This document shows, piece after piece, positions 1-64,000 of a stretch of DNA of 64,000 bases (within the stretch, counting starts at the first letter, position 1; the number at the start of each line of letters is the position of its first letter). This DNA is from Pseudomonas taiwanensis DSM 21245. GTDB taxonomy: Bacteria; Pseudomonadota; Gammaproteobacteria; Pseudomonadales; Pseudomonadaceae. The notes under the pieces are model-generated. The model ran no database searches. It saw nothing but the letters and a program-made list of their open reading frames with translations, and had not been told where the DNA came from. The DNA lies in the NCBI RefSeq assembly GCF_000425785.1, contig NZ_AUEC01000014.1, positions 1 to 64,000 on the forward strand, given 5' to 3'. Both the position numbers and the translations under genes were made by a program.

Positions 1-361
1 TGTAGATCGTCTCGCGACAGACGTATGCATCTTCAATATTCGGAAATTCCATGGCGTTAAGCTTGCCGGCAATTTGCTGGGGAGAAAAGCATTTACGCAG
101 CAGATAAACCACCAGGTCAAACAGTTGGCTTCCGGGCAGCAGCTTACGCTTGGGGCAGCAAGCCAGGCGCCGGTGTCGCATGTGCTGATGAGCCTGACTC
201 GCCGAGTACCGGCCCGCCTCAGGGGCGTTGCGACGAAGCGCTCGGCTAATGGTCGAGGGGCTGCGATCAAGCAGCCTGGCAATAGCCCTCTGGCTCATGC
301 CTTGGAGTTGGCCAAATTGAATCGTGATGCGCTCTTCGATGCTGAGTTCTTGATAGGACAT
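1..361 (-). mobile_element. IS30-family transposase, 5' part, cut by window edge
   Basis: Reading the minus strand from an ATG at 361 gives an open frame running off the left edge, about 120 residues. It begins MSYQELSIEERITIQFGQ and contains the helix-turn-helix stretch MSQRAIARLLDRSPSTISRA, typical of the N-terminal DNA-binding region of IS30 transposases, followed by a CPKRKL segment and FSPQQIAGKL. The catalytic DDE core would lie outside the window. The terminal inverted repeat probably lies between 370 and 420 (a TGTTGCACTCAG stretch is near 387), but the other end is not visible, so the exact boundary and target duplication cannot be set. The element appears intact as far as it can be read. 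Confidence 0.85.
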
Positions 362-447
362 AGGCACACTGTACCGGGTTGGTCAGGTGTTGCACTCAGT
401 TTTTGCCGCCGCCCTTGATTTTAAATCTCTTGCGTGCAGTGGTTATT

Positions 448-600
448 ATGATTAACACAGCGGAAGATTTTATTGCGTTACGCGGCAGCGAAGAGAAGGC
501 AGAGTGTGATGGGTCCGCTTTCGAAGAGGCATCAATAAATGTTTGGAATGACGTTCTTGATAGATACCCTGACTACGCAAAATGCCACATGAACGAATAG
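448..600 (+). pseudogene. short truncated ORF, possibly the N-terminal remnant of a HEAT-repeat/immunity-like protein
   Basis: A 50-residue frame starts MINTAEDFIALRGSEEK and ends early in a stop. The opening 'TAEDFIALR' followed by 'EEASINVWNDVLDRYPDYA' resembles the start of small bacterial proteins in which an acidic helix pair precedes HEAT-like repeats; here nothing follows the second helix. Base composition is lower in GC than the neighbours. It lies directly beside the IS30 end, so truncation by the insertion or an associated rearrangement is plausible. It could instead be a chance ORF. The family resemblance is from memory only. Confidence 0.35.
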
Positions 601-804
601 GAAAGGACACGAATCCAGCGCGGGCTGGAACGCCAGGCAACGCACCAAGCGCCACATTACATACCGCGGGGGTGATGTGAAGGAGTGTGGGTGCAAGTGG
701 AAGAGTCAGTGGCAACTCGACACCCTGCACCCGAACGCATGGCTCGCCATGCAAACTGTCACGGGTATCTGCTGTATGATTTCCGCCCGATTACGGAGCA
801 ACCC

Positions 805-996
805 ATGGCCAAAGACATCGACAACCCTTGCGTCTCGCTCTGCCAGCTCAACAGCGAATTGTGCGTGAGTTGCGGCCGCACGCGCGAAGAGATCCGCAAG
901 TGGCGCGGCATGAAACGACCGGAGAAGATGGCCACCGTGCAGCGGGCCGCCACCCGTATGAAGGCCATCAACAAGAAAAATGCCAAGTCCAAGTGA
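805..996 (+). CDS. DUF1289 family small Cys-rich protein
   Basis: This 63-residue protein starts MAKDIDNPCVSLCQ and carries four cysteines in two CxxxC/CxxC-like pairs (NPCVSLCQLN and LCVSCGRTREE), followed by the basic tail AINKKNAKSK. The CxxxC-CxxC layout with a following 'GCxRTxEEIxxW' type segment is the hallmark of DUF1289, a widespread short proteobacterial family of unknown function that probably binds metal. The ATG at 805 was chosen because the homologous region starts there; longer in-frame starts upstream add unrelated residues. Function unknown. Confidence 0.85.
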   Translation: MAKDIDNPCVSLCQLNSELCVSCGRTREEIRKWRGMKRPEKMATVQRAATRMKAINKKNAKSK

Positions 997-1028
997 AAGA
1001 CCACAGGCATGCGGAAAGTCGGGCTTTG

Positions 1029-1059
1029 CCCCTGTTCGCGGGTAAGCCCACTTCCATAG
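1029..1059 (+). repeat. degenerate REP element
   Basis: The stretch contains TTCGCGGGTAAGCCCACTTCC, matching the core of the P. putida-type REP (TTCGCGGGTAAACCCGCTCCCACA) with several changes. It lies in the gap between the DUF1289 gene and the adenylation-domain gene. Confidence 0.55.
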
Positions 1060-1194
1060 TGGCTTGCAGCATCAGCCAGTGATGTGTCGTTGCGCCGTCC
1101 ATTGGCGATAACGGCCAGCGTGCACTAACGTTCTGTCATCGTCCTGCGGTTTTCACGCAAGGCACGTCCCGATCTCTCGGAGCAGACACCCACC

Positions 1195-4002
1195 ATGCAG
1201 GACTCGCGTCCGGACCCGACACTGTTCCTGGAATACCGTGCCGAGCGGCCGATCTTCCTGGACTTCCTGCATCAGGCCAGGCAAACGCCCGATGCCACCG
1301 CGATCATCGCCCACGATACCCACTGTAGTTACCACGAACTTGAAGCGATCAGCCAAGCCATGGCGGTCTTGTTGCTGGCCAAAGGTGCCCAGGGCAGCGA
1401 TCGGGTGGTGATCGTCGCCAGCCGTTGTGCCGGCATGGTCTACGCCATGCTCGGCGCCCTGCGGGCGGGGTTGACGTTCACCATTGCCGACGCTGCCTAT
1501 CCGACGGCGCGAGTGAACCAGATCATCCGCACCCTTGAACCTGTGCAGGTCCTGCTGTGCGGTGATGCCCAGCTCGACCTCGACCCCTCAGGCCCGCAGC
1601 CAGGCCTGATCGAAGTGCCCGAGGCGCCCGGCGAGGCCCTGCGGCGATTCGCCGGCCACTACCTGCCGTTACCCGAGGTCGACCCTGGCCAGCCAGCGTA
1701 CATCACCTTCACCTCCGGCAGCACCGGGGTACCCAAGGGAGTCGTGACCCACCACGCACCGCTGGTGCATTTCATCGACTGGCATGTCCGTCATCATGGT
1801 TTCAGCCGCGACGACTGCTTTTCGATGCTGTCGGGCCTGGGCCACGACCCGGTATATCGGGACGTCTTCACGCCCTTGTCGATCGGGGCGAAAGTCATTT
1901 GCCCAGCCCAGGCTACCTTGACCAACCCGGCGGCGCTGGCCGCCTGGATCGAGCAACAGGGTATCTCGGTCATGCACCTGACGCCGCCCTTGGGCAAGCT
2001 GATCGAAACCGGCGCCAGAATGAACGGACTGGTGTTCGAGCGGTTGCGCTACTTGTTCTGGGGCGGCGACGCCTTGAGTCCGGCGTTGTACCAGCAGATC
2101 CGGGCCATCGCTCCGCTCACGGTCAGTGTCAACTTCTACGGGACCACCGAAACACCACAGGCCATGGCGTTCCACCAGGTCGATCCTAGAACCGAAAGCG
2201 GCAAGATCCCGCTTGGCAAGGGGATCGATGGCGCGCAGTTGCTGTTGGTGAACGAGGCCCGGCAACAGGTCAGCGAGGGTGAAACGGGGGAGATCTACAT
2301 CCGCAGCCCGTACCTGTCGCTGGGGTACTGGCACGATGCCGAGTTGACCGCTGACAAGTTCGTGGTGAACCCCTTCACAGGGGCCGCGAACGACATCTGT
2401 TACCGCACCGGCGACCTGGGGACCTATCTGCCAGACGGCAGCGTCAGTTTCCTCGGGCGTGCTGACAGTCAAGTGAAGATTCGCGGGCATCGTATCGAGT
2501 TGGCAGAGATCGAAAACGCCATCGCCCGCCACCCGAAGGTCAAACAGTGCGTCGTGCTGGCCAATCACGACGGTCCGATGGTCAGGCTGGTGGCCTATTG
2601 TGTCCCTGCGCAGCCCGTAACGGCCGCTGCACTGCGTGATGCTTTGGGCGGTGAATTGCCAGACTATATGGTGCCTGCGCTGTTCGTGTTTCTCGATGCC
2701 ATCCCCCTGACGCCCAACGGCAAGATAGACAAGCGGGCCTTGCCCCCGGCCTTCGACAAGGCACCTACGGCAGCGCTCGATAGCCATGAGCTATCCCCGC
2801 TGGCGGTCCAGCTCAGCGAGGCCTGGGCGCGGATCCTCCAGGTGCCGAACGTCGATGCCAACCTGACCTTCGTCGAGTTGGGCGGCGATTCGCTGTCCTT
2901 CGTCCAGGCCTCCATGGCGCTGGAGTCACTGCTTGGCCATCTACCGGATCGGTGGGAGACCACTGCGGTGCGCGAGCTCGCGGAAATGGCCGGGCAGGCC
3001 AAGGCATCCGGGCTGGCAACCCGGGCCATGGAAATACCAGTGTTGCTCCGGGTGCTGTGCATCCTGCTCATCGTCATCGGCCATTTCCATGTGTTCGAGA
3101 ACTGGCGCCTGGTGGGAGAGACCTCGGTTCTGTTCCTCATCTCTGGCCTTAGCCTGGCCAGGTTTCAACTCCGGGCCATCGATGAACGTGGCGACGCCCG
3201 AACCCTGGTGAAGTCCGTTGCTACCATCGCGGTGCCGACTATCGGCTACAACGTACTGACTCAGCTGGTGTTCGATACCTTCCATTGGCAATCGCTGTTG
3301 TTGATCAACAACTGGTTCCCGACGTCCGAGGTCGGCGTGTTCAACTCCTGGTACATCGAGGTGCTGCTGCAGATGATCGTGATCATCGGACTGCTGCTGT
3401 CGGTCGACCGGATTCGTAGGCGAGTCATGGCCAACCCGTTCCGCAACCTGGTGCTGGCATCCTGTGCGCTGGTGGTGCTCGATGTGCTGCTGAGGTCCTT
3501 CGTCTTCGACGCCACGGTGCTATTGAACCGAGTACCACAGCATTTCCTCGCGATCATGGTGTTGGGCATGGCCGTGCACTTTGCCGATTCGACGGTACGC
3601 AAATGGGTCGTCAGCGCGGTGGCGGTCTTGGTGATCGGTGAGCTGGACTTGGTCGCACTGGCGGGCCATGGTGGGGAGGAGGTCGCGAAACTTGGGTTTA
3701 TCGACATTGCACTGCCGGCGATTCTCGCGTTGATCTGGCTGCGGCCGGTCGCAGTGCCGGCGATCATCGCTCGAGCGGCGGCGGCGATTGCTTCGTCGAC
3801 CCTGTACATCTACCTGACGCACTTCCAATTCCAGTCCGTGGCGCGGCGTCTTTTCGATCACCAGGCGTTTGCCGTGGTGCTGGCCATTGTCGGCGGGGTG
3901 CTGGTGGGGTATTGCTGGAACTGGGCGGTACGTGTGGTCGTGATGCGTTGGAATGGCTCCGGGCAGAAACGCCGTGTGGACACCGCGGAACCGGTGGCCT
4001 GA
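1195..4002 (+). CDS. NRPS-like adenylation domain - carrier protein - membrane acyltransferase fusion
   Basis: This 935-residue protein has three parts. Residues 20-530 form an amino-acid-type adenylation domain with core motifs FTSGSTGVPKG (about 171), NFYGTTETPQ (about 314), YRTGDLG (about 403), GRADSQVKIRGHRIELAEIE (about 421) and NGKIDKRAL near 507. Residues 540-605 form a peptidyl carrier protein with the phosphopantetheine site LGGDSL (about 561). Residues 615-920 are about ten hydrophobic segments resembling acyltransferase-3/OatA-type membrane domains. The expected chemistry is activation of a small acid or amino acid, loading on the carrier, and transfer by the membrane domain to an acceptor at the cytoplasmic membrane. 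There is no condensation or thioesterase domain, and no neighbouring biosynthetic gene reveals the product. It is a single-gene unit facing a convergent lipoprotein gene. A phosphopantetheinyl transferase would be needed from elsewhere. Substrate unknown. Confidence 0.85.
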   Translation: MQDSRPDPTLFLEYRAERPIFLDFLHQARQTPDATAIIAHDTHCSYHELEAISQAMAVLLLAKGAQGSDRVVIVASRCAGMVYAMLGALRAGLTFTIADAAYPTARVNQIIRTLEPVQVLLCGDAQLDLDPSGPQPGLIEVPEAPGEALRRFAGHYLPLPEVDPGQPAYITFTSGSTGVPKGVVTHHAPLVHFIDWHVRHHGFSRDDCFSMLSGLGHDPVYRDVFTPLSIGAKVICPAQATLTNPAALAAWIEQQGISVMHLTPPLGKLIETGARMNGLVFERLRYLFWGGDALSPALYQQIRAIAPLTVSVNFYGTTETPQAMAFHQVDPRTESGKIPLGKGIDGAQLLLVNEARQQVSEGETGEIYIRSPYLSLGYWHDAELTADKFVVNPFTGAANDICYRTGDLGTYLPDGSVSFLGRADSQVKIRGHRIELAEIENAIARHPKVKQCVVLANHDGPMVRLVAYCVPAQPVTAAALRDALGGELPDYMVPALFVFLDAIPLTPNGKIDKRALPPAFDKAPTAALDSHELSPLAVQLSEAWARILQVPNVDANLTFVELGGDSLSFVQASMALESLLGHLPDRWETTAVRELAEMAGQAKASGLATRAMEIPVLLRVLCILLIVIGHFHVFENWRLVGETSVLFLISGLSLARFQLRAIDERGDARTLVKSVATIAVPTIGYNVLTQLVFDTFHWQSLLLINNWFPTSEVGVFNSWYIEVLLQMIVIIGLLLSVDRIRRRVMANPFRNLVLASCALVVLDVLLRSFVFDATVLLNRVPQHFLAIMVLGMAVHFADSTVRKWVVSAVAVLVIGELDLVALAGHGGEEVAKLGFIDIALPAILALIWLRPVAVPAIIARAAAAIASSTLYIYLTHFQFQSVARRLFDHQAFAVVLAIVGGVLVGYCWNWAVRVVVMRWNGSGQKRRVDTAEPVA

Positions 4003-4028
4003 CGCAGCGATCAGGCCTGCGCCACCGG
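3991..4028. terminator. possible bidirectional hairpin between convergent genes
   Basis: CCGGTGGC at 3991-3998 pairs with GCCACCGG at 4021-4028, with an inner CCTGA/TCAGG pairing. There is no clear T-tract, so intrinsic termination is uncertain. Confidence 0.35.
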
Positions 4029-4059
4029 CCGAGCTGGCTCGACAGGTGGCGCGAAAGGG

Positions 4060-4407
4060 TTACTGCACGTTGTTGAGCTTGATCACATCACCGGAGATGG
4101 TGGTGGTGTAGCCACTGAGGACCCAAGCCCAGAACCAGTTTTCCTGCACTTGTGTATTGATCATGGCATCGCCACCCTTGGCCTTGATGGCCGCGTTCTG
4201 TGCGCGAACGAAGCGGTTGTTCTGGCGGATCGGAATGATGCCGAACAGCATGATACCCGTGGCGCTTGCCTGGCTGTGGCCGAGCACGGTGTATTCGTTG
4301 CTGTCATAGTGCCGAGATTGGATCGGTGCTCCGGTGCAACCGGCCAGAACCAAGCCAAGAACGGTTGCTGCTGCACATTTGCTGAGGTACTTCACTGACT
4401 TCTCCAT
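4060..4407 (-). CDS. small outer-membrane-type lipoprotein
   Basis: This 115-residue protein starts MEKSVKYLSKCAAATVLGLV and has a clear lipobox (VLAGC) ending in the cysteine that would be lipidated. The mature part contains YDSNEYTVLG, a hydrophobic GIMLFGIIPIRQ segment and a 'GGDAMINTQVQENWFWAWVLSGYTT' C-terminal region, a layout seen in the TRL-like or YbjP-like small lipoprotein families. The longer upstream ATG would add seven residues before a normal signal peptide, so the second ATG is preferred. It is transcribed alone, convergent with the adenylation-domain gene. Function not known. Confidence 0.75.
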   Translation of the reverse strand: MEKSVKYLSKCAAATVLGLVLAGCTGAPIQSRHYDSNEYTVLGHSQASATGIMLFGIIPIRQNNRFVRAQNAAIKAKGGDAMINTQVQENWFWAWVLSGYTTTISGDVIKLNNVQ

Positions 4408-4501
4408 GACACGAGGACCGGGATCCAATTCCCGGCGGCGACACTCTAGCGGCAGGGTTCAGGGATTGAAAGTCAGAGTGGTGGCATTTTGCCTAAAAAA
4501 T

Positions 4502-5365
4502 TCAGCCCGTGGTGGAGCGTTGTCGTTTGACCCGGTACATATCGCCATCGGCACGGCTGAGCAGGGTATCGGCGTCTTCCCCATCTTCGGGGTAGTAGGC
4601 CACGCCAACGCTGCAGGACGGCATGTTCAGCCCATTGAATTCGGTCCCCAACGGCTCGGACATCACCGCCAGTATCTGCGCGACCTTCTCTGACACGGCG
4701 GTCTGCGATTGGACATCGGTCATCAGCACCGTGAATTCATCCCCACCGATGCGCGCCACCGTATCGGTCTCGCGCACGCAGCCTTCCAGACGCCTGGCGA
4801 TCATGCACAGCACGCGGTCGCCCATCGCATGCCCATGGACATCGTTGATGTGCTTGAAATCATCTATGTCCAGGAACAGCAACGCCAGACTGCGGCCGTG
4901 ACGTTGAGCAGCCCGCAGTGCCGATTCGAGCCGGTCGTTGAAAATCGAGCGGTTGGTCAGCTTGGTCAATGGGTCGTGGTGGGCGAGAAAGCGCAGATCC
5001 TCCTCAGCCTTGGTCAGAGCCGACACGTTCCGCGCGACGCCGATGCGAGCACCGATCTCTTCGGACCAGAAGGCCGACCACAGGATGTGCACGACTTCGC
5101 CATCCTTGCGCAGGTAGCGGTTACGAAAATCGAAATGGGGTTGACCGTTCATCACCCTGATGATTGACGCACGGGTCGTCGACAGGTCATCTGGATGCAT
5201 GTAGTCGGTGATCAGGGTGCCCATCAGCTCTTCAGCGCGGTAACCCAGCAGGGCCTCGCACGCATCGCTGACGAAAACGATCTGGTTGTCCCGGTCGACT
5301 ACGAACACAGTGTCCAGCATCAGGTGGATCAGTCTTGGGTAGAGTGTTTGCAGGTCGACGGGCAT
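4502..5365 (-). CDS. PAS-GGDEF diguanylate cyclase
   Basis: This 287-residue protein starts MPVDLQTLYPRLIHLMLDTV. An N-terminal PAS domain (about residues 10-125, with FVSDACEALLGYRAEEL and the PAC-like tail FDFRNRYLRKDGEVVHILW) is followed by a GGDEF domain with the intact signature IGGDEF. Five residues before GGDEF lies RETD, the RxxD inhibitory site for product feedback. No transmembrane segment is visible, so it is probably a cytosolic sensor making cyclic di-GMP. A longer frame extends about 70 residues further upstream but lacks domain features; the chosen ATG begins just before the PAS fold. It is divergent from the multicopper oxidase operon, separated by about 320 bp. A role in matrix control is only suggested by context. 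Confidence 0.9.
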   Translation of the reverse strand: MPVDLQTLYPRLIHLMLDTVFVVDRDNQIVFVSDACEALLGYRAEELMGTLITDYMHPDDLSTTRASIIRVMNGQPHFDFRNRYLRKDGEVVHILWSAFWSEEIGARIGVARNVSALTKAEEDLRFLAHHDPLTKLTNRSIFNDRLESALRAAQRHGRSLALLFLDIDDFKHINDVHGHAMGDRVLCMIARRLEGCVRETDTVARIGGDEFTVLMTDVQSQTAVSEKVAQILAVMSEPLGTEFNGLNMPSCSVGVAYYPEDGEDADTLLSRADGDMYRVKRQRSTTG

Positions 5366-5538
5366 CGGCAACGGTGTCCTGTGCGGCACTTGATCATTGC
5401 CCGTTCTTGAAGAAGGGCGGCGTGTAATCCTGCAGATTTCCGGGGGGCTTGCGCAAGGGCCGACGCAAGATTTGCCAGCGGCGATATGTACTGAATAAGA
5501 AGCGAAAGCACCTTGAGTCCAACTGGCGCTTGCCAGCG

Positions 5539-5580
5539 GTTCCCCCCAATTGGGGGAACAGGGGTGGGGAATCCTCCCCA
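5539..5580. promoter_or_regulatory. paired G/C-run palindromes, putative enhancer-binding protein sites
   Basis: The first site has arms GTTCCCCC and GGGGGAAC separated by 5 bp (5539-5559). The second has TGGGGA and TCCCCA separated by 4 bp (5565-5580). They are centred about 98 and 75 bp upstream of the sigma-54 promoter at 5633-5648, the usual range for activator sites. Similar palindromes lie upstream of two other sigma-54 promoters in the window (17195 and 33725). Confidence 0.6.
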
Positions 5581-5632
5581 ATACCGTTCGGTAGATTATT
5601 CAAGTAATTGAAAATACTGCCATTTTACCAAA

Positions 5633-5648
5633 TGGCATACACCTTGCT
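5633..5648 (+). promoter_or_regulatory. sigma-54 promoter of the multicopper oxidase operon
   Basis: TGGCATACACCTTGCT matches the -24/-12 consensus TGGCAC-N5-TTGCW with one change, and the GG-to-GC spacing is correct. The predicted start of transcription is about 30 bp before the ATG at 5688. Mn(II) oxidation in P. putida GB-1 is known to depend on the sigma-54 activator MnxR, which fits. Confidence 0.75.
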
Positions 5649-5687
5649 CCGTCTCCTCGCAGTTTACCTGTGTCCCGGAGGTGCAGC

Positions 5688-8600
5688 ATGTCGACCCCGA
5701 TCAAAGGCTCTGTCCTGACCTCACTCGTGCTGGCCGTCCTCGGTTGGCAGGCTACCAGCGAAGCGGCGGTGCAGTGCCAGCGCACCTTGGTCGCCAACGT
5801 GGTGGCATTGGACCAGCCCCTGATGTTCAACCGCCTCGGCGCACAAAACGCCAACGGCATGATGTTCGCACTCCGCCAGGATGTGGTGGATGAAAACCTC
5901 GTACCGCTCAGCAATGGCGGTGCGGCCGTACCGGGTAAGGTCACCCTGCGCCCGGACAAGCGCCCGCGGCCGATCGTGCTGCGGGTGGCTGCCGGTGATT
6001 GCCTGACCGTCAACCTGACCAACCTGCTCGATTACAAGGCCAACCCCAACAAACATGGCTTCGATGTGGAAGCACCTGAAGGCGAGGGGGAGGCGGAAGT
6101 CGAGAACCAGGTCGAGAATGAAGGCGGCGAAGGTTTCGTTGCCGATGAGCAGGTCGCCGAGCGACTGGTCGGCTTCCAGGTCAATGGCATGCAGGCGGTC
6201 AACAGCATTGCCGACATCTCTGCCAACACCGGTCGTAACGGCAATTTCCTGGTTGCGCCCGGCAGTACTCGCAGTTACACCCTGTATGCCGAGCGTGAAG
6301 GCGCATTTGCAGCCACCAGCAAGGCCGCGACCTTTGGCGGCGAAGGTGCCGCTGGCAATGTTGCCAACGGCTTGTTCGGGCAGGTGGTGGTGGTACCCAA
6401 ACTGGGTCGTACTTACCGAAACACGTTGACTGAAGAGGAAATGCGCCTGGCCACGACGGGGCGTACTGCCACCGGCCAGCCGGTAATCGACTATGAAGCG
6501 CGATACCCGCAGGTCGAACCCTGGATCGCCGAAGGCAAGGCCGGCAAGCCGATCATCGCCATGGTCGACGGCAACGAGATTCTCAGCAGCGACACCGATG
6601 CGATCGTCATGGGGCCCAACCCGGACGGCAGTTTCCCGCGCTCGACCTATCCGCTGGAAAGCATCAATAAACGCAACCCGGCATTGCCCAACCGGCTGGA
6701 AGCCTTCCGCGACTTCGCCTCGCAGTTTGCCGATGAAGTCGCAGGCACCCAGGCGTTTCCTGGCTATTGGGCCGACCCGGTGATGGGGCATGTGCTGGAG
6801 CCGGCCCGCGACTCGTTCATGATCAACTATGGCTCTGGCGGCATGGGCGCGGAGGTGGTGGCCAATCGCCTGGGCGTTGGGCCGATGCACGACTGCCTGT
6901 CGTGCGCGTATGAAGAGTTCTTCCTGAGCGCCCATACCGTAGGAGACATCGGTACCCTGGTGGATGTCCCGGCCAACGTTGGCCTGGAGCACATCCGCCC
7001 AGGCGAAGTACCACCGGCCAGTGCCATCGGCGTCAAGGCCAGCATGGCGCTGTACCCGGCGGAGCCGGCCAACGTGCACCACAGCTACATCGGTGATTTC
7101 ACCAAATTCCGCAACACTCATAATGGTCATGAACAGCACATTTTCCACTTGCACGGGCACCAGTGGCTGTTCAACCCCAATGACGACAACTCCGACTACA
7201 TCGATGCCCAAGGTATCGGGCCGGGTATCGGCTACACCTACGAAATCGCCAACGGTGGCTCGGGCAACCGTAACCGTGTGGCAGGCGATGCCATCTACCA
7301 CTGCCATTTCTACCCACACTTCGCGCAAGGCATGTGGGCAATGTGGCGGGTGCACGATGTGTTCGAGGAAGGCACGCGCCTGGAGGTCAGCGGGCAGGGC
7401 GAGAGCGGCTACCACAGCACGCCATTCGCCTTGCGCAGCGGCAAACCCGCTGCGGGCGCCCGTGCTTTGCCTGACGGCGAGATTGTCGCCGGTACACCAA
7501 TTCCGGCCATCGTGCCGCTCCCGGGCAAGGCCATGGCGCCGATGCCAGGCAAGGTCGTGGTGGTGCCAAAGCTGTCCGAGTCCCTGGTGGCTGGGCAGGA
7601 AGAAAACGAGGGTCAAGAGGAGGGTGACGACGATCATGGTCATGAGCCTGCAGTAGCCAAGGCGGTGGGCTCACTGGCACTGGTGGACCGTACCGAGGCC
7701 AACCGCAACGCCGATGGCACACTGAAGAACCCCGGCTATCCGTTCTGGATCGGCGGCATGGAGAGCAGTGTGGGCCAACGGCCACCGACCCCACCGCTGG
7801 ACATGCTCGACCCGGCGTTGGCCCGACAACTGAAGGACAGCGGCAAGGCCCTGTGGGCCAACCTCGACCCGAACCAGGTCGATGGCTGGGACGGGGGGCT
7901 GGGCCGCCATGCACTCGACGGCGTATCCGCAGGTGGCGAGGCTGTCACCACCATGACCAAGCTGGACTTCTCCAAGGTGGTTGAAAAGGCCAAGCCCATC
8001 TACTTGCCGGAAGAAGGTACCGACGTCGAGCAGGCGGCCATGCAGTTCCACGCCAAGGCCGAACACCCAAGCTATGCGCTCATCCCCGGTAGCCAGCCGG
8101 TTGCCAAGGCGTTTCGCACCAACGGTGCACTGCCAACCGCGGGTGCACCCTTCTATGAGCCGTGCATGGATGACCGAGGCAAACGCCTGACCCAAACCTC
8201 GGGCCCCGGTGATTTCTTCAGTGGTGAAAGCCTGATGGGCATGAGCTTCCGCGGCTCGTCCACCTTCACCGCCGACCGTCCACGTATCTACAAAGCTGCC
8301 AACATCCAGTTCGACGCGGTGTACAACAAGGTCGGCTACCACTTCCCGCAGGCGCGTATTCTCTCACTCTGGGAGGACGCCTGGCCGGTCATCACCAAGC
8401 AGCGTCCACCCGAGCCGCTGGTGATGCGCATGAACACCTTCGACTGCACGATGTACACCCACACCAACCTGATCCCGTCGTTCTATGAAATGGACGACTA
8501 CCAGGTACGGACCCCGACCGATGTGATCGGGCAGCACATTCACTTGCCGAAATGGGATCTCACGGCGGCCGATGGTTCGGCCAACGGCTGGAACTATGAA

Positions 8601-11543
8601 GACGGCATTCTCTCGCCTGGCAGCGTCGTCGAGCGCATAGCTGCCATCCGTTCCTTCAACAACTGCAGTGAAGGCGACGCGCGGGACGGCACCGCTGCCT
8701 GCCCGAAAGCCAAGCAACATCCGTATTTCGGTCGCTTCGGCAGGGCCGACTGGCTCGGCGCGCGCTCGGCAATGCAGCGTTGGTTCGCCGACCCACTGGT
8801 CAACGTGTACAACGTCGACCGTGGCTTGGGCACCATCTTCACCCACGACCACCTCGGCCCATCGACCCACCAGCAACTGGGCTTGTACGCCACCGTGCTG
8901 GCCGAACCCGCAGGGTCCACCTGGTACCACGCCGAAACCGGCGAGCAATTGTACAACCCGGCCCTGCGCCAGGACGGCGGCCCGACCTCGTGGCAGGCAG
9001 TAATCCAGACGGGGGATAACGATGGGGACGGCAAGAACGACAGCTATCGCGAGTTCTTCCTGGAGTACAGCGACTTCCAGCATGCCTATGAAGCCGGCGT
9101 GTATGTAGGTGCCGGTCCCGACGGCATCCCCAATGGTCAGGCCTATCCGGCTACCGGCGATAGTTTCCGCTACGCCATCAACCCGCCAGTGCGGGGTAAG
9201 GCGTCGAACCTGCTGGAAGCGATCGTCGAAGAACGCGGCGGCATCAACCCTGGCTGCCCGACCCGCCCATGCCCGCAGGCGATCTCCGTGGACGACCCCG
9301 GCATGTTCGTCGTCAACTATCGCAACGAGCCGCTTGCCCTGCGTGTGTTCGACCCGAACAAGGTCGGTCCGGACGGCAAGCGTGGCATGCAGGCCGACGG
9401 CCTCGGCGGCGACCTGAGCTATGCCCTGCAAAGCCGGACCGACCGCGCGATTCCGGCAATGAACCTGGCGCCTTCGGCGATCACCTCGGCAGTCGGGCCT
9501 ACCGGTGGCACCACGCTGTTCCCGCCGCACATCAACAAGGCTGGCAGCGAGCCAGGCGACCCGTTCACCCCAATGCTGCGCACCTACTCGGGCGACAACG
9601 TCCGCCTGCGCATGCACGCTGGTGGGCATGAAGAGGAGCACAACGTCACTCTGCACGGTGTCAAGTGGCTGCAGAACGGCAGCGGCTTCGGCAACAGCTC
9701 CAACTCGGGTTGGAAGTCCTCGCAGATGATCGGTATTTCCGAGCAGCTGGGCTTCATGGCGCCGGTGTCGATGATCTCCAGTTCTGCCGCGACCAATGGC
9801 GATTATCTGTACTCCCTCGATGCGGCACTCGAGGGCTACTGGAACGGCATCTGGGGCATCATGCGCAACTATACCGCCCAACGCGCCGACCTCTACCCGC
9901 TGCCTAACAACCCACAGCCGGTGGCGATGCGTAACACGGTGAACTTTGACGGTATCTGCCCGAAAACCACCGCCAACCCCAATGGCATCGGCACCCGTAC
10001 GACGGTCAAGCGCAACTACGAGATCGTTGCGGCGCTGGCCAACGACATTCTGGAAAACCGCAACGGGGTCAGCATCAACGACCCTGCCGGTATTGGCCAG
10101 CATGTCGGCGGACCGCTCAAGGCCAATGGCGGCACGCTGGTGTTCAACAGCCGCAGGACCAGCATCGCGCAAGTCTCGGGTGTCGATCCGGAGGACGGAG
10201 GGACCTTCACCATCGGTGGCCACAGCGCACCGCTGCATGACCCCACCGCCGTGCTGTACGTGCGCAAGGCCGACCTGGACGCCACCACCGGCAAGCTCAA
10301 GGCGGGGGTGCCGGTGGAGCCGCTGATTCTGCGCGCCAACGCAGGCGATTGCATCAGCATCACCCTGGAAAACCGTCTGCCCTTGGTGATGCCAGACCTG
10401 CCAAGTACCGCCGTGATGCACAACGTGGTCAAGCGCGACCGCTTCGACAGCGAAGGTTCCACAGCCTTCGCCAACAACCTGATGCGTCCGTCCAGCCATG
10501 TGGGCCTGCACGCGCAACTGCTGGCCTATGACATCACCAAGTCCGATGGCGTGAACGTGGGCCTGAACCCGGTGCAGACCGTTCCACCACGCACTGGTAC
10601 CAGTGGTGCCTACCCGACCAAGGTGTACCAGTACTACGCCGGGCATCTGGAACGGGAGGGCAAGCCGGCGCTGCAACTGGGGCGCACGGTGGACAACATC
10701 AACACCACCCCCATCGAGTTCGGTGGCCTCAACCTGACCCCTTCGGACGTCATCAAACAGCCGCAGAAAGGCCTGGTGGGCGCCATGAGCATCCTGCCGC
10801 AAACCGCGACCTGGACCGAGGACACTGCCAGCCGCGCCCAGGCCACGGTGAAGGTCTCTGGCCAGCCGGACTACCGCGACTTCGTCACGGTCTGGCAACG
10901 AGCGCTGAACATGCGTTGGGCTGATGGCCGTCCAGTGGAAGGCATCAACACCGAGGGCAATGGGGCGGCGGGCGATCCCCAGGACAACGGCAACATGGCC
11001 GTCAACTACAAGACCGAACCGCTGTGGCTGCGCTTCGGCATGGCCCCGGACTCACCGTTCGGCCGCGCCGATGGCCTGGGCTTTGGTGACGTGCCCAATG
11101 CCCACATGGCCTACAGCAACGCCCTGGTCGGTGGCGACCCGCTGACCCCGGTGCTGTATGCCAAGCCTGGCCAGGCGGTGCGCAACCACATCGTCATGCC
11201 CAGTGGGGGCAGCCGAGGCATGACCTACCAGCTGGACGGGCATCTGTGGCCACTGCACGCGTACCAGGCAGAGAAGAACGATGTCGATGGCTACCCGAGC
11301 AGCTTGCCGGGGATCGGATCGGTCCGCTTCGGCTACAACCCGATGTCGATGTACATAGGTGCCCAGGAGAGTGTGCTGCCAGCCGCGCACTTCAGCTTCA
11401 TGCTGCCAAGTGCCGGGGGCGCCAATGCCATACCAGGCGACTACCTGTTCCGCGACTATGCCGCTTACGGCAACCTTTCCGGGCTGTGGGGCATCCTGCG
11501 GGTAACCAACGAAGCACCGCCGACGACGGCGCCAGCGCAGTGA
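5688..11543 (+). CDS. mcoA: giant secreted multicopper oxidase, MofA/McoA/MnxG-type putative Mn(II) oxidase
   Basis: This 1951-residue protein starts MSTPIKGSVLTSLVLAVLGW with a Sec signal peptide ending near SEAA; a GGAG ribosome site precedes the ATG at 5688. Copper-ligand motifs are HLHGHQW (about residue 487), HCHFYPHFAQGMW (about 538), HIHLPKW (about 950), THDHLGPSTHQQLG (about 1052) and HNVTLHGVKW (about 1317). The last domains (HLWPLHAY near 1850) are degenerate. Such size and multi-cupredoxin build are typical of bacterial Mn(II) oxidases (MofA of Leptothrix, MnxG and McoA of P. putida GB-1), which oxidise Mn(II) to Mn oxides outside the cell. Two acidic inserts (around 128-155 and 634-655) could bind cations. 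The downstream genes (chaperones, a heme protein, a SurA-like protein) recall the mofA operon, so McoA is preferred over MnxG, but the symbol is inferred and the substrate is untested here. Confidence 0.85.
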   Translation: MSTPIKGSVLTSLVLAVLGWQATSEAAVQCQRTLVANVVALDQPLMFNRLGAQNANGMMFALRQDVVDENLVPLSNGGAAVPGKVTLRPDKRPRPIVLRVAAGDCLTVNLTNLLDYKANPNKHGFDVEAPEGEGEAEVENQVENEGGEGFVADEQVAERLVGFQVNGMQAVNSIADISANTGRNGNFLVAPGSTRSYTLYAEREGAFAATSKAATFGGEGAAGNVANGLFGQVVVVPKLGRTYRNTLTEEEMRLATTGRTATGQPVIDYEARYPQVEPWIAEGKAGKPIIAMVDGNEILSSDTDAIVMGPNPDGSFPRSTYPLESINKRNPALPNRLEAFRDFASQFADEVAGTQAFPGYWADPVMGHVLEPARDSFMINYGSGGMGAEVVANRLGVGPMHDCLSCAYEEFFLSAHTVGDIGTLVDVPANVGLEHIRPGEVPPASAIGVKASMALYPAEPANVHHSYIGDFTKFRNTHNGHEQHIFHLHGHQWLFNPNDDNSDYIDAQGIGPGIGYTYEIANGGSGNRNRVAGDAIYHCHFYPHFAQGMWAMWRVHDVFEEGTRLEVSGQGESGYHSTPFALRSGKPAAGARALPDGEIVAGTPIPAIVPLPGKAMAPMPGKVVVVPKLSESLVAGQEENEGQEEGDDDHGHEPAVAKAVGSLALVDRTEANRNADGTLKNPGYPFWIGGMESSVGQRPPTPPLDMLDPALARQLKDSGKALWANLDPNQVDGWDGGLGRHALDGVSAGGEAVTTMTKLDFSKVVEKAKPIYLPEEGTDVEQAAMQFHAKAEHPSYALIPGSQPVAKAFRTNGALPTAGAPFYEPCMDDRGKRLTQTSGPGDFFSGESLMGMSFRGSSTFTADRPRIYKAANIQFDAVYNKVGYHFPQARILSLWEDAWPVITKQRPPEPLVMRMNTFDCTMYTHTNLIPSFYEMDDYQVRTPTDVIGQHIHLPKWDLTAADGSANGWNYEDGILSPGSVVERIAAIRSFNNCSEGDARDGTAACPKAKQHPYFGRFGRADWLGARSAMQRWFADPLVNVYNVDRGLGTIFTHDHLGPSTHQQLGLYATVLAEPAGSTWYHAETGEQLYNPALRQDGGPTSWQAVIQTGDNDGDGKNDSYREFFLEYSDFQHAYEAGVYVGAGPDGIPNGQAYPATGDSFRYAINPPVRGKASNLLEAIVEERGGINPGCPTRPCPQAISVDDPGMFVVNYRNEPLALRVFDPNKVGPDGKRGMQADGLGGDLSYALQSRTDRAIPAMNLAPSAITSAVGPTGGTTLFPPHINKAGSEPGDPFTPMLRTYSGDNVRLRMHAGGHEEEHNVTLHGVKWLQNGSGFGNSSNSGWKSSQMIGISEQLGFMAPVSMISSSAATNGDYLYSLDAALEGYWNGIWGIMRNYTAQRADLYPLPNNPQPVAMRNTVNFDGICPKTTANPNGIGTRTTVKRNYEIVAALANDILENRNGVSINDPAGIGQHVGGPLKANGGTLVFNSRRTSIAQVSGVDPEDGGTFTIGGHSAPLHDPTAVLYVRKADLDATTGKLKAGVPVEPLILRANAGDCISITLENRLPLVMPDLPSTAVMHNVVKRDRFDSEGSTAFANNLMRPSSHVGLHAQLLAYDITKSDGVNVGLNPVQTVPPRTGTSGAYPTKVYQYYAGHLEREGKPALQLGRTVDNINTTPIEFGGLNLTPSDVIKQPQKGLVGAMSILPQTATWTEDTASRAQATVKVSGQPDYRDFVTVWQRALNMRWADGRPVEGINTEGNGAAGDPQDNGNMAVNYKTEPLWLRFGMAPDSPFGRADGLGFGDVPNAHMAYSNALVGGDPLTPVLYAKPGQAVRNHIVMPSGGSRGMTYQLDGHLWPLHAYQAEKNDVDGYPSSLPGIGSVRFGYNPMSMYIGAQESVLPAAHFSFMLPSAGGANAIPGDYLFRDYAAYGNLSGLWGILRVTNEAPPTTAPAQ

Positions 11544-11559
11544 CGAGGGGAACGCGAGC

Positions 11560-13536
11560 ATGAACAAGAAGACTCGCCCTGCTTTGATGGGGGTAATGCT
11601 GGGGGTTGCGCTGATCGGCCTGGGCGTTGCGTATGAGAAGCTCTGGTGCGACCCTCGCGAGTTGTTGCAAGAGGCTGCCGACGAGCAGGCCCTGCACCGG
11701 ATGAGCCGGGACGGCGTGACCGTGGAGTTCGAGGCGCGGCCACTGGCCGGTGGCGAGTTGCGCGAGGGCGATTTCGCCAACATCCGCTTCAAGGTGAGCG
11801 ACCAGACCAGCGGTCAGCCGCTGTCGGGCATGGCGCCGGGTGCCTGGATCGACCCGGCCCAGTCGGCACCCAGCGGCGAGCGTGACAACAGCTGCAAGGC
11901 GAGGGTGGCGCTGTTCCTCAAAAGCAGCATCGGTGCCAGGCCCTTGCTCGACCTCAACAGCTACTTCCTCCTCGTGCTGAACAAGGACGCCAGCCTGACC
12001 GTGATCGACCCTACCGTATCGGTCGGCGGCGTGACCAGTACCTTGGCGCGCATCGAACTGCCAGGGCGGCCGATGGACTGGACTGCCACGGGTGACGACA
12101 AACAGGTGTTCGTGTCGATCCCAGAGCGCGGCAAGGTGGCGGTGATCGACACTGAAACCTTCACCCGCGTGGCAACGCTCGACGCCGGCGATCAGCCTGT
12201 GCGCGTTGCGCTGCAGCCAGACCAGCATCGGCTATGGGTCGGCAACAACAGCGACGACCCGGCCAAGGGCGGGGTGACCGTGATCGACATACCCGCACGC
12301 ACGACGCTGAAATCGTTCGCCACCGGTTCCGGCCACCACGAAATCGCGTTTAGCGGCGACTCGCGCTACGCCTTCATCACCAACCGCGATGGCGGCACGC
12401 TCAGCATCATCGATATCCCCGAAATGCGCCTGCTCAAGACCCTGCAGGTAGGCCCGCACCCGCTTTCGGTGGCCTATTCGCAGCTGTCCCAGGCGATCTA
12501 TGTGGTCGATGGCAAGGAGGGCTCGGTGCGGGTGTTCGATGCCCGCAGTCATCAATTGCGCCACATCATCAAGGCAGAGCAGGGCCTGGGACCGATGCGC
12601 TTTAGCAGCGACGGTCGCTACGGCATCGTGCTGAACACGCTGGAGAGCCAGGCCCTGGTCATCGATGCCAGTACCGACGTTTTGATCCACCGCATCCCAG
12701 TCGCAGCCGAACCGTACCAGCTGACCTTCACCAAAGGTTATGCCTATGTGCGCGGCCTGGCCTCGCCCAAAGTCAGCATGATCAACCTCAGCAGCCTGGG
12801 CGAGGGACGTGAGCCAATCACCCAGGGGTTCGAAGCCGGCCCCGCCGCGCCGCGCCAGGCGGGTGACTTGCCGCTCGCACAAGGCCTGTCGGTGTCACGC
12901 GATGACAACTCGGTGTTCGTGGTCAACCCGGTAGACAACACCACCTACTTCTATGCCGAGGGCATGAATGCCCCTATGTCCGGCTACAACAACCGGGGCC
13001 ACCAGGCCCGCGCCGCCATCGTCATCGACCGCAGCCTGCGCGAACTGGCGCCGGGTGTGTATGGTTCGACGGTGAAACTGCCGGCGGCCGGCAAGTTCGA
13101 TGTCGCCTTCCTGCTCAACCAACCGCAGATCATCCACTGCTTCAGTACCGATGTGACGAGCGCTCCCAATGCGCTCAGACGCAAGGGTGCCCATGCCGAA
13201 TTCATCGGCACCGACCAACCTCTGGCGCAACAGGGCGCGTTCACCGCTCGGGTACGCATTCTCGGCGATGACGGCAAACCACGCGAAGGGTTGAGTGACC
13301 TGAGCCTGCGCTACTTTCTAGCACCTTCTTCAATGCCGCGCACCGAGGCGTTGAAGGAAGTGGGCGAGGGGGTCTACCAGGCTGCGCTGAACCTGCCCGA
13401 GGCGGGCGCCTGGTACCTGCATGTCCAGTCGCCTTCGCTGGGTCGCAAGTTCGCCGAGGAAAACTACACCAGCCTGCGTGTCCTGCCGGCCACCGTGTCA
13501 AAAGCCCCTGAAGCTGAAACTAGGAGTGTGCGATGA
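11560..13536 (+). CDS. membrane-anchored or exported YVTN beta-propeller protein with flanking Ig-like domains
   Basis: This 658-residue protein begins with an uncleaved anchor or signal (MNKKTRPALMGVMLGVALIG). An N-terminal YtkA/FixH-like beta domain (about 45-125) precedes a cytochrome-d1/YVTN-type propeller (about 130-460) with repeated blades such as DDKQVFVSIPERGKVAVIDT and DSRYAFITNRDGGTLSIIDI. A second YtkA-like domain follows (about 500-640, with DLSLRYFLAPSS and GEGVYQAALNLPEAGAWYLH). It starts 16 bp after the oxidase and overlaps the next gene at ATGA, so it belongs to the operon. No heme-binding motif is seen. A role in copper handling or as a partner of the oxidase is inferred from context and from YtkA/FixH domains being common in copper-related periplasmic proteins. 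Confidence 0.75.
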   Translation: MNKKTRPALMGVMLGVALIGLGVAYEKLWCDPRELLQEAADEQALHRMSRDGVTVEFEARPLAGGELREGDFANIRFKVSDQTSGQPLSGMAPGAWIDPAQSAPSGERDNSCKARVALFLKSSIGARPLLDLNSYFLLVLNKDASLTVIDPTVSVGGVTSTLARIELPGRPMDWTATGDDKQVFVSIPERGKVAVIDTETFTRVATLDAGDQPVRVALQPDQHRLWVGNNSDDPAKGGVTVIDIPARTTLKSFATGSGHHEIAFSGDSRYAFITNRDGGTLSIIDIPEMRLLKTLQVGPHPLSVAYSQLSQAIYVVDGKEGSVRVFDARSHQLRHIIKAEQGLGPMRFSSDGRYGIVLNTLESQALVIDASTDVLIHRIPVAAEPYQLTFTKGYAYVRGLASPKVSMINLSSLGEGREPITQGFEAGPAAPRQAGDLPLAQGLSVSRDDNSVFVVNPVDNTTYFYAEGMNAPMSGYNNRGHQARAAIVIDRSLRELAPGVYGSTVKLPAAGKFDVAFLLNQPQIIHCFSTDVTSAPNALRRKGAHAEFIGTDQPLAQQGAFTARVRILGDDGKPREGLSDLSLRYFLAPSSMPRTEALKEVGEGVYQAALNLPEAGAWYLHVQSPSLGRKFAEENYTSLRVLPATVSKAPEAETRSVR

Positions 13537-14198
13537 ACAGCCTGCATGCTTGCAAAGTGCTTGCCCTGAGCCTGGTCCTGGCCAGCAACCTCGCGCAGGC
13601 CCACGCCGGCCACGACCACAGCGGTGCCGCCGAGCAACCTCCGGCTGCGCGTCAGGAGAAGGCCAGCGTTCGTTTTGCCGATGTGGCACTGCTGGACCAG
13701 AACGGCATGCCGGTGCGCCTGGAGACAGACCTGGTGGGCGAGCGTCTGGTGGTCATGGGCTTCATCTACACCCGTTGCACCACGGTGTGCCCCGTGGTGT
13801 CTTCGATCATGGGCAAGGTGCAGCAGCAACTGGGCGGCCGCGTAGGTGAGGAGATCCAACTGGTGTCGATCAGCGTCGACCCCCAGCGCGATGACGCCAA
13901 GCGCCTGCGCGACTATGCCAAGGCCTTCCAGCATGGGCCTGGCTGGAGCTGGCTGACCGGCTCGCCCTATGCCATCAGCGAGACCCTCAAGGGCCTGGGG
14001 AGCTTCAGCGCCGACCTGCGCCAGCATCCGCCCCTGATTCTGGTAGGCGACGGTCGCAGCGGCCACTGGACGCGCTATTACGGCTTTACCGACCCGGCCG
14101 TGCTGATCGAGGAAATCAACCGCCTCAGCGCCCGCCGGGTGCACGCCAAGAGCACGGCGATCGCCGCCAACCCTGAGCAGTCCGAGGTGCAACCATGA
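13533..14198 (+). CDS. SCO1/SenC-family copper chaperone, first copy
   Basis: This 221-residue protein has a signal peptide (MNSLHACKVLALSLVLASNL), a His-rich mature start (HAGHDHSG) and a thioredoxin-like SCO fold. The copper-binding CxxxC is in TRCTTVCPVVSS, and the matching distal histidine is likely the one in RQHPPLILVGD. SCO proteins deliver or reduce copper during assembly of CuA oxidases; here the position directly downstream of a multicopper oxidase suggests service to that enzyme. The start overlaps the stop of the propeller gene (ATGA), and its own stop overlaps the next SCO gene in the same way, so translation is probably coupled. Confidence 0.9.
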   Translation: MNSLHACKVLALSLVLASNLAQAHAGHDHSGAAEQPPAARQEKASVRFADVALLDQNGMPVRLETDLVGERLVVMGFIYTRCTTVCPVVSSIMGKVQQQLGGRVGEEIQLVSISVDPQRDDAKRLRDYAKAFQHGPGWSWLTGSPYAISETLKGLGSFSADLRQHPPLILVGDGRSGHWTRYYGFTDPAVLIEEINRLSARRVHAKSTAIAANPEQSEVQP

Positions 14199-14860
14199 GC
14201 AGCCTGACCTCTCGCCGTTGCGGCATGCGTAGTTTCGACTGGCTGATGCTTGTCGGTTGCCTGTGGATCCTCACCTCGGTGGCGTTGGCTCACGACGGCC
14301 ATGCGCCGGATGCCCCGGCGCCACAACCGGCACCGCACGCGTACAGCAGTGGCGGCGGCACCCGCGACGCCCACACCTGGTTCACCGACACCCTGCTGGT
14401 GGACCAGAACGGTCGCGCGCTGCGCTTCTACAGTGATGTGCTCAAGGACAAGGTGGTGATGCTGAACGTAATCTTCACCCACTGTAACGACGCCTGTCCG
14501 CTGATCACTCGCAAGTTGCAGGAGGTACGAACCGCCATGGGGCCGGAACTGGCCAACCAGGTGACTTTCATCTCCATCAGCAGCGACCCGCTAAACGACA
14601 CGCCTGCTGCGCTAAAGGCCTATGCCCGTAAGCAAGGTGTCGATGGCCCCAACTGGCTGTTCCTGACGGGTGACAAGGCCAGTGTCGACCTGGTGCTGGG
14701 GCGTATCGGCCAGTTCCTGCCTAGCCCCGAACAGCATTCGACCCAGTTGATTGCCGGGGATGTGGCAGGCAAACGCTGGAGCAAGATCCGTCCGGACGCA
14801 CCGCCAGAGGCCATCGCCCAGCGTATGCAGCTGTTGGCCCAACCCCTTGCAGGTCGGTGA
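14195..14860 (+). CDS. SCO1/SenC-family copper chaperone, second copy
   Basis: This 221-residue protein follows the first SCO gene with an ATGA overlap. After a hydrophobic leader (FDWLMLVGCLWILTSVALA) comes HDGHAP, then the SCO domain with CNDAC (FTHCNDACPLITRKL) as the copper CxxxC and a distal histidine in SPEQHSTQLIAGD. Sequence identity to the first copy is only moderate, so this is an old duplication or two separate chaperones with distinct tasks (for example copper delivery versus thiol reduction). An alternative start is the in-frame ATG 30 bp downstream (MRSFDW). Confidence 0.88.
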   Translation: MSSLTSRRCGMRSFDWLMLVGCLWILTSVALAHDGHAPDAPAPQPAPHAYSSGGGTRDAHTWFTDTLLVDQNGRALRFYSDVLKDKVVMLNVIFTHCNDACPLITRKLQEVRTAMGPELANQVTFISISSDPLNDTPAALKAYARKQGVDGPNWLFLTGDKASVDLVLGRIGQFLPSPEQHSTQLIAGDVAGKRWSKIRPDAPPEAIAQRMQLLAQPLAGR

Positions 14861-14928
14861 ACACCATGTGCGGCCCCGTGTTCTTGGCCATGCGCCGACT
14901 GTTCATGGTCGCCACGCCTGCGCATTCC

Positions 14929-14962
14929 CTATGGGAGCGGCGTTGTGCCGCGAAGGGGCCGC
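14929..14962 (-). repeat. REP-like element between operon genes
   Basis: CTATGGGAGCGGCGTTGTGC followed by CGCGAAGGGGCCGC is the reverse-oriented P. putida REP with changes. It lies between the second SCO stop and the preferred start of the cytochrome fusion gene, which argues against the upstream GTG at 14857 being its start. Confidence 0.6.
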
Positions 14963-15009
14963 AGTGCGCGCTCTCGTTCCGACTGACTCCCACATCCGCG
15001 CTCAGCGCG

Positions 15010-16527
15010 ATGCGAGGAGGCGTTCTGTGCCTGAGCCTGCTATCGAGTTTCTGCGCCCAGGCCCTGGATCTGACCGAGCACGAGCAGGCCGGCAAGCGCC
15101 TTTACCGCGAAGGCATTTCCAGCAGCGAAGCCCAGCTGTTGGCGCGGGTCGGTGCCAGTGGCCTGACCGTGCCGGCCCACGTGCTGCCCTGCGCCAGTTG
15201 CCACGGTGCCGATGGGCGTGGCCGCGCCGAAGGCGGAGTTCGTCCACCAAGCCTGGACTGGTCGCGTCTGGGGCTTGGCCAAGGCGAGCGCCAAACCAAT
15301 GGCCGTAGCTACCCTGCCTACACCGACAGCACCCTGGTGCGCGCGATCCAGCAGGGTATCGACCCTGCTGGCAACCGCCTGGACGCGGCAATGCCACGCT
15401 TCGAACTGACCTTGGCCGACCAGCGCAACCTGACCGCCTACCTGAAGCGGCTGAGCGACGATCGCGACCCTGGTGTCGAGGAGGACGTGCTGCGTTTGGG
15501 CACGCTGTTGCCCGGCAGCGGGCCGTTGGCCGACGCTGGCCATGTGGTGCGCGCCGTCATTGAGGATGGCCTGGCACAGCTCAACCAGCAGGGTGGCATC
15601 CACGGCCGGCGTCTAGAGCTGGTGGTGCGGGACCCAGGCAATGATCCCTCCAGCGCCAGCCAGGCACTCGAACGCCTGCTGGACGAGCAGCAGGTGTTCG
15701 CGTTGATTTCACCCTTGGCACCGATGCTCGATGAACAGCTGGTGGCTGCGCTCGAGCAGCGTGGTGTGCCGTTGGTGGGCAGCACACCACGCAGCGGCGG
15801 CAGCGCGCAGATATTCGACCCTCTACCAGGGTTGCCCGCGCAGTTATTGAGCCTGGCCGAGCATGCACGGACGGCCCTGGGTGTGCCTGCCGATGGCTTG
15901 CAGGTGGTCTACGCCGACGCCGAACAGGCATCGTTGGCCGAGCAGGTACGTGAACGCTTGCACAAGCAGGGCTGGGCTACCAGGCCTGCGCAGTTGTTCG
16001 CCGGCCAGGCGCTGGAGGCGCAGGGCATTGTGTTCGTCGGTCGTGCGCAGGCCTTCACCGAACTGGCCAGTGCACTGCAGGCAGCCGGTCGCGATCCTTA
16101 TTTGCTGGCGGCCTCCAGTCAGGTGGCGGGCGCTGTGGCGCAGTTGCCATCGCAATGGTCGCAGCGTGTATTCCTGGCCTATCCGTTCGTGCCCGATGAC
16201 TGGACCGAGAACGGCCTGGCGACCTTGGCCGGCGTACAACGCCGCCAGGGACTGGACCCGCGCCAGGCTTCGCTGCAGGTCAACACCTTGTGCGCCTTGC
16301 GCCTGTTGACCGACGCCTTGAAGCAAATCGGTCGCGACGCTAGTCGCGAACGACTGGTGGTGGCGCTGGAAGGTTTGCATGACGTCAACACGGGCCTCAC
16401 TCCGGCCCTCAACTTCGGCCCCGGTCGTCGCCAAGGCATGGCGGGCGCTCATGTGGTGGCCGTGTCATTGCCTGGGCCGCGCTTCACCGCCGTTGCCCCG
16501 TACCGGCCGTTGCCGGAAATGCCTTGA
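15010..16527 (+). CDS. cytochrome c domain fused to a periplasmic ligand-binding (ABC-receptor type) domain
   Basis: From the ATG at 15010 the protein has 505 residues and a good signal peptide (MRGGVLCLSLLSSFCAQA). Residues 20-140 are a class I cytochrome c with the heme motif CASCH and a likely methionine ligand in DAAMPRFE. Residues 155-500 resemble type 1 periplasmic binding proteins of the branched-chain amino acid receptor class (RLGTLLPGSGPLADAG; DPGNDPSSASQALERLL; FGPGRRQGMAGAHVVAV). A longer frame starts with GTG at 14857, overlapping the SCO stop, but it would encode a REP element and lacks a leader. The Leptothrix mofA operon also includes a heme-binding protein. A role as electron acceptor for the oxidase is an inference; the ligand of the binding domain is unknown. 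Confidence 0.75.
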   Translation: MRGGVLCLSLLSSFCAQALDLTEHEQAGKRLYREGISSSEAQLLARVGASGLTVPAHVLPCASCHGADGRGRAEGGVRPPSLDWSRLGLGQGERQTNGRSYPAYTDSTLVRAIQQGIDPAGNRLDAAMPRFELTLADQRNLTAYLKRLSDDRDPGVEEDVLRLGTLLPGSGPLADAGHVVRAVIEDGLAQLNQQGGIHGRRLELVVRDPGNDPSSASQALERLLDEQQVFALISPLAPMLDEQLVAALEQRGVPLVGSTPRSGGSAQIFDPLPGLPAQLLSLAEHARTALGVPADGLQVVYADAEQASLAEQVRERLHKQGWATRPAQLFAGQALEAQGIVFVGRAQAFTELASALQAAGRDPYLLAASSQVAGAVAQLPSQWSQRVFLAYPFVPDDWTENGLATLAGVQRRQGLDPRQASLQVNTLCALRLLTDALKQIGRDASRERLVVALEGLHDVNTGLTPALNFGPGRRQGMAGAHVVAVSLPGPRFTAVAPYRPLPEMP

Positions 16528-16539
16528 GTGGAGGTGGCC

Positions 16540-17181
16540 ATGCGTATGCTGATGCTGGCGCTGTTATGGTTGCTTTCCAGCACCGGTTGGGCAGAGCAAC
16601 CAGCGGCGCGGGTCAATGGTGTGGAAATCGGTGTAATGCGCTTGGAGCGCTACTTCAGCGAATACCTCGATGCCCAGGGCAGGGCTGTGACCAGTATCCG
16701 CAATCCGGGCCTGTACAAGCGCCTTCGCGACCAGGCGCTGGATGAATTGATCGACAAGGAACTGCTCTGGCAGGAAGCCCAACGACGCGGCATCGTCATC
16801 AGCGACGAGGAGGTATCGGCTCAGGTCAGCCAGCTGGAAGCGGCGTTCGGCAGCCCGGCGGTGTTCGAACGAAAGCTGGCAGAGGCGGGGTTCGATAGGG
16901 CAAATTACGCTGATTACGTGCGTCACGAACTGGCCGCGCAGCAGGTCTATGCCCAGCTAAGCGTCGTCGATGAGCCTGGCAAGCCCGAAGTAGAGGCGTT
17001 CTACCGAGCCAATCGACAAAGACTGCAAGGAACGCAGAACCAAAGTGATAACCCTTCTGTCATACCGGAACAAGGGCTGGAACTGGCCAGGGCCGCGCTC
17101 ATCGAGCAATTGCAAGCTCAGGCGCGGCAAGCCGTGCGCCAACGTTTGCGAGATTCCGCTACAGTGGAGGTCGCCGACTGA
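16540..17181 (+). CDS. SurA-like periplasmic chaperone lacking a recognisable parvulin domain
   Basis: This 213-residue protein has a signal peptide (MRMLMLALLWLLSSTGWA) and then a SurA/PpiD-type N-terminal helical domain (ARVNGVEIGVMRLERYFSEY; LDELIDKELLWQEAQRRGI; ISDEEVSAQVSQLE). The segment where a peptidyl-prolyl isomerase domain would sit is replaced by a short linker (RLQGTQNQSDNPSV) before the C-terminal helix (AALIEQLQAQARQAVRQRLR). It is likely a chaperone only. The ATG at 16540 has a GGAGG site 5 bp upstream and is preferred to the GTG at 16528. It is the last gene of the oxidase operon; a PPIase-like gene is also reported next to mofA in Leptothrix, so folding of the oxidase is a reasonable job. 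Confidence 0.75.
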   Translation: MRMLMLALLWLLSSTGWAEQPAARVNGVEIGVMRLERYFSEYLDAQGRAVTSIRNPGLYKRLRDQALDELIDKELLWQEAQRRGIVISDEEVSAQVSQLEAAFGSPAVFERKLAEAGFDRANYADYVRHELAAQQVYAQLSVVDEPGKPEVEAFYRANRQRLQGTQNQSDNPSVIPEQGLELARAALIEQLQAQARQAVRQRLRDSATVEVAD

Positions 17182-17194
17182 GCCCGGCAGTAGC

Positions 17195-17257
17195 GTTTCC
17201 CCAATGCTGGGGAAACCCGGCTTGGCAATGTGCTATCACCTCCCCCGGAAGTGGGGA
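17195..17257. promoter_or_regulatory. G/C-run palindromes upstream of the secretion operon, putative activator sites
   Basis: A perfect palindrome has arms GTTTCCCCA and TGGGGAAAC around a 4-bp centre (17195-17216). A weaker copy has TCCCC and GGGGA separated by 7 bp (17241-17257). They lie about 150 and 107 bp upstream of the -12 element of the sigma-54-like promoter at 17342 and resemble the sites before the oxidase gene and the curlin operon. Confidence 0.6.
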
Positions 17258-17341
17258 ACCGAGCACATCCTTGGCGTGAAGCGTTCGGAACACGCCTGCC
17301 AAATCAATGACTTACAGTGGTGCAACATGACCCTTCACGCC

Positions 17342-17357
17342 TGGCACGAAGCCTGCT
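17342..17357 (+). promoter_or_regulatory. sigma-54-like promoter of the response regulator/secretion operon
   Basis: TGGCACGAAGCCTGCT matches TGGCACG-N4-TTGCW except CTGC for TTGC, with the correct 12-bp GG-to-GC spacing. The predicted 5' leader is about 55 bp to the GTG at 17422. Confidence 0.6.
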
Positions 17358-17421
17358 CAAGCCTTATCGAGGCCGCACTTCGCAGACTGGGTAACCGGGT
17401 AGTTCTTGGGAGTCGACCTTG

Positions 17422-17955
17422 GTGAACAGAGTATTGGTAGTCGATGACGAACAGACCCTTGCGCAGAACCTGCAGTCGTATTTGCAGGCGCAAGGCCTGG
17501 AAGTCCATGTTGCCCACGACGGTGCCAGCGGTATTGGCCTGGCTGAGAGCCTGGCGCCGGATGTGATCGTGCTGGATTACCGCTTGCCCGATATGGAGGG
17601 TTTTCAGGTTCTGCAGAGCGCGCGTGAGAAGAACAGGCAATGCCACTTCGTGCTGATCACCGCCCACCCGACCGTTGAGGTCCGTGAGCGAGCCGCCGAA
17701 CTGGGAGTGACCCATGTCCTGTTCAAGCCGTTCCCATTGGCGGAACTGGCCCGCGTGATCTTCGACCTGATGGGCATGCAACGCCAGCGCAGGGCTACGG
17801 ACCACCCAGCCGAAGGGTTCGTCGAACGACGCCAGAACAGGAACGAATCGTTCCCCTTGCAGTTGTACGATGGCAGCTGGGTACTGGCCGATCGCCGCCG
17901 TCATGGCGCCAAGCCTCCAGAACCTGACGACGATCAACTGCTCACCGGGGAATAG
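17422..17955 (+). CDS. receiver-domain response regulator without a DNA-binding output domain
   Basis: About 177 residues starting (V)NRVLVVDDEQTLAQNLQSY. It has a complete receiver domain: the DD acid pair at residues 8-9, the phospho-acceptor aspartate in VIVLDYRLPD, a threonine in LITAHPT and the lysine in LFKPFPL. The rest (about 120-177) is a polar tail (MGMQRQRRATDHPAEGF, LYDGSWVLADRRRHGAKPPE) with no recognised HTH or AAA+ domain. The start may be GTG 17422 or the adjacent TTG 17419; a GGGAG sequence fits either. It is the first gene of the operon that encodes the secretion machine. It may act by protein contact, as in phosphorelays, with a DNA-binding partner elsewhere. Confidence 0.8.
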   Translation: MNRVLVVDDEQTLAQNLQSYLQAQGLEVHVAHDGASGIGLAESLAPDVIVLDYRLPDMEGFQVLQSAREKNRQCHFVLITAHPTVEVRERAAELGVTHVLFKPFPLAELARVIFDLMGMQRQRRATDHPAEGFVERRQNRNESFPLQLYDGSWVLADRRRHGAKPPEPDDDQLLTGE

Positions 17956-18015
17956 CGGCGCCCGCGGCCCTGACTGAAGCAGCCAGCGACGCGCCCCTGA
18001 GCGGAGTCGCAGGCC

Positions 18016-19791
18016 ATGACCGATGTCGTCGATACAGCCAAGGAAGCCTCTGAGCCTGCACCGGCCCTTTCGCGGGTAAACCCCCTCCCACAGGACGGCT
18101 TTGCACGCCGAGACGGCGCCGAATCGGCGGACACCTCAGCATGGGTTGCATACCCCCGTGAGCTCCTGGCCCAGGCCCGCCAGCAAGCTTGCGGTGAACG
18201 CCTGCTTACCTGCCTCGAACGCCTGGCCAACGATGCCCCCGATACCTTCACCCGTCGCCTTGGCGCCACCCTGCATTACCCAGTGCTGGGCAGCCAGGCG
18301 CTGCTGGCCAGCACCGCCTGCTTCGACACGGTCAGCCTGGCCCAGTGCCTGAAACGCGAGTTCGTACTGATTGAGCAGGGCGGGGAGCGCCTGGGTGTGT
18401 TCGCCGACCCCTTCGAACCGGCCCGGCTGGCCTGGATCGACGACATTCTGCAAGGTGCGCCACTGTACCTGACCCACGCTGCCGACCTGGCCACTTTCCT
18501 GGCCCGCCATGAAGAAAGCTTCCACGCGGTCGATGCCCTGGGCCACGAAAACGAGGCCAGCAACGAGAGCGACCCGCTGCAACGCCTGTCGCTGGCCAGC
18601 ATCAGCGAAGACCAGAGTCGCGTGGTCAAGCTGGTCAACTCGACGCTGTACGATGCCCTCAAGCAGCATGCCAGTGACATCCACCTGGGCATGACCGGTC
18701 AGGGCCTGACGATCAAGTACCGCATCGACGGCGTGCTAAACGGCGCCGGCAAAGCCAGCGGCAGTGCGTTCGCCGACCAGGTTATCTCACGGATCAAGGT
18801 CATGGCCGAGCTGGATATCGGCGAGAAGCGCGTCCCCCAGGACGGCCGCTTCAAGGTCGCCGTGGGCGAGCGGCAGATCGACTTCCGGGTCTCGATCATG
18901 CCCAGCATCTTTGGCGAAGACGCGGTGCTGCGGGTACTCGACAAGCAAGACTTGTCCGACCACGTCAGCGGCGTGCAGTTGCAGGCCCTGGGTTTTGCCG
19001 ACGAAACCCTGCGCGCCCTGCGCCGGCTGGCCGCCGAACCCTACGGCATGATTCTGGTCACCGGCCCCACCGGCAGCGGCAAGACCACCACCCTGTACGC
19101 AATGATCAGCGAGATCAACCACGGGGTGGACAAGATCATCACCATCGAGGACCCGGTCGAGTACCAGCTGCCGGGTGTGCTGCAAATACCGGTCAACGAG
19201 AAAAAGGGCCTGACCTTCGCCCGCGGGCTGCGTTCGATCCTGCGTCATGACCCGGACAAGATCCTCGTCGGAGAGATTCGCGACCCGGATACCGCACAGA
19301 TCGCCGTGCAATCGGCGCTTACCGGGCACCTGGTGTTCACCACCATCCACGCCAACAACGTCTTCGATGTGATCGGCCGCTTCAGCCAGATGCAGGTCGA
19401 CCCGTACAGCTTCGTTTCGGCACTCAATGCCGTGCTCGCGCAGCGCCTGATCCGCCTGGCCTGTCCCCACTGCGCCACGGCCCATCAACCAGATGACGAA
19501 ACACTGGCCGCCTCGGGGTTGACCAGGGAAGCGGTCGTCGGTTGGTCGTTCGTGCGCGCCCAGGGCTGCGGCCAGTGCCGTGGAAGTGGCTATCGCGGGC
19601 GTAGCGCCATCGCCGAGTTACTGCACCTGGACGACGACCTGCGGCAGATGATCGTCGAACGCCGCCCCGTGTCGCAGATCAAGTCGCTGGCCTGCCAGCG
19701 CGGCCTGCGCCTGCTGCGGGCGTCGGCCCTGGACCTGGTCCGCGAGGGCCGTACCACCCTTGAGGAGATCAACCGTGTCACATTCATCTGA
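18016..19791 (+). CDS. GspE/PilB-type secretion ATPase
   Basis: This 591-residue protein has the full type II/type IV pilus assembly ATPase core: an N1/N2-like region, GPTGSGKTTT Walker A (about 350), the aspartate box ITIEDPVEYQLPG, ILVGEIRDPDTA (Walker B-like), the histidine box TTIHANN, and a tetracysteine zinc site (CPHC about 483, CGQC about 518). It would power pseudopilus assembly from the cytoplasmic face. It is followed by an overlapping PilM-like gene. The first 35 codons include a REP sequence read in frame (18061-18094), so the N-terminus is unusual; the true start could be lower, but no better ribosome site was seen. A partner GspF/PilC protein is not in the window. Confidence 0.92.
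   Translation: MTDVVDTAKEASEPAPALSRVNPLPQDGFARRDGAESADTSAWVAYPRELLAQARQQACGERLLTCLERLANDAPDTFTRRLGATLHYPVLGSQALLASTACFDTVSLAQCLKREFVLIEQGGERLGVFADPFEPARLAWIDDILQGAPLYLTHAADLATFLARHEESFHAVDALGHENEASNESDPLQRLSLASISEDQSRVVKLVNSTLYDALKQHASDIHLGMTGQGLTIKYRIDGVLNGAGKASGSAFADQVISRIKVMAELDIGEKRVPQDGRFKVAVGERQIDFRVSIMPSIFGEDAVLRVLDKQDLSDHVSGVQLQALGFADETLRALRRLAAEPYGMILVTGPTGSGKTTTLYAMISEINHGVDKIITIEDPVEYQLPGVLQIPVNEKKGLTFARGLRSILRHDPDKILVGEIRDPDTAQIAVQSALTGHLVFTTIHANNVFDVIGRFSQMQVDPYSFVSALNAVLAQRLIRLACPHCATAHQPDDETLAASGLTREAVVGWSFVRAQGCGQCRGSGYRGRSAIAELLHLDDDLRQMIVERRPVSQIKSLACQRGLRLLRASALDLVREGRTTLEEINRVTFI
18061..18094 (+). repeat. REP element inside the coding frame of the GspE-like gene
   Basis: The 34 bp contains TTTCGCGGGTAAACCCCCTC and CCCACAGG preceded by CCGGCCC, a near-exact P. 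putida REP. It is translated as PALSRVNPLPQ in the ATPase N-terminus. Confidence 0.8.
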
Positions 19792-20554
19792 TCGTTTCTG
19801 CGCCGTGCTTGGCGCCGAAGGTGTCGGCCTGGGTCGCTGGCACGCCAACCACCACCAATGGCTCGGCAGCCGCGAGTTTAGCTGCGACGCCGCCCAACCG
19901 AACTGGGTGCCTGCCCTGGAGGCGCTGGCCGGGCTGGTGGCCGAGCATGCGGTGCGTGGAGCACCGTTACGGGTACTGCTGTCGGCCCGCTACAGCCGCT
20001 TCTGCTTGGTGCCCTGGAGCGATGCCATCCACCATCCGCGTGAGCTCGATGCCTACGCCCGGGCGTGCTTCGAGAACCTCTACGGGCAGTCGCTAGAGGA
20101 TTGGCGCATTGTGCTGTCGCCAGAGCCAGCCGGCAGCGCCCGTATCGCCACCGCGCTGCCGGAGGCCTTGCTGCAAGGACTGCAGGCCCTCGGTCGGGAA
20201 AGCCGCCTGAACCTGCGCTCGGTACAACCTTACTTGATGGCCGCCTACAACCGCTGCTCGGCGCGGCTGGAACAGGGGGACTTTCTGTTCGTGCTGGCCG
20301 AACCGCGCCGCAGCGTGCTGCTGTTGGCCGCAGGTGGCGCCTGGCAGCAGGTGCTCGCGCAAGGCTGCGCCGACACTGACCAGGCCTTGCAAGCGCTGAT
20401 CGAGCGCACTTGCGAGCTGTACGGCGAGCATCCGCCACGGGTCTACCTGCACGCGCCGGGGCGGGGCGACGTGCCGCAACTGGAGGCGGTCCAGCTGTGC
20501 CAGCCGGCCAGCGAGGCCGACCCGCTGTGCGCCATGTGGCGGGCGGTGGCCTGA
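19775..20554 (+). CDS. PilM/GspL-like cytoplasmic platform protein
   Basis: This 259-residue protein starts at a GTG (SHSSDRFCAVLGAEGVGLG) with GAGGAG upstream, overlapping the ATPase stop by 17 bp. It has no signal peptide or transmembrane segment. The pattern of an actin-like fold start, a mid segment RYSRFCLVPWSDA and a later PYLMAAYNR resembles the cytoplasmic half of GspL or PilM/MshI, which dock the secretion ATPase to the inner membrane. Sequence similarity is weak, so the call rests on size, position between the ATPase and a PilN-like protein, and fold hints. Confidence 0.6.
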   Translation: MSHSSDRFCAVLGAEGVGLGRWHANHHQWLGSREFSCDAAQPNWVPALEALAGLVAEHAVRGAPLRVLLSARYSRFCLVPWSDAIHHPRELDAYARACFENLYGQSLEDWRIVLSPEPAGSARIATALPEALLQGLQALGRESRLNLRSVQPYLMAAYNRCSARLEQGDFLFVLAEPRRSVLLLAAGGAWQQVLAQGCADTDQALQALIERTCELYGEHPPRVYLHAPGRGDVPQLEAVQLCQPASEADPLCAMWRAVA

Positions 20555-20555
20555 C

Positions 20556-21098
20556 ATGCGCCGCCTCGACCTGGAGTTCCAGCCCCGGCGCAGCGGGCCC
20601 TTGGCGTGGTCGCTACTGGCCGTGGGCGGTGTGCTGCTGAGCGCACTGCTGCTGGTTTTGCAACAGCTTCAGGCCGAGCAGATCGCCCTGGAGGCCCAGG
20701 TGCACAACCTGGAGCTGCAGTTGGGCCGCCGTCCGGCCACCGCCGCCCCGCAGAACAGCGCCGCCAGCCGCGAGCAGGCTGAACGCCTGGCGCAGATGCG
20801 CAGCGTCTCACAGCAACTGCAGCGCCCCTGGCAGCAGCTATTCAGCATGCTCGAAGCGCAGCCGCAGGAAGACGTGGCGCTGCTGACCCTGACCCCCGAC
20901 GCCCGCAAAGGCCAGGTGCGCATCGCCGCCGAGGCACGCAACCTGGAGGCGATGCTGCAGTACCACCAGCGCCTGGAAGCCAGCGCCGAGCTCAGCGACG
21001 TGTCGCTGCTCAACCACGAAGTGGTATCCGGCCAGCCGGAGCACCCCGTGCGTTTCACCCTGACCGCCACCTGGGAGACCGGCCATGCGCGTCCCTAG
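20556..21098 (+). CDS. PilN-like inner-membrane assembly protein
   Basis: A 180-residue bitopic protein: short basic cytoplasmic start (MRRLDLEFQPRRSG), one transmembrane helix (AWSLLAVGGVLLSALLLVL), then a coiled coil (QQLQAEQIALEAQVHNLELQ) and a small periplasmic ferredoxin-like domain. This layout is that of PilN or the C-terminal half of GspL. It starts 2 bp after the PilM-like gene and overlaps the PilO-like gene by 14 bp. In this family the short N-terminus would contact the PilM-like partner. Confidence 0.7.
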   Translation: MRRLDLEFQPRRSGPLAWSLLAVGGVLLSALLLVLQQLQAEQIALEAQVHNLELQLGRRPATAAPQNSAASREQAERLAQMRSVSQQLQRPWQQLFSMLEAQPQEDVALLTLTPDARKGQVRIAAEARNLEAMLQYHQRLEASAELSDVSLLNHEVVSGQPEHPVRFTLTATWETGHARP

Positions 21099-21636
21099 TC
21101 TGATACTTCACGAACAGCTGCGCCGATTCGGTCCTGTGGGACTTGCTGCGATGACCCTTGGCACACTGGCCCTGGCGATGGCGATTGGCGCTCTGTTGCC
21201 GCAATGGCAAACCGTGCGCGAGCTGCGCGCCGACGAGGCCGATGCCAGTGCGCAGGTGGAACGGGTCAAGCGTGGCGAACTGAAAATCGCCGTGAAGCCT
21301 GAGCAACAGGCGCTCGACAGCCTGCGCCAGCAATTGCCAGGGCAGCCCCAGGCCAGCGCATTGATCGAGCGCATGTACCACCTGGCTAGCGCAGAGCACA
21401 TCAGCTTGGCGCGAGGCGAATATGCGCTGGGCATCGACCCCAAGACCCAGTTGGCACGCTACCAGATCGTGCTGCCGGTACGTGGCAGCTACCTGCAGAT
21501 CCGCGGCTTCCTCAAAGGCTTGCTCAACCAACTGCCGACCCTGGTGCTGGAAGACCTTGAATTGCAACGCAAACGCATTGGCGACCGCGAGCTCAATGGC
21601 CGCCTGCGCATGACCCTTTATCTGTCGAGGTCGTGA
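21085..21636 (+). CDS. PilO/GspM-like inner-membrane assembly protein
   Basis: A 183-residue protein with one transmembrane segment (VGLAAMTLGTLALAMAIGAL), a coiled-coil stretch (REL-RADEADASAQVERVKRG) and a C-terminal periplasmic domain (YQIVLPVRGSYLQIRGFLKG, LPTLVLEDLELQRK) matching the PilO/GspM arrangement. The 'LPVxGxYxxIxxFLxxL' type segment is typical of PilO. It overlaps both neighbours and would pair with the PilN-like protein to span the inner membrane. Confidence 0.72.
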   Translation: MRVPSLILHEQLRRFGPVGLAAMTLGTLALAMAIGALLPQWQTVRELRADEADASAQVERVKRGELKIAVKPEQQALDSLRQQLPGQPQASALIERMYHLASAEHISLARGEYALGIDPKTQLARYQIVLPVRGSYLQIRGFLKGLLNQLPTLVLEDLELQRKRIGDRELNGRLRMTLYLSRS

Positions 21637-22136
21637 TGAACACTCAGCGCGCAGTGATGTGGATCGGCTTTCTCGGGGTGTCGGCGGCCCTGGCCTGGGC
21701 GCCTGGGCACTGGTTCGGCGAAGACCAGGCGTCAGACTCCATCGCTGGCAAGCCGGCGCCAACGACGGGCACGAAACAGGTCGCAACCGAAAGGGTGGCG
21801 ATCACACCAGAACACGCTTCCAAAGATCTGTTCCCCAGCCAGCAATGGACCCGACCCCAGGCCCTGGCCATTGTCACCGAACAGCCTGTCCAGGCAGCGC
21901 CTGTCGTGGCCGTTGCCCCGACCGCACCCGAGCTGCCGTTCCAGTTCGTTGGACGCCTTGGCGACCGCGACGACCTGCAGATCTTCCTGCAGCGCGGCGA
22001 AAAACTCTACGTCGTGCGCCAGGGCGACGTGATTGACGATACCTACCGCCTCGATCGGGTCTCGGCCAACGAGCTGGACCTGGTCTACCTGCCCTTGCAT
22101 CAGTCGCAGACCTTGTCTGTCGGGAGCGCACCATGA
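21636..22136 (+). CDS. PilP/GspC-like periplasmic linker protein
   Basis: A 166-residue protein: one N-terminal transmembrane segment (MWIGFLGVSAALAWAPGHW), a long proline/alanine-rich linker, then a small homology-region-like domain (LPFQFVGRLGDRDDLQIFLQ, LYVVRQGDVIDDTYRLDRVS, ELDLVYLPL). This is the fold type that contacts the secretin N-domains in GspC and PilP. No PDZ domain is present, which is more like PilP. The ATG at 21636 overlaps the previous stop (TGATG), and the end overlaps the secretin start. Confidence 0.7.
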   Translation: MNTQRAVMWIGFLGVSAALAWAPGHWFGEDQASDSIAGKPAPTTGTKQVATERVAITPEHASKDLFPSQQWTRPQALAIVTEQPVQAAPVVAVAPTAPELPFQFVGRLGDRDDLQIFLQRGEKLYVVRQGDVIDDTYRLDRVSANELDLVYLPLHQSQTLSVGSAP

Positions 22137-24007
22137 AGCCATCGAAGTCGTGCAAGCCTGCTCCGTTCTTGCTGTTGGCCCTGTGCGTGGCCATCGCAGG
22201 GTGTGGCTCCAGTGCGGTACGCAAGGACAGCGCCGAGCTGATGAAGGAAGGCCAGTACGAGGCGGGTATCGCCCGCCTGGAAGAGGCGCTGCGCGAAGAC
22301 CCGCGCGACACCGAGCTGAACATCGCCCTGGCCCATGGGCGCCAGGCCGCGGTCGAGGCGCTGCTGGGCCAGGCCGATTCCGACCGCATCCGCCACGATT
22401 TCGCTGGCGCCCGGTTGGGGTATGGCCGGGTGCTCACCATCGAGCCGAACAACCGCCGCGCCCAGGAAGGCATCCGCCAACTGGAGTTGATGCGTACCCT
22501 CGATGACCGCGTGGCCCTGGGCCAGGCCGCGTTGCGCCAGGGCGATCTGTTCGGCGCCGAGCGCTACATGCGTGAAGTGCTGCGCCTCGACCCACAGAAC
22601 CAGAAGGGCATCATGCTGCGTAGCGACATCGAGAACGTCCAGGCCCGCACCGCCCAGCCGTTCCCGCAGCTGCGCAGCAAGCTCGAACGCCCGGTGACCC
22701 TTGAGTTTCGCGATGCCAACCTCAAGACCATCTTCGAGGTGCTGTCGCAGGTAGCGGGCATCAACTTCATCTTCGACAAAGACCTGCGCCCGGACATCAA
22801 AGCCACCATTTTCGTTCGTGAGGTGCGCATCGAGGATGCCGTGGCCCTGCTGCTGGAGCAGAACCAGCTGCGCCAGAAGATCGTCAACGACAACACGCTG
22901 CTGGTCTATCCCGACTCGCCACAAAAGACCAAGGACTATCAGGAACTGGTCATGCGCACCTTCTACCTGACCAGCATCGACGCCAACACCGCGTTGAACA
23001 TGGTCAAGACCATGCTCAAGACCCGCGACGTGTTCGTCGACGAGCGCCTGAACACCCTGACCATGCGTGACACCCCGGACGCCATCCGCATGGCCGAGAA
23101 GCTGCTGCAGTCCCAGGACCAGTCCAACCCAGAGGTGGTGCTGGAAGTGGAGGTGATGGAAGTGGCCCGGTCACGCATCCTCGACCTCGGCCTGCAATGG
23201 CCGAACACGTTCGGAGTGCTGACCGATGACGGCAAGTCGGTCAGCGTGCTGGACCAGTTGCGAGGCATCGACTCCAGCCGCATCAGTATCTCGCCGGCGC
23301 CCCAGGCCAAGATCAATGCCCAGGACAAGGACATCAACACCTTGGCCAGCCCGGTGATCCGCGTGAGCAACCGCGAACAGGCGCGTATCCACATCGGCCA
23401 GCGGGTACCGATCATCAGCGCCACCTCGGTGCCGTCCACCCAAGGCCCGGTCATCACCGAAAGCGTTACCTACCTGGATGTGGGCCTGAAGCTCGAAGTC
23501 CAGCCGACAGTGCACCTGAACAACGAAGTGGCGATCAAGGTGGCGCTCGAGGTCAGCAACGCCACGCCGTTGGAGGCCACCCGTCAGGGCACCATTCCGG
23601 TCCAGGTCGATACCCGTAACGCCCAGACCAGCTTGCGCCTGCACGACGGTGAAACCCAGGTGCTGGCCGGTCTGGTGCGCAACGACCACAACGCCAGCGG
23701 TAACAAGATCCCGGGCCTTGGCGACATTCCGGGGCTGGGCCGCTTGTTCGGCAGCAACAAAGATGACATGAGCAAGTCCGAGCTGGTGCTGGCGATCACC
23801 CCGCGCATCGTACGCAACCTGCCGTACCAGAGCCCCTCGGACATGGAATTCGGCACCGGCACTGAGTCGGCGATGCAGGTTCGACAGATGCGCCAACCAC
23901 TGCCGTCCAGCGAAGCGCCGAGCGAGACCCCGGCCGAGGATGACGATGCACCAGTGGTCGACAGCCAAATGGCAGGCATGCCAACCAAGGCGAGCCCACG
24001 GCCATGA
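22133..24007 (+). CDS. secretin of a type II-like secretion system, with N-terminal TPR region
   Basis: This 624-residue lipoprotein-type protein has a lipobox (AIAGC near residue 24), a tetratricopeptide-like region (about 30-170; EGQYEAGIARLEEALREDPR, GDLFGAERYMREVLRLDPQN), an STN/N0 domain (VTLEFRDANLKTIFEVLSQV), an N1 domain and the C-terminal secretin beta-barrel (TYLDVGLKLEVQPTVHLNNE, DGETQVLAGLVRND, IPGLGDIPGLGRLFGS, LVLAITPRIV). It would form the outer-membrane gate. The N-terminal TPR is not part of classical GspD and is seen in atypical secretins of MshL/Oxp-like systems; it may replace a pilotin or stabilise multimers. The acidic C-tail (about 595-610) is an addition. Confidence 0.92.
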   Translation: MKPSKSCKPAPFLLLALCVAIAGCGSSAVRKDSAELMKEGQYEAGIARLEEALREDPRDTELNIALAHGRQAAVEALLGQADSDRIRHDFAGARLGYGRVLTIEPNNRRAQEGIRQLELMRTLDDRVALGQAALRQGDLFGAERYMREVLRLDPQNQKGIMLRSDIENVQARTAQPFPQLRSKLERPVTLEFRDANLKTIFEVLSQVAGINFIFDKDLRPDIKATIFVREVRIEDAVALLLEQNQLRQKIVNDNTLLVYPDSPQKTKDYQELVMRTFYLTSIDANTALNMVKTMLKTRDVFVDERLNTLTMRDTPDAIRMAEKLLQSQDQSNPEVVLEVEVMEVARSRILDLGLQWPNTFGVLTDDGKSVSVLDQLRGIDSSRISISPAPQAKINAQDKDINTLASPVIRVSNREQARIHIGQRVPIISATSVPSTQGPVITESVTYLDVGLKLEVQPTVHLNNEVAIKVALEVSNATPLEATRQGTIPVQVDTRNAQTSLRLHDGETQVLAGLVRNDHNASGNKIPGLGDIPGLGRLFGSNKDDMSKSELVLAITPRIVRNLPYQSPSDMEFGTGTESAMQVRQMRQPLPSSEAPSETPAEDDDAPVVDSQMAGMPTKASPRP

Positions 24008-24477
24008 AACGCCATCAGCAAGGTTTCAGCCTGATCGAAGTGGTGCTGACCCTGGCACTGCTCGGGCTGCTCGCCAGCATGGCGGCGCCCTTGACCGAAA
24101 CCGTGGTGCGCCGTGGCAAGGAGCAGCAACTGCGCGAAGCGCTGTACCAGATCCGCGACGGCATCGACGCCTACAAGCGCGCCTTCGATGCCGGCTATAT
24201 CGAGAAGCGATTGAATGCCAGCGGCTATCCGCCGAGCCTGCAGGTGCTGGTGGACGGCGTGCGCGATGTGCGCAGCGCCAAAGGGGCCAAGTTCTACTTC
24301 CTGCGTCGCATCCCCCACGACCCGATGCTCGCGGCAAAGGATCAGGACCAAGGTGGCTGGGGCCTGCGAGCCTACGACAGCGACCCGGACAACCCCCGCC
24401 CAGGCGAGGACGTGTTCGATGTGTACTCCAAGGCCCGTGGCAAAGGCCTCAACGACATCCCCTACGGGCAATGGTGA
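24004..24477 (+). CDS. GspG-type major pseudopilin candidate
   Basis: A 157-residue protein with the prepilin cleavage signature QQGFSLIEVVLTLALLG: short basic leader, G-F cleavage site and glutamate at +5. The globular part (ALYQIRDGIDAYKRAFDAGY, YPPSLQVLVDGVRD, FLRRIPHDPM, GGWGLRAYDSDPDN) follows the GspG pattern, including the acidic calcium-binding-like loop. Start overlaps the secretin stop. A prepilin peptidase is needed from elsewhere (PilD). Confidence 0.85.
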   Translation: MKRHQQGFSLIEVVLTLALLGLLASMAAPLTETVVRRGKEQQLREALYQIRDGIDAYKRAFDAGYIEKRLNASGYPPSLQVLVDGVRDVRSAKGAKFYFLRRIPHDPMLAAKDQDQGGWGLRAYDSDPDNPRPGEDVFDVYSKARGKGLNDIPYGQW

Positions 24478-24482
24478 ACGCC

Positions 24483-24857
24483 ATGAAACGCAGCCGCGGC
24501 TTCACCCTGATCGAACTGCTGGTGGTGATGGCGATCATCGCCACGTTGATGACCATCGCCATGCCGCGTTACTTCAACAGCCTGGAGAGCTCCCGCGAGG
24601 CAACATTGCGCCAGAGCCTGGCGGTGCTCCGCGAGGCGCTGGATCACTACTACGGCGATACAGGGCACTACCCAGAATCCCTGGAGCAACTGGTGGAGCA
24701 ACGCTACCTGCGCAACACCCCGGTCGACCCGATCACCGAACGCAGCGATGCCTGGCAGCTAGTGCCCCCTCCGGAGGGCGTCGCGGGCGGCGTGGCGGAT
24801 ATCAAGAGTGGTGCCACAGGGAGGGCGCGTGATGGCAGCCTCTATGCCGAATGGTAA
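24483..24857 (+). CDS. type II secretion pseudopilin, second
   Basis: A 124-residue protein with a textbook cleavage motif RGFTLIELLVVMAIIATLM and a short globular domain (LREALDHYYGDTGHYPESLE, YLRNTPVDPITERSDAW). It looks GspG/GspH-like. The ATG at 24483 gives a leader MKRSRG; the in-frame GTG at 24474 would add three residues. It lies 5 bp after the first pseudopilin and overlaps the third by 26 bp. Confidence 0.85.
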   Translation: MKRSRGFTLIELLVVMAIIATLMTIAMPRYFNSLESSREATLRQSLAVLREALDHYYGDTGHYPESLEQLVEQRYLRNTPVDPITERSDAWQLVPPPEGVAGGVADIKSGATGRARDGSLYAEW

Positions 24858-25359
24858 AGCCTGCGCAGGCTTCACCTACCTGGGCGTACTGTTGCTGATT
24901 GCCGTTAGCAGCATGGCCCTGGCCGCTACCGGCACGGTGTGGTCCAGCGCCGCCCAGCGTGAGCGCGAACGGCAGTTGCTGTGGGTCGGTGGCCAATACG
25001 CCCAGGCCCTGCGCAGCTACTACCGGGCGTCTCCTGGCCTGGCCCAGTACCCACAGGAATTGGCCGACCTGCTGCAGGACAACCGCTTCCCCGAAGCCAA
25101 GCGGCACATCCGCAAGCTGTACCCCGACCCAGTGACCGGCACCGCCGACTGGGGCCTGCTGCGCTCGATCGATGGGCGCATCACCGGTGTGTTCAGTCGT
25201 TCGGATGCGACCCCCTTCAAGCGCTCGGGCTTCGACAGCCAATGGTCAGCCTTCGAAGGGCTGGAACATTACAGCGACTGGCAGTTCGTCGCCGAACAGT
25301 CCTTCGGTGAAAGCGCTGGCGGCAGCCGTACCCACGCCGGTGGGGGAGAAGCGCCATGA
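24832..25359 (+). CDS. pseudopilin-like protein lacking Glu5, probable minor/tip subunit
   Basis: A 175-residue protein starting MAASMPNGKACAGFTYLGVL. The hydrophobic helix follows a GFTYLG site, so the +5 residue is glycine, not glutamate, as is allowed in tip pseudopilins of the GspK class. The rest (RERERQLLWVGGQYAQALRS, YPQELADLLQDNRFPEAKRH, DWGLLRSIDGRITGVFSRSD) resembles the 'type II secretory pathway, pseudopilin' proteins often found with atypical systems. Its stop overlaps the csgE start (ATGA), which ties the secretion genes to the curli genes. Confidence 0.75.
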   Translation: MAASMPNGKACAGFTYLGVLLLIAVSSMALAATGTVWSSAAQRERERQLLWVGGQYAQALRSYYRASPGLAQYPQELADLLQDNRFPEAKRHIRKLYPDPVTGTADWGLLRSIDGRITGVFSRSDATPFKRSGFDSQWSAFEGLEHYSDWQFVAEQSFGESAGGSRTHAGGGEAP

Positions 25360-25748
25360 CCCGCCTGGCAGCCGTGTACCTGAGTCTGCTGCTGGCAGGC
25401 CCGCTGGCTCAGGCCGGTGGTGAGGACGAGATGATGGGGTTCATCGTCGATAACACCATCTCGCACATCGGCCACAACTTCTACAACGACTTCACCGACC
25501 GGCTGCGCGCTACCAGCCGCCTGGATTTCAACCTGGTGGTGCGCGAACGCCCGGATGCCCGGTGGGGCAGCCTGGTCACGGTGGAGTACGAACGGGAGGT
25601 GCTGTACCGGCGTTTTCTGCCACCCAATACCACCCAACTCAAAGAAGAGGCCGTCGCGGCCGCCGACCTGGTCAAGCAGCAGATCATCCAACGCAAGTTG
25701 CAACGCCTGCTGCAGGACACCACTGATCTGGAGAGGGATGAGCTATGA
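25356..25748 (+). CDS. csgE: curli assembly protein CsgE
   Basis: A 130-residue exported protein (MTRLAAVYLSLLLAGPLAQA signal). The mature part has the CsgE pattern: FIVDNTISHIGHNFYNDFTD, LVVRERPDARWGSLVTVEYE, and a C-terminal helix with LLQDTTDLERDEL, matching the E. coli protein in order and length. CsgE is the periplasmic adaptor that caps the CsgG pore and confers substrate specificity. It overlaps the upstream pseudopilin-like gene and the downstream csgF gene by 4 bp each. Confidence 0.93.
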   Translation: MTRLAAVYLSLLLAGPLAQAGGEDEMMGFIVDNTISHIGHNFYNDFTDRLRATSRLDFNLVVRERPDARWGSLVTVEYEREVLYRRFLPPNTTQLKEEAVAAADLVKQQIIQRKLQRLLQDTTDLERDEL

Positions 25749-26158
25749 ACACCCATGTTCCCCGTTGCGTCGCCATGTGCCTGGCGGCCTGTGCCTTGGC
25801 CAGCCAGGCCACGGAGCTGGTGTACACCCCGGTCAACCCCGCGTTCGGCGGCAACCCGCTCAACGGCACCTGGCTGTTGAACAATGCCCAGGCCCAGAAC
25901 GACTACGAAGACCCGGACCTCAAGGACCGTAGCAAAGCCTTCGGCGGTACCTCGGCCCTGGAACGCTTCAGCAACCAGTTGGAGTCGCGGATGTTGTCGC
26001 AACTGCTGGACAACATCAGCAACGGCAAGACCGGGAGCATGTCCACCGATTCCTTCCTGATCGACGTGATCGACGACTCGGGTGCCCTGAGCATCAAGGT
26101 CACCGACCGCGCCACGGGAGAGACGTCGATCATCGAGGTCAGCGGCCTGAACCCCTGA
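25745..26158 (+). CDS. csgF: curli assembly protein CsgF
   Basis: A 137-residue exported protein (MNTHVPRCVAMCLAACALAS signal). It carries the conserved mature start TELVYTPVNPAFGGNPLNGT followed by WLLNNAQAQNDYEDP, which is the segment that lines the CsgG exit, and a C-terminal beta region (IDVIDDSGALSIKVTDRATG). CsgF anchors the nucleator at the cell surface. It is translationally coupled to csgE by ATGA. Confidence 0.93.
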   Translation: MNTHVPRCVAMCLAACALASQATELVYTPVNPAFGGNPLNGTWLLNNAQAQNDYEDPDLKDRSKAFGGTSALERFSNQLESRMLSQLLDNISNGKTGSMSTDSFLIDVIDDSGALSIKVTDRATGETSIIEVSGLNP

Positions 26159-26193
26159 GAGGGACAGGTTTTCGATTTTGGGGAGAGCGCATC

Positions 26194-27045
26194 ATGAAAC
26201 GATTTCTGAGCACACTGCTGATTCTCGCCGCCCTGCAAGGCTTGCAAGGTTGCAGCCTGCGCGAGCCGATGCCGGCCGAACAGGACTCCGAGACCCCGAC
26301 CCTGACGCCCAGGGCCTCGACCTACTACGATCTGATCAACATGCCGCGCCCCAAAGGACGGCTGATGGCTGTGGTATACGGCTTCCGTGACCAGACGGGC
26401 CAGTACAAGCCAACCCCGGCCAGTTCGTTCTCCACCAGCGTGACCCAGGGAGCCGCCAGCATGCTGATGGATGCCCTGAATGCCAGTGGTTGGTTCGTGG
26501 TGCTGGAGCGTGAAGGCCTGCAGAACTTGCTGACCGAGCGCAAGATCATTCGCGCCTCGCAGAAAAAGGCGGACGTGCCCGAGAACATCCAGGGTGAGCT
26601 GCCACCGCTGCAGGCTGCCAACCTGATGCTCGAAGGCGGCATCATCGCCTACGACACCAACGTGCGCAGCGGCGGCGAGGGCGCGCGCTACCTGGGCATC
26701 GACATCTCCCGCGAGTACCGGGTCGACCAGGTGACCGTCAACCTGCGGGCGGTGGATGTGCGTACCGGGCAAGTGTTGGCCAATGTGATGACCAGCAAGA
26801 CGATCTATTCGGTCGGGCGCAATGCTGGAGTGTTCAAGTTCATCGAATTCAAGAAGCTGCTCGAGGCAGAGGTGGGGTACACCACCAACGAACCGGCGCA
26901 GTTGTGCGTGTTGTCGGCGATCGAAGCGGCGGTGGGGCACCTGCTGGCGCAAGGGATCGAGCGGCGCTTGTGGCAGGTGGCGGGGGAGGCCGGCAATGGC
27001 AAGGCTGAGGTGGACAAGTACCTGAGCCAGTATCAGCAGCAGTGA
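26194..27045 (+). CDS. csgG: curli secretion channel CsgG
   Basis: A 283-residue lipoprotein with lipobox LQGC. Conserved CsgG regions are present: GRLMAVVYGFRDQTGQYKPT, a hydrophobic-constriction stretch SSFSTSVTQGAASMLMDALN, WFVVLEREGLQNLLTERKII, and the barrel hairpins LMLEGGIIAYDTNVRSGGEG and YRVDQVTVNLRAVDVRTG. CsgG forms the nonameric outer-membrane pore for curlin export. It is the last gene of the secretion operon, 35 bp after csgF. This means a secretin and a CsgG pore are encoded in the same transcript. Confidence 0.94.
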   Translation: MKRFLSTLLILAALQGLQGCSLREPMPAEQDSETPTLTPRASTYYDLINMPRPKGRLMAVVYGFRDQTGQYKPTPASSFSTSVTQGAASMLMDALNASGWFVVLEREGLQNLLTERKIIRASQKKADVPENIQGELPPLQAANLMLEGGIIAYDTNVRSGGEGARYLGIDISREYRVDQVTVNLRAVDVRTGQVLANVMTSKTIYSVGRNAGVFKFIEFKKLLEAEVGYTTNEPAQLCVLSAIEAAVGHLLAQGIERRLWQVAGEAGNGKAEVDKYLSQYQQQ

Positions 27046-27206
27046 GCCGGCATGCAGGCGAGTGCCGTGCACTGCAGCTGTGGAGCGGCCCAAGGCCGCA
27101 CCCACAGGGATGACGCTGACCCTGGCACCGAGCCGGGTGTGTGCCGCTTCATCCAGCAGTGCCAATCCTTCCACAGGTCTGCCAAAGCGGGGTTCGACCA
27201 GCGGCG

Positions 27207-27851
27207 TCAACCCGCCTTGCGCAACGTCAAGTTGATCCGCCGCTCGCCCATTCGCGGATGAACCCCGGGCTTGACCGGCATCACCCCGTGAAACCGCAGC
27301 CGGTCCTCCCCACCCCAGACCATCACATCGCCATGGCTCAGTGGTACCCGTTGGGTCCGATCCGAGCGCAGCAAGCCGCCCAACAGAAACACCGCGGGCA
27401 ATCCCAGTGAAATAGACACGATCGGTTGGCTGAAATCCCGTTCATTCTTGTCCTGGTGCAAGCTCAGCCGGGTGCCGGGCAAATAGTGGTTGACCAGGCA
27501 CGCATCCGGTACGAAACCTTCGAACCCCGCGACCTCGGCTGCGCGCCGGGCGAGGCCTAGTAACACCTGGGGCAGGTCCGGCCAGGGTTCGCCACTTTGC
27601 GGATCGGTCGGGGTATAACGGTACCCCTTCGCATCACTGACCCAACCCAGCGCCCCGCAATTGGTCAGGGCCACCGCCATGTGCTGGCCACCTGGGGTCT
27701 GCATGTGCCTGAAGGGTGCGGCACGCAGCACTGGGCGCAAGGCGTCGAGCAGAGACTCCATCTCGGCCAAGGCGAAGCCGGGCAGCAGCACGGTGTGGAC
27801 GGCCAGGCGTTGCGGCTGGGGACCGAACAGGTCGAGATCGGACTGGATCAT
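27207..27851 (-). CDS. alkB: AlkB-type alkylated-DNA repair dioxygenase
   Basis: A 214-residue Fe(II)/2-oxoglutarate dioxygenase. Iron ligands are H132 and D134 (LHQDKNERDF) and H188 (RFHGVMP); the 2-oxoglutarate arginines are R200/R204 in HPRMGERRINLTLR. The nucleotide-recognition lid (GYRYTPTDPQSGEPWP) is typical of the E. coli AlkB group. It would remove methyl groups from 1-methyladenine and 3-methylcytosine. It sits between the csgEFG end and the curlin operon and looks unrelated to them; no ada gene is adjacent. Confidence 0.93.
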   Translation of the reverse strand: MIQSDLDLFGPQPQRLAVHTVLLPGFALAEMESLLDALRPVLRAAPFRHMQTPGGQHMAVALTNCGALGWVSDAKGYRYTPTDPQSGEPWPDLPQVLLGLARRAAEVAGFEGFVPDACLVNHYLPGTRLSLHQDKNERDFSQPIVSISLGLPAVFLLGGLLRSDRTQRVPLSHGDVMVWGGEDRLRFHGVMPVKPGVHPRMGERRINLTLRKAG

Positions 27852-27904
27852 TACGCTGGTATCGGCGGTTGGGAGTGGTCATTCTAACGCTGCTGGTGCG
27901 GCTG

Positions 27905-27933
27905 GACCATTCGCGGGTAAACGCGCTCCCACA
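27905..27933 (+). repeat. REP element between alkB and the csgA-like gene
   Basis: The stretch contains ATTCGCGGGTAAACGCGCTC followed by CCACA, a near-consensus P. putida REP, upstream of alkB and downstream of the csgA-like stop. Confidence 0.7.
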
Positions 27934-28019
27934 TTTGGGGGGGCGCTGTGTGGGTGGCTTGCAAAAAAGGAACCGCGGCACCAGGGAGAGGAAGCACCGC
28001 GGTTCAAAGGGGGAAGGGG

Positions 28020-29465
28020 TCAGTGTTGGTTCACGGTAGCCGTGTTGCCGCTGCCCAACTGGCTGATGGTGGCGTTCTGGTTAGCGCCACTCTGGTCGAC
28101 GAAGGCCTTGTTGTTCTGACCACCCTGGGTCACGTAGGCCACGTTGTAGGTGTCGGTCTGTTTGATGGTGGCTTCGTTGCCGCTCCCATACAGTTGATAG
28201 GTGTAGCTCTGGTTGCCGGTACCCGACTGGTCGAGGGTGATGGTGTTGGTGTTGCCCTTGGTCTCGCCGTAGGCATAGTTGTCGGTGCCGCGTTGGGACG
28301 CGATCAATACGTTGTCAGTACCGTTTTGCTCGAAGTACAACTCGTTGTACGTGTCGGCCTGGTCGGTCGTCATCGAGTTGTTGGTGCCTTTCTGGTTCAG
28401 GCGGGCCAGGTTGTCCGAGTCGTTCTGGGTGAGATTGACGGTGTTGCCATTGCCGTTCTGGTTGATCTCGGCGCGTTGGCGGGCACCGAACTGGCCGCCG
28501 AGCTTGTCGCCTTTCCAGTTGCTCGCCTGGATCTTGTTGCCGTTACCGTTGGTGGTCACGCTCAGGCTGTGGCTGTCGCCTTCCTGGTAGGTGAAGTGCA
28601 GGTTGTTGTTACCTGTCTGGGAAATGGTGGCGACGGTGTTGGTGGTCTCGAACTGATCCGACCAACTGGCGTTGCCCTTGCCGTTCTGATACAGGTTGGC
28701 CACGTTGCCCTCGCCGAAACTCTGGTCGATATAGCCTTCGTTGAGCTGGCCGCTCTGACTGACGTTGGCCTGGCTGCCGATCTGGTTGTCTTGCCAGACT
28801 TCCACGGAGTTGCCAGTGCCATACTGGTTGATGCCAATGGCACCACCGGTGCCGTCGCGCTGGTCGCCGTAGGCCCAGTTCTCCTTGCCTTCCTGATAGA
28901 TCTGGACGTTGCCGTCGAGGTAGTTCAGGTGCTCGGCGGCCGCATAGTTGTCGGCACCGTCCTGGGTTATCACGCTCTTGTTGTTGGTGCCACCGAACAT
29001 TTGCTCGACGAACGCTTCGTTGCGCTGGCCGGTCTGTCCGGTGATGGCCTGGCTGCCCATCTGCATGTCCTGCCAGATGGTCGAGCGGTTCTCGCTGCCT
29101 TGTTGCACCTGCAGCGTCTGATTGCCTTCGCCGTAGGACTGGCTGGCGAAGGCATCGTTGTAGTTGCCGCCTGCCTGTTGCTGGATCTGGCTGCCGTTCT
29201 CGCCGTATTGCTCACCGTATCCGGCGTTGTACGAGCCGGTGGCGCTCTGTTGAATGTCACTGGTGCTGCCGTCCTGCAGGGCCATGTGATTGTGACCCTT
29301 GCCGCTCTGGTTCTGTGTCGCCGAGGCGAAGGGAGCCAGGGTTTGGCTCACCTCGGCGATGTTCTGGTTACCGTTCTGGGACTGGTTCGAGTTGCTGTCG
29401 TCGGCCATGGCCTGGCCGGCCAGGGCCAGGACGATAGCGGCACTTAAAGGGGCGAGCTTGTACAT
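28020..29465 (-). CDS. csgA: large curlin, CsgA-like major amyloid subunit
   Basis: A 481-residue exported protein (MYKLAPLSAAIVLALAGQAM signal; GGAGG 7 bp before the ATG). The mature part is almost wholly built of roughly twenty imperfect curlin repeats of about 22 residues with the Q-x-G-x-x-N pattern (for example INQNGNGNTVNLTQNDSDN, LDQSGTGNQSYTYQ, ISQLGSGNTATVNQ). It is about three times longer than E. coli CsgA. Many aspartates and glycines interrupt repeats, as with gatekeeper residues that slow aggregation. It should be exported by CsgG and polymerise on the cell surface. Last gene of its operon, 16 bp after the csgB-like gene. Confidence 0.9.
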   Translation of the reverse strand: MYKLAPLSAAIVLALAGQAMADDSNSNQSQNGNQNIAEVSQTLAPFASATQNQSGKGHNHMALQDGSTSDIQQSATGSYNAGYGEQYGENGSQIQQQAGGNYNDAFASQSYGEGNQTLQVQQGSENRSTIWQDMQMGSQAITGQTGQRNEAFVEQMFGGTNNKSVITQDGADNYAAAEHLNYLDGNVQIYQEGKENWAYGDQRDGTGGAIGINQYGTGNSVEVWQDNQIGSQANVSQSGQLNEGYIDQSFGEGNVANLYQNGKGNASWSDQFETTNTVATISQTGNNNLHFTYQEGDSHSLSVTTNGNGNKIQASNWKGDKLGGQFGARQRAEINQNGNGNTVNLTQNDSDNLARLNQKGTNNSMTTDQADTYNELYFEQNGTDNVLIASQRGTDNYAYGETKGNTNTITLDQSGTGNQSYTYQLYGSGNEATIKQTDTYNVAYVTQGGQNNKAFVDQSGANQNATISQLGSGNTATVNQH

Positions 29466-29481
29466 GGTGGTGCCTCCAGGT

Positions 29482-29955
29482 CTATCGATATTGAGTGATC
29501 TGAACATGCTGGCCATTGCCGGCCTGGGTCACGGCGCTGCTGAGTCCCGAGCCGGACTGCTCGATGCTGGCGCTGTTGTTGTTGCCGATCTGCTCGATGG
29601 TCGCGCTGTTGCTGCTGCCGCTCTGGCGGATCGAGGCGCTGTTGCCATATCCCTGTTGGCTAATGCTGGCCATCAGGTCACTGCCTTCCTGCAGGATGAA
29701 CGCCTCCTGCGCACCCCCGCCCTGGACGATGCGGCCCAGCAGGGCCTGGCCGTTCTGGTCGAGGGCGGCGCGGTTGCCCGCGCCTTGCTGCTCGATCACC
29801 GCTACCTGGCCGGCGCCAGCCGGCAGCAGGCGGATGATCACCGGGTCACCCAGGTCGTTGCCGGCCGCCAGGTCAGCGTTGTCCATCAGGTCCTCGGCGC
29901 CGTTGGCCTGGCCGCCAAGGGCCAGGCACAGCAGCAGTAGGTACAGGCGTTTCAT
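29482..29955 (-). CDS. csgB: CsgB-like curlin nucleator
   Basis: A 157-residue exported protein (MKRLYLLLLCLALGGQANG). After a non-repeat N-terminal part (LMDNADLAAGNDLGDPVIIR) come five or six curlin repeats: VAVIEQQGAGNRAALDQNG, ASISQQGYGNSASIRQSG, ATIEQIGNNNSASIEQSG and the C-terminal HVQITQYR. Length and repeat number match CsgB, the surface-bound nucleator of curli. It precedes csgA as in other Pseudomonas. Confidence 0.88.
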   Translation of the reverse strand: MKRLYLLLLCLALGGQANGAEDLMDNADLAAGNDLGDPVIIRLLPAGAGQVAVIEQQGAGNRAALDQNGQALLGRIVQGGGAQEAFILQEGSDLMASISQQGYGNSASIRQSGSSNSATIEQIGNNNSASIEQSGSGLSSAVTQAGNGQHVQITQYR

Positions 29956-29970
29956 GGCGTTCTCCCTGCC

Positions 29971-32205
29971 TTACTGCACCACCACGTTGACGGTGCGCGT
30001 GGTGCCGGGGCTGGTGGTTATCGTCGCCGTCGGGCTGGCCGTCGGCACCGCCGTGGTGCTGTTGCTGACCGACAGACGCCAGCGACCGTTGGCCGGTACT
30101 GTGGCGGTGCCTAGGGTCTGCACGCCGGTGGTGGTGGTCGCCCGGACAGTAACGACATTGCCGGTGGTCACCGATGAGGTACCGCTGAAGTCCCAGTTGT
30201 AACGGTTGTTCGAGCGGGCCGTGACCGTTGCGGTGGTGACCGTGAAAGTCTCCGCAGCCGGCCGTGGCGACACGTTGACCGTGACCGTGCCAGGGGTGGA
30301 TGTAGCGCCGATGGAGTCACGTACCACATAGGTGAAGGTGGCCGGGAAGGCTGTGGTGACGGTGGCGGGTGGGGTATAGGTGACCGTGGCGCCGTCGGTG
30401 GTCACTGTGCCTCTGCCAGCAGCGGGTTGGCTGACACTGGCGACAGTGAGCGGCAAGTTGCCTTCAGGGTCGGTGTCGTTGGCCAATACGTTGATGGTGA
30501 TGGGGACGCCCAGGGTGTTGACGGTGTCGGCCACGGCGGTCGGGGCCTGGTTGGGCGCAACGTTGATGGTGACAGTGGCAGGCTCGGACTTCAGGCCCTT
30601 GGCGTCCATGGCCCGGTAGGTGAAGGTGGCCACCACCGGCTGAGTGGCCCCGGCTGGCGGGGTGTAGGTCACCGAGGTCGTGCCGTTGAGGACTACGCCG
30701 CCCAGGCCCGTACCGGGTTGGGTGAGGTCGCTGAGGGTCAGCGGCACGTTGCCGTCTGGGTCACTGTCGTTGAGCAGCAGGTTGAGGGTGATCGGTACGC
30801 CGACGCTGGTGGCGCCGGTGTCGGCCTGGGCCAGCGGCGGCTGGTTGGCGGCTTCGACCGGGGCATTGCCGACCACCAGCACGGGCTCGACATCACTTCC
30901 GCCGTGGGCGGATTTCACCGTGACGGTGGCTGGTGGCTGCTTGAGGTCGTTGACCGTCAACGTCTGCAGGGTTCCGGACTTGGACATGCGCCCGTAGCCC
31001 TGGGCAACCAGATCGGGAATCACCACTTCGTCGCTGGAACGCGCCTCGATCACCAGGCGTTTGTTGGCCCAGTCATAGCGTGCAGTACTGACGTTGACCA
31101 TATCGGACAGCTTGCTGGACAGGGCCGTGGGTTGGGTCGCCGCTGTGCTGCTGCTGGCGGTGACCACCACTACCGGAGGCGGTGCTGCTTGACTCAGTTG
31201 CTGGGCGAAGAACAGTCCGTTGTTGTCCGCCAACAGGTTGAACTCGCAGGGCGAGGGTGGCGTACCGACCAGTGCCAGGCCATTTCGCATGCACAGGTTG
31301 GCATCGCCTGGCGCTTTGGCGAACACTGCGACGCGCGTGCCGGAGCCGTCGCGCGAGTAGGTGGCGCGTTCCAGGCTCACTGGGGTCTGTGCGCGTTGGT
31401 CCAGCACTTTACCGGAGACGGTGAACTGATTGGTCGTGATGCTGAGGCCGTTCGGTCCTTCGATGAGTATGAAGTTGGTATTGAACGGGCTGCCGAGCAC
31501 AGTCTCGGTCCGGTTCGGATCACCGACGAAGGTTTCGCTGACTCCGGTGTCCGGGTTGACCTCGACGTACGGCCCGGCTGCCCCGCGCAGGAACGGCCCG
31601 ATTGCGCCGTTCAGCGCACCGGTGAAGTTGCCTGGCGCGCCGATGCCGATATCGCGGGTGATGTTGATCGCCCGGCGTCCGGGTGCGGTCACGTTGACCG
31701 TCTCGACGCCATAGGGGTGGGTGATCTTGTAGGTGCCTGCAGTAGGAACCGATACGCGGATGCGGATGCGGGCGAAGCTCTGCTGATCGCCATCGACCGG
31801 GTTTTCGGCGGCGAAGGCCGCCTCGACGCCGGCGACGTAAGCCTCAAGCTCGAAGCCGCTGTTGCCGACTGCCGGGATGGTGGCCTCGGCCAGGAACCAG
31901 AACATCTCTGGCGGCCAGTTATCGGGGAACACCAACGGCAGTGCGTCATCGTAGACACCCGGTTCCGGGAGCAGGGTGCACATATACGAAGGCGCGCCCG
32001 GTGCGCTGGGTACCCGCGAACTGGTGGCCCGCGACTGGCACAACTCCAGGGACAGGCCGTCCGCGTCCTTGTACCACATGGGGTAACCGCCGGTGGCGAA
32101 GGTATAGGGGCCGGGGTCGACTTCGGACAGCGCGGCCCAGGCCGCGCTGCTGATGGTCAGGGTGAAACCAGCGGCGCACAGCGCCCGGCGAGACCAAGTG
32201 TTCAT
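29971..32205 (-). CDS. large exported protein with two cadherin/Ig-like repeats, paralogue of the next gene
   Basis: A 744-residue protein with signal peptide (MNTWSRRALCAAGFTLTISS; AAGGAGG before the ATG). Residues 25-470 form a domain shared with the neighbouring upstream gene: APGAPSYMCTLLPEPG, ITHPYGVE, RRAINITRDIGIGAPGNFTG, GPFLRGAAGPYVE, GSPFNTNFILIEGPNG. Then come two tandem Ig/cadherin-like repeats (PPLAQADTGATSVGVPITLN... NDSDPDGNVPLTLSDLTQPG and NQAPTAVADTVN... NDTDPEGNLPLTVASVSQPA) and a C-terminal beta domain. No sortase or transmembrane anchor is seen. It is likely a surface or matrix adhesin; its place in the curlin operon suggests it is a matrix component or a type II secretion substrate. 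Function not known. Confidence 0.75.
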   Translation of the reverse strand: MNTWSRRALCAAGFTLTISSAAWAALSEVDPGPYTFATGGYPMWYKDADGLSLELCQSRATSSRVPSAPGAPSYMCTLLPEPGVYDDALPLVFPDNWPPEMFWFLAEATIPAVGNSGFELEAYVAGVEAAFAAENPVDGDQQSFARIRIRVSVPTAGTYKITHPYGVETVNVTAPGRRAINITRDIGIGAPGNFTGALNGAIGPFLRGAAGPYVEVNPDTGVSETFVGDPNRTETVLGSPFNTNFILIEGPNGLSITTNQFTVSGKVLDQRAQTPVSLERATYSRDGSGTRVAVFAKAPGDANLCMRNGLALVGTPPSPCEFNLLADNNGLFFAQQLSQAAPPPVVVVTASSSTAATQPTALSSKLSDMVNVSTARYDWANKRLVIEARSSDEVVIPDLVAQGYGRMSKSGTLQTLTVNDLKQPPATVTVKSAHGGSDVEPVLVVGNAPVEAANQPPLAQADTGATSVGVPITLNLLLNDSDPDGNVPLTLSDLTQPGTGLGGVVLNGTTSVTYTPPAGATQPVVATFTYRAMDAKGLKSEPATVTINVAPNQAPTAVADTVNTLGVPITINVLANDTDPEGNLPLTVASVSQPAAGRGTVTTDGATVTYTPPATVTTAFPATFTYVVRDSIGATSTPGTVTVNVSPRPAAETFTVTTATVTARSNNRYNWDFSGTSSVTTGNVVTVRATTTTGVQTLGTATVPANGRWRLSVSNSTTAVPTASPTATITTSPGTTRTVNVVVQ

Positions 32206-32237
32206 GGTGCCTCCTTGAAGGCGAAACCTTTGTCTGT

Positions 32238-33566
32238 TCATGGCACCAGCACCACGTCTTCGCTGTCGCTGCCGCCATGGGCGCTGGTGACCTGCACCTT
32301 GGCTGGCGGAATGGGCGAGAGGTTGGTGGTCAGCGACTTCAGCGATCCATCGCCACTGAGGTTGCCGATCAATGCACCGTTGCCGGTGTGGGCGGTGAGC
32401 ACGGGTGGCGATGTTTCGTCGCTGCTGCTGGCGACCAGGGTCAAGAGACCATTGGACAGGCTGTACTCGGCGCGGGCGATGGTCACCAGGTCGATCAGCG
32501 GCAGGGTGGCGGTGGTTACGGTGCTGGTGGGGATGGCCACACTGTTGTCGGCGTGGATGAGCAGGTTGGTACCAGGCGCCGGGTTGACCACCGACTGGGC
32601 GTACCAGGTGCCGGTGCCATTGGCCTCGGTCAGCGGCAGGTTAGGGTCCTGGCTGGTGAGTGTGACGGTGGCCGGTGGCGGGGGAGCGAGCACGAACATG
32701 TCCTGCTGGGCATGCAGGTCGCCATTCTCGGTACGCCGCGAATACGTGCTGCGCTGGGGCATCAAGGGCGTGGGCAGGCTGACGTCGGAGAGCTTGCCCG
32801 ACACGGCGAACAGTTCGGTGCGTAAGTCGATGCCGTTGGGGCCTTCGATGCGTACGAAGTTGGTGTTGAACGGGCTGCCGGTGACTCGTTCCTCGATATT
32901 GGGGTCGCCGATGAAACGCTCGCTGCCCTCGGTGTAGGGGCCGTTGACGCTGCGCAGGAACGGGCCGACATCGCCCTTGAGCGCACCGGTGAAGTCGCCT
33001 GGGCTGCCGATACCGATATCGCGGGTCATGTTGATTGCCCGGCGCCCGGCGGCAGGTACATCGAACACCTCGACGCCATAGGGATGGGTGATCACATAGG
33101 TACCTGCCGCGGGTACGTCGACGCGGATACGCACCCGGGCGAAGCTGACTTGGTCGCCATCGAGCGGATCTCCAGCACCGAAGGCCGCTTCGATCGCTGT
33201 GCCATAGCTCAGGTCGATGCCACGGGCAGCATCGACGATAGCCGCGTCGGCGGTGAACCAGAAGGCTTCATCCGGGAAGTTGGTCGGGAAGGCGATGGGT
33301 TGTGTGTCGTCGAACACACCGGGTGTCGGCAACAGCGTGCACATGTACGAAGGCGCGCCGGGTGCACCGGCAACCCGCGAACTCACTGCCTTGGTCAGGC
33401 ACAGGTCGAGGGTGCGACCATGGCTGTCCTGGTACCAGGCGGGGAATTTGCCGTTGTTTTCGGTGTAGGTGCCGGTATCGACAGCGTTGAGCGCAGCCTG
33501 TGCGGGAAGCTGGAGCATGCCGGCGAAGATCGCCACAGCCAGCGGGTGGGGTATCGGTCGGAGCAT
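32238..33566 (-). CDS. exported protein of unknown function, first gene of the curlin operon
   Basis: A 442-residue protein with signal peptide (MLRPIPHPLAVAIFAGMLQL, cleavage near PAQA). It shares with the downstream paralogue the blocks GAPGAPSYMCTLLPTPGV, VITHPYGVEVF, RRAINMTRDIGIGSPGDFTG, GPFLRSVNGPY and GSPFNTNFVRIEGPNG, but lacks the Ig-like repeats. Both end this shared region with a SAHGGSDxE motif (here VQVTSAHGGSDSEDVVLVP at the very C-terminus). It starts about 45 bp after a sigma-54 promoter and is followed after 32 bp by its paralogue. The family is not recognised. Confidence 0.72.
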   Translation of the reverse strand: MLRPIPHPLAVAIFAGMLQLPAQAALNAVDTGTYTENNGKFPAWYQDSHGRTLDLCLTKAVSSRVAGAPGAPSYMCTLLPTPGVFDDTQPIAFPTNFPDEAFWFTADAAIVDAARGIDLSYGTAIEAAFGAGDPLDGDQVSFARVRIRVDVPAAGTYVITHPYGVEVFDVPAAGRRAINMTRDIGIGSPGDFTGALKGDVGPFLRSVNGPYTEGSERFIGDPNIEERVTGSPFNTNFVRIEGPNGIDLRTELFAVSGKLSDVSLPTPLMPQRSTYSRRTENGDLHAQQDMFVLAPPPPATVTLTSQDPNLPLTEANGTGTWYAQSVVNPAPGTNLLIHADNSVAIPTSTVTTATLPLIDLVTIARAEYSLSNGLLTLVASSSDETSPPVLTAHTGNGALIGNLSGDGSLKSLTTNLSPIPPAKVQVTSAHGGSDSEDVVLVP

Positions 33567-33621
33567 GAGTCAATTCCTCCTGCGAACGAGCCCATGGACT
33601 TGGGGCGTCTGTGCAGGAGTC

Positions 33622-33637
33622 GGCAACAGCCGTGCCA
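33622..33637 (-). promoter_or_regulatory. sigma-54 promoter of the curlin operon
   Basis: On the minus strand TGGCACGGCTGTTGCC matches TGGCACG-N4-TTGCW, with only the last base off. The -12 element is near 33623 and the ATG is at 33566. Confidence 0.8.
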
Positions 33638-33723
33638 AGTCTCCTAAATCGGGCTGGAGGGCCCGTGAGGCCTGGGTTCTGCTGAATCGCGGCAGGGTCG
33701 GGGGTGATGGCGTGGTGGGGTGG

Positions 33724-33742
33724 GTTCCCCAAGGTTGGGGTT
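33724..33742. promoter_or_regulatory. G/C-run palindrome upstream of the curlin operon, putative activator site
   Basis: Arms CCCCAA and TTGGGG flank a 2-bp centre, within GTTCCCC...GGGGTTA. Its centre lies about 110 bp upstream of the -12 element at 33623. The half-site pattern (CCCC-N6-GGGG) is that of the palindromes at 5539 and 17195. Confidence 0.5.
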
Positions 33743-33773
33743 AGGGGTGGGGTCGGGAGGTGGATGGCTATGG

Positions 33774-33976
33774 GGTGGGGTATGGATCGAGCGCCGCCCG
33801 CGCGGCGCATCGCGAGCAAGGCTCGCTCCTACGTCTGTTTCGGTCCAATGAGTTCTGCGGGATTTGCGCATGGCGCACTATCGAGTCGTACACTGGCGTT
33901 ACTGGCCCGAAACCGATGTAGGAGCGAGCCTTGCTCGCGATGCGCCGCGCGGGCGGCGCTCGATCCATACCCCACC
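33774..33976. repeat. long inverted repeat, head-to-head REP pair
   Basis: Two 70-bp arms (33774-33843 and 33907-33976) are reverse complements with two mismatches, separated by 63 bp. Each contains ATCGCGAGCAAGGCTCGCTC in opposite orientation, a Pseudomonas REP core of a different class from the TTCGCGGGTAAACCCGC type. It lies between the divergent curlin operon and the AcoR-like regulator gene. The whole could form a cruciform or, if transcribed, a very stable hairpin. Confidence 0.9.
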
Positions 33977-34081
33977 GCCCTCCTAAAGACAATCACCTCG
34001 ACGCCCAGAAATTTCTCCCGCACACTGCGGAAAAAATACCAAGCATGCGACCCCCGGCAGGGGGAACAGCTGGAGCAAAAG

Positions 34082-35995
34082 ATGGCGCGACACATACCCA
34101 TAACAAACGCCCAGGACACGCTTCACGAATCCCGCCAGGCCCGTTTGAAGCTGGCCAGCGAAGGCGAGTTGCCACTGGGCATGCTGCGCGACGAAATCGA
34201 CGCTTCCTGGCGGCGCAGCCTTGGCCATGGCCTCGATTGCCTACAGGGCGAACAAGTCGGCCTGGGCCTTGAACACGGCCACGACCTGCAGGCACTGCTC
34301 GAACGCAATCGCTTGTTGCTGGACGCGGTCACTCCTGAACTGGATTACCTGGTATCCCGCCAGGGCAAAGCTGGCATCATCATCCTCGGCGATGCCCAGG
34401 CCAATGTGCTGGCCATCGAAGGCCAGAAGCATGTGCTCCAGCGCGAAGGACTGCGCGACCTGCACCCAGGCAGCTGCTGGAGCGAGTCATTGCGCGGCAC
34501 CAACGCCATCGGCACCGCCGTGGTGGAGGGCCGTCCGACCTTGATCAATTGCGGCGAACACTACCTGGACCGACTCAGCCCGTTTTCCTGCACCTCGGTC
34601 CCGCTGCGTGACCCGCGTGGCGAGGTGATCGGTGTGCTCGACATCACCCGCGAGGGGGTCATGGCCCAGCCACAGGACAGCTTGTCGACCCTGATGCTGG
34701 CGGCAGGCAACATCGAAAGCCGAATGTTCGGCCTGTGCCACCCCGAACACCTTGTCCTGGCCTTCCACAGCCGTCCGCAATACCTCAACAGCGCCTGGCA
34801 TGGCTTGTTGGCGCTGAGTCTGGACGGCGAAGTACTGGCGGCCAACGACAACGCCTGCCAGCTGCTGCAGTTGCCGCGCCAGGGACTGATCGGCCGGCGC
34901 AGTAGCGACCTGCTGGGGGAGCGTTCGCCAGCCTTCATCGCGCGCCTGTGGCAGGGTGGGGTGAGCAGCGTACAGACCGCCAAGGGTGAGTTCTTTTTCC
35001 GTGCCTTGCAGTTGCCGCGACATGGGCACCTCAATGGCAGCGTGGCGACGAACAAACCTGCACCGGCCGCCCGCTCGCAGGCGCTGGAGTCATTGGCCGG
35101 TGGCGACCCGCGCCTGGCGCGCAACCTGCGCATGGCGCGCCAGGGTTTGGGCAATGGTCTGCCGGTGCTGCTGTTGGGCGAAACCGGCACCGGCAAGGAG
35201 GTGGTGGCTTGCGCACTGCACCAGGCGAGCCCCCGGGCCGACAAGCCATTCGTGGCGGTCAACTGCGCCGCCATTCCCGAGGGTTTGATCGAGTCGGAGC
35301 TGTTCGGCTACCGCGAGGGCGCTTTTACCGGCTCGCGCCGAGGCGGCATGGTCGGACGGTTGATGCAGGCCCACGGCGGCACGTTGTTCCTCGACGAAAT
35401 CGGTGATATGCCGGTGGCCTTGCAGGCTCGTCTGCTGCGCGTCTTGCAAGAGCGCCGGGTGGCGCCGCTGGGTGCGGGCGATGAGCAAGAGATCGACGTC
35501 GCGCTGATCTGTGCGACCCACCGCGACCTCAAGCGCTTGGTGCAGGAGCAGCATTTTCGCGAAGACCTTTACTACCGGGTCAATGGCGTGTCACTGCGCT
35601 TGCCAGCGCTACGCGAGCGCGATGACCTGGCCAGGATCATCGAAGCCCTGCTGCACAAGGCCGGCGCCAAGGGCGTCAGCCTCGACCCGGCGCTGGCTGC
35701 GCTGCTTGAAGGTTTCGACTGGCCAGGCAACATCCGCCAATTGGAAATGGTCGTGCGCACCGCACTGGCCATGCGCGAGGAGGGTGAACAGGTGCTGACC
35801 CTCGATCACCTCACCGACTGCCTGCTCGATGAGCTCGCAACGGGCGGCGCACCGTCGGGCAGCCTGAAGGACAACGAGCTGGAATTGATCCGCGGCGCCT
35901 TGGCCCGGCACCACGGCAACGTTTCGGCTGCCGCTGAAGCGCTGGGCATCAGCCGGGCGACGTTGTACCGCAAGCTCAAGCAGTTGCGCGGCTGA
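34082..35995 (+). CDS. AcoR-like sigma-54 transcription activator of the amine dehydrogenase cluster
   Basis: A 637-residue protein: GAF-like sensor (about 60-220, with SCWSESLRGTNAIGTAVVEG), a PAS-like segment (about 240-320), AAA+ domain (Walker A GETGTGKE about 366; Walker B GTLFLDEIGD) and a Fis-type HTH at the end (GNVSAAAEALGISRATLYRK). The sigma-54 contact loop reads GAFTGS instead of GAFTGA. The ATG at 34082 is used; the frame extends further upstream through the REP region. It probably senses an amine or aldehyde directly, since there is no receiver domain. Its gene is 3 bp upstream of qhpF, and a sigma-54 promoter sits before the aldehyde dehydrogenase, so control of the amine genes is likely. 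Confidence 0.88.
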   Translation: MARHIPITNAQDTLHESRQARLKLASEGELPLGMLRDEIDASWRRSLGHGLDCLQGEQVGLGLEHGHDLQALLERNRLLLDAVTPELDYLVSRQGKAGIIILGDAQANVLAIEGQKHVLQREGLRDLHPGSCWSESLRGTNAIGTAVVEGRPTLINCGEHYLDRLSPFSCTSVPLRDPRGEVIGVLDITREGVMAQPQDSLSTLMLAAGNIESRMFGLCHPEHLVLAFHSRPQYLNSAWHGLLALSLDGEVLAANDNACQLLQLPRQGLIGRRSSDLLGERSPAFIARLWQGGVSSVQTAKGEFFFRALQLPRHGHLNGSVATNKPAPAARSQALESLAGGDPRLARNLRMARQGLGNGLPVLLLGETGTGKEVVACALHQASPRADKPFVAVNCAAIPEGLIESELFGYREGAFTGSRRGGMVGRLMQAHGGTLFLDEIGDMPVALQARLLRVLQERRVAPLGAGDEQEIDVALICATHRDLKRLVQEQHFREDLYYRVNGVSLRLPALRERDDLARIIEALLHKAGAKGVSLDPALAALLEGFDWPGNIRQLEMVVRTALAMREEGEQVLTLDHLTDCLLDELATGGAPSGSLKDNELELIRGALARHHGNVSAAAEALGISRATLYRKLKQLRG

Positions 35996-35998
35996 ATC

Positions 35999-37732
35999 AT
36001 GGGGCGATTGTTCGCAAGGCTGGTGGAGTCCAGCGACCCGGTGCTCATGCGCCAGGCGTTAGCCTGGCTGTATGGTTTCGTGCGGCCACACGGACGTGCC
36101 ATCGCGGTGTTGCTGGGGCTGTCCCTGGGGGCATCGCTGCTGGCCCTGGCGCAGCCCTGGCTGGTCAAGACCCTGATCGACGAAGGCCTGTTGGCCAAGG
36201 ATTACCAGACCCTCTGGCACATGGCGGCGATCATGATCGCTGCGGGGCTGCTGGGCACCGTGCTGGCCGGGGTCAACCGCTACCTGCATACGCGCTTGTC
36301 GGGGCGCATCCTGTTTGCCCTGCGCGATGACCTTTACCGCCACCTGCAGCAGCTGTCGCCGACGTTCTACGGACGGCGGCGCATAGGTGACATCCTTTCG
36401 CGGCTGGATGGCGATGTGGCGGAAATCCAGCGCTTTGCCGTGGATTCGCTGTTTTCGGCGGTATCGGCGGTGATCGGCCTGGTAGGCGCGGTGGCGTTGA
36501 TGCTGATGCTGTCGTGGCAACTGTCGCTGCTGCTGGCGTTGCTGGTGCCCATCGAAGTGCTCTGGCTGCGCTGGATGCGGCGCAAGGTGGAGCGCGAAGT
36601 ACGCAACCTGCGCGAACGCTCGGCGGATGTGTCGTCGTTTCTGGTCGAGACCCTGCCGGCGATGAAGTTCATCCAGGCAGCCGGCCAGCAAGGCCGCGAG
36701 GCGGGGCGCCTGGACCAGCTGGGCCAGGGCTACATGCGCCAGCTACTCAAGGTGCAGGTGACCGAATTCTTCACCCAGGCCATTCCCGGCACGCTGACCT
36801 CCTGGTGCCGCGCTTGTGCGTTCCTGGTCGGCGGCTGGTGGGTGATCCAGGGTACCTGGCAGTTGGGTGCACTGATCGCCTTTTCCACCTACATGGGCAT
36901 GGCGGTAGGGCCGGTGCAGAGCCTGCTGGGCCTGTACGTGGCGGTGCAGCGCATGGCGGTGAGCCTGGGGCGGGTCATGGAGTTGAAGCAGGAGTCCGTG
37001 GCCGTGCGACCGGTGGCCGACCCGCGGCCGATGCCTGACGGCCCGGGCGACTTGCGCCTCGAGGGGGTGAGTTTTGCCCATGAAGGGCGCCAGGGCGCGG
37101 TGCTGAACAACGTGCAGGTGTACCTGCCGGGTGGGCTGAAAGTGGCCATCAGCGGCGCCTCAGGGGTCGGCAAGTCGACCCTGATCGACCTGTTGCAGCG
37201 CTTCTACGATCCGGACACCGGGCGCATCCTGCTGGACGGCACCGACCTGCGCGATCTGGACTTGGCCGCGCTACGCCGACGCATTGCTGTGGTCAGCCAG
37301 GATATCGTGTTGTTCCGCGGCACCCTGGCACAGAACCTGGCCTACGGCGTGCCCGAGGCCAGCCGCGAGGAACTGGAGCGGGTGGTGCGCCTGGCGCGGC
37401 TGGACAGCCTGGTCGACAGCCTGCCGCTGGGCCTGGACGGCCTGCTGGGGGAGCGTGGCCAGCAGCTGTCCGGCGGGCAGAAACAACGCATTGCCATCGC
37501 CCGCGCGGTGCTGCAGGCGCCGGCGATCCTGGTGCTGGACGAGGCCACATCGGCGGTGGACGAAGCCACCGAGCGCGAAGTGATCGCGGCCATCGACCAG
37601 CTGTTCGCCGGCCGCACACGCATCCTGATCAGTCACCGTGCTTCGACCCTGGCCGATGCTGACCTGCACCTGTACCTGGATGACGGCCAGTTGCAGGTGC
37701 TGCCTCAGGAGGTGATCAAGCATGGCCACTGA
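35999..37732 (+). CDS. qhpF: ABC exporter QhpF of quinohemoprotein amine dehydrogenase maturation
   Basis: A 577-residue fused transporter: six-helix membrane domain (about 20-330) and an ATPase domain with Walker A SGASGVGKST (about 385), signature LSGGQKQRIA (about 490) and Walker B ILVLDEATSA. In the QHNDH systems studied, QhpF is thought to carry the crosslinked, leader-free gamma subunit to the periplasm. It follows the regulator by 3 bp and overlaps qhpE by 11 bp. The assignment rests on the company of qhpE and qhpG as much as on sequence. Confidence 0.85.
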   Translation: MGRLFARLVESSDPVLMRQALAWLYGFVRPHGRAIAVLLGLSLGASLLALAQPWLVKTLIDEGLLAKDYQTLWHMAAIMIAAGLLGTVLAGVNRYLHTRLSGRILFALRDDLYRHLQQLSPTFYGRRRIGDILSRLDGDVAEIQRFAVDSLFSAVSAVIGLVGAVALMLMLSWQLSLLLALLVPIEVLWLRWMRRKVEREVRNLRERSADVSSFLVETLPAMKFIQAAGQQGREAGRLDQLGQGYMRQLLKVQVTEFFTQAIPGTLTSWCRACAFLVGGWWVIQGTWQLGALIAFSTYMGMAVGPVQSLLGLYVAVQRMAVSLGRVMELKQESVAVRPVADPRPMPDGPGDLRLEGVSFAHEGRQGAVLNNVQVYLPGGLKVAISGASGVGKSTLIDLLQRFYDPDTGRILLDGTDLRDLDLAALRRRIAVVSQDIVLFRGTLAQNLAYGVPEASREELERVVRLARLDSLVDSLPLGLDGLLGERGQQLSGGQKQRIAIARAVLQAPAILVLDEATSAVDEATEREVIAAIDQLFAGRTRILISHRASTLADADLHLYLDDGQLQVLPQEVIKHGH

Positions 37733-38399
37733 CGTGCGGGTTGGCGTGATTGACAGCGGTTGCTCGCCTCACCAGGCCAGCTACTTGCTGCAAGGGCGGC
37801 GGTTCTGGCTGGAGGACGGCCAGTTGCGTGAAGGTGAGATGTTGCCGGACCAGCTAGGGCACGGTAGTGAGGTGGTTGCCGCTTTGCAGGGCGAGGCCGG
37901 GCCGGTGCCCCTGTTGCTGGCCCAGGTATTCGCTAGCCAGGCCAGCACCAGTGCCTTGCAGGTGGCTGCTGCGTTGCTGTGGCTGGTGGAGGCAGGCGTG
38001 ACGCTGGTCAACCTCAGCCTGGGCCTGCAACAAGACCGCCCGGTGCTACACCAGGCCTGCGCTGAAGCGTTGGCGGCGGGGGTGCTGTTATGCGCATCCA
38101 GCCCGGCGCAGGGCGGGGCGGTGTACCCGGCCAGCTACAGCGGGGTGATTCGGGTAACCGGCGATGCCCGCTGCGCTCCGGGTCAGTGGTCGTGGCTGGG
38201 TACGCGGCAGGCGGACTTTGGCGGTTACGTGGGCGCGGGCGGCAGGGCGGGCGCGAGCCTGGGCTGCGCGGCCTTGAGCGGTAGGATTGCAGCTTTGTTG
38301 CGCGACGAACCGAGCATGGATCGCCAGCAGATTTACGACTGGCTGCGCAGCAATGCAGCGTATGCCGGCCCCGAGCGACGAGGTCTGGGCCATGCCTGA
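37722..38399 (+). CDS. qhpE: subtilisin-like leader peptidase QhpE
   Basis: A 225-residue cytosolic serine protease of the subtilase fold without signal peptide. Catalytic residues can be placed at the aspartate of GVIDSGCSP (about 10), the histidine of LGHGSEVVAAL (about 47) and the serine of GASLGCAALSG (about 180), where the usual GTSxAAP is altered. In QHNDH biogenesis QhpE cuts the 28-residue leader from the gamma subunit after crosslinking. The small size fits this family. It overlaps qhpF and qhpG. Confidence 0.88.
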   Translation: MATDVRVGVIDSGCSPHQASYLLQGRRFWLEDGQLREGEMLPDQLGHGSEVVAALQGEAGPVPLLLAQVFASQASTSALQVAAALLWLVEAGVTLVNLSLGLQQDRPVLHQACAEALAAGVLLCASSPAQGGAVYPASYSGVIRVTGDARCAPGQWSWLGTRQADFGGYVGAGGRAGASLGCAALSGRIAALLRDEPSMDRQQIYDWLRSNAAYAGPERRGLGHA

Positions 38400-39684
38400 A
38401 CCGCGCATTGTGGTGCTGGGTGCCGGCCCTGCGGGTGCCGCCACGGCCATAGGCCTGCGGCGGCTGGGCTATGCCGTGATGGTGGTGTCAGATTGGCGCC
38501 GTTTCGCAGCAGTTGAAGGGGTTTCGCAGCGGGTGCTGGACGGCTTGCGACATGCAGGTTTGGGCGGGGCCTTGCGCCAGGCCGCCATGCCCGCAGCCCG
38601 ACAGGTGCTCTGGAACGGCCAGCACCTGCAAACGAACCAGGAGTTCTTGCTGGATCGACAGCGTTTTGACCGGGCGCTGCGCGACGACCTTCAGCGTGCT
38701 GGCGTGCGTGTGGTCGAGGGGCGGGTGCGCGAAGTCGCGCATGAGGGCGGTCACCAGGTGCGTCTGGACGATGGGCAGGTACTGATGGCTGATTTCCTCG
38801 TCGAAGCGCGAGGCCGTCAGGCTCCACTGGCCCCGGACCGGCTGCGCGGACCGGAGACGGTCAGCCTGCTCAATGTCTGGCAAGGCAGCCCAGGGGCGCC
38901 TGCGTCGGCGGTGGAGAGCCTGGAGGATGGCTGGGCGTGGATGGCGCGGTTAGAGGATGGCCGCTGTTACTGGCAAGTCACCCTTGACGCGGCCGGCCTG
39001 CCAGGCAAGGCCGGATTGGCGGAATACTGCGTGGCGCGGCGGTCCCACAGCGCGCTGGTGGCCGAACTGTTCGATGTCCAGGCGCTGGTTCCGGCACCGG
39101 TGCATGCACGTAGCAGTACCGCGATTCTGGCTGGCGCATGTGTTGGTCAAGATTGGGTGCGGGTGGGCGATGCAGCGATGGCCGTTGACCCACTGTCGGG
39201 TAACGGGATTTTCCAGTCACTGTCCTCGGCGTTTCAGGCGCCGGTGGTCATCAATACATTGTTGCGCAAGCCTGAGCGCGCAGGATTGGCGCGGCAGTTT
39301 CACCAGCAGCGGGTCGAGCAGCTGTTCTTGCGCTTTGCCCGGATCGGACGGGATTTCTACAGGCAAGAGCAGGGGCGCGCAGGGCAACCGTTCTGGCTTC
39401 AGCGGCAAGATTGGCCGGATGCGCAGCCTTTGCACATGGCGGCAGACTGGCATGCAGTGCGGGTCGAACGGCGGCCAGTGCTGCGTGATGGGCTGGTGGA
39501 CGAAACCGAGGTGGTGGTAACGGCGGATCAGCCATTGGGGGTGTGGCATTTGCAGGGGATTGAGTTAGCGCCGGTGGTCAGTGCGTTGCAGGCTGGCCAA
39601 CCACTTGAGAGCGTGTTGCAAGGCCACCCTGATCAGCAGCAGACCAGGGTGAGGCGCTGGCTATGGGAGCAGGGGTTCATTTGA
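38392..39684 (+). CDS. qhpG: flavin-dependent monooxygenase QhpG
   Basis: A 430-residue FAD-dependent protein with an N-terminal dinucleotide fold VVLGAGPAGAATAIGLRRLG, a second FAD motif (VRVGDAAMAVDPLSGNGIFQ) and the general layout of tryptophan-halogenase/hydroxylase-like monooxygenases. QhpG hydroxylates the gamma-subunit tryptophan that becomes the cysteine tryptophylquinone cofactor. The ATG at 38392 overlaps the qhpE stop by 8 bp. The three genes are thus one maturation operon. Confidence 0.88.
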   Translation: MPEPRIVVLGAGPAGAATAIGLRRLGYAVMVVSDWRRFAAVEGVSQRVLDGLRHAGLGGALRQAAMPAARQVLWNGQHLQTNQEFLLDRQRFDRALRDDLQRAGVRVVEGRVREVAHEGGHQVRLDDGQVLMADFLVEARGRQAPLAPDRLRGPETVSLLNVWQGSPGAPASAVESLEDGWAWMARLEDGRCYWQVTLDAAGLPGKAGLAEYCVARRSHSALVAELFDVQALVPAPVHARSSTAILAGACVGQDWVRVGDAAMAVDPLSGNGIFQSLSSAFQAPVVINTLLRKPERAGLARQFHQQRVEQLFLRFARIGRDFYRQEQGRAGQPFWLQRQDWPDAQPLHMAADWHAVRVERRPVLRDGLVDETEVVVTADQPLGVWHLQGIELAPVVSALQAGQPLESVLQGHPDQQQTRVRRWLWEQGFI

Positions 39685-39745
39685 CCTTTCTGGGGAATAC
39701 CGCGGAAAACTATCAGAACTACCAGTTGTGGACAGCGGTCTCGCA

Positions 39746-40687
39746 ATGCTCAGATATGACACCGATCTTTCGAGAACCGTTATGAAAAAGCACTGTTTTT
39801 ACCAAGGTGGCCGGCTCTCGGCTATCGGTTCCATTGGCCAGATTAGCGTAATCTTTCGAAGTGATTCTTCCCCCCTTGCTGAGCAGTGGGCGGGTGCGCT
39901 TGACAAGACCCTGTTACTTTCTACCAGCGCCACAAACTCGATCATGCATGAAGCACGCGCAGTCGTGTACGCCCCTTATGGCCATTTTGATGTGTTAAAG
40001 CATGGGGCCATACTGGCATTCAATGGCCAGGTCCGTGACTCAATGACGGCGTGTGATCTTTTAGGGAACGGAAAAAGATTATACAGCTCGACGCTTATGC
40101 GCTTCTTGTCTCCTGACACCTACAGCCCCTTCGGCTTGGGTGGCATAAATACATATGCGTACTGTGGTGATGATCCGATCAACTTTACGGATCCGAGCGG
40201 GAATATTAAGTCTAAAATTATGGTAGACAGGATACTTGCACGGGAGAGCGGGGAACGCCCGCAGAGGCAAAATTCACCGCCTCCCCGGCAAATCGCGTTT
40301 GTCAATCCTATGCGCAACGGCGAACCTGTACAGCGACAGGTGCAAGCTAGAGCCGTTCAGCAATCGGCCGCATCCACAATAGGCAATCTCAATCGCCTGG
40401 TGGAACGCTTTGCACCTGAAGAGCGGCAAATGACAGGTGATATTATGGCCTTTCTTCGAGAGAATGGTGCAGTGAGACCGGATTCCACAGAGCGAGCTCA
40501 GGCTATCGTTTCCATCTTCATTGCTCGCCAGTTGAGGCTGGAAAGTTTCGTAGTACCTGTCCGCAGAGCTGAATTGCTACAACTCGCCGCTGCAGCAACG
40601 CCTGAGGGGCGTGAGCGTAGTGTAAGAGTTTTTGAGCAGTGGGCCCGGGTATCAATTGCTGCTTATCGCGCAAGAGACAATCGATGA
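39746..40687 (+). CDS. orphan Rhs C-terminal protein with variable tip (possible toxin)
   Basis: About 313 residues. The N-terminal half has the remnant pattern of Pseudomonas Rhs-associated proteins: LRYDTDLSR, a QGGRLSAIGS segment, YAPYGH, LLGNGKRLYSSTLMRFLSPD and the Rhs core end SPFGLGGINTYAYCGDDPIN followed by FTDPSGN. After this boundary the sequence (about 150-313) is unrelated to the core: a proline-rich link (RQNSPPPRQIAFVNPMRNGE) and a mostly helical domain (LNRLVERFAPEERQMTGDIM, AIVSIFIARQLRLESFVVPV). Such tips are often toxins, but no catalytic motif is recognised and no immunity gene is evident downstream. GC content is lower than in the flanks, suggesting transfer. The start is uncertain (ATG 39746, GTG 39728 or ATG 39782). 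Confidence 0.75.
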   Translation: MLRYDTDLSRTVMKKHCFYQGGRLSAIGSIGQISVIFRSDSSPLAEQWAGALDKTLLLSTSATNSIMHEARAVVYAPYGHFDVLKHGAILAFNGQVRDSMTACDLLGNGKRLYSSTLMRFLSPDTYSPFGLGGINTYAYCGDDPINFTDPSGNIKSKIMVDRILARESGERPQRQNSPPPRQIAFVNPMRNGEPVQRQVQARAVQQSAASTIGNLNRLVERFAPEERQMTGDIMAFLRENGAVRPDSTERAQAIVSIFIARQLRLESFVVPVRRAELLQLAAAATPEGRERSVRVFEQWARVSIAAYRARDNR

Positions 40688-40813
40688 AGCGCGTTAATTG
40701 TTCCGCGCAGGTCATGGCCCTTTACGGCAGCCTCGCATTTCAAGTTAGAAGCAATAAGCGGTGAATAACTTCATGTAGGCGCCGCTATCTCCCCGCCCTG
40801 TTTTCGCGCAGCA

Positions 40814-41045
40814 TCACCGGCTTTCAAGGCTTTTCGTACAGAGCCTAACCAAACGCCCGTCAGTTTTGCCCTGGGTCACGTATTCGACGGCCTGACGGCG
40901 TGCCGTTTTGGTTGTACAGCTCGTTGGCCTGGGTGGGTGCGGTGACCACCAGGGCGAGGACGCAGGCGAGAGTGTGCCCAAGGGTGTGCTCCCTGTTTTT
41001 GTCGTTATTTTTGGGGGTGGTTGTGCCGGCCCTTTCGAGGAGCAC
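40814..41045 (-). pseudogene. small exported protein gene with an apparent frameshift
   Basis: On the minus strand one frame reads HTLACVLALVVTAPTQA, a good signal peptide, then NELYNQNGTP. The neighbouring frame continues QAVEYVTQGKTDGRLVRLCT and ends in a stop at 40814. Joined by a one-base shift near 40893-40895 these give a plausible exported protein of 50-60 residues. As it stands the first frame ends at 40860. The start is unclear because its upstream codons overlap a hairpin. It may be decaying, or the shift may be a sequence error. Confidence 0.4.
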
Positions 41046-41063
41046 CGCGAAAGGGCCGGCACA
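41022..41063. repeat. perfect 16-bp inverted repeat, REP-derived hairpin
   Basis: TGTGCCGGCCCTTTCG and its exact complement CGAAAGGGCCGGCACA are separated by 10 bp, just after the aldehyde dehydrogenase stop. It could act as its transcription terminator, though no T-tract follows on that strand. Confidence 0.6.
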
Positions 41064-41070
41064 GGAACGG

Positions 41071-42564
41071 TCAGAGCTTGATCAACACAGACTTCAGCTC
41101 TGTGTAATGCTCGATCGCTGCCGCGCCCATCTCTCGGCCGACGCCGGACATCTTGTAGCCGCCAAACGGCAGCGCCGGGTCCAGCGCGCTGTGGCAGTTG
41201 ACCCACACCGAGCCAGACTTGATCCGCGGAATCATCCGGTGCACCGCGCCCAGGTCGTTGGACCAGATGCTCGCCCCCAGGCCGTAAGGGTTGTCGTTGG
41301 CCATGGCGATCACCTCATCCAGGTCATCGAACGGCATGGCGACCAGCACCGGGCCGAATATTTCTTCCTGCACCAGGCGGTGGCGCTGGTCCACATCGAC
41401 GATCACGGTCGGCTTGACGAAGTAGCCCGGCCCGAAACCTTCACCGCCGCAGGCGATGGTCGCACCCAGTTCACGGCCCAGTTCGATATAGCCGGTGACC
41501 CGGTCCTGTTGCTTGGCGGAGATCAGCGGGCCCATCTGTACCGCCGGGTCCAGACCATTGCCAAGTTTCATGCCGTTGGCTATTCCGGCGATGTCGGCCA
41601 CCACGTTGTCGAAGTACTTGCGGTGCACGTACAGCCGCGAACCGGCGCAGCACACCTGGCCTTGGTTGAAGAAGATCGCGGTGGCAGCGCCAGCGGCGGC
41701 TTCCTGCAGGTCGGCATCGGGCATGACGATGGTGGGTGACTTGCCGCCGAGCTCTAGGGTGACGCGGGTCATGTTGTCCATGGCCGCCTTGCCGATCAGC
41801 TTGCCCACCTCGGTCGAGCCGGTGAAGGTCAGCTTGTCCACGCCAGGGTGTCGGCTAAGGGCGGCGCCGGCATTCAGGCCGGTGCCGGTTACGACGTTGA
41901 ACACACCAGCAGGATAGCCAGCTTCATCCACCAACTCTGCGAGTTTCAGGGCAGTCAGCGGCGTTTCGTCGGCAGGCTTGAGCACCACGGTGCAGCCGGT
42001 AGCCAGGGCTGGGCCGAGCTTCCAGCAGGCCAGCAAAAGCGGGAAGTTCCAGGCAACGATGGCACCGACCACGCCCACTGCTTCGCGGCGGATGAAGCCA
42101 TGAAACTGATCGTTGGGCATCAGCGGCATGGACGCCTCGACGGTACTACCCTCTATCTTGGTAGCCCAGCCAGCCATGTAGCGCAGGAAGTCGATGGCCA
42201 ATTGCACGTCCATCACCTTGGCAACCACCGCGCTCTTGCCGTTGTTCAGGCATTCAAGCTCGGCCAGTTGCTGCGCGTCGCGCTCCATCAGGTCGGCCAG
42301 GCGCCACAGCAGGTTCTGACGCTCGCGCGGGCGCATGCGGCTCCATGGCGAATCATCGAAGGCCTGGCGGGCGGCCTGCACGGCACGGTCGACGTTGGTA
42401 GCATCGGCGGCTGGCACTTCGCCTAGGATTTCCCCGGTGGCCGGGTTGCGAAAGGAAAGCGTCTGGCCACTGGCGGCGTCCTGCCAGTCGGCGCCGATGC
42501 GCATCTTCAGCTTGCGTTCGAGGAAGGCGCGGGTAGCAGGCAGGATGGGCAGTTCGCAAAGCAT
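41071..42564 (-). CDS. NAD(P)-dependent aldehyde dehydrogenase of amine catabolism
   Basis: A 497-residue ALDH-superfamily enzyme starting MLCELPILPATRAFLERKLK. Catalytic glutamate is in LELGGKSPTIVMP (about 270) and the catalytic cysteine in FNQGQVCCAGSRLYVH (about 304); the NAD-binding FTGSTEVGKLIG is also present. It is closest in feel to phenylacetaldehyde/betaine aldehyde dehydrogenases. Divergent from qhpA, it would oxidise the aldehyde released by amine dehydrogenation to the acid (PeaE-like in P. putida). A longer upstream frame exists but the ATG at 42564 fits the family start and lies 30 bp after a predicted sigma-54 transcription start. Confidence 0.92.
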   Translation of the reverse strand: MLCELPILPATRAFLERKLKMRIGADWQDAASGQTLSFRNPATGEILGEVPAADATNVDRAVQAARQAFDDSPWSRMRPRERQNLLWRLADLMERDAQQLAELECLNNGKSAVVAKVMDVQLAIDFLRYMAGWATKIEGSTVEASMPLMPNDQFHGFIRREAVGVVGAIVAWNFPLLLACWKLGPALATGCTVVLKPADETPLTALKLAELVDEAGYPAGVFNVVTGTGLNAGAALSRHPGVDKLTFTGSTEVGKLIGKAAMDNMTRVTLELGGKSPTIVMPDADLQEAAAGAATAIFFNQGQVCCAGSRLYVHRKYFDNVVADIAGIANGMKLGNGLDPAVQMGPLISAKQQDRVTGYIELGRELGATIACGGEGFGPGYFVKPTVIVDVDQRHRLVQEEIFGPVLVAMPFDDLDEVIAMANDNPYGLGASIWSNDLGAVHRMIPRIKSGSVWVNCHSALDPALPFGGYKMSGVGREMGAAAIEHYTELKSVLIKL

Positions 42565-42603
42565 GGGGCTGAGCCTCTTGTCATTGGATGTGACGGGCAC
42601 TGG

Positions 42604-42619
42604 CGCAATGGCCGTGCCA
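42604..42619 (-). promoter_or_regulatory. sigma-54 promoter of the aldehyde dehydrogenase gene
   Basis: On the minus strand TGGCACGGCCATTGCG agrees with TGGCACG-N4-TTGCW except the last base. Three direct TGAGACG/TGAAACA-like repeats spaced 10-11 bp (42706, 42716, 42727) lie about 110 bp upstream and may be activator sites for the AcoR-like regulator. Confidence 0.78.
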
Positions 42620-42967
42620 AGCTCGCCCCGTGTGCGCAAGGGCCTGAAATGCCTAGGGTTTGTCGCGCTGCACGCGAGGGGGTGCGCCGTTGCGCTGTTG
42701 CACATTGAGACGCTGTGAGACGGTTGTGAAACAGTGACTGTCGAGCGCTTGCCCGAGCAAGTGCGCGCTCGCAGGTACCTGACTGGCCCTTGGACTCGTG
42801 GCCGCGGGCTGGGATCGCGCGCGCCCCGCCCGCCAGGCCCTGTCTCAGGATGAAACACCGTGTCGCGAAATGGCACGCTGCGCTTCAGGCGGCAATCCCT
42901 CGAGTTGGCCGTGCAAACTGTCCAACTGCCTGAAATTCAACGTTTTTGCGTGACCTGGCATAGTTTC

Positions 42968-42985
42968 TGTATCGCAACCGATACA
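42968..42985. promoter_or_regulatory. perfect palindrome upstream of qhpA, operator candidate
   Basis: Arms TGTATCG and CGATACA flank a 4-bp centre. It sits about 60-80 bp before the qhpA start and directly after a weak -24/-12-like sequence (TGGCATAGTTTCTGTA at 42957), so it may be a repressor or activator site. Confidence 0.45.
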
Positions 42986-43046
42986 TGCACACCTGTTGTA
43001 CCAAAGCGTGCGAAAACCATAAGAAAAACACCGTGGAGGTCTGACC

Positions 43047-44612
43047 TTGAAGACGACTCGACTCCGGCGGCATGCGGGTAAGCTGGCACTGGTTGCCGCC
43101 GCACTGCTGAGCACCCAGGCCATGGCGGCCGAGCAGGGCCCGAGCCTGTTACAGAACAAGTGCATGGGGTGCCATATCCCCGAAGGCAACGACACCTACA
43201 GTCGCATCAGCCACCAGCGCAAGACTCCGGAAGGCTGGCTGATGAGTATCGCCCGCATGCAAGTCATGCACGGCCTGCAGATCAGCGATGACGATCGCCG
43301 CACCCTGGTCAAGTACCTGGCCGACAAGCAGGGCCTCGCCCCGAGTGAAACCGACGGCGTGCGCTATGCCATGGAACGCCGGCTCAACACCGTCGAGCAC
43401 TTCGACGAACAACTGAGCCAGACCTGCGGTCGCTGCCACTCCGGTGCCCGGGTGGCCTTGCAACGTCGTCCCGCCCAGGAATGGGAGCACTTGGTCAACT
43501 TCCACCTCGGACAATGGCCGTCCTTGGAATACCAGGCCCAGGCCCGTGACCGCGAGTGGCTGGAAATCGCCCTCAAGCAAGTGGTGCCAGACCTGGCCAA
43601 GCGCTTCCCGCTTGAGAGCCCCGCTTATGCGGCATGGGAAAAGGCCAAGCCCAAAGCCGATACGCTTCAGGGACAATGGGCGTTTAGCGGCCATATGTTG
43701 GCCAAAGGTGATGTACGCGGCGTGATGACGGTCACCCCCGACCAAGGTGACACCTTCAAGGTCGACGTCAAAGGCGCCTACGCCGATGGCACGCCGTTCA
43801 ATGGCAGCGGCTCGGCGATCCTCTACAACGGCTACGAATGGCGCGGCAACGTAAAGGTCGGTGACAGCCACCTGCGTCAGGTGTTCGCGGCGCTGGATGG
43901 CGAAATGAAAGGCCGCATGTTCGAGGCCGAACACGACGAGCGCGGCCTGGACTTCAGTGCCGCCCAGGCGGGCAAGGCGCGTCTGCTGGCCGTGCAGCCG
44001 GCCTTCATCAAGGCCGGTACCGAACAGGAAGTCACCCTGGTAGGCAGTGACCTTGCTGGCAAGCCGGACCTTGGCGCAGGTGTACAGGTGACCGAGGTGC
44101 TGGAGTCGACTCCAACGTGGGTTCGAGTCAAGGCGCGAGCCGCGGCCGATGCCACGCCTGGCCAGCGCGAAGTGACCGTGGGTGCGCTCAAGGGCGCAAG
44201 CCTGGCGGTTTACGACAAGGTCGACGAAGTGAAGGTCGTGCCGGCGTTTTCCATTGCCCGTATCGGCGAGAACGGCGCTTCGGTGCCCAAGGTTCAGGGG
44301 CGCTTCGAGGCCGAGGCCTGGGGCAAGGACGCCAGTGGCCAGCCGCTGCGCATCGGCTACCTGCCGGCGAAGTGGAAGGTCGAGCCGTTCAACGAACGCG
44401 CGATCGAGGACGAAGACGTGAAGTTCGCCGGCACCATGCAGGCTGACGGTGTGTTCGTGCCGGGAGGCGCAGGCCCCAACCCTGCGCGCAAGATGATGAC
44501 CAATAACGCCGGCAACCTGAAGGTCATCGCCCAACTCGAAGATGGCGGCCAGCAGGGCGAAGGCCACCTGATCGTCACCGTACAACGCTGGAACAACCCG
44601 CCGTTGCCTTAA
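43047..44612 (+). CDS. qhpA: quinohemoprotein amine dehydrogenase alpha subunit (diheme cytochrome c)
   Basis: A 521-residue exported protein starting at TTG (KTTRLRRHAGKLALVAAALL signal) with GGAGG 7 bp upstream. Two c-type heme sites are present: CMGCH (about 39) and CGRCH (about 127). The remainder contains beta domains 2-4 of the alpha subunit (YNGYEWRGNVKVGDSHLRQV; VTLVGSDLAGKPDLGAGVQV; Ig-like C-terminus). QHNDH oxidises primary amines in the periplasm and passes electrons through these hemes to a blue copper protein or cytochrome. The order qhpA-D-C-B is the standard one. Confidence 0.95.
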   Translation: MKTTRLRRHAGKLALVAAALLSTQAMAAEQGPSLLQNKCMGCHIPEGNDTYSRISHQRKTPEGWLMSIARMQVMHGLQISDDDRRTLVKYLADKQGLAPSETDGVRYAMERRLNTVEHFDEQLSQTCGRCHSGARVALQRRPAQEWEHLVNFHLGQWPSLEYQAQARDREWLEIALKQVVPDLAKRFPLESPAYAAWEKAKPKADTLQGQWAFSGHMLAKGDVRGVMTVTPDQGDTFKVDVKGAYADGTPFNGSGSAILYNGYEWRGNVKVGDSHLRQVFAALDGEMKGRMFEAEHDERGLDFSAAQAGKARLLAVQPAFIKAGTEQEVTLVGSDLAGKPDLGAGVQVTEVLESTPTWVRVKARAAADATPGQREVTVGALKGASLAVYDKVDEVKVVPAFSIARIGENGASVPKVQGRFEAEAWGKDASGQPLRIGYLPAKWKVEPFNERAIEDEDVKFAGTMQADGVFVPGGAGPNPARKMMTNNAGNLKVIAQLEDGGQQGEGHLIVTVQRWNNPPLP

Positions 44613-44661
44613 GGGCTGTGGCGGACGCGTATTCCAACGGATCGATTATCGGGAGGTTGCC

Positions 44662-46092
44662 ATGGGCGCACTACTGAACCTGGTCGAACGCAACCTGCAC
44701 GAAGTGCAGGTCGATGCCGACCGTATGTTGTTTCACATTCCCAGCAGCTCTTTGTTCACCGCGGATGCGGTGACTGGCGGCATCATCGATGCCTTGCGCC
44801 AACGAGGCTGCTCGGCCGAAGAGCTGATGCAGCGGCTTGGCCAGCAGTTCGCCGGGCAGGATATCGAAGAGACCCTACGGGAGTTGATCGCCCTGGAAGT
44901 GGTCAGCGACGGCTCGCCGCTGACCCCGGAGATCGCCCTCAAGCAGGTCGAGCGCACGGCGCTGAACACTGTGGTACTGAATGTCAACACCGGTTGCAAT
45001 CTAAGTTGCACCTACTGCTACAAGGAAGACTTGGACAAACCCTCGGCTGGGAAGAAGATGAGCACGGCCACCGCCGAGGCCTCGGTGGAAATGCTGCTCA
45101 CGGAATCGCCCAACGAAGAGCGCTACAGCGTGGTGTTCTTTGGCGGTGAGCCGCTGTCCAACAGGCCATTGATCGAGCACATGGTGGGCTACTGCGAGCG
45201 GCGCTTCGCCGAGGCCGGCAAGCAGGTGGAGTTCATCATGACCACCAACGCCACCTTGCTGACCGAAGAGATCGTCGACTGGCTCAACGCCCACCGCTTT
45301 GGTCTGTCGGTGAGCATCGACGGGCCAAAGACCGTGCACGACCGTAACCGCATCACCGTGGGCGGGCAGGGTACCTACGACGTGGTGCGACGCAAGGTCG
45401 ACATGCTGCTGTCGCGTTACCACAGCCGCCCGGTGGGTGCGCGGGTGACCTTGACCCGTGGCATCACCGACGTCGAGACGATCTGGAACCACCTGTTCAA
45501 CGAGCTGGGTTTCGCCGAAGTCGGTTTTGCGCCGGTCACCTCCGGAGACATGGCAAGCTTCAACCTGACCAGTGACGAACTGGTGGAGGTCTTCGCCAAC
45601 ATGAAGGCACTGGGTCGACGCTACCTTGAGGCGGCACTGGCGCATCGCAACATCGGCTTCTCCAACCTGCACCAACTGATTACGGACATCCACGAAGGCC
45701 ACAAGAAGGCACTGCCGTGCGGCGCCGGGTTGAAGATGCTGGCCGTCGACCACGAAGGCGAGCTGAACCTGTGCCACCGCTTCACCGGCTCCAGCCTGCC
45801 GACCTTTGGTAATGTGCACCAGGGGGTGAAGCAGGCGCAGCTCAACGACTTCCTCTCCCAACGTCTGGACCGCAGCAACACGGGCTGCGACAGCTGCCGT
45901 ATCCGCAACCTGTGCTCCGGCGGTTGCTACCACGAAAGCTATGCCCGCTACGGCGACCCGCAGCACCCGACCTATCACTACTGCGAGCTGATGCGTGACT
46001 GGGTCGACTTCGGCATCGAGGTCTACAGCCGCATCATGGCCGTCAACCCGGCCTTCATCGACCGCTACATCACTCCGCGGAAGGCGCACTGA
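44662..46092 (+). CDS. qhpD: radical SAM crosslinking enzyme QhpD
   Basis: A 476-residue protein with the radical SAM cluster motif CNLSCTYC (about 112), the GGEP-type motif FFGGEPLSN and a C-terminal SPASM-type cysteine region ([24 protein letters not shown]). QhpD builds the three intrachain thioether bonds between cysteines and acidic residues in the gamma subunit. An N-terminal PqqD-like peptide-binding region (about 20-95, [20 protein letters not shown]) precedes the core. The ATG at 44662 follows GGGAGG. It lies 49 bp after qhpA and 1 bp before qhpC. Confidence 0.95.
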
Positions 46093-46093
46093 C

Positions 46094-46417
46094 ATGAAGC
46101 ATTTGAAGCCCCTGAACAACAAGGCACGGATTCTCGAACAGGCTGCCGCCGAAGACCGCGTCGAAGAAGTCATGGCCATGAGCGCGGTGGCCGGCTGCAC
46201 CGCCACCACCGACCCGGGCTGGGAAGTGGACGCCTTTGGCGGCGTGAGCTCGCTGTGCCAGCCCATGGAAGCCGACCTGTATGGCTGTTCCGACCCTTGC
46301 TGGTGGCCCGCCCAGGTGCCGGACATGATGAGCACCTACCAGGACTGGAACGCCCAGGCGAGCAACTCCCAGGAAGACTGGCGGAACCTCGGCACCGTGT
46401 TCCCGAAAGACAAGTGA
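46094..46417 (+). CDS. qhpC: QHNDH gamma subunit, crosslinked CTQ-bearing peptide
   Basis: A 107-residue precursor: a 28-residue leader ([20 protein letters not shown] then DRVEEVMA) and a 79-residue mature chain. Counting from the mature methionine, the known crosslink partners are all present: C7-E16, C27-D33, C41-D49, and C37-W43 for the cysteine tryptophylquinone cofactor (in [13 protein letters not shown]). QhpD, QhpG, QhpE and QhpF act on this peptide in turn. There is no Sec signal, consistent with export by QhpF. Confidence 0.96.
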
Positions 46418-46448
46418 CGGTCCAACAAGAATGACAAGGGGAAACCGC

Positions 46449-47570
46449 ATGAAAGCTGGACGCTGCGCGCAACTCGCGCTCACCATCGCCGCTATGACCT
46501 GCGCCTGGGCAGCCCAGGCCGAAGACACCGGCCCCGCCTTGAAGGCTGGCCATGAATACCTGATCGCCACCAACTACCCGAACAACCTGCATGTGGTGGA
46601 TGTCGCCAGCGACACACTCTACAAGAGCTGCCGCATGCCTGACGCCTTCGGCCCAGGCACCGCGATGATGGCACCGGACAACCGCACCGCCTACGTGCTG
46701 AACAACCATTTTGCCGACATCTACGGCATCGACCTGGACACCTGCAAGACCACCTTCCACGCCAACCTATCCAGCGTGCCGGGCGAAGTCGGCAAATCGA
46801 TGTACTCGTTCGCCATCAGCCCTGACGGCAAAGAGGTGTATGCCACGGTCAACCCGACGCAGCGCCTGAACGACCACTACGTGGTCAAGCCGCCGCGCCT
46901 TGAGGTATTCCGTACAGCTGATGGCCTGGAGGCCAAGCCCGTGCGCACCTTCCCGATGCCACGCCAGGTCTACCTGATGCGCACCGCCGACGATGGCAGC
47001 CTGTTCGTGGCCGGGCCGGACCTCTACAAGATGGATGTCAACACGGGCAAGTACGAAGTGGCGTTGCCGCTGCGCAATTGGAACCGCAAGGGCTACAGCG
47101 CTCCGGACGTGCTGTATTTCTGGCCGCACCAAAGCGCCCGGCATGAGTTCTCGATGCTGTACACCATCGCCAAGTTCAAGGATGAGAAGCAGGACCCCAA
47201 CACCGCGGAGTTGCTGTATGGCTACCTGAGCGTGGACTTGAAGACGGGCAAGCGTCATACCGCTGAGTTCGCCGACCTGACGGAGCTGTACTTCACCGGC
47301 TTACGCTCGCCGAAAGACCCGAACCAGATGTACGGCGTGCTCAACCGCCTGGCCAAGTACGACATCAAGCAGCGCAAGCTGATCAAGGCGGCGAATCTGG
47401 ACCACACTTACTATTGCGTGACCTTCGACAAAAAGGGCGACAAGTTGTACCTGGGCGGCACCTTCAACGATCTGGCGGTGTTCAACCCGCAAACCCTGGA
47501 AAAGGTGAAGAACATCAAGTTGCCCGGTGGCGACATGTCCACCACCACGCCTCAGGTGTTCGTCCGTTAA
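46449..47570 (+). CDS. qhpB: QHNDH beta subunit, seven-bladed propeller
   Basis: A 373-residue exported protein (MKAGRCAQLALTIAAMTCAW signal). The mature chain has YVTN-type blade repeats (HEYLIATNYPNNLHVVDVAS, AYVLNNHFADIYGIDLDTCK, FAISPDGKEVYATVNPTQRL, KGDKLYLGGTFNDLAVFNPQ). In QHNDH the beta propeller holds the gamma subunit and helps form the active site. The ATG at 46449, preceded by AAGGGG, is preferred over the in-frame ATG at 46431. It ends the qhp structural operon. Confidence 0.95.
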   Translation: MKAGRCAQLALTIAAMTCAWAAQAEDTGPALKAGHEYLIATNYPNNLHVVDVASDTLYKSCRMPDAFGPGTAMMAPDNRTAYVLNNHFADIYGIDLDTCKTTFHANLSSVPGEVGKSMYSFAISPDGKEVYATVNPTQRLNDHYVVKPPRLEVFRTADGLEAKPVRTFPMPRQVYLMRTADDGSLFVAGPDLYKMDVNTGKYEVALPLRNWNRKGYSAPDVLYFWPHQSARHEFSMLYTIAKFKDEKQDPNTAELLYGYLSVDLKTGKRHTAEFADLTELYFTGLRSPKDPNQMYGVLNRLAKYDIKQRKLIKAANLDHTYYCVTFDKKGDKLYLGGTFNDLAVFNPQTLEKVKNIKLPGGDMSTTTPQVFVR

Positions 47571-47581
47571 ACCGGCGTCGC

Positions 47582-47640
47582 CACGCCGGCTCCTGCATCG
47601 CTCCCCTGCACGAGCCGGCTTGCCTGCGAAAGCGCCGGTC
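47582..47640. repeat. REP-like hairpin region after qhpB
   Basis: The segment has paired GCCGGCTCCTGCA and TGCACGAGCCGGC arms and a second GCCGGCTTGCCTGCGAAAGC element. It may end the qhp transcript or be REP debris. Confidence 0.45.
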
Positions 47641-47672
47641 CCGTCATTACAAGAACAACAAGAGAACTGCCC

Positions 47673-49346
<1,674 letters not shown>

Positions 49347-49402
49347 GTCCGTGCAGTTTGCGCTCTGGCGTGGGGCTTGTGGAAACCGGGGTTGCCGTGT
49401 GG

Positions 49403-49445
49403 CACCGGCTTGGCCGGTGATCGCTGGCGAGCCCGCTCCTACAAA
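49403..49445. repeat. REP-like element between the ligase and mobA
   Basis: The segment CACCGGCTTGGCCGGTGATC followed by GCTGGCGAGCCCGCTCCTAC resembles the third common Pseudomonas REP type. It overlaps the last codons of mobA. Confidence 0.5.
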
Positions 49446-50020
49446 GTCCGCTTCAGCAGATTCGGGCTGTTGAAGTTGCTCAACCTTGGATCCTCTTCCG
49501 CGCAGTCCAGCCCTTCAATCGACTGGCGCATCAGCGCTCTCTGCAAACTCCGCTCACCTGCTGCCCAGGCTTGTTCGAGCAAGGGTAATACCCGGCGCGG
49601 CAGGACGCTGAACATTGGCTGCCAGAACCCACCCTGGCGAACCATCGCGCAGCGGTCATGCTGCACGGCCAATTTGCGCAGGTCGTCGATCAGTGCCTGG
49701 TCGACCAGCGGCGCGTCGCAGGCCAGCACCACCACCCACTCATGACGTGCCTTTGCAAGCCCAGCGATCACCCCGGCCAGGGGGCCGGGGAAATCCGGGT
49801 CTGCATCGCCAACCAGTTGGTTGGCATAGGCCCGGTAGGTGTCCTGATTGCGATTGCAGGAAATCACCAGGTCATCGCTGAGAGGCCGTACCACGCGCTG
49901 CACATGCGCCACCAGCGGTTCGCCCTGCCAGTCGACCAGGCCCTTGTCGCGGCCGCCCATGCGTTGGCCACGGCCGCCGGCGAGGATGAGGATGGAGCAG
50001 GGGGGCAGTGCGTCTGGCAT
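49439..50020 (-). CDS. mobA: molybdenum cofactor guanylyltransferase
   Basis: A 193-residue nucleotidyltransferase: N-terminal GTP loop ILILAGGRGQRMGGRDKGLV (residues 9-28), VDWQGEPLVAHV, and the metal-binding DPDFPGPLAGVIAGL and LACDAPLVD segments. It attaches GMP to molybdopterin to form the bis-MGD cofactor. The ATG at 50020 starts MPDALPPCSILI; an upstream ATG would add 15 residues. Located 60 bp after the RND pump gene on the same strand, it might be co-transcribed, though functionally unrelated. Confidence 0.92.
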   Translation of the reverse strand: MPDALPPCSILILAGGRGQRMGGRDKGLVDWQGEPLVAHVQRVVRPLSDDLVISCNRNQDTYRAYANQLVGDADPDFPGPLAGVIAGLAKARHEWVVVLACDAPLVDQALIDDLRKLAVQHDRCAMVRQGGFWQPMFSVLPRRVLPLLEQAWAAGERSLQRALMRQSIEGLDCAEEDPRLSNFNSPNLLKRTL

Positions 50021-50081
50021 GAAAAAGGGTTCCGGGCAGTCGATGCCGGGAACCCTCTCATTCAACGGGCTGCTTGTCCAG

Positions 50082-53000
50082 TCAGGTTTCGTCGGTCAAC
50101 AGCTTGCCCTGGATGGCGCTGCCGCGCCCGGCCAGACGCATCACCACCACGAAGAACACCGGCACGAACACCACCGCCAGGGTGGCACTGAGCATGCCGC
50201 CGATCACTCCGGTGCCGATGGCCTGCTGACTGGCCGAGCTGGCGCCGGTGGCGATGGCCAGGGGCACCACGCCGAGGATGAACGCCAGGGAGGTCATGAC
50301 GATGGGGCGCAAGCGCAGACGGGCAGCCTGAACCGCAGCGTCGACGGCATCATGCCCCTGGTCGACCAGGCTCTTGGCGAACTCGATGATCAGGATGGCA
50401 TTTTTGGCCGACAAACCGATCAGGGTGATCAAGCCGACCTTGAAGAACACGTCGTTGGGCATGCCGCGCAGGGTCACCGCCAGCACCGCCCCTAGCACAC
50501 CCAGCGGCACCACCAGCAACACCGCGGTGGGGATCGACCAGCTTTCGTACAGTGCGGCCAGGCACAGGAACACCACCAGCAACGATAACCCCATCAGCAA
50601 GGGGGCCTGGCTGCCGGACAGACGCTCCTGCAGCGACAGGCCGGTCCATTCCAGACCCGTACCCACGGGCAACTGGGCTACCAGGCGCTCGATTTCAGCC
50701 ATCGCTTCACCCGAGCTGTAACCGGCCGCCGGTTCGCCTGAGATCGATACCGCCGGGTAACCGTTGTAGCGGGTCAGTTGCACGGGTCCGCTGACCCACC
50801 TGGCCTGGACGAAGGCAGCCAGAGGTACCATCTTGCCGCTGCTGTTGCGCACATGGATGTTCAGCAGGTCTTGCACCTGACTGCGCCGGTCGCCTTCGGC
50901 CTGTACCACCACGCGTTGCATGCGCCCCTGGTTGGGGAAGTCGTTGACGTAGTTGGAACCCACTGCGGTATCCAATACCGAGCCAATGTCGGCAAACGAC
51001 ACACCCAGGGCATTGGCCTGGCGGCGGTCGATTTCCAGTTGCACTTGTGGGCTTTCAGCCAGCGATGACTCGCGGACATTGGTCAGCACCTTGCTCTTGG
51101 CTGCGCCGGCCAGCAACTGGTCACGGGCTGCCATCAGCTCGCCATGACCGATGCCACCTCGGTCCTGCAGGCGGAACTCGAAACCCGTCGACTCGCCCAG
51201 GCCATCGATGGGCGGTGGCAGCACCGAGAAAGCGATCGCGTCCTTGATCTGGCTGAAGGCCACGGTTGCACGGTCGGCAATCGACTGGGCGCTGTCGTCA
51301 CTCCCTCGCTCGGACCAGTCCTTGAGCGTGGTGAAGGCTAGCGCGGCATTCTGCCCGCTACCTGAGAAGCTGAAGCCGAGGATCACCGTGGTGTTGCCCA
51401 CCCCTGGCTCCTGAGCGTTGTGGGCTTCGATCTGCGCTGCCACCTGCTCGGTGCGCATGCGGCTGGCACCGGGTGGCAACTGAATGTCGGTAATGGTGTA
51501 GCCCTGGTCTTCGGTGGGCAGGAATGCGGTGGGCAATTGGCTGAAACCATAACCCAGAACCGCCAGCAGCGCGCCATAGACCAGCAGATAACGGCCGCTG
51601 CGTTTGAGCGCCGCCATTACCCAGCGTTGGTAGCCTTCGCTTGTCGCTTCGAAGCGACGATTGAACCATCCGAAGAACCCCTTGCGCTCATGATGCCCGC
51701 CCTTGGCCACCGGTTTGAGCAGTGTCGCGCACAGGGCCGGTGTGAGGCTCAGTGCCAGGAATGCCGAGAACAGGATCGACACCGCCATGGACACCGAGAA
51801 CTGCTGGTAGATCACCCCGACCGAGCCTTTCATGAAGGCCATCGGCAGGAACACCGCCACCAGCACCAGGGTGATACCGACGATAGCGCCGCTGATCTGG
51901 CCCATGGCCTTGCGCGTCGCCGCCCTGGGCTCAAGACCTTCTTCAGCCATGATGCGCTCGACGTTCTCCACCACCACGATGGCATCGTCCACCAGGATAC
52001 CGATGGCCAATACCATTCCGAACAAAGTCAGCACATTGACCGAGAAGCCCATCGCCAGCATCACGGCAAAGGTACCCATCAGCGCCACTGGCACCACCAA
52101 GGTTGGGATTAGGGTGTAGCGCAGGTTCTGCAGGAACAGGAACATGACTGCGAACACCAGCAGCATGGCCTCGAACAGGGTGTTGATCACTTGCTTGATC
52201 GACACTTTGACGAACGGCGAGGTGTCATAGGGGATGTCGTACCGGACCCCTTCGGGGAAGTAGCGTGACAGCTCCTGCATTTTTGCCCGCACCAGATCGG
52301 CAGTCTCCATGGCGTTGGCGCCGGGGGCGAGCTGTACGCTGAAGGCCGTAGCTGGCTTGCCGTTCAGGCGAGTGCCGTACTGGTATTCTTGAGCACCGAT
52401 CTCAACCCGGGCGACGTCGCCGATGGTCACGCTGGAGCCGTCAGTATTGGCACGCAGCACGATGCCGGCGAATTCTTCCGGCGTGCTCAGCTGGCCCTTG
52501 ACCACCACATTGGCGGTGATCTCCTGTGTGCCACGGGCGGGCAGGTCGCCGATGCTGCCAGGCGCGACCTGGGCGTTCTGCGCGGCGATGGCGGCGGCGA
52601 CGTCATTGGGCGTGAGCTGGTAGCCGATCAGCTTGGCCGGGTCGATCCAGATGCGCATGGCCCGTTCGGAGCCATACAACTGCGCCTTGCCGACACCCTT
52701 GAGGCGACGGATCTCGTTCATCACATTGCGCGCCAGGATGTCGGACAGAGCGGTCTCATCCAGGCTGCCGTCCTCGGAGGTGAGGGTCGCGAGCAACAGG
52801 AAGCCGGTGGAGACCTTCTCCACTTGCAGGCCCTGTTGGGTGACGGGGCGGGGCAGGCGCGACTCGACGACCTTGAGCCGATTCTGCACGTCGACCTGGG
52901 CCATGTCCGGATGGGTGCCGGGCTCGAAGGTGGTGGTGATGGTGGCACTGCCCAGGCTGCTTTGCGACTCGAAGTAAAGCAGGTTGTCGGCACCGTTGAG

Positions 53001-53204
53001 CTCTTGCTCGATCAGGCTGACCACGCTCTCGTCCATGGTCGCCGCGGAAGCGCCGGGATAGACGGCGTAGATCTCGACCTGCGGTGGCGCCACGTTGGGG
53101 TACTGGGCCACCGGCAACTGCACAATCGACAGCGCTCCGGCCAAAAGAATGAACAGCGCCACCACCCAGGCGAAGATGGGGCGGTCAATGAAGAACTGCG
53201 GCAT
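50082..53204 (-). CDS. RND multidrug efflux pump, inner-membrane transporter (HAE1 family)
   Basis: A 1040-residue protein of full family length beginning MPQFFIDRPIFAWVVALFIL. It has the duplicated twelve-helix RND plan, the proton-relay aspartates in GILVDDAIVVVENVER (about 406-407), and a C-terminal half with GLITLIGLSAKNAILIIEFA. It would form a trimer that exports hydrophobic drugs using the proton gradient. It is 11 bp downstream of its adaptor gene. No outer-membrane TolC/OprM-type gene is next to it, so the pump must borrow one. Confidence 0.94.
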   Translation of the reverse strand: MPQFFIDRPIFAWVVALFILLAGALSIVQLPVAQYPNVAPPQVEIYAVYPGASAATMDESVVSLIEQELNGADNLLYFESQSSLGSATITTTFEPGTHPDMAQVDVQNRLKVVESRLPRPVTQQGLQVEKVSTGFLLLATLTSEDGSLDETALSDILARNVMNEIRRLKGVGKAQLYGSERAMRIWIDPAKLIGYQLTPNDVAAAIAAQNAQVAPGSIGDLPARGTQEITANVVVKGQLSTPEEFAGIVLRANTDGSSVTIGDVARVEIGAQEYQYGTRLNGKPATAFSVQLAPGANAMETADLVRAKMQELSRYFPEGVRYDIPYDTSPFVKVSIKQVINTLFEAMLLVFAVMFLFLQNLRYTLIPTLVVPVALMGTFAVMLAMGFSVNVLTLFGMVLAIGILVDDAIVVVENVERIMAEEGLEPRAATRKAMGQISGAIVGITLVLVAVFLPMAFMKGSVGVIYQQFSVSMAVSILFSAFLALSLTPALCATLLKPVAKGGHHERKGFFGWFNRRFEATSEGYQRWVMAALKRSGRYLLVYGALLAVLGYGFSQLPTAFLPTEDQGYTITDIQLPPGASRMRTEQVAAQIEAHNAQEPGVGNTTVILGFSFSGSGQNAALAFTTLKDWSERGSDDSAQSIADRATVAFSQIKDAIAFSVLPPPIDGLGESTGFEFRLQDRGGIGHGELMAARDQLLAGAAKSKVLTNVRESSLAESPQVQLEIDRRQANALGVSFADIGSVLDTAVGSNYVNDFPNQGRMQRVVVQAEGDRRSQVQDLLNIHVRNSSGKMVPLAAFVQARWVSGPVQLTRYNGYPAVSISGEPAAGYSSGEAMAEIERLVAQLPVGTGLEWTGLSLQERLSGSQAPLLMGLSLLVVFLCLAALYESWSIPTAVLLVVPLGVLGAVLAVTLRGMPNDVFFKVGLITLIGLSAKNAILIIEFAKSLVDQGHDAVDAAVQAARLRLRPIVMTSLAFILGVVPLAIATGASSASQQAIGTGVIGGMLSATLAVVFVPVFFVVVMRLAGRGSAIQGKLLTDET

Positions 53205-53215
53205 GGATCAGGCCC

Positions 53216-54391
53216 TCACTGGCCGAGGTGTTGGGCAACGGGCTGGGCACCCTGGGGGGCGTCGACTTGCACCTGGTCGCCGGCCTTGATGTGTTGCAGC
53301 CCTTCGATGACCACGCGCTCACCAGGGGCCAGGCCTTCGCTGACCACCCAGCGGTCACCTTGGGCGTTGCCCAGCGCGACTTGGCGCTCGCTGACCTGGG
53401 ACCGTTGGTCGACCACCAGCACCTTCGGTACCCCGGCACTGTCACGCAGGATGGCCCGTTGCGGGACACTGATACCCTTGGGTTGCAGCGCCTGTTCGAG
53501 GCGAACGCGCACGTAGCTGCCCGGCAGCAGGTCGAGATCCGGGTTGGGGAACTCGCTGCGTAGGGTGATCTGGTTGGTGCTCGGATCGACACTGATGTCG
53601 GAGAACAGCAACTTCCCCGGCAGCGGGTAGGCGCTGCCGTCGTCCTGGATCAACGTGGCACGGGCCTGGCCATCACCTGCCTGTTGCAGCTCGCCTGCCC
53701 GCAAGGCGCGGCGCAGGGCGTTGAGTTCGCGGGTCGACTGGGTGACGTCGGCATGGATCGGGTCCAATTGCTGGATGGTCGCCAGGGGCGTGGTCTCGTT
53801 CTGCCCGACCAGTGCGCCCTCGGTGACGAGCGCTCGGCCAATGCGCCCCGAGATAGGGGCGGTGACCGTGGCGTAACCCAGGTTCAGGCGTGCCCGCTCG
53901 AGCGCCGCCTTGGCTTCGGCGACCGCCGCATCGGCTTGCAGGAACGCCGCGCGCGCATTGTCGTACTCCTGGCGACTGACGGCCTTGTCGTCGACCAGCT
54001 CGCGGTAGCGTTGCTCCTGCAGCCGGGCCTGGTACAAGGTAGCCTGGGCCTTGGCCAGGGTAGCGCGGGCGCTGTCATGGTCAGCCTTGAACGGTGCCGG
54101 GTCGATCAGGAACAGCACATCGCCTTGCTTGACGTCGCTGCCCTCGCGGTACACACGCTTGAGCACCACGCCCGCCACCCGGGCGCGAACTTCGGCGGTG
54201 CGCGGGGCGAGCAGCCGGCCGCTCAGCTCGGTGCTGACTGCCAGAGGCTGCAGCTGCACGGTTTCCACGCGCACCTGGGGCTTGGGTGTTTGTTCATTGG
54301 GTTGCGAGCTGTCGTCGCATCCGGCCAGAGTCAGGGTGACAAGCGCCAGAAGCGCCATGGGGCGCAGGCGCGAAGGGAAAGAAATAGGCAT
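53216..54391 (-). CDS. RND efflux periplasmic adaptor (membrane fusion protein)
   Basis: A 391-residue lipoprotein (lipobox TLAGC about residue 24). Features are the lipoyl half-motifs (RARVAGVVLKRVYREGSDVK; LNLGYATVTAPISGRIGRAL), a coiled-coil hairpin (ATLAKAQATLYQARLQEQRY, NARAAFLQADAAVAEAKAAL) and the beta-barrel and membrane-proximal domains. It bridges the inner-membrane pump and the outer-membrane channel. First gene of the pump operon, divergent from a two-component system that probably controls it. Confidence 0.94.
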   Translation of the reverse strand: MPISFPSRLRPMALLALVTLTLAGCDDSSQPNEQTPKPQVRVETVQLQPLAVSTELSGRLLAPRTAEVRARVAGVVLKRVYREGSDVKQGDVLFLIDPAPFKADHDSARATLAKAQATLYQARLQEQRYRELVDDKAVSRQEYDNARAAFLQADAAVAEAKAALERARLNLGYATVTAPISGRIGRALVTEGALVGQNETTPLATIQQLDPIHADVTQSTRELNALRRALRAGELQQAGDGQARATLIQDDGSAYPLPGKLLFSDISVDPSTNQITLRSEFPNPDLDLLPGSYVRVRLEQALQPKGISVPQRAILRDSAGVPKVLVVDQRSQVSERQVALGNAQGDRWVVSEGLAPGERVVIEGLQHIKAGDQVQVDAPQGAQPVAQHLGQ

Positions 54392-54466
54392 ACCGATCTT
54401 CCGATGATGAGCGTGCGTATCCTAAGGCAGCCGCGGGCTGGCTGCCTGTTACCAGCTGTAGGGCGA

Positions 54467-54483
54467 GTGTGAAAAAGTGTGAA
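54467..54483. promoter_or_regulatory. direct repeat, OmpR-family regulator site candidate
   Basis: GTGTGAA occurs at 54467 and 54477, exactly 10 bp apart, in the 157-bp gap between the divergent adaptor gene and response regulator gene. Head-to-tail half-sites one helical turn apart are typical of OmpR/PhoB regulators, so the adjacent regulator may bind here and control both operons. Confidence 0.5.
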
Positions 54484-54548
54484 GAATGGCCCTGACGCAG
54501 CGTAGGATTCTATATCCTGCCTGCCTCTTGTTATGTATCAAAGTGCGT

Positions 54549-55250
54549 ATGCCAAACCTTCTTCTGGTCGAAGACGACAGCGCGTTGTCCGAGCTGATTG
54601 CCAGCTACCTCCAACGAAACGACTACCATGTGCAGGTGATTGCCCGTGGCGACCATGTCCTGGACGCATTCCATCAACAAAGGCCCGACCTGGTGATACT
54701 CGACCTGATGCTGCCGGGCCTCGATGGCCTGCAGGTGTGTCGCTTGCTGCGCCAGGCCTCGCAGAGCCTGCCCATTCTGATGCTCACCGCCCGTGATGAC
54801 AGTCACGATCAGGTCTTGGGGTTGGAGATGGGCGCGGACGACTATGTCACCAAGCCCTGCGAGCCCAGGGTATTGCTGGCCCGCGTGCGCACCCTGTTGC
54901 GCCGTAGCAGCGTCAACGAGCCGCGCCTGGAAAGTGATCTGATCCAGGTGGGGAGTTTGCGCATCGACCTGGCCGAACGCGCGGTGACGTGGCGGGGCGA
55001 AGAAGTGGAACTGTCGAGCGGCGAGTACAACCTGCTGGTGGTGTTGGCGCGCAGTGCCGGCGAGGTGCTGAGCCGCGATCGCATTCTGCAGGAACTGCGG
55101 GGTATCGAATTCAACGGCACCGATCGCTCGGTGGACGTCGCCATTTCCAAGCTGCGTCGCAAGTTCGACGACAATGCCGGCGAAGCGCGCAAGATCAAGA
55201 CCGTTTGGGGCAAGGGATACCTGTTCAGTCGTGTCGAGTGGGAGTGCTGA
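54549..55250 (+). CDS. OmpR/PhoB-family response regulator
   Basis: A 233-residue regulator starting MPNLLLVEDDSALSELIASY. The receiver domain has the acid pair ED-D (8-10), phospho-acceptor aspartate in LVILDLMLPG, threonine in LMLTARDD and lysine in DYVTKPCEP. The C-terminal winged helix includes LSSGEYNLLVVLARSAGEVL and the recognition region GTDRSVDVAISKLRRKFDDN, GKGYLFS. The start at 54549 fits the family. It resembles RstA-type regulators. It is followed after 6 bp by its kinase and faces the efflux operon. Confidence 0.94.
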   Translation: MPNLLLVEDDSALSELIASYLQRNDYHVQVIARGDHVLDAFHQQRPDLVILDLMLPGLDGLQVCRLLRQASQSLPILMLTARDDSHDQVLGLEMGADDYVTKPCEPRVLLARVRTLLRRSSVNEPRLESDLIQVGSLRIDLAERAVTWRGEEVELSSGEYNLLVVLARSAGEVLSRDRILQELRGIEFNGTDRSVDVAISKLRRKFDDNAGEARKIKTVWGKGYLFSRVEWEC

Positions 55251-55256
55251 ACCCGC

Positions 55257-56558
55257 ATGCTGAAAATCCTGGTGCGCCTGTACCTAGTGATCATCGTCGC
55301 CTACGCCGGTGCCTTGCTGTTGATTCCGGATGCCATCGTCGGACTGTTCCAGGACCGCTTCATGGCCTATAACCTGGAGCAGGCCAAAGGTGTACAGACC
55401 TTGATCGTCCGCCAGTTCCAACAGACCCCGTCCGAGCAGTGGCCGACGGTGGAGCGGGACCTGGCCAAGGTGTTCGAGCCGCTCCAGGTCCAATTGCTGC
55501 GCAATGACCAGGCGGGCTTGAGCCGCGACGAACAGGCGCGCCTGGCGCAAGGGCTTTATGCGGTGCGTATCGGCGATTGGGGTTACTACGAGACCGTTTT
55601 GGCCCCGCTGAACAATGACTGGCTGGTACGTTTGCATGCGCCGCCCGATCCGCTGGACATCAACCTCTTGTCCTGGGGCGTTACCGTGTTGATTGGCGCG
55701 GCCATGCTGGGATGCCTGCTGCTGTGGGTGTGGCCGCACTGGCGTGACCTTGAGCGACTCAAGGAGACCGCAAGGTGTCTGGGCCAAGGGCAGATGGCCG
55801 AGCGCACGCACATTTCGCCGCATTCCAACATCGGAGAACTGGCGGGAGTGTTCGACACCATGGCCAGTGACCTGGAACGGCATGTGAATCAGCAACGTGA
55901 ACTGCTGAACGCGGTTTCCCATGAGCTGCGCACGCCGCTGACCCGCCTGGATTTCGGCCTCGTGCTGCTGTTCGATGAAGTGCCGCCAGCCAGTCGCAAA
56001 CGCCTGCTGGAACTCGTTGGGCATGTGCGCGAGCTGGATGAGCTGGTGCTTGAGTTGTTGTCCTATAGCCGCTTGTACAACGCCGACCAGGCCCGTGAGC
56101 GGGTCGAGGTGTCGCTGCTGGAGTTGGTCGACAGCGTGCTGGGCGGTTTTGCCGAGGAGCTGGACGGCCGTGGTATCCAATGGGAAGTGCGCGCAGAGGG
56201 CATGTTGCCGCGCTTCGTGCTCGACCCGAGGTTGACCGCGCGTGCAGTGCAGAACCTCGTGCGCAACGCCATGCGTTATTGCGACCAGAGCCTGTTGCTG
56301 CGCTTGCGGCAGGAGGAGGACGGGGCCTGCCTGCTGACCGTGGAGGATGATGGCATCGGTATTCCGCCCGAAGAACGCGAACGCATCTTCCAGCCGTTCT
56401 ATCGCCTGGATCGCAGCCGTGACCGCAACACCGGTGGGTTTGGCTTGGGGCTGGCGATCAGCCGAAGGGCGATCGAGGGGCAGGGCGGGACATTGACCGT
56501 GGCGCAGTCGGCGTTAGGGGGGGCGCAGTTCAGGATTCGTCTGCCGGCGTCTTCCTAG
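55257..56558 (+). CDS. sensor histidine kinase, RstB-like
   Basis: A 433-residue membrane kinase: first transmembrane segment (LVIIVAYAGALLLIPDAIVG), periplasmic domain (about 30-135), second transmembrane segment (VTVLIGAAMLGCLLLWVWPH), HAMP-like linker, HisKA with NAVSHELRTPLTRLDFGL, and HATPase with N-box LVRNAMRYC, DDGIGIPPEERERIFQPFYR and GFGLGLAIS. It would phosphorylate the neighbouring regulator. Its stop overlaps a convergent small membrane protein gene by 4 bp. Confidence 0.94.
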   Translation: MLKILVRLYLVIIVAYAGALLLIPDAIVGLFQDRFMAYNLEQAKGVQTLIVRQFQQTPSEQWPTVERDLAKVFEPLQVQLLRNDQAGLSRDEQARLAQGLYAVRIGDWGYYETVLAPLNNDWLVRLHAPPDPLDINLLSWGVTVLIGAAMLGCLLLWVWPHWRDLERLKETARCLGQGQMAERTHISPHSNIGELAGVFDTMASDLERHVNQQRELLNAVSHELRTPLTRLDFGLVLLFDEVPPASRKRLLELVGHVRELDELVLELLSYSRLYNADQARERVEVSLLELVDSVLGGFAEELDGRGIQWEVRAEGMLPRFVLDPRLTARAVQNLVRNAMRYCDQSLLLRLRQEEDGACLLTVEDDGIGIPPEERERIFQPFYRLDRSRDRNTGGFGLGLAISRRAIEGQGGTLTVAQSALGGAQFRIRLPASS

Positions 56559-56722
56559 GCGAGGAATCCGGGTGAGGTGGGCGGGTCCTGAGCATCCTGC
56601 TTGAGGGTGAAGTAGACGGCGGCGCCGCACAGGCCAACCAGTCCCACGCTGGCCACGATGATGTCGCCCAGGACCATGCCGAGGACTAAAACCAACAAAC
56701 TGAGGCGTGAGAGGGTGGTCAT
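56555..56722 (-). CDS. small membrane protein of unknown function
   Basis: A 55-residue protein: MTTLSRLSLLVLVLGMVLGD, IIVASVGLVGLCGAAVYFTL, then a polar tail KQDAQDPPTSPGFLA. Two hydrophobic helices separated by an aspartate suggest an inner-membrane protein. The ATG at 56722 is preferred to a longer frame. Convergent and overlapping with the kinase gene. Similar short ORFs beside two-component genes are found in Pseudomonas, but no function is known to me. Confidence 0.55.
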   Translation of the reverse strand: MTTLSRLSLLVLVLGMVLGDIIVASVGLVGLCGAAVYFTLKQDAQDPPTSPGFLA

Positions 56723-56835
56723 GGCGAGCTCCGTGGCGATTGGTCCGTCCCTGTTCCCTACCTTAACGCGTTGGATCCGATTTTGCAGCGCCAATATCGA
56801 GGGGTACAAATGTTCTCTTTCCGTTTCGCTGCGTT

Positions 56836-56910
56836 CTATAGTCGGCCTATAATCGTCTGTAAAATCGCGCTTCTATAATTTGTCTATAATCGCTCTATAG
56901 TTTCCTATAA
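56836..56910. promoter_or_regulatory. array of CTATA repeats spaced about one helical turn
   Basis: CTATA(A/G) occurs at 56836, 56847, 56873, 56884, 56895 and 56905, with a degenerate copy (CTGTAAAAT) at 56857. Spacings are 11, 10, 16, 11, 11 and 10 bp. Three copies read CTATAAT, also resembling -10 boxes. The array ends 20 bp before the ATG of the ATPase gene and is AT-rich in GC-rich surroundings. Confidence 0.75.
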
Positions 56911-56930
56911 CCGACGCTCAAAGGACCGGA

Positions 56931-58088
56931 ATGACCGAAACCCTCTATCACCGACCCGCCCTGGCTGCGCGGCTTTCCAAACTGATCTTGCAGGTCGCGG
57001 TGGGCAGTGCTGCCAGCTCGGGCGTTTTCCTGGCGGCGCCACGGCGTACCGGTAAGTCCACCTTCGCCCGTGAAGACCTGCGGCCTGCCTTGGAGGCGAC
57101 AGGGGCGATCGTGCTGTACGCCGACTTGTGGAAAGACCTGAAGAAAGACCCTGGCCAGGTCATCGTCGAGGCGGTACGCGAAGCGGTCGGGCGCAATGAG
57201 GGTTTCATCACACGGCTGGCACGGTCGTCGGGGATGGAGAAGGTCGTAGTCGGTGGCCTCAACTTCAGCCTGGACAAGATTGGCCTGGGCAAGGACATCG
57301 ACCTGACGGCAGCGTTGGTGGCACTTTCCGATGAGTCGAAGAAGATCATCGTGCTGATCATCGACGAAGCGCAACATGCGATCACCACCGACGAAGGCGT
57401 GGCAGCACTGTTCGCGCTCAAGGCGGCGAGGGACGAGCTCAACAGCTCAAGGCACTACGGCCTGCGCATCGTTTGCACCGGTTCGAATCGGGACAAGCTG
57501 GCGATGTTGCGCAACAGCAAGGACCAGGCATTCTTTGGCGCTTCGATGGTGCAGTTTCCAACGCTGGACCAGGACTTCATCGACTGGTTCTGCGCCAACG
57601 TCGATCTTGCCGGAGCACTGGACCCTGCTCAGGTGTTCCAGCTGTTCAAGGAGAGTGGTTATCGTCCTGAACTGCTGGGCGCGGCAGCCGACGAGATCCG
57701 ATTCGACTTCGTCATCGAGCCGGATGCGATTCCTGCACGCTTTGCCGAACGGGTGCGCGCCCAGGCCGATGAGCTGAACGCCAACCTCAGGAAGGTAATT
57801 CACAGCCTGACCCCGATCCAGTCGGCGGTGATTCGGGTGATGAGCGTCAAGGGCGATGACTACGCGCCCTTCGAAGCGCCGACCATGGTGCTTTACGGCA
57901 AGGCCATGACCCTGGCGGGCATCGAGGCGAGTGACGTCCATGTCGAGGTTCCCGGCGTGCAGCAGGCCCTGATCGCGCTACAGCAGAAGAAACTGGTGTG
58001 GAAAGCCTCGCGAGGCGTGTACGCGGTCGATGACTCGGTGATTGCCGAAGTGCTTCGCGCCGATGGCCTGCTCGAAGGTCTGGAATGA
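56931..58088 (+). CDS. AAA-type ATPase with C-terminal winged-helix-like region, function unknown
   Basis: A 385-residue protein. Walker A is APRRTGKSTFARED (about 35-48), Walker B IIVLIIDEAQHA (about 140), with a sensor-like segment LRIVCTGSNRDKLAML and FPTLDQDFIDWF. The last 120 residues (ANLRKVIHSLTPIQSAVIRV, GIEASDVHVEVPGVQQALIA, LQQKKLVWKASRGVYAVDDS) look like a winged helix, as in the 'archaeal ATPase' and similar STAND-like P-loop proteins. It stands alone behind the CTATA array, which suggests autoregulation through its own DNA-binding part. It could be involved in DNA maintenance, stress or mobile-element defence; nothing in the neighbours decides. Confidence 0.8.
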   Translation: MTETLYHRPALAARLSKLILQVAVGSAASSGVFLAAPRRTGKSTFAREDLRPALEATGAIVLYADLWKDLKKDPGQVIVEAVREAVGRNEGFITRLARSSGMEKVVVGGLNFSLDKIGLGKDIDLTAALVALSDESKKIIVLIIDEAQHAITTDEGVAALFALKAARDELNSSRHYGLRIVCTGSNRDKLAMLRNSKDQAFFGASMVQFPTLDQDFIDWFCANVDLAGALDPAQVFQLFKESGYRPELLGAAADEIRFDFVIEPDAIPARFAERVRAQADELNANLRKVIHSLTPIQSAVIRVMSVKGDDYAPFEAPTMVLYGKAMTLAGIEASDVHVEVPGVQQALIALQQKKLVWKASRGVYAVDDSVIAEVLRADGLLEGLE

Positions 58089-58281
58089 GCCCGCTCGAAG
58101 GCGGCGCGGGGTCTTGAGCTACGAACCTTCATAACGACTATAGCGAACCTGCCTATGGCCAGCGGATGCCCAGGGCTAGACTGAGCAGGTTGAGCCTGTC
58201 GACCTGCTGACGCCACAATAAAAAAGGGCTGTATCCGCCGAACGTTGATTTTCCTATCGGGGCGCGTCGGAGAATTGCCAC

Positions 58282-58662
58282 ATGAAACGCACGTCCAGCA
58301 TTCGTCCATCACTTTCCATTACCCGTCATGCGCTGGTACCGCTGTTTGCGGCCCTACTGGTGACGGGGTGCGCCCATGACCCGGATATCCGGATGGGGCA
58401 TGACAATGTGGCGGGGACCACGCTGAAAAGCCCGCCCGACTTCATAAAATGCGTACGGGATGAGCTTCCTGCGGGTGAGAAGGCATTCATGCGCGAAGAC
58501 AACCATGCGCTGGCGCTGTTCCTCGAAAGCACGGACCCACGACAGTCCACCGGCCTGGTCGAGATTCGCCCGTCTGGAACGCAGCATCACTATTCCGCTT
58601 ATCAACGCGATGCCTGGTACGACAAGGGCAGGTTGTTGGACGCAGCACTGATGTGCTCGTGA
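58282..58662 (+). CDS. small lipoprotein of unknown function
   Basis: A 126-residue protein with a long signal peptide and lipobox VTGCAH (cysteine about 30). The mature part (DPDIRMGHDNVAGTTLKSPP, FIKCVRDELPAGEKAFMRED, YSAYQRDAWYDKGRLLDAAL, MCS) has two further cysteines likely to form a disulfide. GGAG lies 10 bp before the ATG at 58282. Small lipoproteins with this mature pattern occur in Pseudomonas without assigned function. Confidence 0.7.
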   Translation: MKRTSSIRPSLSITRHALVPLFAALLVTGCAHDPDIRMGHDNVAGTTLKSPPDFIKCVRDELPAGEKAFMREDNHALALFLESTDPRQSTGLVEIRPSGTQHHYSAYQRDAWYDKGRLLDAALMCS

Positions 58663-58719
58663 GTTGTCTGATCGCCGTGGGAAGGGGCAGGGAGCCTTGG
58701 AGCTCCCTGTCTTGCACGT

Positions 58720-59688
58720 TTACTTGCAATTGCCCGCTTTGCGATACCCGGCAGCCTGAGCCTGGGATTCCGACTCGAACATGACCTGGTTCTTTTGGGA
58801 GAGCTGGTAGTAGCCGGGGCAACCAGTGGCAAGGTGATACACATGGCTGTTGCGGTTGCCGAGCACGGCACCGGAAGTCGCGTTGCTGGCAACGGTACGC
58901 TCGGCAGGCTTGGCCGTGGCACTTTTTGCCGCCACGGCGGCGACCACACCGTCACCCACTGGCTTGTAGCCGAGCGACCAGGTGCGCTCACCGGTCACGA
59001 ATGGGTTGGAGTGCCCCATGATCCGAGCGATGCGGGCGTTGCGTTCTTTTTCCCAGGCGGACACCGGGTGCTGCTTGTTCCAGGCCATCAGCAACTGCTG
59101 TTGCTGACGCGACATGCTCAGCTTGTAGCGATCGAACATGTAGAAGGTGGTGCGGGCAACCAGGCCTTTGACTTCGTCGCGGGGTTCCGCGGCCTTCTGC
59201 TGGAAGTCGATCTTGGTCGTGCACTGACCGTATTGCGGGGCGACGCCCGAGGCCATGCCGTAGTTGAAGTTGCTGCGGTCGCCATTCACTTCCCCCACGG
59301 CAGGATAGAGGTTGAACAGGTCTGCCTCCATCGCGCGGAAAATAGGGTCTTCGTCCACGCACTGCTCGCGCCCACCGTTCTGCCAGCATTGGCGCTGATG
59401 GCCGAAGGTCCAGGCCGGGACGATGTGTTCCCATTCGGTGCGTTCGGCCCGGTTTTTCTGCTTGCGGGTTTCGTAGCCGCAGGAGGCGGGATCGATGCGA
59501 CCGCCGGATTTACCAACCCAGGTCCACTTGCAGCCGCAGTACAGGTCCCCCATGGCGCTGTTGGCCTGGTCAAGGTAGACCTGCTGTTTGGCGATGACTT
59601 TGGCTTCGGTGAACGTTGCGGGTGGAGTAGCGAAGGCGCAGGGAATGGCAGAGAAGGCTAAGGTTATGACATACAACAGTTTTTTCAT
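58720..59688 (-). CDS. endA: endonuclease I-type extracellular/periplasmic nuclease with extra C-terminal domain
   Basis: A 322-residue exported protein (MKKLLYVITLAFSAIPCAFA signal). The EndA/Dns core is clear: DLYCGCKWTWVGKSGGRIDP, RTEWEHIVPAWTFGHQRQCW (catalytic EHIVP), ADLFNLYPAVGEVNGDRSNF (metal-binding N and R), and WNKQHPVSAWEKERNARIAR. After residue 240 a linker leads to a separate C-terminal piece (VLGNRNSHVYHLATGCPGYY, AAGYRKAGNCK) resembling Ada-type metal-binding domains. It cuts double-stranded DNA, probably in the periplasm or outside. The ATG at 59688 gives a normal signal peptide. Confidence 0.9.
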   Translation of the reverse strand: MKKLLYVITLAFSAIPCAFATPPATFTEAKVIAKQQVYLDQANSAMGDLYCGCKWTWVGKSGGRIDPASCGYETRKQKNRAERTEWEHIVPAWTFGHQRQCWQNGGREQCVDEDPIFRAMEADLFNLYPAVGEVNGDRSNFNYGMASGVAPQYGQCTTKIDFQQKAAEPRDEVKGLVARTTFYMFDRYKLSMSRQQQQLLMAWNKQHPVSAWEKERNARIARIMGHSNPFVTGERTWSLGYKPVGDGVVAAVAAKSATAKPAERTVASNATSGAVLGNRNSHVYHLATGCPGYYQLSQKNQVMFESESQAQAAGYRKAGNCK

Positions 59689-59769
59689 GGCGCACGGTAA
59701 TTTGACTCTGGGGCGCCGGAGTATACATAAAAGGCCGTGGGGGAGCCCCACGGCCGTACTGCTCACGGT

Positions 59770-60957
59770 TCAGTGCCCACCTTTCATGCGGCGCGCGCAC
59801 AGGTAGAGCGCCAGGCCAACCAGGGCGGCAGCAGCGCCGATGTAACCCGTACTCGTCCACCCCAAGCCGGCAGTGATCGCCATTCCGCCAAACCAGGGAC
59901 CGAGCGCATTGGCCAGGTTGAATGCTGCATGGTTCGACGCCGCTGCCAGGCTTGGGGCTTCATGGGCGATATCCATCAAACGAATCTGCAGGGGCGCTGC
60001 CAATGCGATCATGGTGCCGACCAGGCCAATCCCCAGCAGCAGCGACCACAGTGCGCTGGCGGCGAACGAGAAGAACAGCAGCACCGCCATCGACCATACC
60101 AGCACCAGCCCAACGGCGCGGAACTGCCAACGGTCGAACAGCTTGCCGCCTGCGATGTTACCGACGATGCCGCCGACCCCGAATGCTGCCAGGCCAAATG
60201 GAATCCACTGCGGTGACACCTGGGTGACTTCGAGCATGGTCGGGGCCAGGTAGCTGAACACGCAGAACATACCCGCAAAGCCAATGGAGGCGATGGCCAG
60301 TGCCATCCACACCTGTGGCAGCCGGAAGGCCTGCAGCTCCTTGCGTGGGTCGCTGCGCACCTCGTCATGGCGCTGGGGCACGAAGCGCCAGACCATGGCG
60401 ATGGTGCACAGGGCGATCATCCCGACCAGCACGAAAGCGGAACGCCAGCCAAAGAATTGCCCGAGGAAAGTGGCGACCGGGTTGCCCAGCAACATCGCCA
60501 AGGTCAGCCCCATCATGACCCGCGCCACCGCGCTGGCACGCTGATCGGTCGGCACCATGCTCGAAACCACTACCGCCGCGATACCGAAGTATGCTCCATG
60601 GGGAAGCCCGCTGATGAACCGGAAGGCGACCAGGCTGGCGAACGAGGGTGCGAATGCTGTGGCCAGGTTACCGATGGCATAAAGCGCCATCAACCACAGC
60701 AACAGGTGCTTGCGCAGCAGCCTGGCGCCCAGAATGGCCAGTGTCGGTGCACCGACCATCACCCCCAGGGCGTAGGCACTGATCGCATGGCCCACCTGAG
60801 GCTCGCTCAATTGCAGGTTATTGGCGATATCGGGCATCAAGCCCATGATGGCGAACTCGCCGGTACCGATGGCGAAGCTGCCCAGCGCCAGGGCGGCCTC
60901 CATCTTGGCAACGGTGGACGTGCTGCGCACTGGCGGTGGCGCTTGAATAACAGACAT
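59770..60957 (-). CDS. MFS transporter, AraJ/YdhP-type (DHA1)
   Basis: A 395-residue membrane protein with twelve predicted helices. N-terminal motif ALGSFAIGTGEFAIMGLMPD and the conserved GxLaDrxGrk-like loop replaced by LGARLLRKHLLLWLMALYAI. The 'GTGEFAIMGLLPDIA' type opening is typical of the arabinose-efflux-like/purine-efflux-like DHA1 group. The ATG at 60957 starts MSVIQAPPPVRS. Substrate unknown. It is divergent from the NCS1 permease gene. Confidence 0.88.
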   Translation of the reverse strand: MSVIQAPPPVRSTSTVAKMEAALALGSFAIGTGEFAIMGLMPDIANNLQLSEPQVGHAISAYALGVMVGAPTLAILGARLLRKHLLLWLMALYAIGNLATAFAPSFASLVAFRFISGLPHGAYFGIAAVVVSSMVPTDQRASAVARVMMGLTLAMLLGNPVATFLGQFFGWRSAFVLVGMIALCTIAMVWRFVPQRHDEVRSDPRKELQAFRLPQVWMALAIASIGFAGMFCVFSYLAPTMLEVTQVSPQWIPFGLAAFGVGGIVGNIAGGKLFDRWQFRAVGLVLVWSMAVLLFFSFAASALWSLLLGIGLVGTMIALAAPLQIRLMDIAHEAPSLAAASNHAAFNLANALGPWFGGMAITAGLGWTSTGYIGAAAALVGLALYLCARRMKGGH

Positions 60958-61151
60958 CGAGATCCTTATTGAAACATGCTGAAACGGTAAAGGGGGCATC
61001 TTAGACAATCCACGACTGCAGCGTCGAGGACCGGGTTGGCCGTCGGTCATTGCGCCGAGGCATGGCGTTACTAGCTATGAGGCGTTCGCTAACAGGCCGA
61101 GAGGCCATCGATAACCCACTGATAATCGTGAAAATGAATCAGGAGGCTGTC

Positions 61152-62534
61152 GTGAAGCTGGAAAAGCGCAGTATCGAGTTTGTCCCCCATAGCGAGCGTT
61201 ACGGCACCCCCCGACGTTTGTTCACTATCTGGTTCAGTTCCAATTTCCAGGTCACGGCCTTGATGGTCGGCACGCTGGGTATTGCGTCAGGCTTGAGTTT
61301 CGGCTGGACATTGCTGGGCTTGTTGATCGGCAACCTGGTCGGCACCGTGTTCATGGCCGCGCACTCGGCCCAGGGCCCGCACCTGGGCATTCCACAAATG
61401 ATCCAGAGCCGCGCGCAATTCGGCGTCTATGGCGCAGCCATTCCGCTGTTGGTGATGGTTGTTGCGGCAGTGTTGTTTCTGGCCGCCAGTGGCGTGCTCA
61501 TGCGCGATGCCTTGAAGGCGCTGATGCCGATGAGCGATGACCAGGCCATCGTACTGGTTGGTGTGCTGACCTTCGTTATCGGTTTCGTTGGCTATGAACT
61601 GATCCACCGCTTGGGCGCCTGGATGAGCGTTTTGTCGACGCTGGTGTTCGCCACCGCCATGGTGCTGATCCTGTTGTACCCGCTGGACCCGGCCGCGACC
61701 ATGGCGCCGAGCACCGGTTTCTCGTTCGCAGCGTTCAATTTGGTCATCGCCCAGGCAGCTTCATGGACATTGGGCTATGGCCCTTATGTGGCTGATTATT
61801 CACGCTACCTGCCGGCCAATGTACGCACCCGCGACACATTCTGGACGACCTATTGCGGTTGTGCGTTGGGTTCATTCGCCATGATGGCGCTTGGTGCCTT
61901 GTTGGCCGTGGCCATACCCACCGCGCTCGGCCACGACCCGGCCACCGCGATTGCCTCGTTGTTCGGACCGTGGGCACCGCTGGCGCTGGCTGTGATCGCG
62001 TTGGGCGTCATCCAGTACAACGTGCTTTGCCTCTACAGCGCTTACATGTCCACGGTGACGATCTTCGGTGCATTCGGCGAGCTCAAGCAGGTCACAGCAG
62101 CAGCCAAAGCCGTGGTGATGGCGGTACTGAGCATTGCCGCAACCCTGATCGCGATCGCCACCCAGTACCACTTCGACACCTTCTTCGCCGACATTCTGAT
62201 CGGTCAGCTGTACCTGTTGATCCCCTGGAGCGCGATCAACCTGGTGGACTACTACTGGGTCTGCCGAGGCCACTACTCGGTGGCTGACCTTTACGATATC
62301 AAGGGCCGCTACGGGCGCTTCAACCGGCGGACCCTGGCGGTCTATGCGGTCTCCATCATTGGCACGATACCGTTCATGAAGCTGTCGTTCTACACCGGAT
62401 TCATTGCCCAGTGGCTGGACGCTGATATCAGCTGGGCCATGGGTTTGGTGCTGGCTGGGGCGCTGTACTGCATGGTCAACAGCCGACCGGCTAGTGCGAG
62501 CGCCGGGTTGTATGGCCAGCACCCGGTAGAGTGA
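61152..62534 (+). CDS. NCS1-family purine/cytosine permease-like transporter
   Basis: A 460-residue membrane protein with about twelve helices starting at GTG (KLEKRSIEFVPHSERYGTPR) with AGGAGG 5 bp upstream; the in-frame ATG at 61134 is less well placed. The NCS1 features are the N-terminal RRLFTIWFSSNFQVTALMVG, GIPQMIQSRAQFGVYGAAIP, the substrate-region ADYSRYLPANVRTRDTFW and INLVDYYWVCRGHYSV. The family moves cytosine, allantoin, hydantoins, thiamine or similar compounds with H+ or Na+. No catabolic gene nearby reveals the substrate. Confidence 0.88.
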   Translation: MKLEKRSIEFVPHSERYGTPRRLFTIWFSSNFQVTALMVGTLGIASGLSFGWTLLGLLIGNLVGTVFMAAHSAQGPHLGIPQMIQSRAQFGVYGAAIPLLVMVVAAVLFLAASGVLMRDALKALMPMSDDQAIVLVGVLTFVIGFVGYELIHRLGAWMSVLSTLVFATAMVLILLYPLDPAATMAPSTGFSFAAFNLVIAQAASWTLGYGPYVADYSRYLPANVRTRDTFWTTYCGCALGSFAMMALGALLAVAIPTALGHDPATAIASLFGPWAPLALAVIALGVIQYNVLCLYSAYMSTVTIFGAFGELKQVTAAAKAVVMAVLSIAATLIAIATQYHFDTFFADILIGQLYLLIPWSAINLVDYYWVCRGHYSVADLYDIKGRYGRFNRRTLAVYAVSIIGTIPFMKLSFYTGFIAQWLDADISWAMGLVLAGALYCMVNSRPASASAGLYGQHPVE

Positions 62535-62640
62535 ATCATCGCGTCAGTGGGCGTCGGCGGACGGTTGACGCGACGTTCGTCGAGGCTAGCCGGGACCGCC
62601 GTTAGCCAAGTGATGACTGTAGGTTGGCAAGGCCGGAGTT

Positions 62641-64000
62641 TCAGACTCTCCTTGCCAGCTCTTGTGCAAGGTACGGTGCAGTACGGCTGCCCTTGACCTG
62701 AGCGACGTGGTCGACTGTCCCCGTCGCCACGACCCGGCCACCTGCATGTCCCGCACCCGGCCCGATGTCGATGACCCAGTCAGCCTGTGCAACCACGCGC
62801 ATGTCGTGCTCGATCACCACTACACTGTTGCCGGCATCGACCAGGCGCTGCAGTTGCGCCATCAGGCGGTCGGCATCGGCTACGTGCAAGCCTGTGGTCG
62901 GCTCGTCGAGCACATACAGGGTGCGGCCGCGCTGACTGCGCTGCAGCTCAGTGGCCAACTTGATGCGTTGGGCCTCGCCACCGGACAGCTCGGTGGCCGG
63001 TTGACCCAGGCGCAGGTAGCCCAGGCCGATCTCACGCAGGACCTGCAGTGAGCGCAATACGGCCGGTTCATCGGCGAAGCTGTCGCAGGCTTGCTCCACA
63101 GTCATGCGCAGCACGTCGGCGATGGTGTGGCCGTTCCAGCGGACAGCGAGGGTTTCTTCGTTGTAACGGGCACCGTGGCAGGTGGGGCAGGGGGCATAGA
63201 CGCTAGGCATGAACAGCAGCTCGACGCTGACGAAGCCTTCACCTTCGCAGGTATCGCAGCGTCCCTTGGCCACGTTGAACGAAAAGCGTCCGGCGTCGTA
63301 GCGGCGCTTGCGTGCCTGCTCGGTGGCGGCGAACAATTTGCGAACCGGGTCGAACAATCCGGTGTAGGTGGCAAGGTTGGAGCGTGGGGTGCGGCCGATT
63401 GGCTTTTGGTCCACCTGCACGACACGTTGCACGGCATGCACGTCACCACCGAGGTGGCCGCTGGTGCGTTCGATGATGGTCGGCCCTTCGACGCTGCTGT
63501 CGTCGGTGTTCTCTTCCGGTTCGTGCCCCAGGTGAAGCAGCATCAACTCAGGCAAAGCCTGGGCGATCAGGCTCGATTTGCCGGAGCCGGAAATACCCGT
63601 GACCGCCGTGAGCACGCCAAGTGGCACGCGGGTATCGACGCCCTGCAGGTTGTGCCGGCGGATCCCCTGTAGCTCCAGCCAACCGGTGGGCGTGCGGGCA
63701 TGACTGGCGGGGGTGGGCAACTGCTCGAACAGGTAATGGGCAGTGTGGGACTCGGCCACTTCACGCAAACCGGCCGGCGGACCGCTGTACAGCACCCGTC
63801 CACCGCGCTCGCCGGCATCGGGGCCGACGTCCACCAACCACTGAGCGCGGCGCATCAACTCAAGGTCGTGCTCGACCACGAATACCGAGTTTCCAGCAAC
63901 GCGCAGCCGGTCGAGGGCATCGTACAGCGCCTGGCTGTCAGAAGGGTGCAACCCGGCGGAGGGCTCGTCGAGCACATACACCACGCCAAACAGCAAGGCA
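62641..64000 (-). CDS. UvrA-like ABC ATPase, C-terminal part, cut by window edge
   Basis: The frame is open to the right edge; about 453 residues are visible. It contains the end of the first ATPase (VLDEPSAGLHPSDSQALYDA, VVEHDLELMRRAQWLVDVGP), then the second Walker A (VTGISGSGKSSLIAQALPEL), the zinc-finger CDTCEGEGFV...CPTCHGARY, signature LSGGEAQRIKLATEL and Walker B VLDEPTTGLHVADADRLMAQ. This is UvrA organisation. The divergent details and isolated position suggest a UvrA2-type paralogue rather than the housekeeping uvrA. The N-terminal part is outside the window. Confidence 0.85.
   Translation of the reverse strand, partial: ALLFGVVYVLDEPSAGLHPSDSQALYDALDRLRVAGNSVFVVEHDLELMRRAQWLVDVGPDAGERGGRVLYSGPPAGLREVAESHTAHYLFEQLPTPASHARTPTGWLELQGIRRHNLQGVDTRVPLGVLTAVTGISGSGKSSLIAQALPELMLLHLGHEPEENTDDSSVEGPTIIERTSGHLGGDVHAVQRVVQVDQKPIGRTPRSNLATYTGLFDPVRKLFAATEQARKRRYDAGRFSFNVAKGRCDTCEGEGFVSVELLFMPSVYAPCPTCHGARYNEETLAVRWNGHTIADVLRMTVEQACDSFADEPAVLRSLQVLREIGLGYLRLGQPATELSGGEAQRIKLATELQRSQRGRTLYVLDEPTTGLHVADADRLMAQLQRLVDAGNSVVVIEHDMRVVAQADWVIDIGPGAGHAGGRVVATGTVDHVAQVKGSRTAPYLAQELARRV

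Follow-up and report, generated by a model that had tools for sequence, protein, structure and literature searches.

We found that the gene of a stand-alone AAA+ ATPase in Pseudomonas taiwanensis DSM 21245 is directly preceded by an array of short CTATA sites, spaced by 10 or 11 bp within two blocks, and that such phased arrays recur before most of its closer homologues. The array is probably a cooperative operator at which the ATPase, whose predicted fold is ORC/SSO1545-like, represses its own gene. In the mechanism that we propose, the C-terminal winged helix of the protein would recognise CTATAA-type sites, and subunits would sit on neighbouring sites one helical turn apart, probably with the help of AAA+ contacts and of the nucleotide state. 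The filled array would cover the promoter or the leader, and the ATPase would in this way set its own level by repression. That the ATPase itself binds the array, that it acts as a repressor of its own gene and that ATP tunes its binding are what we infer from the comparisons described below.

The array and the ATPase

The stretch of DNA that was analysed (the window, 64 kb) carries the array at positions 56836-56909, as read from the sequence of the plus strand. The putative upstream operator block (56836-56861, plus strand) has exact CTATA at 56836 and 56847 and a degenerate CTGTA at 56857, spaced by 11 and 10 bp, and the promoter-proximal block (56873-56909, plus strand) has exact CTATA at 56873, 56884, 56895 and 56905, spaced by 11, 11 and 10 bp. 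With the 16 bp between CTGTA and the second block, the spacings of the seven sites (six CTATA and one CTGTA) are thus 11, 10, 16, 11, 11 and 10 bp. The array ends 21 bp 5′ of the ATPase open reading frame, which confirms the initial annotation, where a helically spaced CTATA array had been placed directly before the gene. The further suggestion that all sites share one face of the DNA stands inside each block, but not between the blocks, which are 26 bp apart in the window, counted between exact sites; since this is not an integral number of turns, the sites cannot all lie on one face. The concentration of sites is far from that expected from composition: of the 13 plus-strand CTATA in the 64-kb window, six are inside the 74-bp array, where about 0.03 would be expected (window P(CTATA) = 0.00036 per position). 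In the whole genome, a three-site pattern gave four matches (two arrays) versus none in the reversed control; two of the matches are at the window array, and the other two are one further array on contig C31.

A purine-rich AAAGGACC (56919-56926, plus strand), read from the sequence as a possible ribosome-binding site, lies between the array and the ATG. On the other side of the array there is a small divergent open reading frame (56555-56722, minus strand; about 55 amino acids, membrane-like). The initial annotation had also listed a CTATAG/CCTATG pair 3′ of the gene (58138-58156, plus strand), as a weaker pair. The pair is present, but it had no counterpart in the six orthologues compared besides the window, one of which (L086) has a single CCTATGG; it is not conserved, looks like a chance occurrence, and we place it outside the system.

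The gene (56931-58088, plus strand) encodes a protein of 385 amino acids, which we assigned as an AAA+ ATPase from its open reading frame, motifs, structural model and structure comparison. It contains APRRTGKST and IVLIIDEAQ, the Walker A and Walker B motifs, and a sensor-1-like TGSNRDK, whose TGSN we take to be sensor 1. The AlphaFold model (pLDDT 87.8) shows an AAA+ core followed by a C-terminal winged helix at about residues 295-366 (helices 295-310, 316-328 and 340-352; strands 356-358 and 364-366), with 340-352 as the putative recognition helix. The winged-helix-like tail that had been noticed from the sequence is thus borne out by a confident model.

With the predicted model as query, the nearest solved structure was archaeal ORC2 (1w5s; Z 17.3, 5.2 Å, 334 residues aligned), and SSO1545 (2fna) matched with Z 16.4 at 5.7 Å over 314 residues. 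The comparison also returned 2v1u and 2qby (Z 14.7-15.6 at 9.4 Å), MuB (8xvb, Z 13.1) and TnsC (8fcu and 9g0f, Z 13.0), each family named in this way being a fold match only. A profile search of PDB sequences found 2fna (E 0.0022), the sole other match being 2e7v (E 0.52), and returned no Orc1/Cdc6 protein at E up to 1. The window protein scores under the curated Pfam cut-offs of AAA_22 (23.3 of 27 bits), AAA_14 (21.1 of 27) and ATPase_2 (18.2 of 33.2); at E up to 0.001, AAA_22 was found in 49/49 members of A1, and PADLOC matched the AAA part weakly to mad8 (E 4.2e-5), a match seen in 28 of the 49. According to the model, then, the window ATPase folds like archaeal ORC/SSO1545 proteins and has a winged helix at its C terminus.

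Conservation, phasing and covariation of the upstream sites

Of 398 genomes of the genus, 129 have a homologue of the ATPase at E up to 1e-20, and from a wider collection the best 80 of 170 homologues, mostly from Pseudomonas and beta-proteobacteria, were kept. The comparison set consisted of 142 different full-length proteins from 153 loci with a match, which we divided into clade A (57 members at least 49% identical, window included) and 85 other homologues. When the same array was sought before these genes, at least three consecutive exact CTATA spaced by 10 or 11 bp were present in 35/57 clade A upstream regions versus 0/85 of the others (36/57 in clade A by a laxer criterion), and at least two in 43/57 versus 0/85. 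All 22 homologues that are at least 79% identical (window included) have at least two exact CTATA upstream, and 21 of them have six to eight. Clade A arrays also precede the ATPase gene in beta-proteobacteria, and the plasmid-borne homologues of pNY8709-IMP and pMRCP2 (68-69% identity) have CTATA upstream, two sites 11 bp apart in the former and five in the latter. Repeated sites in the promoter or leader of the ATPase gene are therefore, as the initial annotation had led one to look for, conserved across orthologues (exceptions L100, L101 and L148). The expectation held for most of clade A, but in the distant clades related sites are arranged in another way.

The phasing is equally conserved. 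Adjacent CTATA in the 57 clade A upstream regions are 10 or 11 bp apart in 163 of 207 cases, and never 5-9 bp apart, whereas random placement gives 10- or 11-bp distances in 9% of cases on average and in 15% at most. We used adjacent distances instead of a mean-cosine test on all pairwise distances, which is a poor statistic because the blocks are mixed in it. In Pseudomonas orthologues an 11-11-10 block recurs, often in two copies, and the upstream block is found in most close orthologues. The distance between blocks is mostly 24-26, 33-36 or 44-45 bp, so that the blocks seem to shift by whole turns, yet without a common face.

More distant homologues carry related words in place of CTATA. 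Clade B (Pseudomonas, about 40% identity) has ATTATAG, ATTATAC and the palindrome CTATAATTTATAG, and a GTATAA adjoins the ATG; the sites before the ATPase gene are of the GATAA type in clade D (mostly beta-proteobacteria) and of the CATAA/AATAA type in clade E (Pseudomonas, about 32% identity). These words were counted against shuffles that keep mononucleotide, not dinucleotide, content. CTATAA occurs in 48/57 clade A upstream regions (154 sites versus 5.5 in the shuffles) and GATAAA in 15/16 of clade D (37 sites versus 1.5); CATAAT/ATTATG in 14/16 of clade E, and CTATAA (24/28) and GTATAA (28/28) in clade B, were also largely enriched over such shuffles. The commonest base before ATAA is T in 55/57 members of clade A and 24/28 of clade B, G in 14/16 of clade D, and C or A in 16/16 of clade E. 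By eye, site positions relative to the ATG are similar in clades B, D and E.

As judged from the sequences compared, the upstream sites change together with the clade of the protein. The site code is not clean, given that the base-before-ATAA label takes 17 changes on the tree, a count without a shuffle for comparison, and that in group F the commonest base is mixed. The covariation test is also partly circular, since the clades other than A were delimited partly from tree order and partly from the upstream motif. In a tree of the AAA part only (FastTree, with long-branch warnings), clades A, B, C, E and F each fell on one side of a branch, and clade D needed two changes.

In clade B the sites overlap a promoter. 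All 28 upstream regions contain TTGAC/TTGAT-N16-TATACT with the -10 element inside a site, versus a mean of 0.6 in mononucleotide shuffles; this overlap is the strongest sign of repression. The same sigma-70 pattern was found in 5/57 clade A upstream regions (shuffled mean 1.5, maximum 5), and a consensus scan of window positions 56700-58300 found no sigma-70 promoter. Promoter overlap is therefore established for clade B, whereas clade A has little excess over the shuffles.

Homologous genes without the array, which would speak against its role, exist to some extent. A three-member subclade of clade A (L100, L101 and L148; 69-71% identity) has lost the array: CTATA is absent from L100 and L148, and L101 has two that are 100 bp apart. 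Five further clade A members have at most one CTATA (none in L146; one each in L127, L136, L137 and L139). Seven positions with at least 95% conservation among the other clade A members are altered in two or all three of the array-less proteins. T183I in the TGSN motif and A359T in the wing are among these changes; in four comparison triples the number of such positions was 0-4. This pattern fits a joint decay of operator and function, in which the two would have been lost together.

An array next to a truncated gene was seen in two genomes. In G020 (L212) and G336 (L211) nothing but the winged-helix segment of the ATPase remains right behind the array. The 3-kb flanks of these unrelated loci do not match each other beyond array and segment, and the deletions therefore look independent. 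In G020 an open frame starts with an ATG immediately behind the array; G336 has no obvious early start there, and its winged-helix segment may be decaying. In a third genome, G394, an ATPase tail of about 18 residues is all that remains.

Arrays away from the ATPase gene

The ATPase gene stands alone. Among the open reading frames within 3 kb at 80 loci, no family besides the ATPase occurred in more than nine loci (top 14 clusters), and no transposase or replication gene recurred in these flanks; many orthologues lie on chromosome-sized contigs. We also considered a mobile single-gene element bounded by arrays, which was unsupported: no second array was found within 1.5 kb 3′ of the ATPase in L006-L012, and in 38 relatives the window flanks match separate places, with no clean empty site.

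In the 24 genomes with a close orthologue (at least 61% identity), phased arrays are found almost only at the ATPase promoter. Three-site arrays elsewhere in these genomes were limited to the one on C31, one in G246, on a contig other than that of the ATPase, and one in G208, which is a 9-bp tandem repeat. Such scarcity makes the ATPase gene itself the apparent main target. A looser two-site pattern gave 143 matches in the 23 genomes other than our own, 111 at the ATPase promoter and 32 elsewhere by hand count, versus 169 in total for the reversed control in the same genomes; in the own genome four of nine matches were at the window array, three on C31 and two elsewhere, versus three in the control.

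The three-site pattern was present in 56 of the 398 genomes (17 had a reversed-control match, by hand count of the table): in 22 of the 24 with an orthologue and in 34 of the other 374. For 29 of these 34 we searched for a relative of the winged helix; G030, G038, G087, G342 and G393 were left out, and the matches in all of them but G038 looked simple-repeat-like or unlike the consensus. A relative was absent from 24 of the 29 genomes; of the other five, two are the genomes with a truncated locus and three encode distant ATPases. A stand-alone winged-helix protein of the ATPase family that would serve these orphan arrays was rejected on this ground.

Orphan arrays are carried by Tn4651-type transposons, Pseudomonas plasmids, a phage-like region of the own genome and viral contigs. 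The unit CTATAATCRCT is common to many of them, as is a wider block of roughly 100 bp. A 131-base query carrying this block matched 59 plasmid records, all from Pseudomonas, and in 11 of 11 inspected, pWW0 among them, the array faces the 3′ end of the first gene on its right; neighbouring genes are arranged otherwise in L066 and L071 (mechanical open reading frame calls) and in the phage contig L257. In pWW0 the array (L109 6018-6043) is about 90 bp from the 3′ end of a gene for a site-specific integrase (tyrosine recombinase), which we take to be tnpS of Tn4651; the homologous neighbour in a P. veronii plasmid is annotated 'Tn4652, cointegrate resolution protein T'. pWW0, pQBR55 (L110) and L070 have nearly identical blocks, and homology between orphan loci often starts or stops near the array. 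By eye, we saw no clear terminal inverted repeat or target duplication at orphan arrays. A simple transposon end or MITE was rejected for want of a clear inverted repeat and because about 4.5 kb lie between the pWW0 array and the right-hand end of the block that this plasmid has in common with pQBR55. Genes for DUF6088 (AbiEi-like) antitoxins lie near several orphan arrays; an operator of these genes was rejected as well, as the upstream regions inspected had no array.

The second array of the own genome (C31 53993-54028; L005 7994-8029) has four exact CTATA. It is flanked by a DUF2971 gene and a phage-family gene, and integrase, HNH and Lar-like genes are found in the same region. At L046 1501-1537 and L076 10148-10183, from two genomes that have no close ATPase, only a few bases separate the array from the stop codon of the MvaT-family gene before it. 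The longest orphan array that we observed, L058 1005-1086 (G004, contig C26), has eight CTATA 11 bp apart, with seven exact CTATAATCGCT units, and a five-site version of it is found in a P. veronii plasmid (L112 6046-6094).

In viral contigs, each of two array patterns gave five matches, and the reversed control, run for the first pattern only, gave none; a third pattern, the CTATAAAG type of orphan array, had no match there. L258 and L261 are copies of one element, and one of the viral matches corresponds to the Pseudomonas element of L083; their AT-richness makes L259 and L260 weaker cases. Arrays lie at L257 6270-6296, L265 2743-2768 and L258 2370-2396. Those of L257 and L265 are beside related small genes of no known family, which at a guess could encode a terminase small subunit. 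No ATPase was found in annotated phages and none was confirmed in viral contigs, and the array-bearing phages had no match in the phage collection.

Readings of the array

The initial annotation had likened the array to cooperative operators and to iterons. A cooperative operator array that controls the ATPase is well supported, by sites that are conserved, clade-dependent and phased and that overlap the promoter in clade B. The comparison with iterons fell away. An iteron replicon has the gene of a Rep initiator and direct repeats of about 17-22 bp on a replicon, whereas here the unit is about 10.5 bp (10/11-bp steps), the lone gene encodes an AAA+ ATPase and not a Rep protein, and no replication gene recurs beside it. 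More broadly, the array might be an iteron-like or ORB-like origin or a partition site, and the ATPase the initiator or partition factor. Archaeal initiator genes often lie beside their binding repeats, the ATPase is ORC-like in fold, and some homologues and orphan arrays are on plasmids. We nevertheless find this very improbable, as, apart from the short unit, the sites reach the ATG and overlap the promoter in clade B, no neighbour family exceeds nine of 80 loci, and the family, present in only 129 of 398 genomes, is often on chromosome-sized contigs.

The main rival is that the array is bound by a different protein. One candidate is MvaT, the xenogeneic silencer of Pseudomonas, which would nucleate at the TpA-rich units, keep the ATPase gene silent as foreign DNA and use the orphan arrays too. 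MvaT has a preference for flexible DNA that contains multiple TpA steps, and it can tolerate G/C interruptions (PMC4466236); CTATAA offers two such steps. The proposal explains orphan arrays more easily: 24 of 29 genomes that have them are without a relative of the winged helix, in L046 and L076 they come right after MvaT-family genes, and pPUV-6 and pPUV-3 have annotated MvaT/MvaU-family genes close to theirs. It fits less well with a preferred word that varies with the clade of the ATPase and includes GATAA, with a single TpA step, and with a leading C of CTATA and a 10/11-bp step that are strict, strict words being not what one would expect of MvaT sites. In addition, clade A arrays also precede the gene in beta-proteobacteria, where the silencer differs from MvaT. 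Overall, we consider binding by another protein, such as MvaT, unlikely. We give very little credence to the idea that the CTATAAT units are a tandem series of -10 elements at which RNA polymerase is loaded or trapped, without any dedicated binding protein. Although CTATAAT contains the sigma-70 -10 hexamer, and clade B has a well-placed -35 element, the GATAA and CATAA words of clades D and E would be poor -10 elements, -10 elements do not need strict 10/11-bp phasing, and the consensus scan found no promoter in the window.

An autoregulatory operator bound by the ATPase would have close parallels in the heptads of omega2, the MetJ boxes and ParG, in which tandem short sites of 7-8 bp are filled cooperatively over the binder's own promoter. 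The window array is alike in its tandem short sites before the presumed binder's own gene, and differs in its 10/11-bp unit and in that the presumed binder is a winged-helix AAA+ ATPase. Orc1/Cdc6 proteins (1w5s, 2v1u, 2qby) share with this ATPase an AAA+ core and a C-terminal winged helix in the ORC arrangement, with most of the chain aligned; unlike them, it has no sequence-profile match to the family at E up to 1, no recurring replication context, and an array of short direct repeats. The SSO1545 type (2fna; ATPase_2/AAA_14/AAA_22) is its best sequence relative of known structure, although the window protein scores under the curated Pfam cut-offs, and, to our knowledge, neither an operator array nor a DNA target has been described for SSO1545. 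TnsC and MuB have an AAA+ core of similar fold, but no transposase recurs beside the window ATPase, which differs also in its C-terminal winged helix and its presumed sequence-specific array. A precedent for regulators of ATPase type is given by IniR and MalT, in which an ATPase and a DNA-binding domain act at a dedicated promoter; these are, however, large activators of other operons with sensor domains and a different DNA-binding domain, whereas the window protein is short and its apparent target is its own gene. The ATPase domain of IniR is described as structurally similar to SSO1545 (PMC5760070), and a relation of such folds to DNA binding by Cdc6/Orc1 has been argued for the plant receptor Rx1 (PMC4599002). 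Taken together, the array would work like known cooperative operator arrays and the ATPase is predicted to fold like ORC/SSO1545.

If the ATPase does bind its array, a so far unannotated array becomes a testable regulatory code, in which proteobacterial ORC-like AAA+ ATPases have clade-dependent upstream sites. The natural variants of sites and proteins could then be used to work out how a winged-helix ATPase reads DNA, and the system could serve as a small bacterial model of ORC-like DNA binding. The family would represent little-known bacterial DNA-binding ATPases that, according to the model, are shaped like archaeal replication initiators. An unstudied link between the sites and mobile elements is suggested by the orphan arrays of phages, transposons and plasmids. 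It is conceivable, though in our view quite unlikely, that the ATPase and its array converse with mobile DNA. Phages, prophages, Tn4651-type transposons and megaplasmids would then bring free copies of the operator block that either titrate the ATPase, which would be derepressed or disarmed when such an element arrives, or serve as landing pads for nucleation of this ORC/MuB-like protein; the cell would then sense or handle mobile elements through helically phased arrays. In the literature covered by our search, mostly outside subscription journals, we found no description of this array or its regulator. The 11-bp unit CTATAATCGCT does occur in two papers, whose titles concern other subjects.
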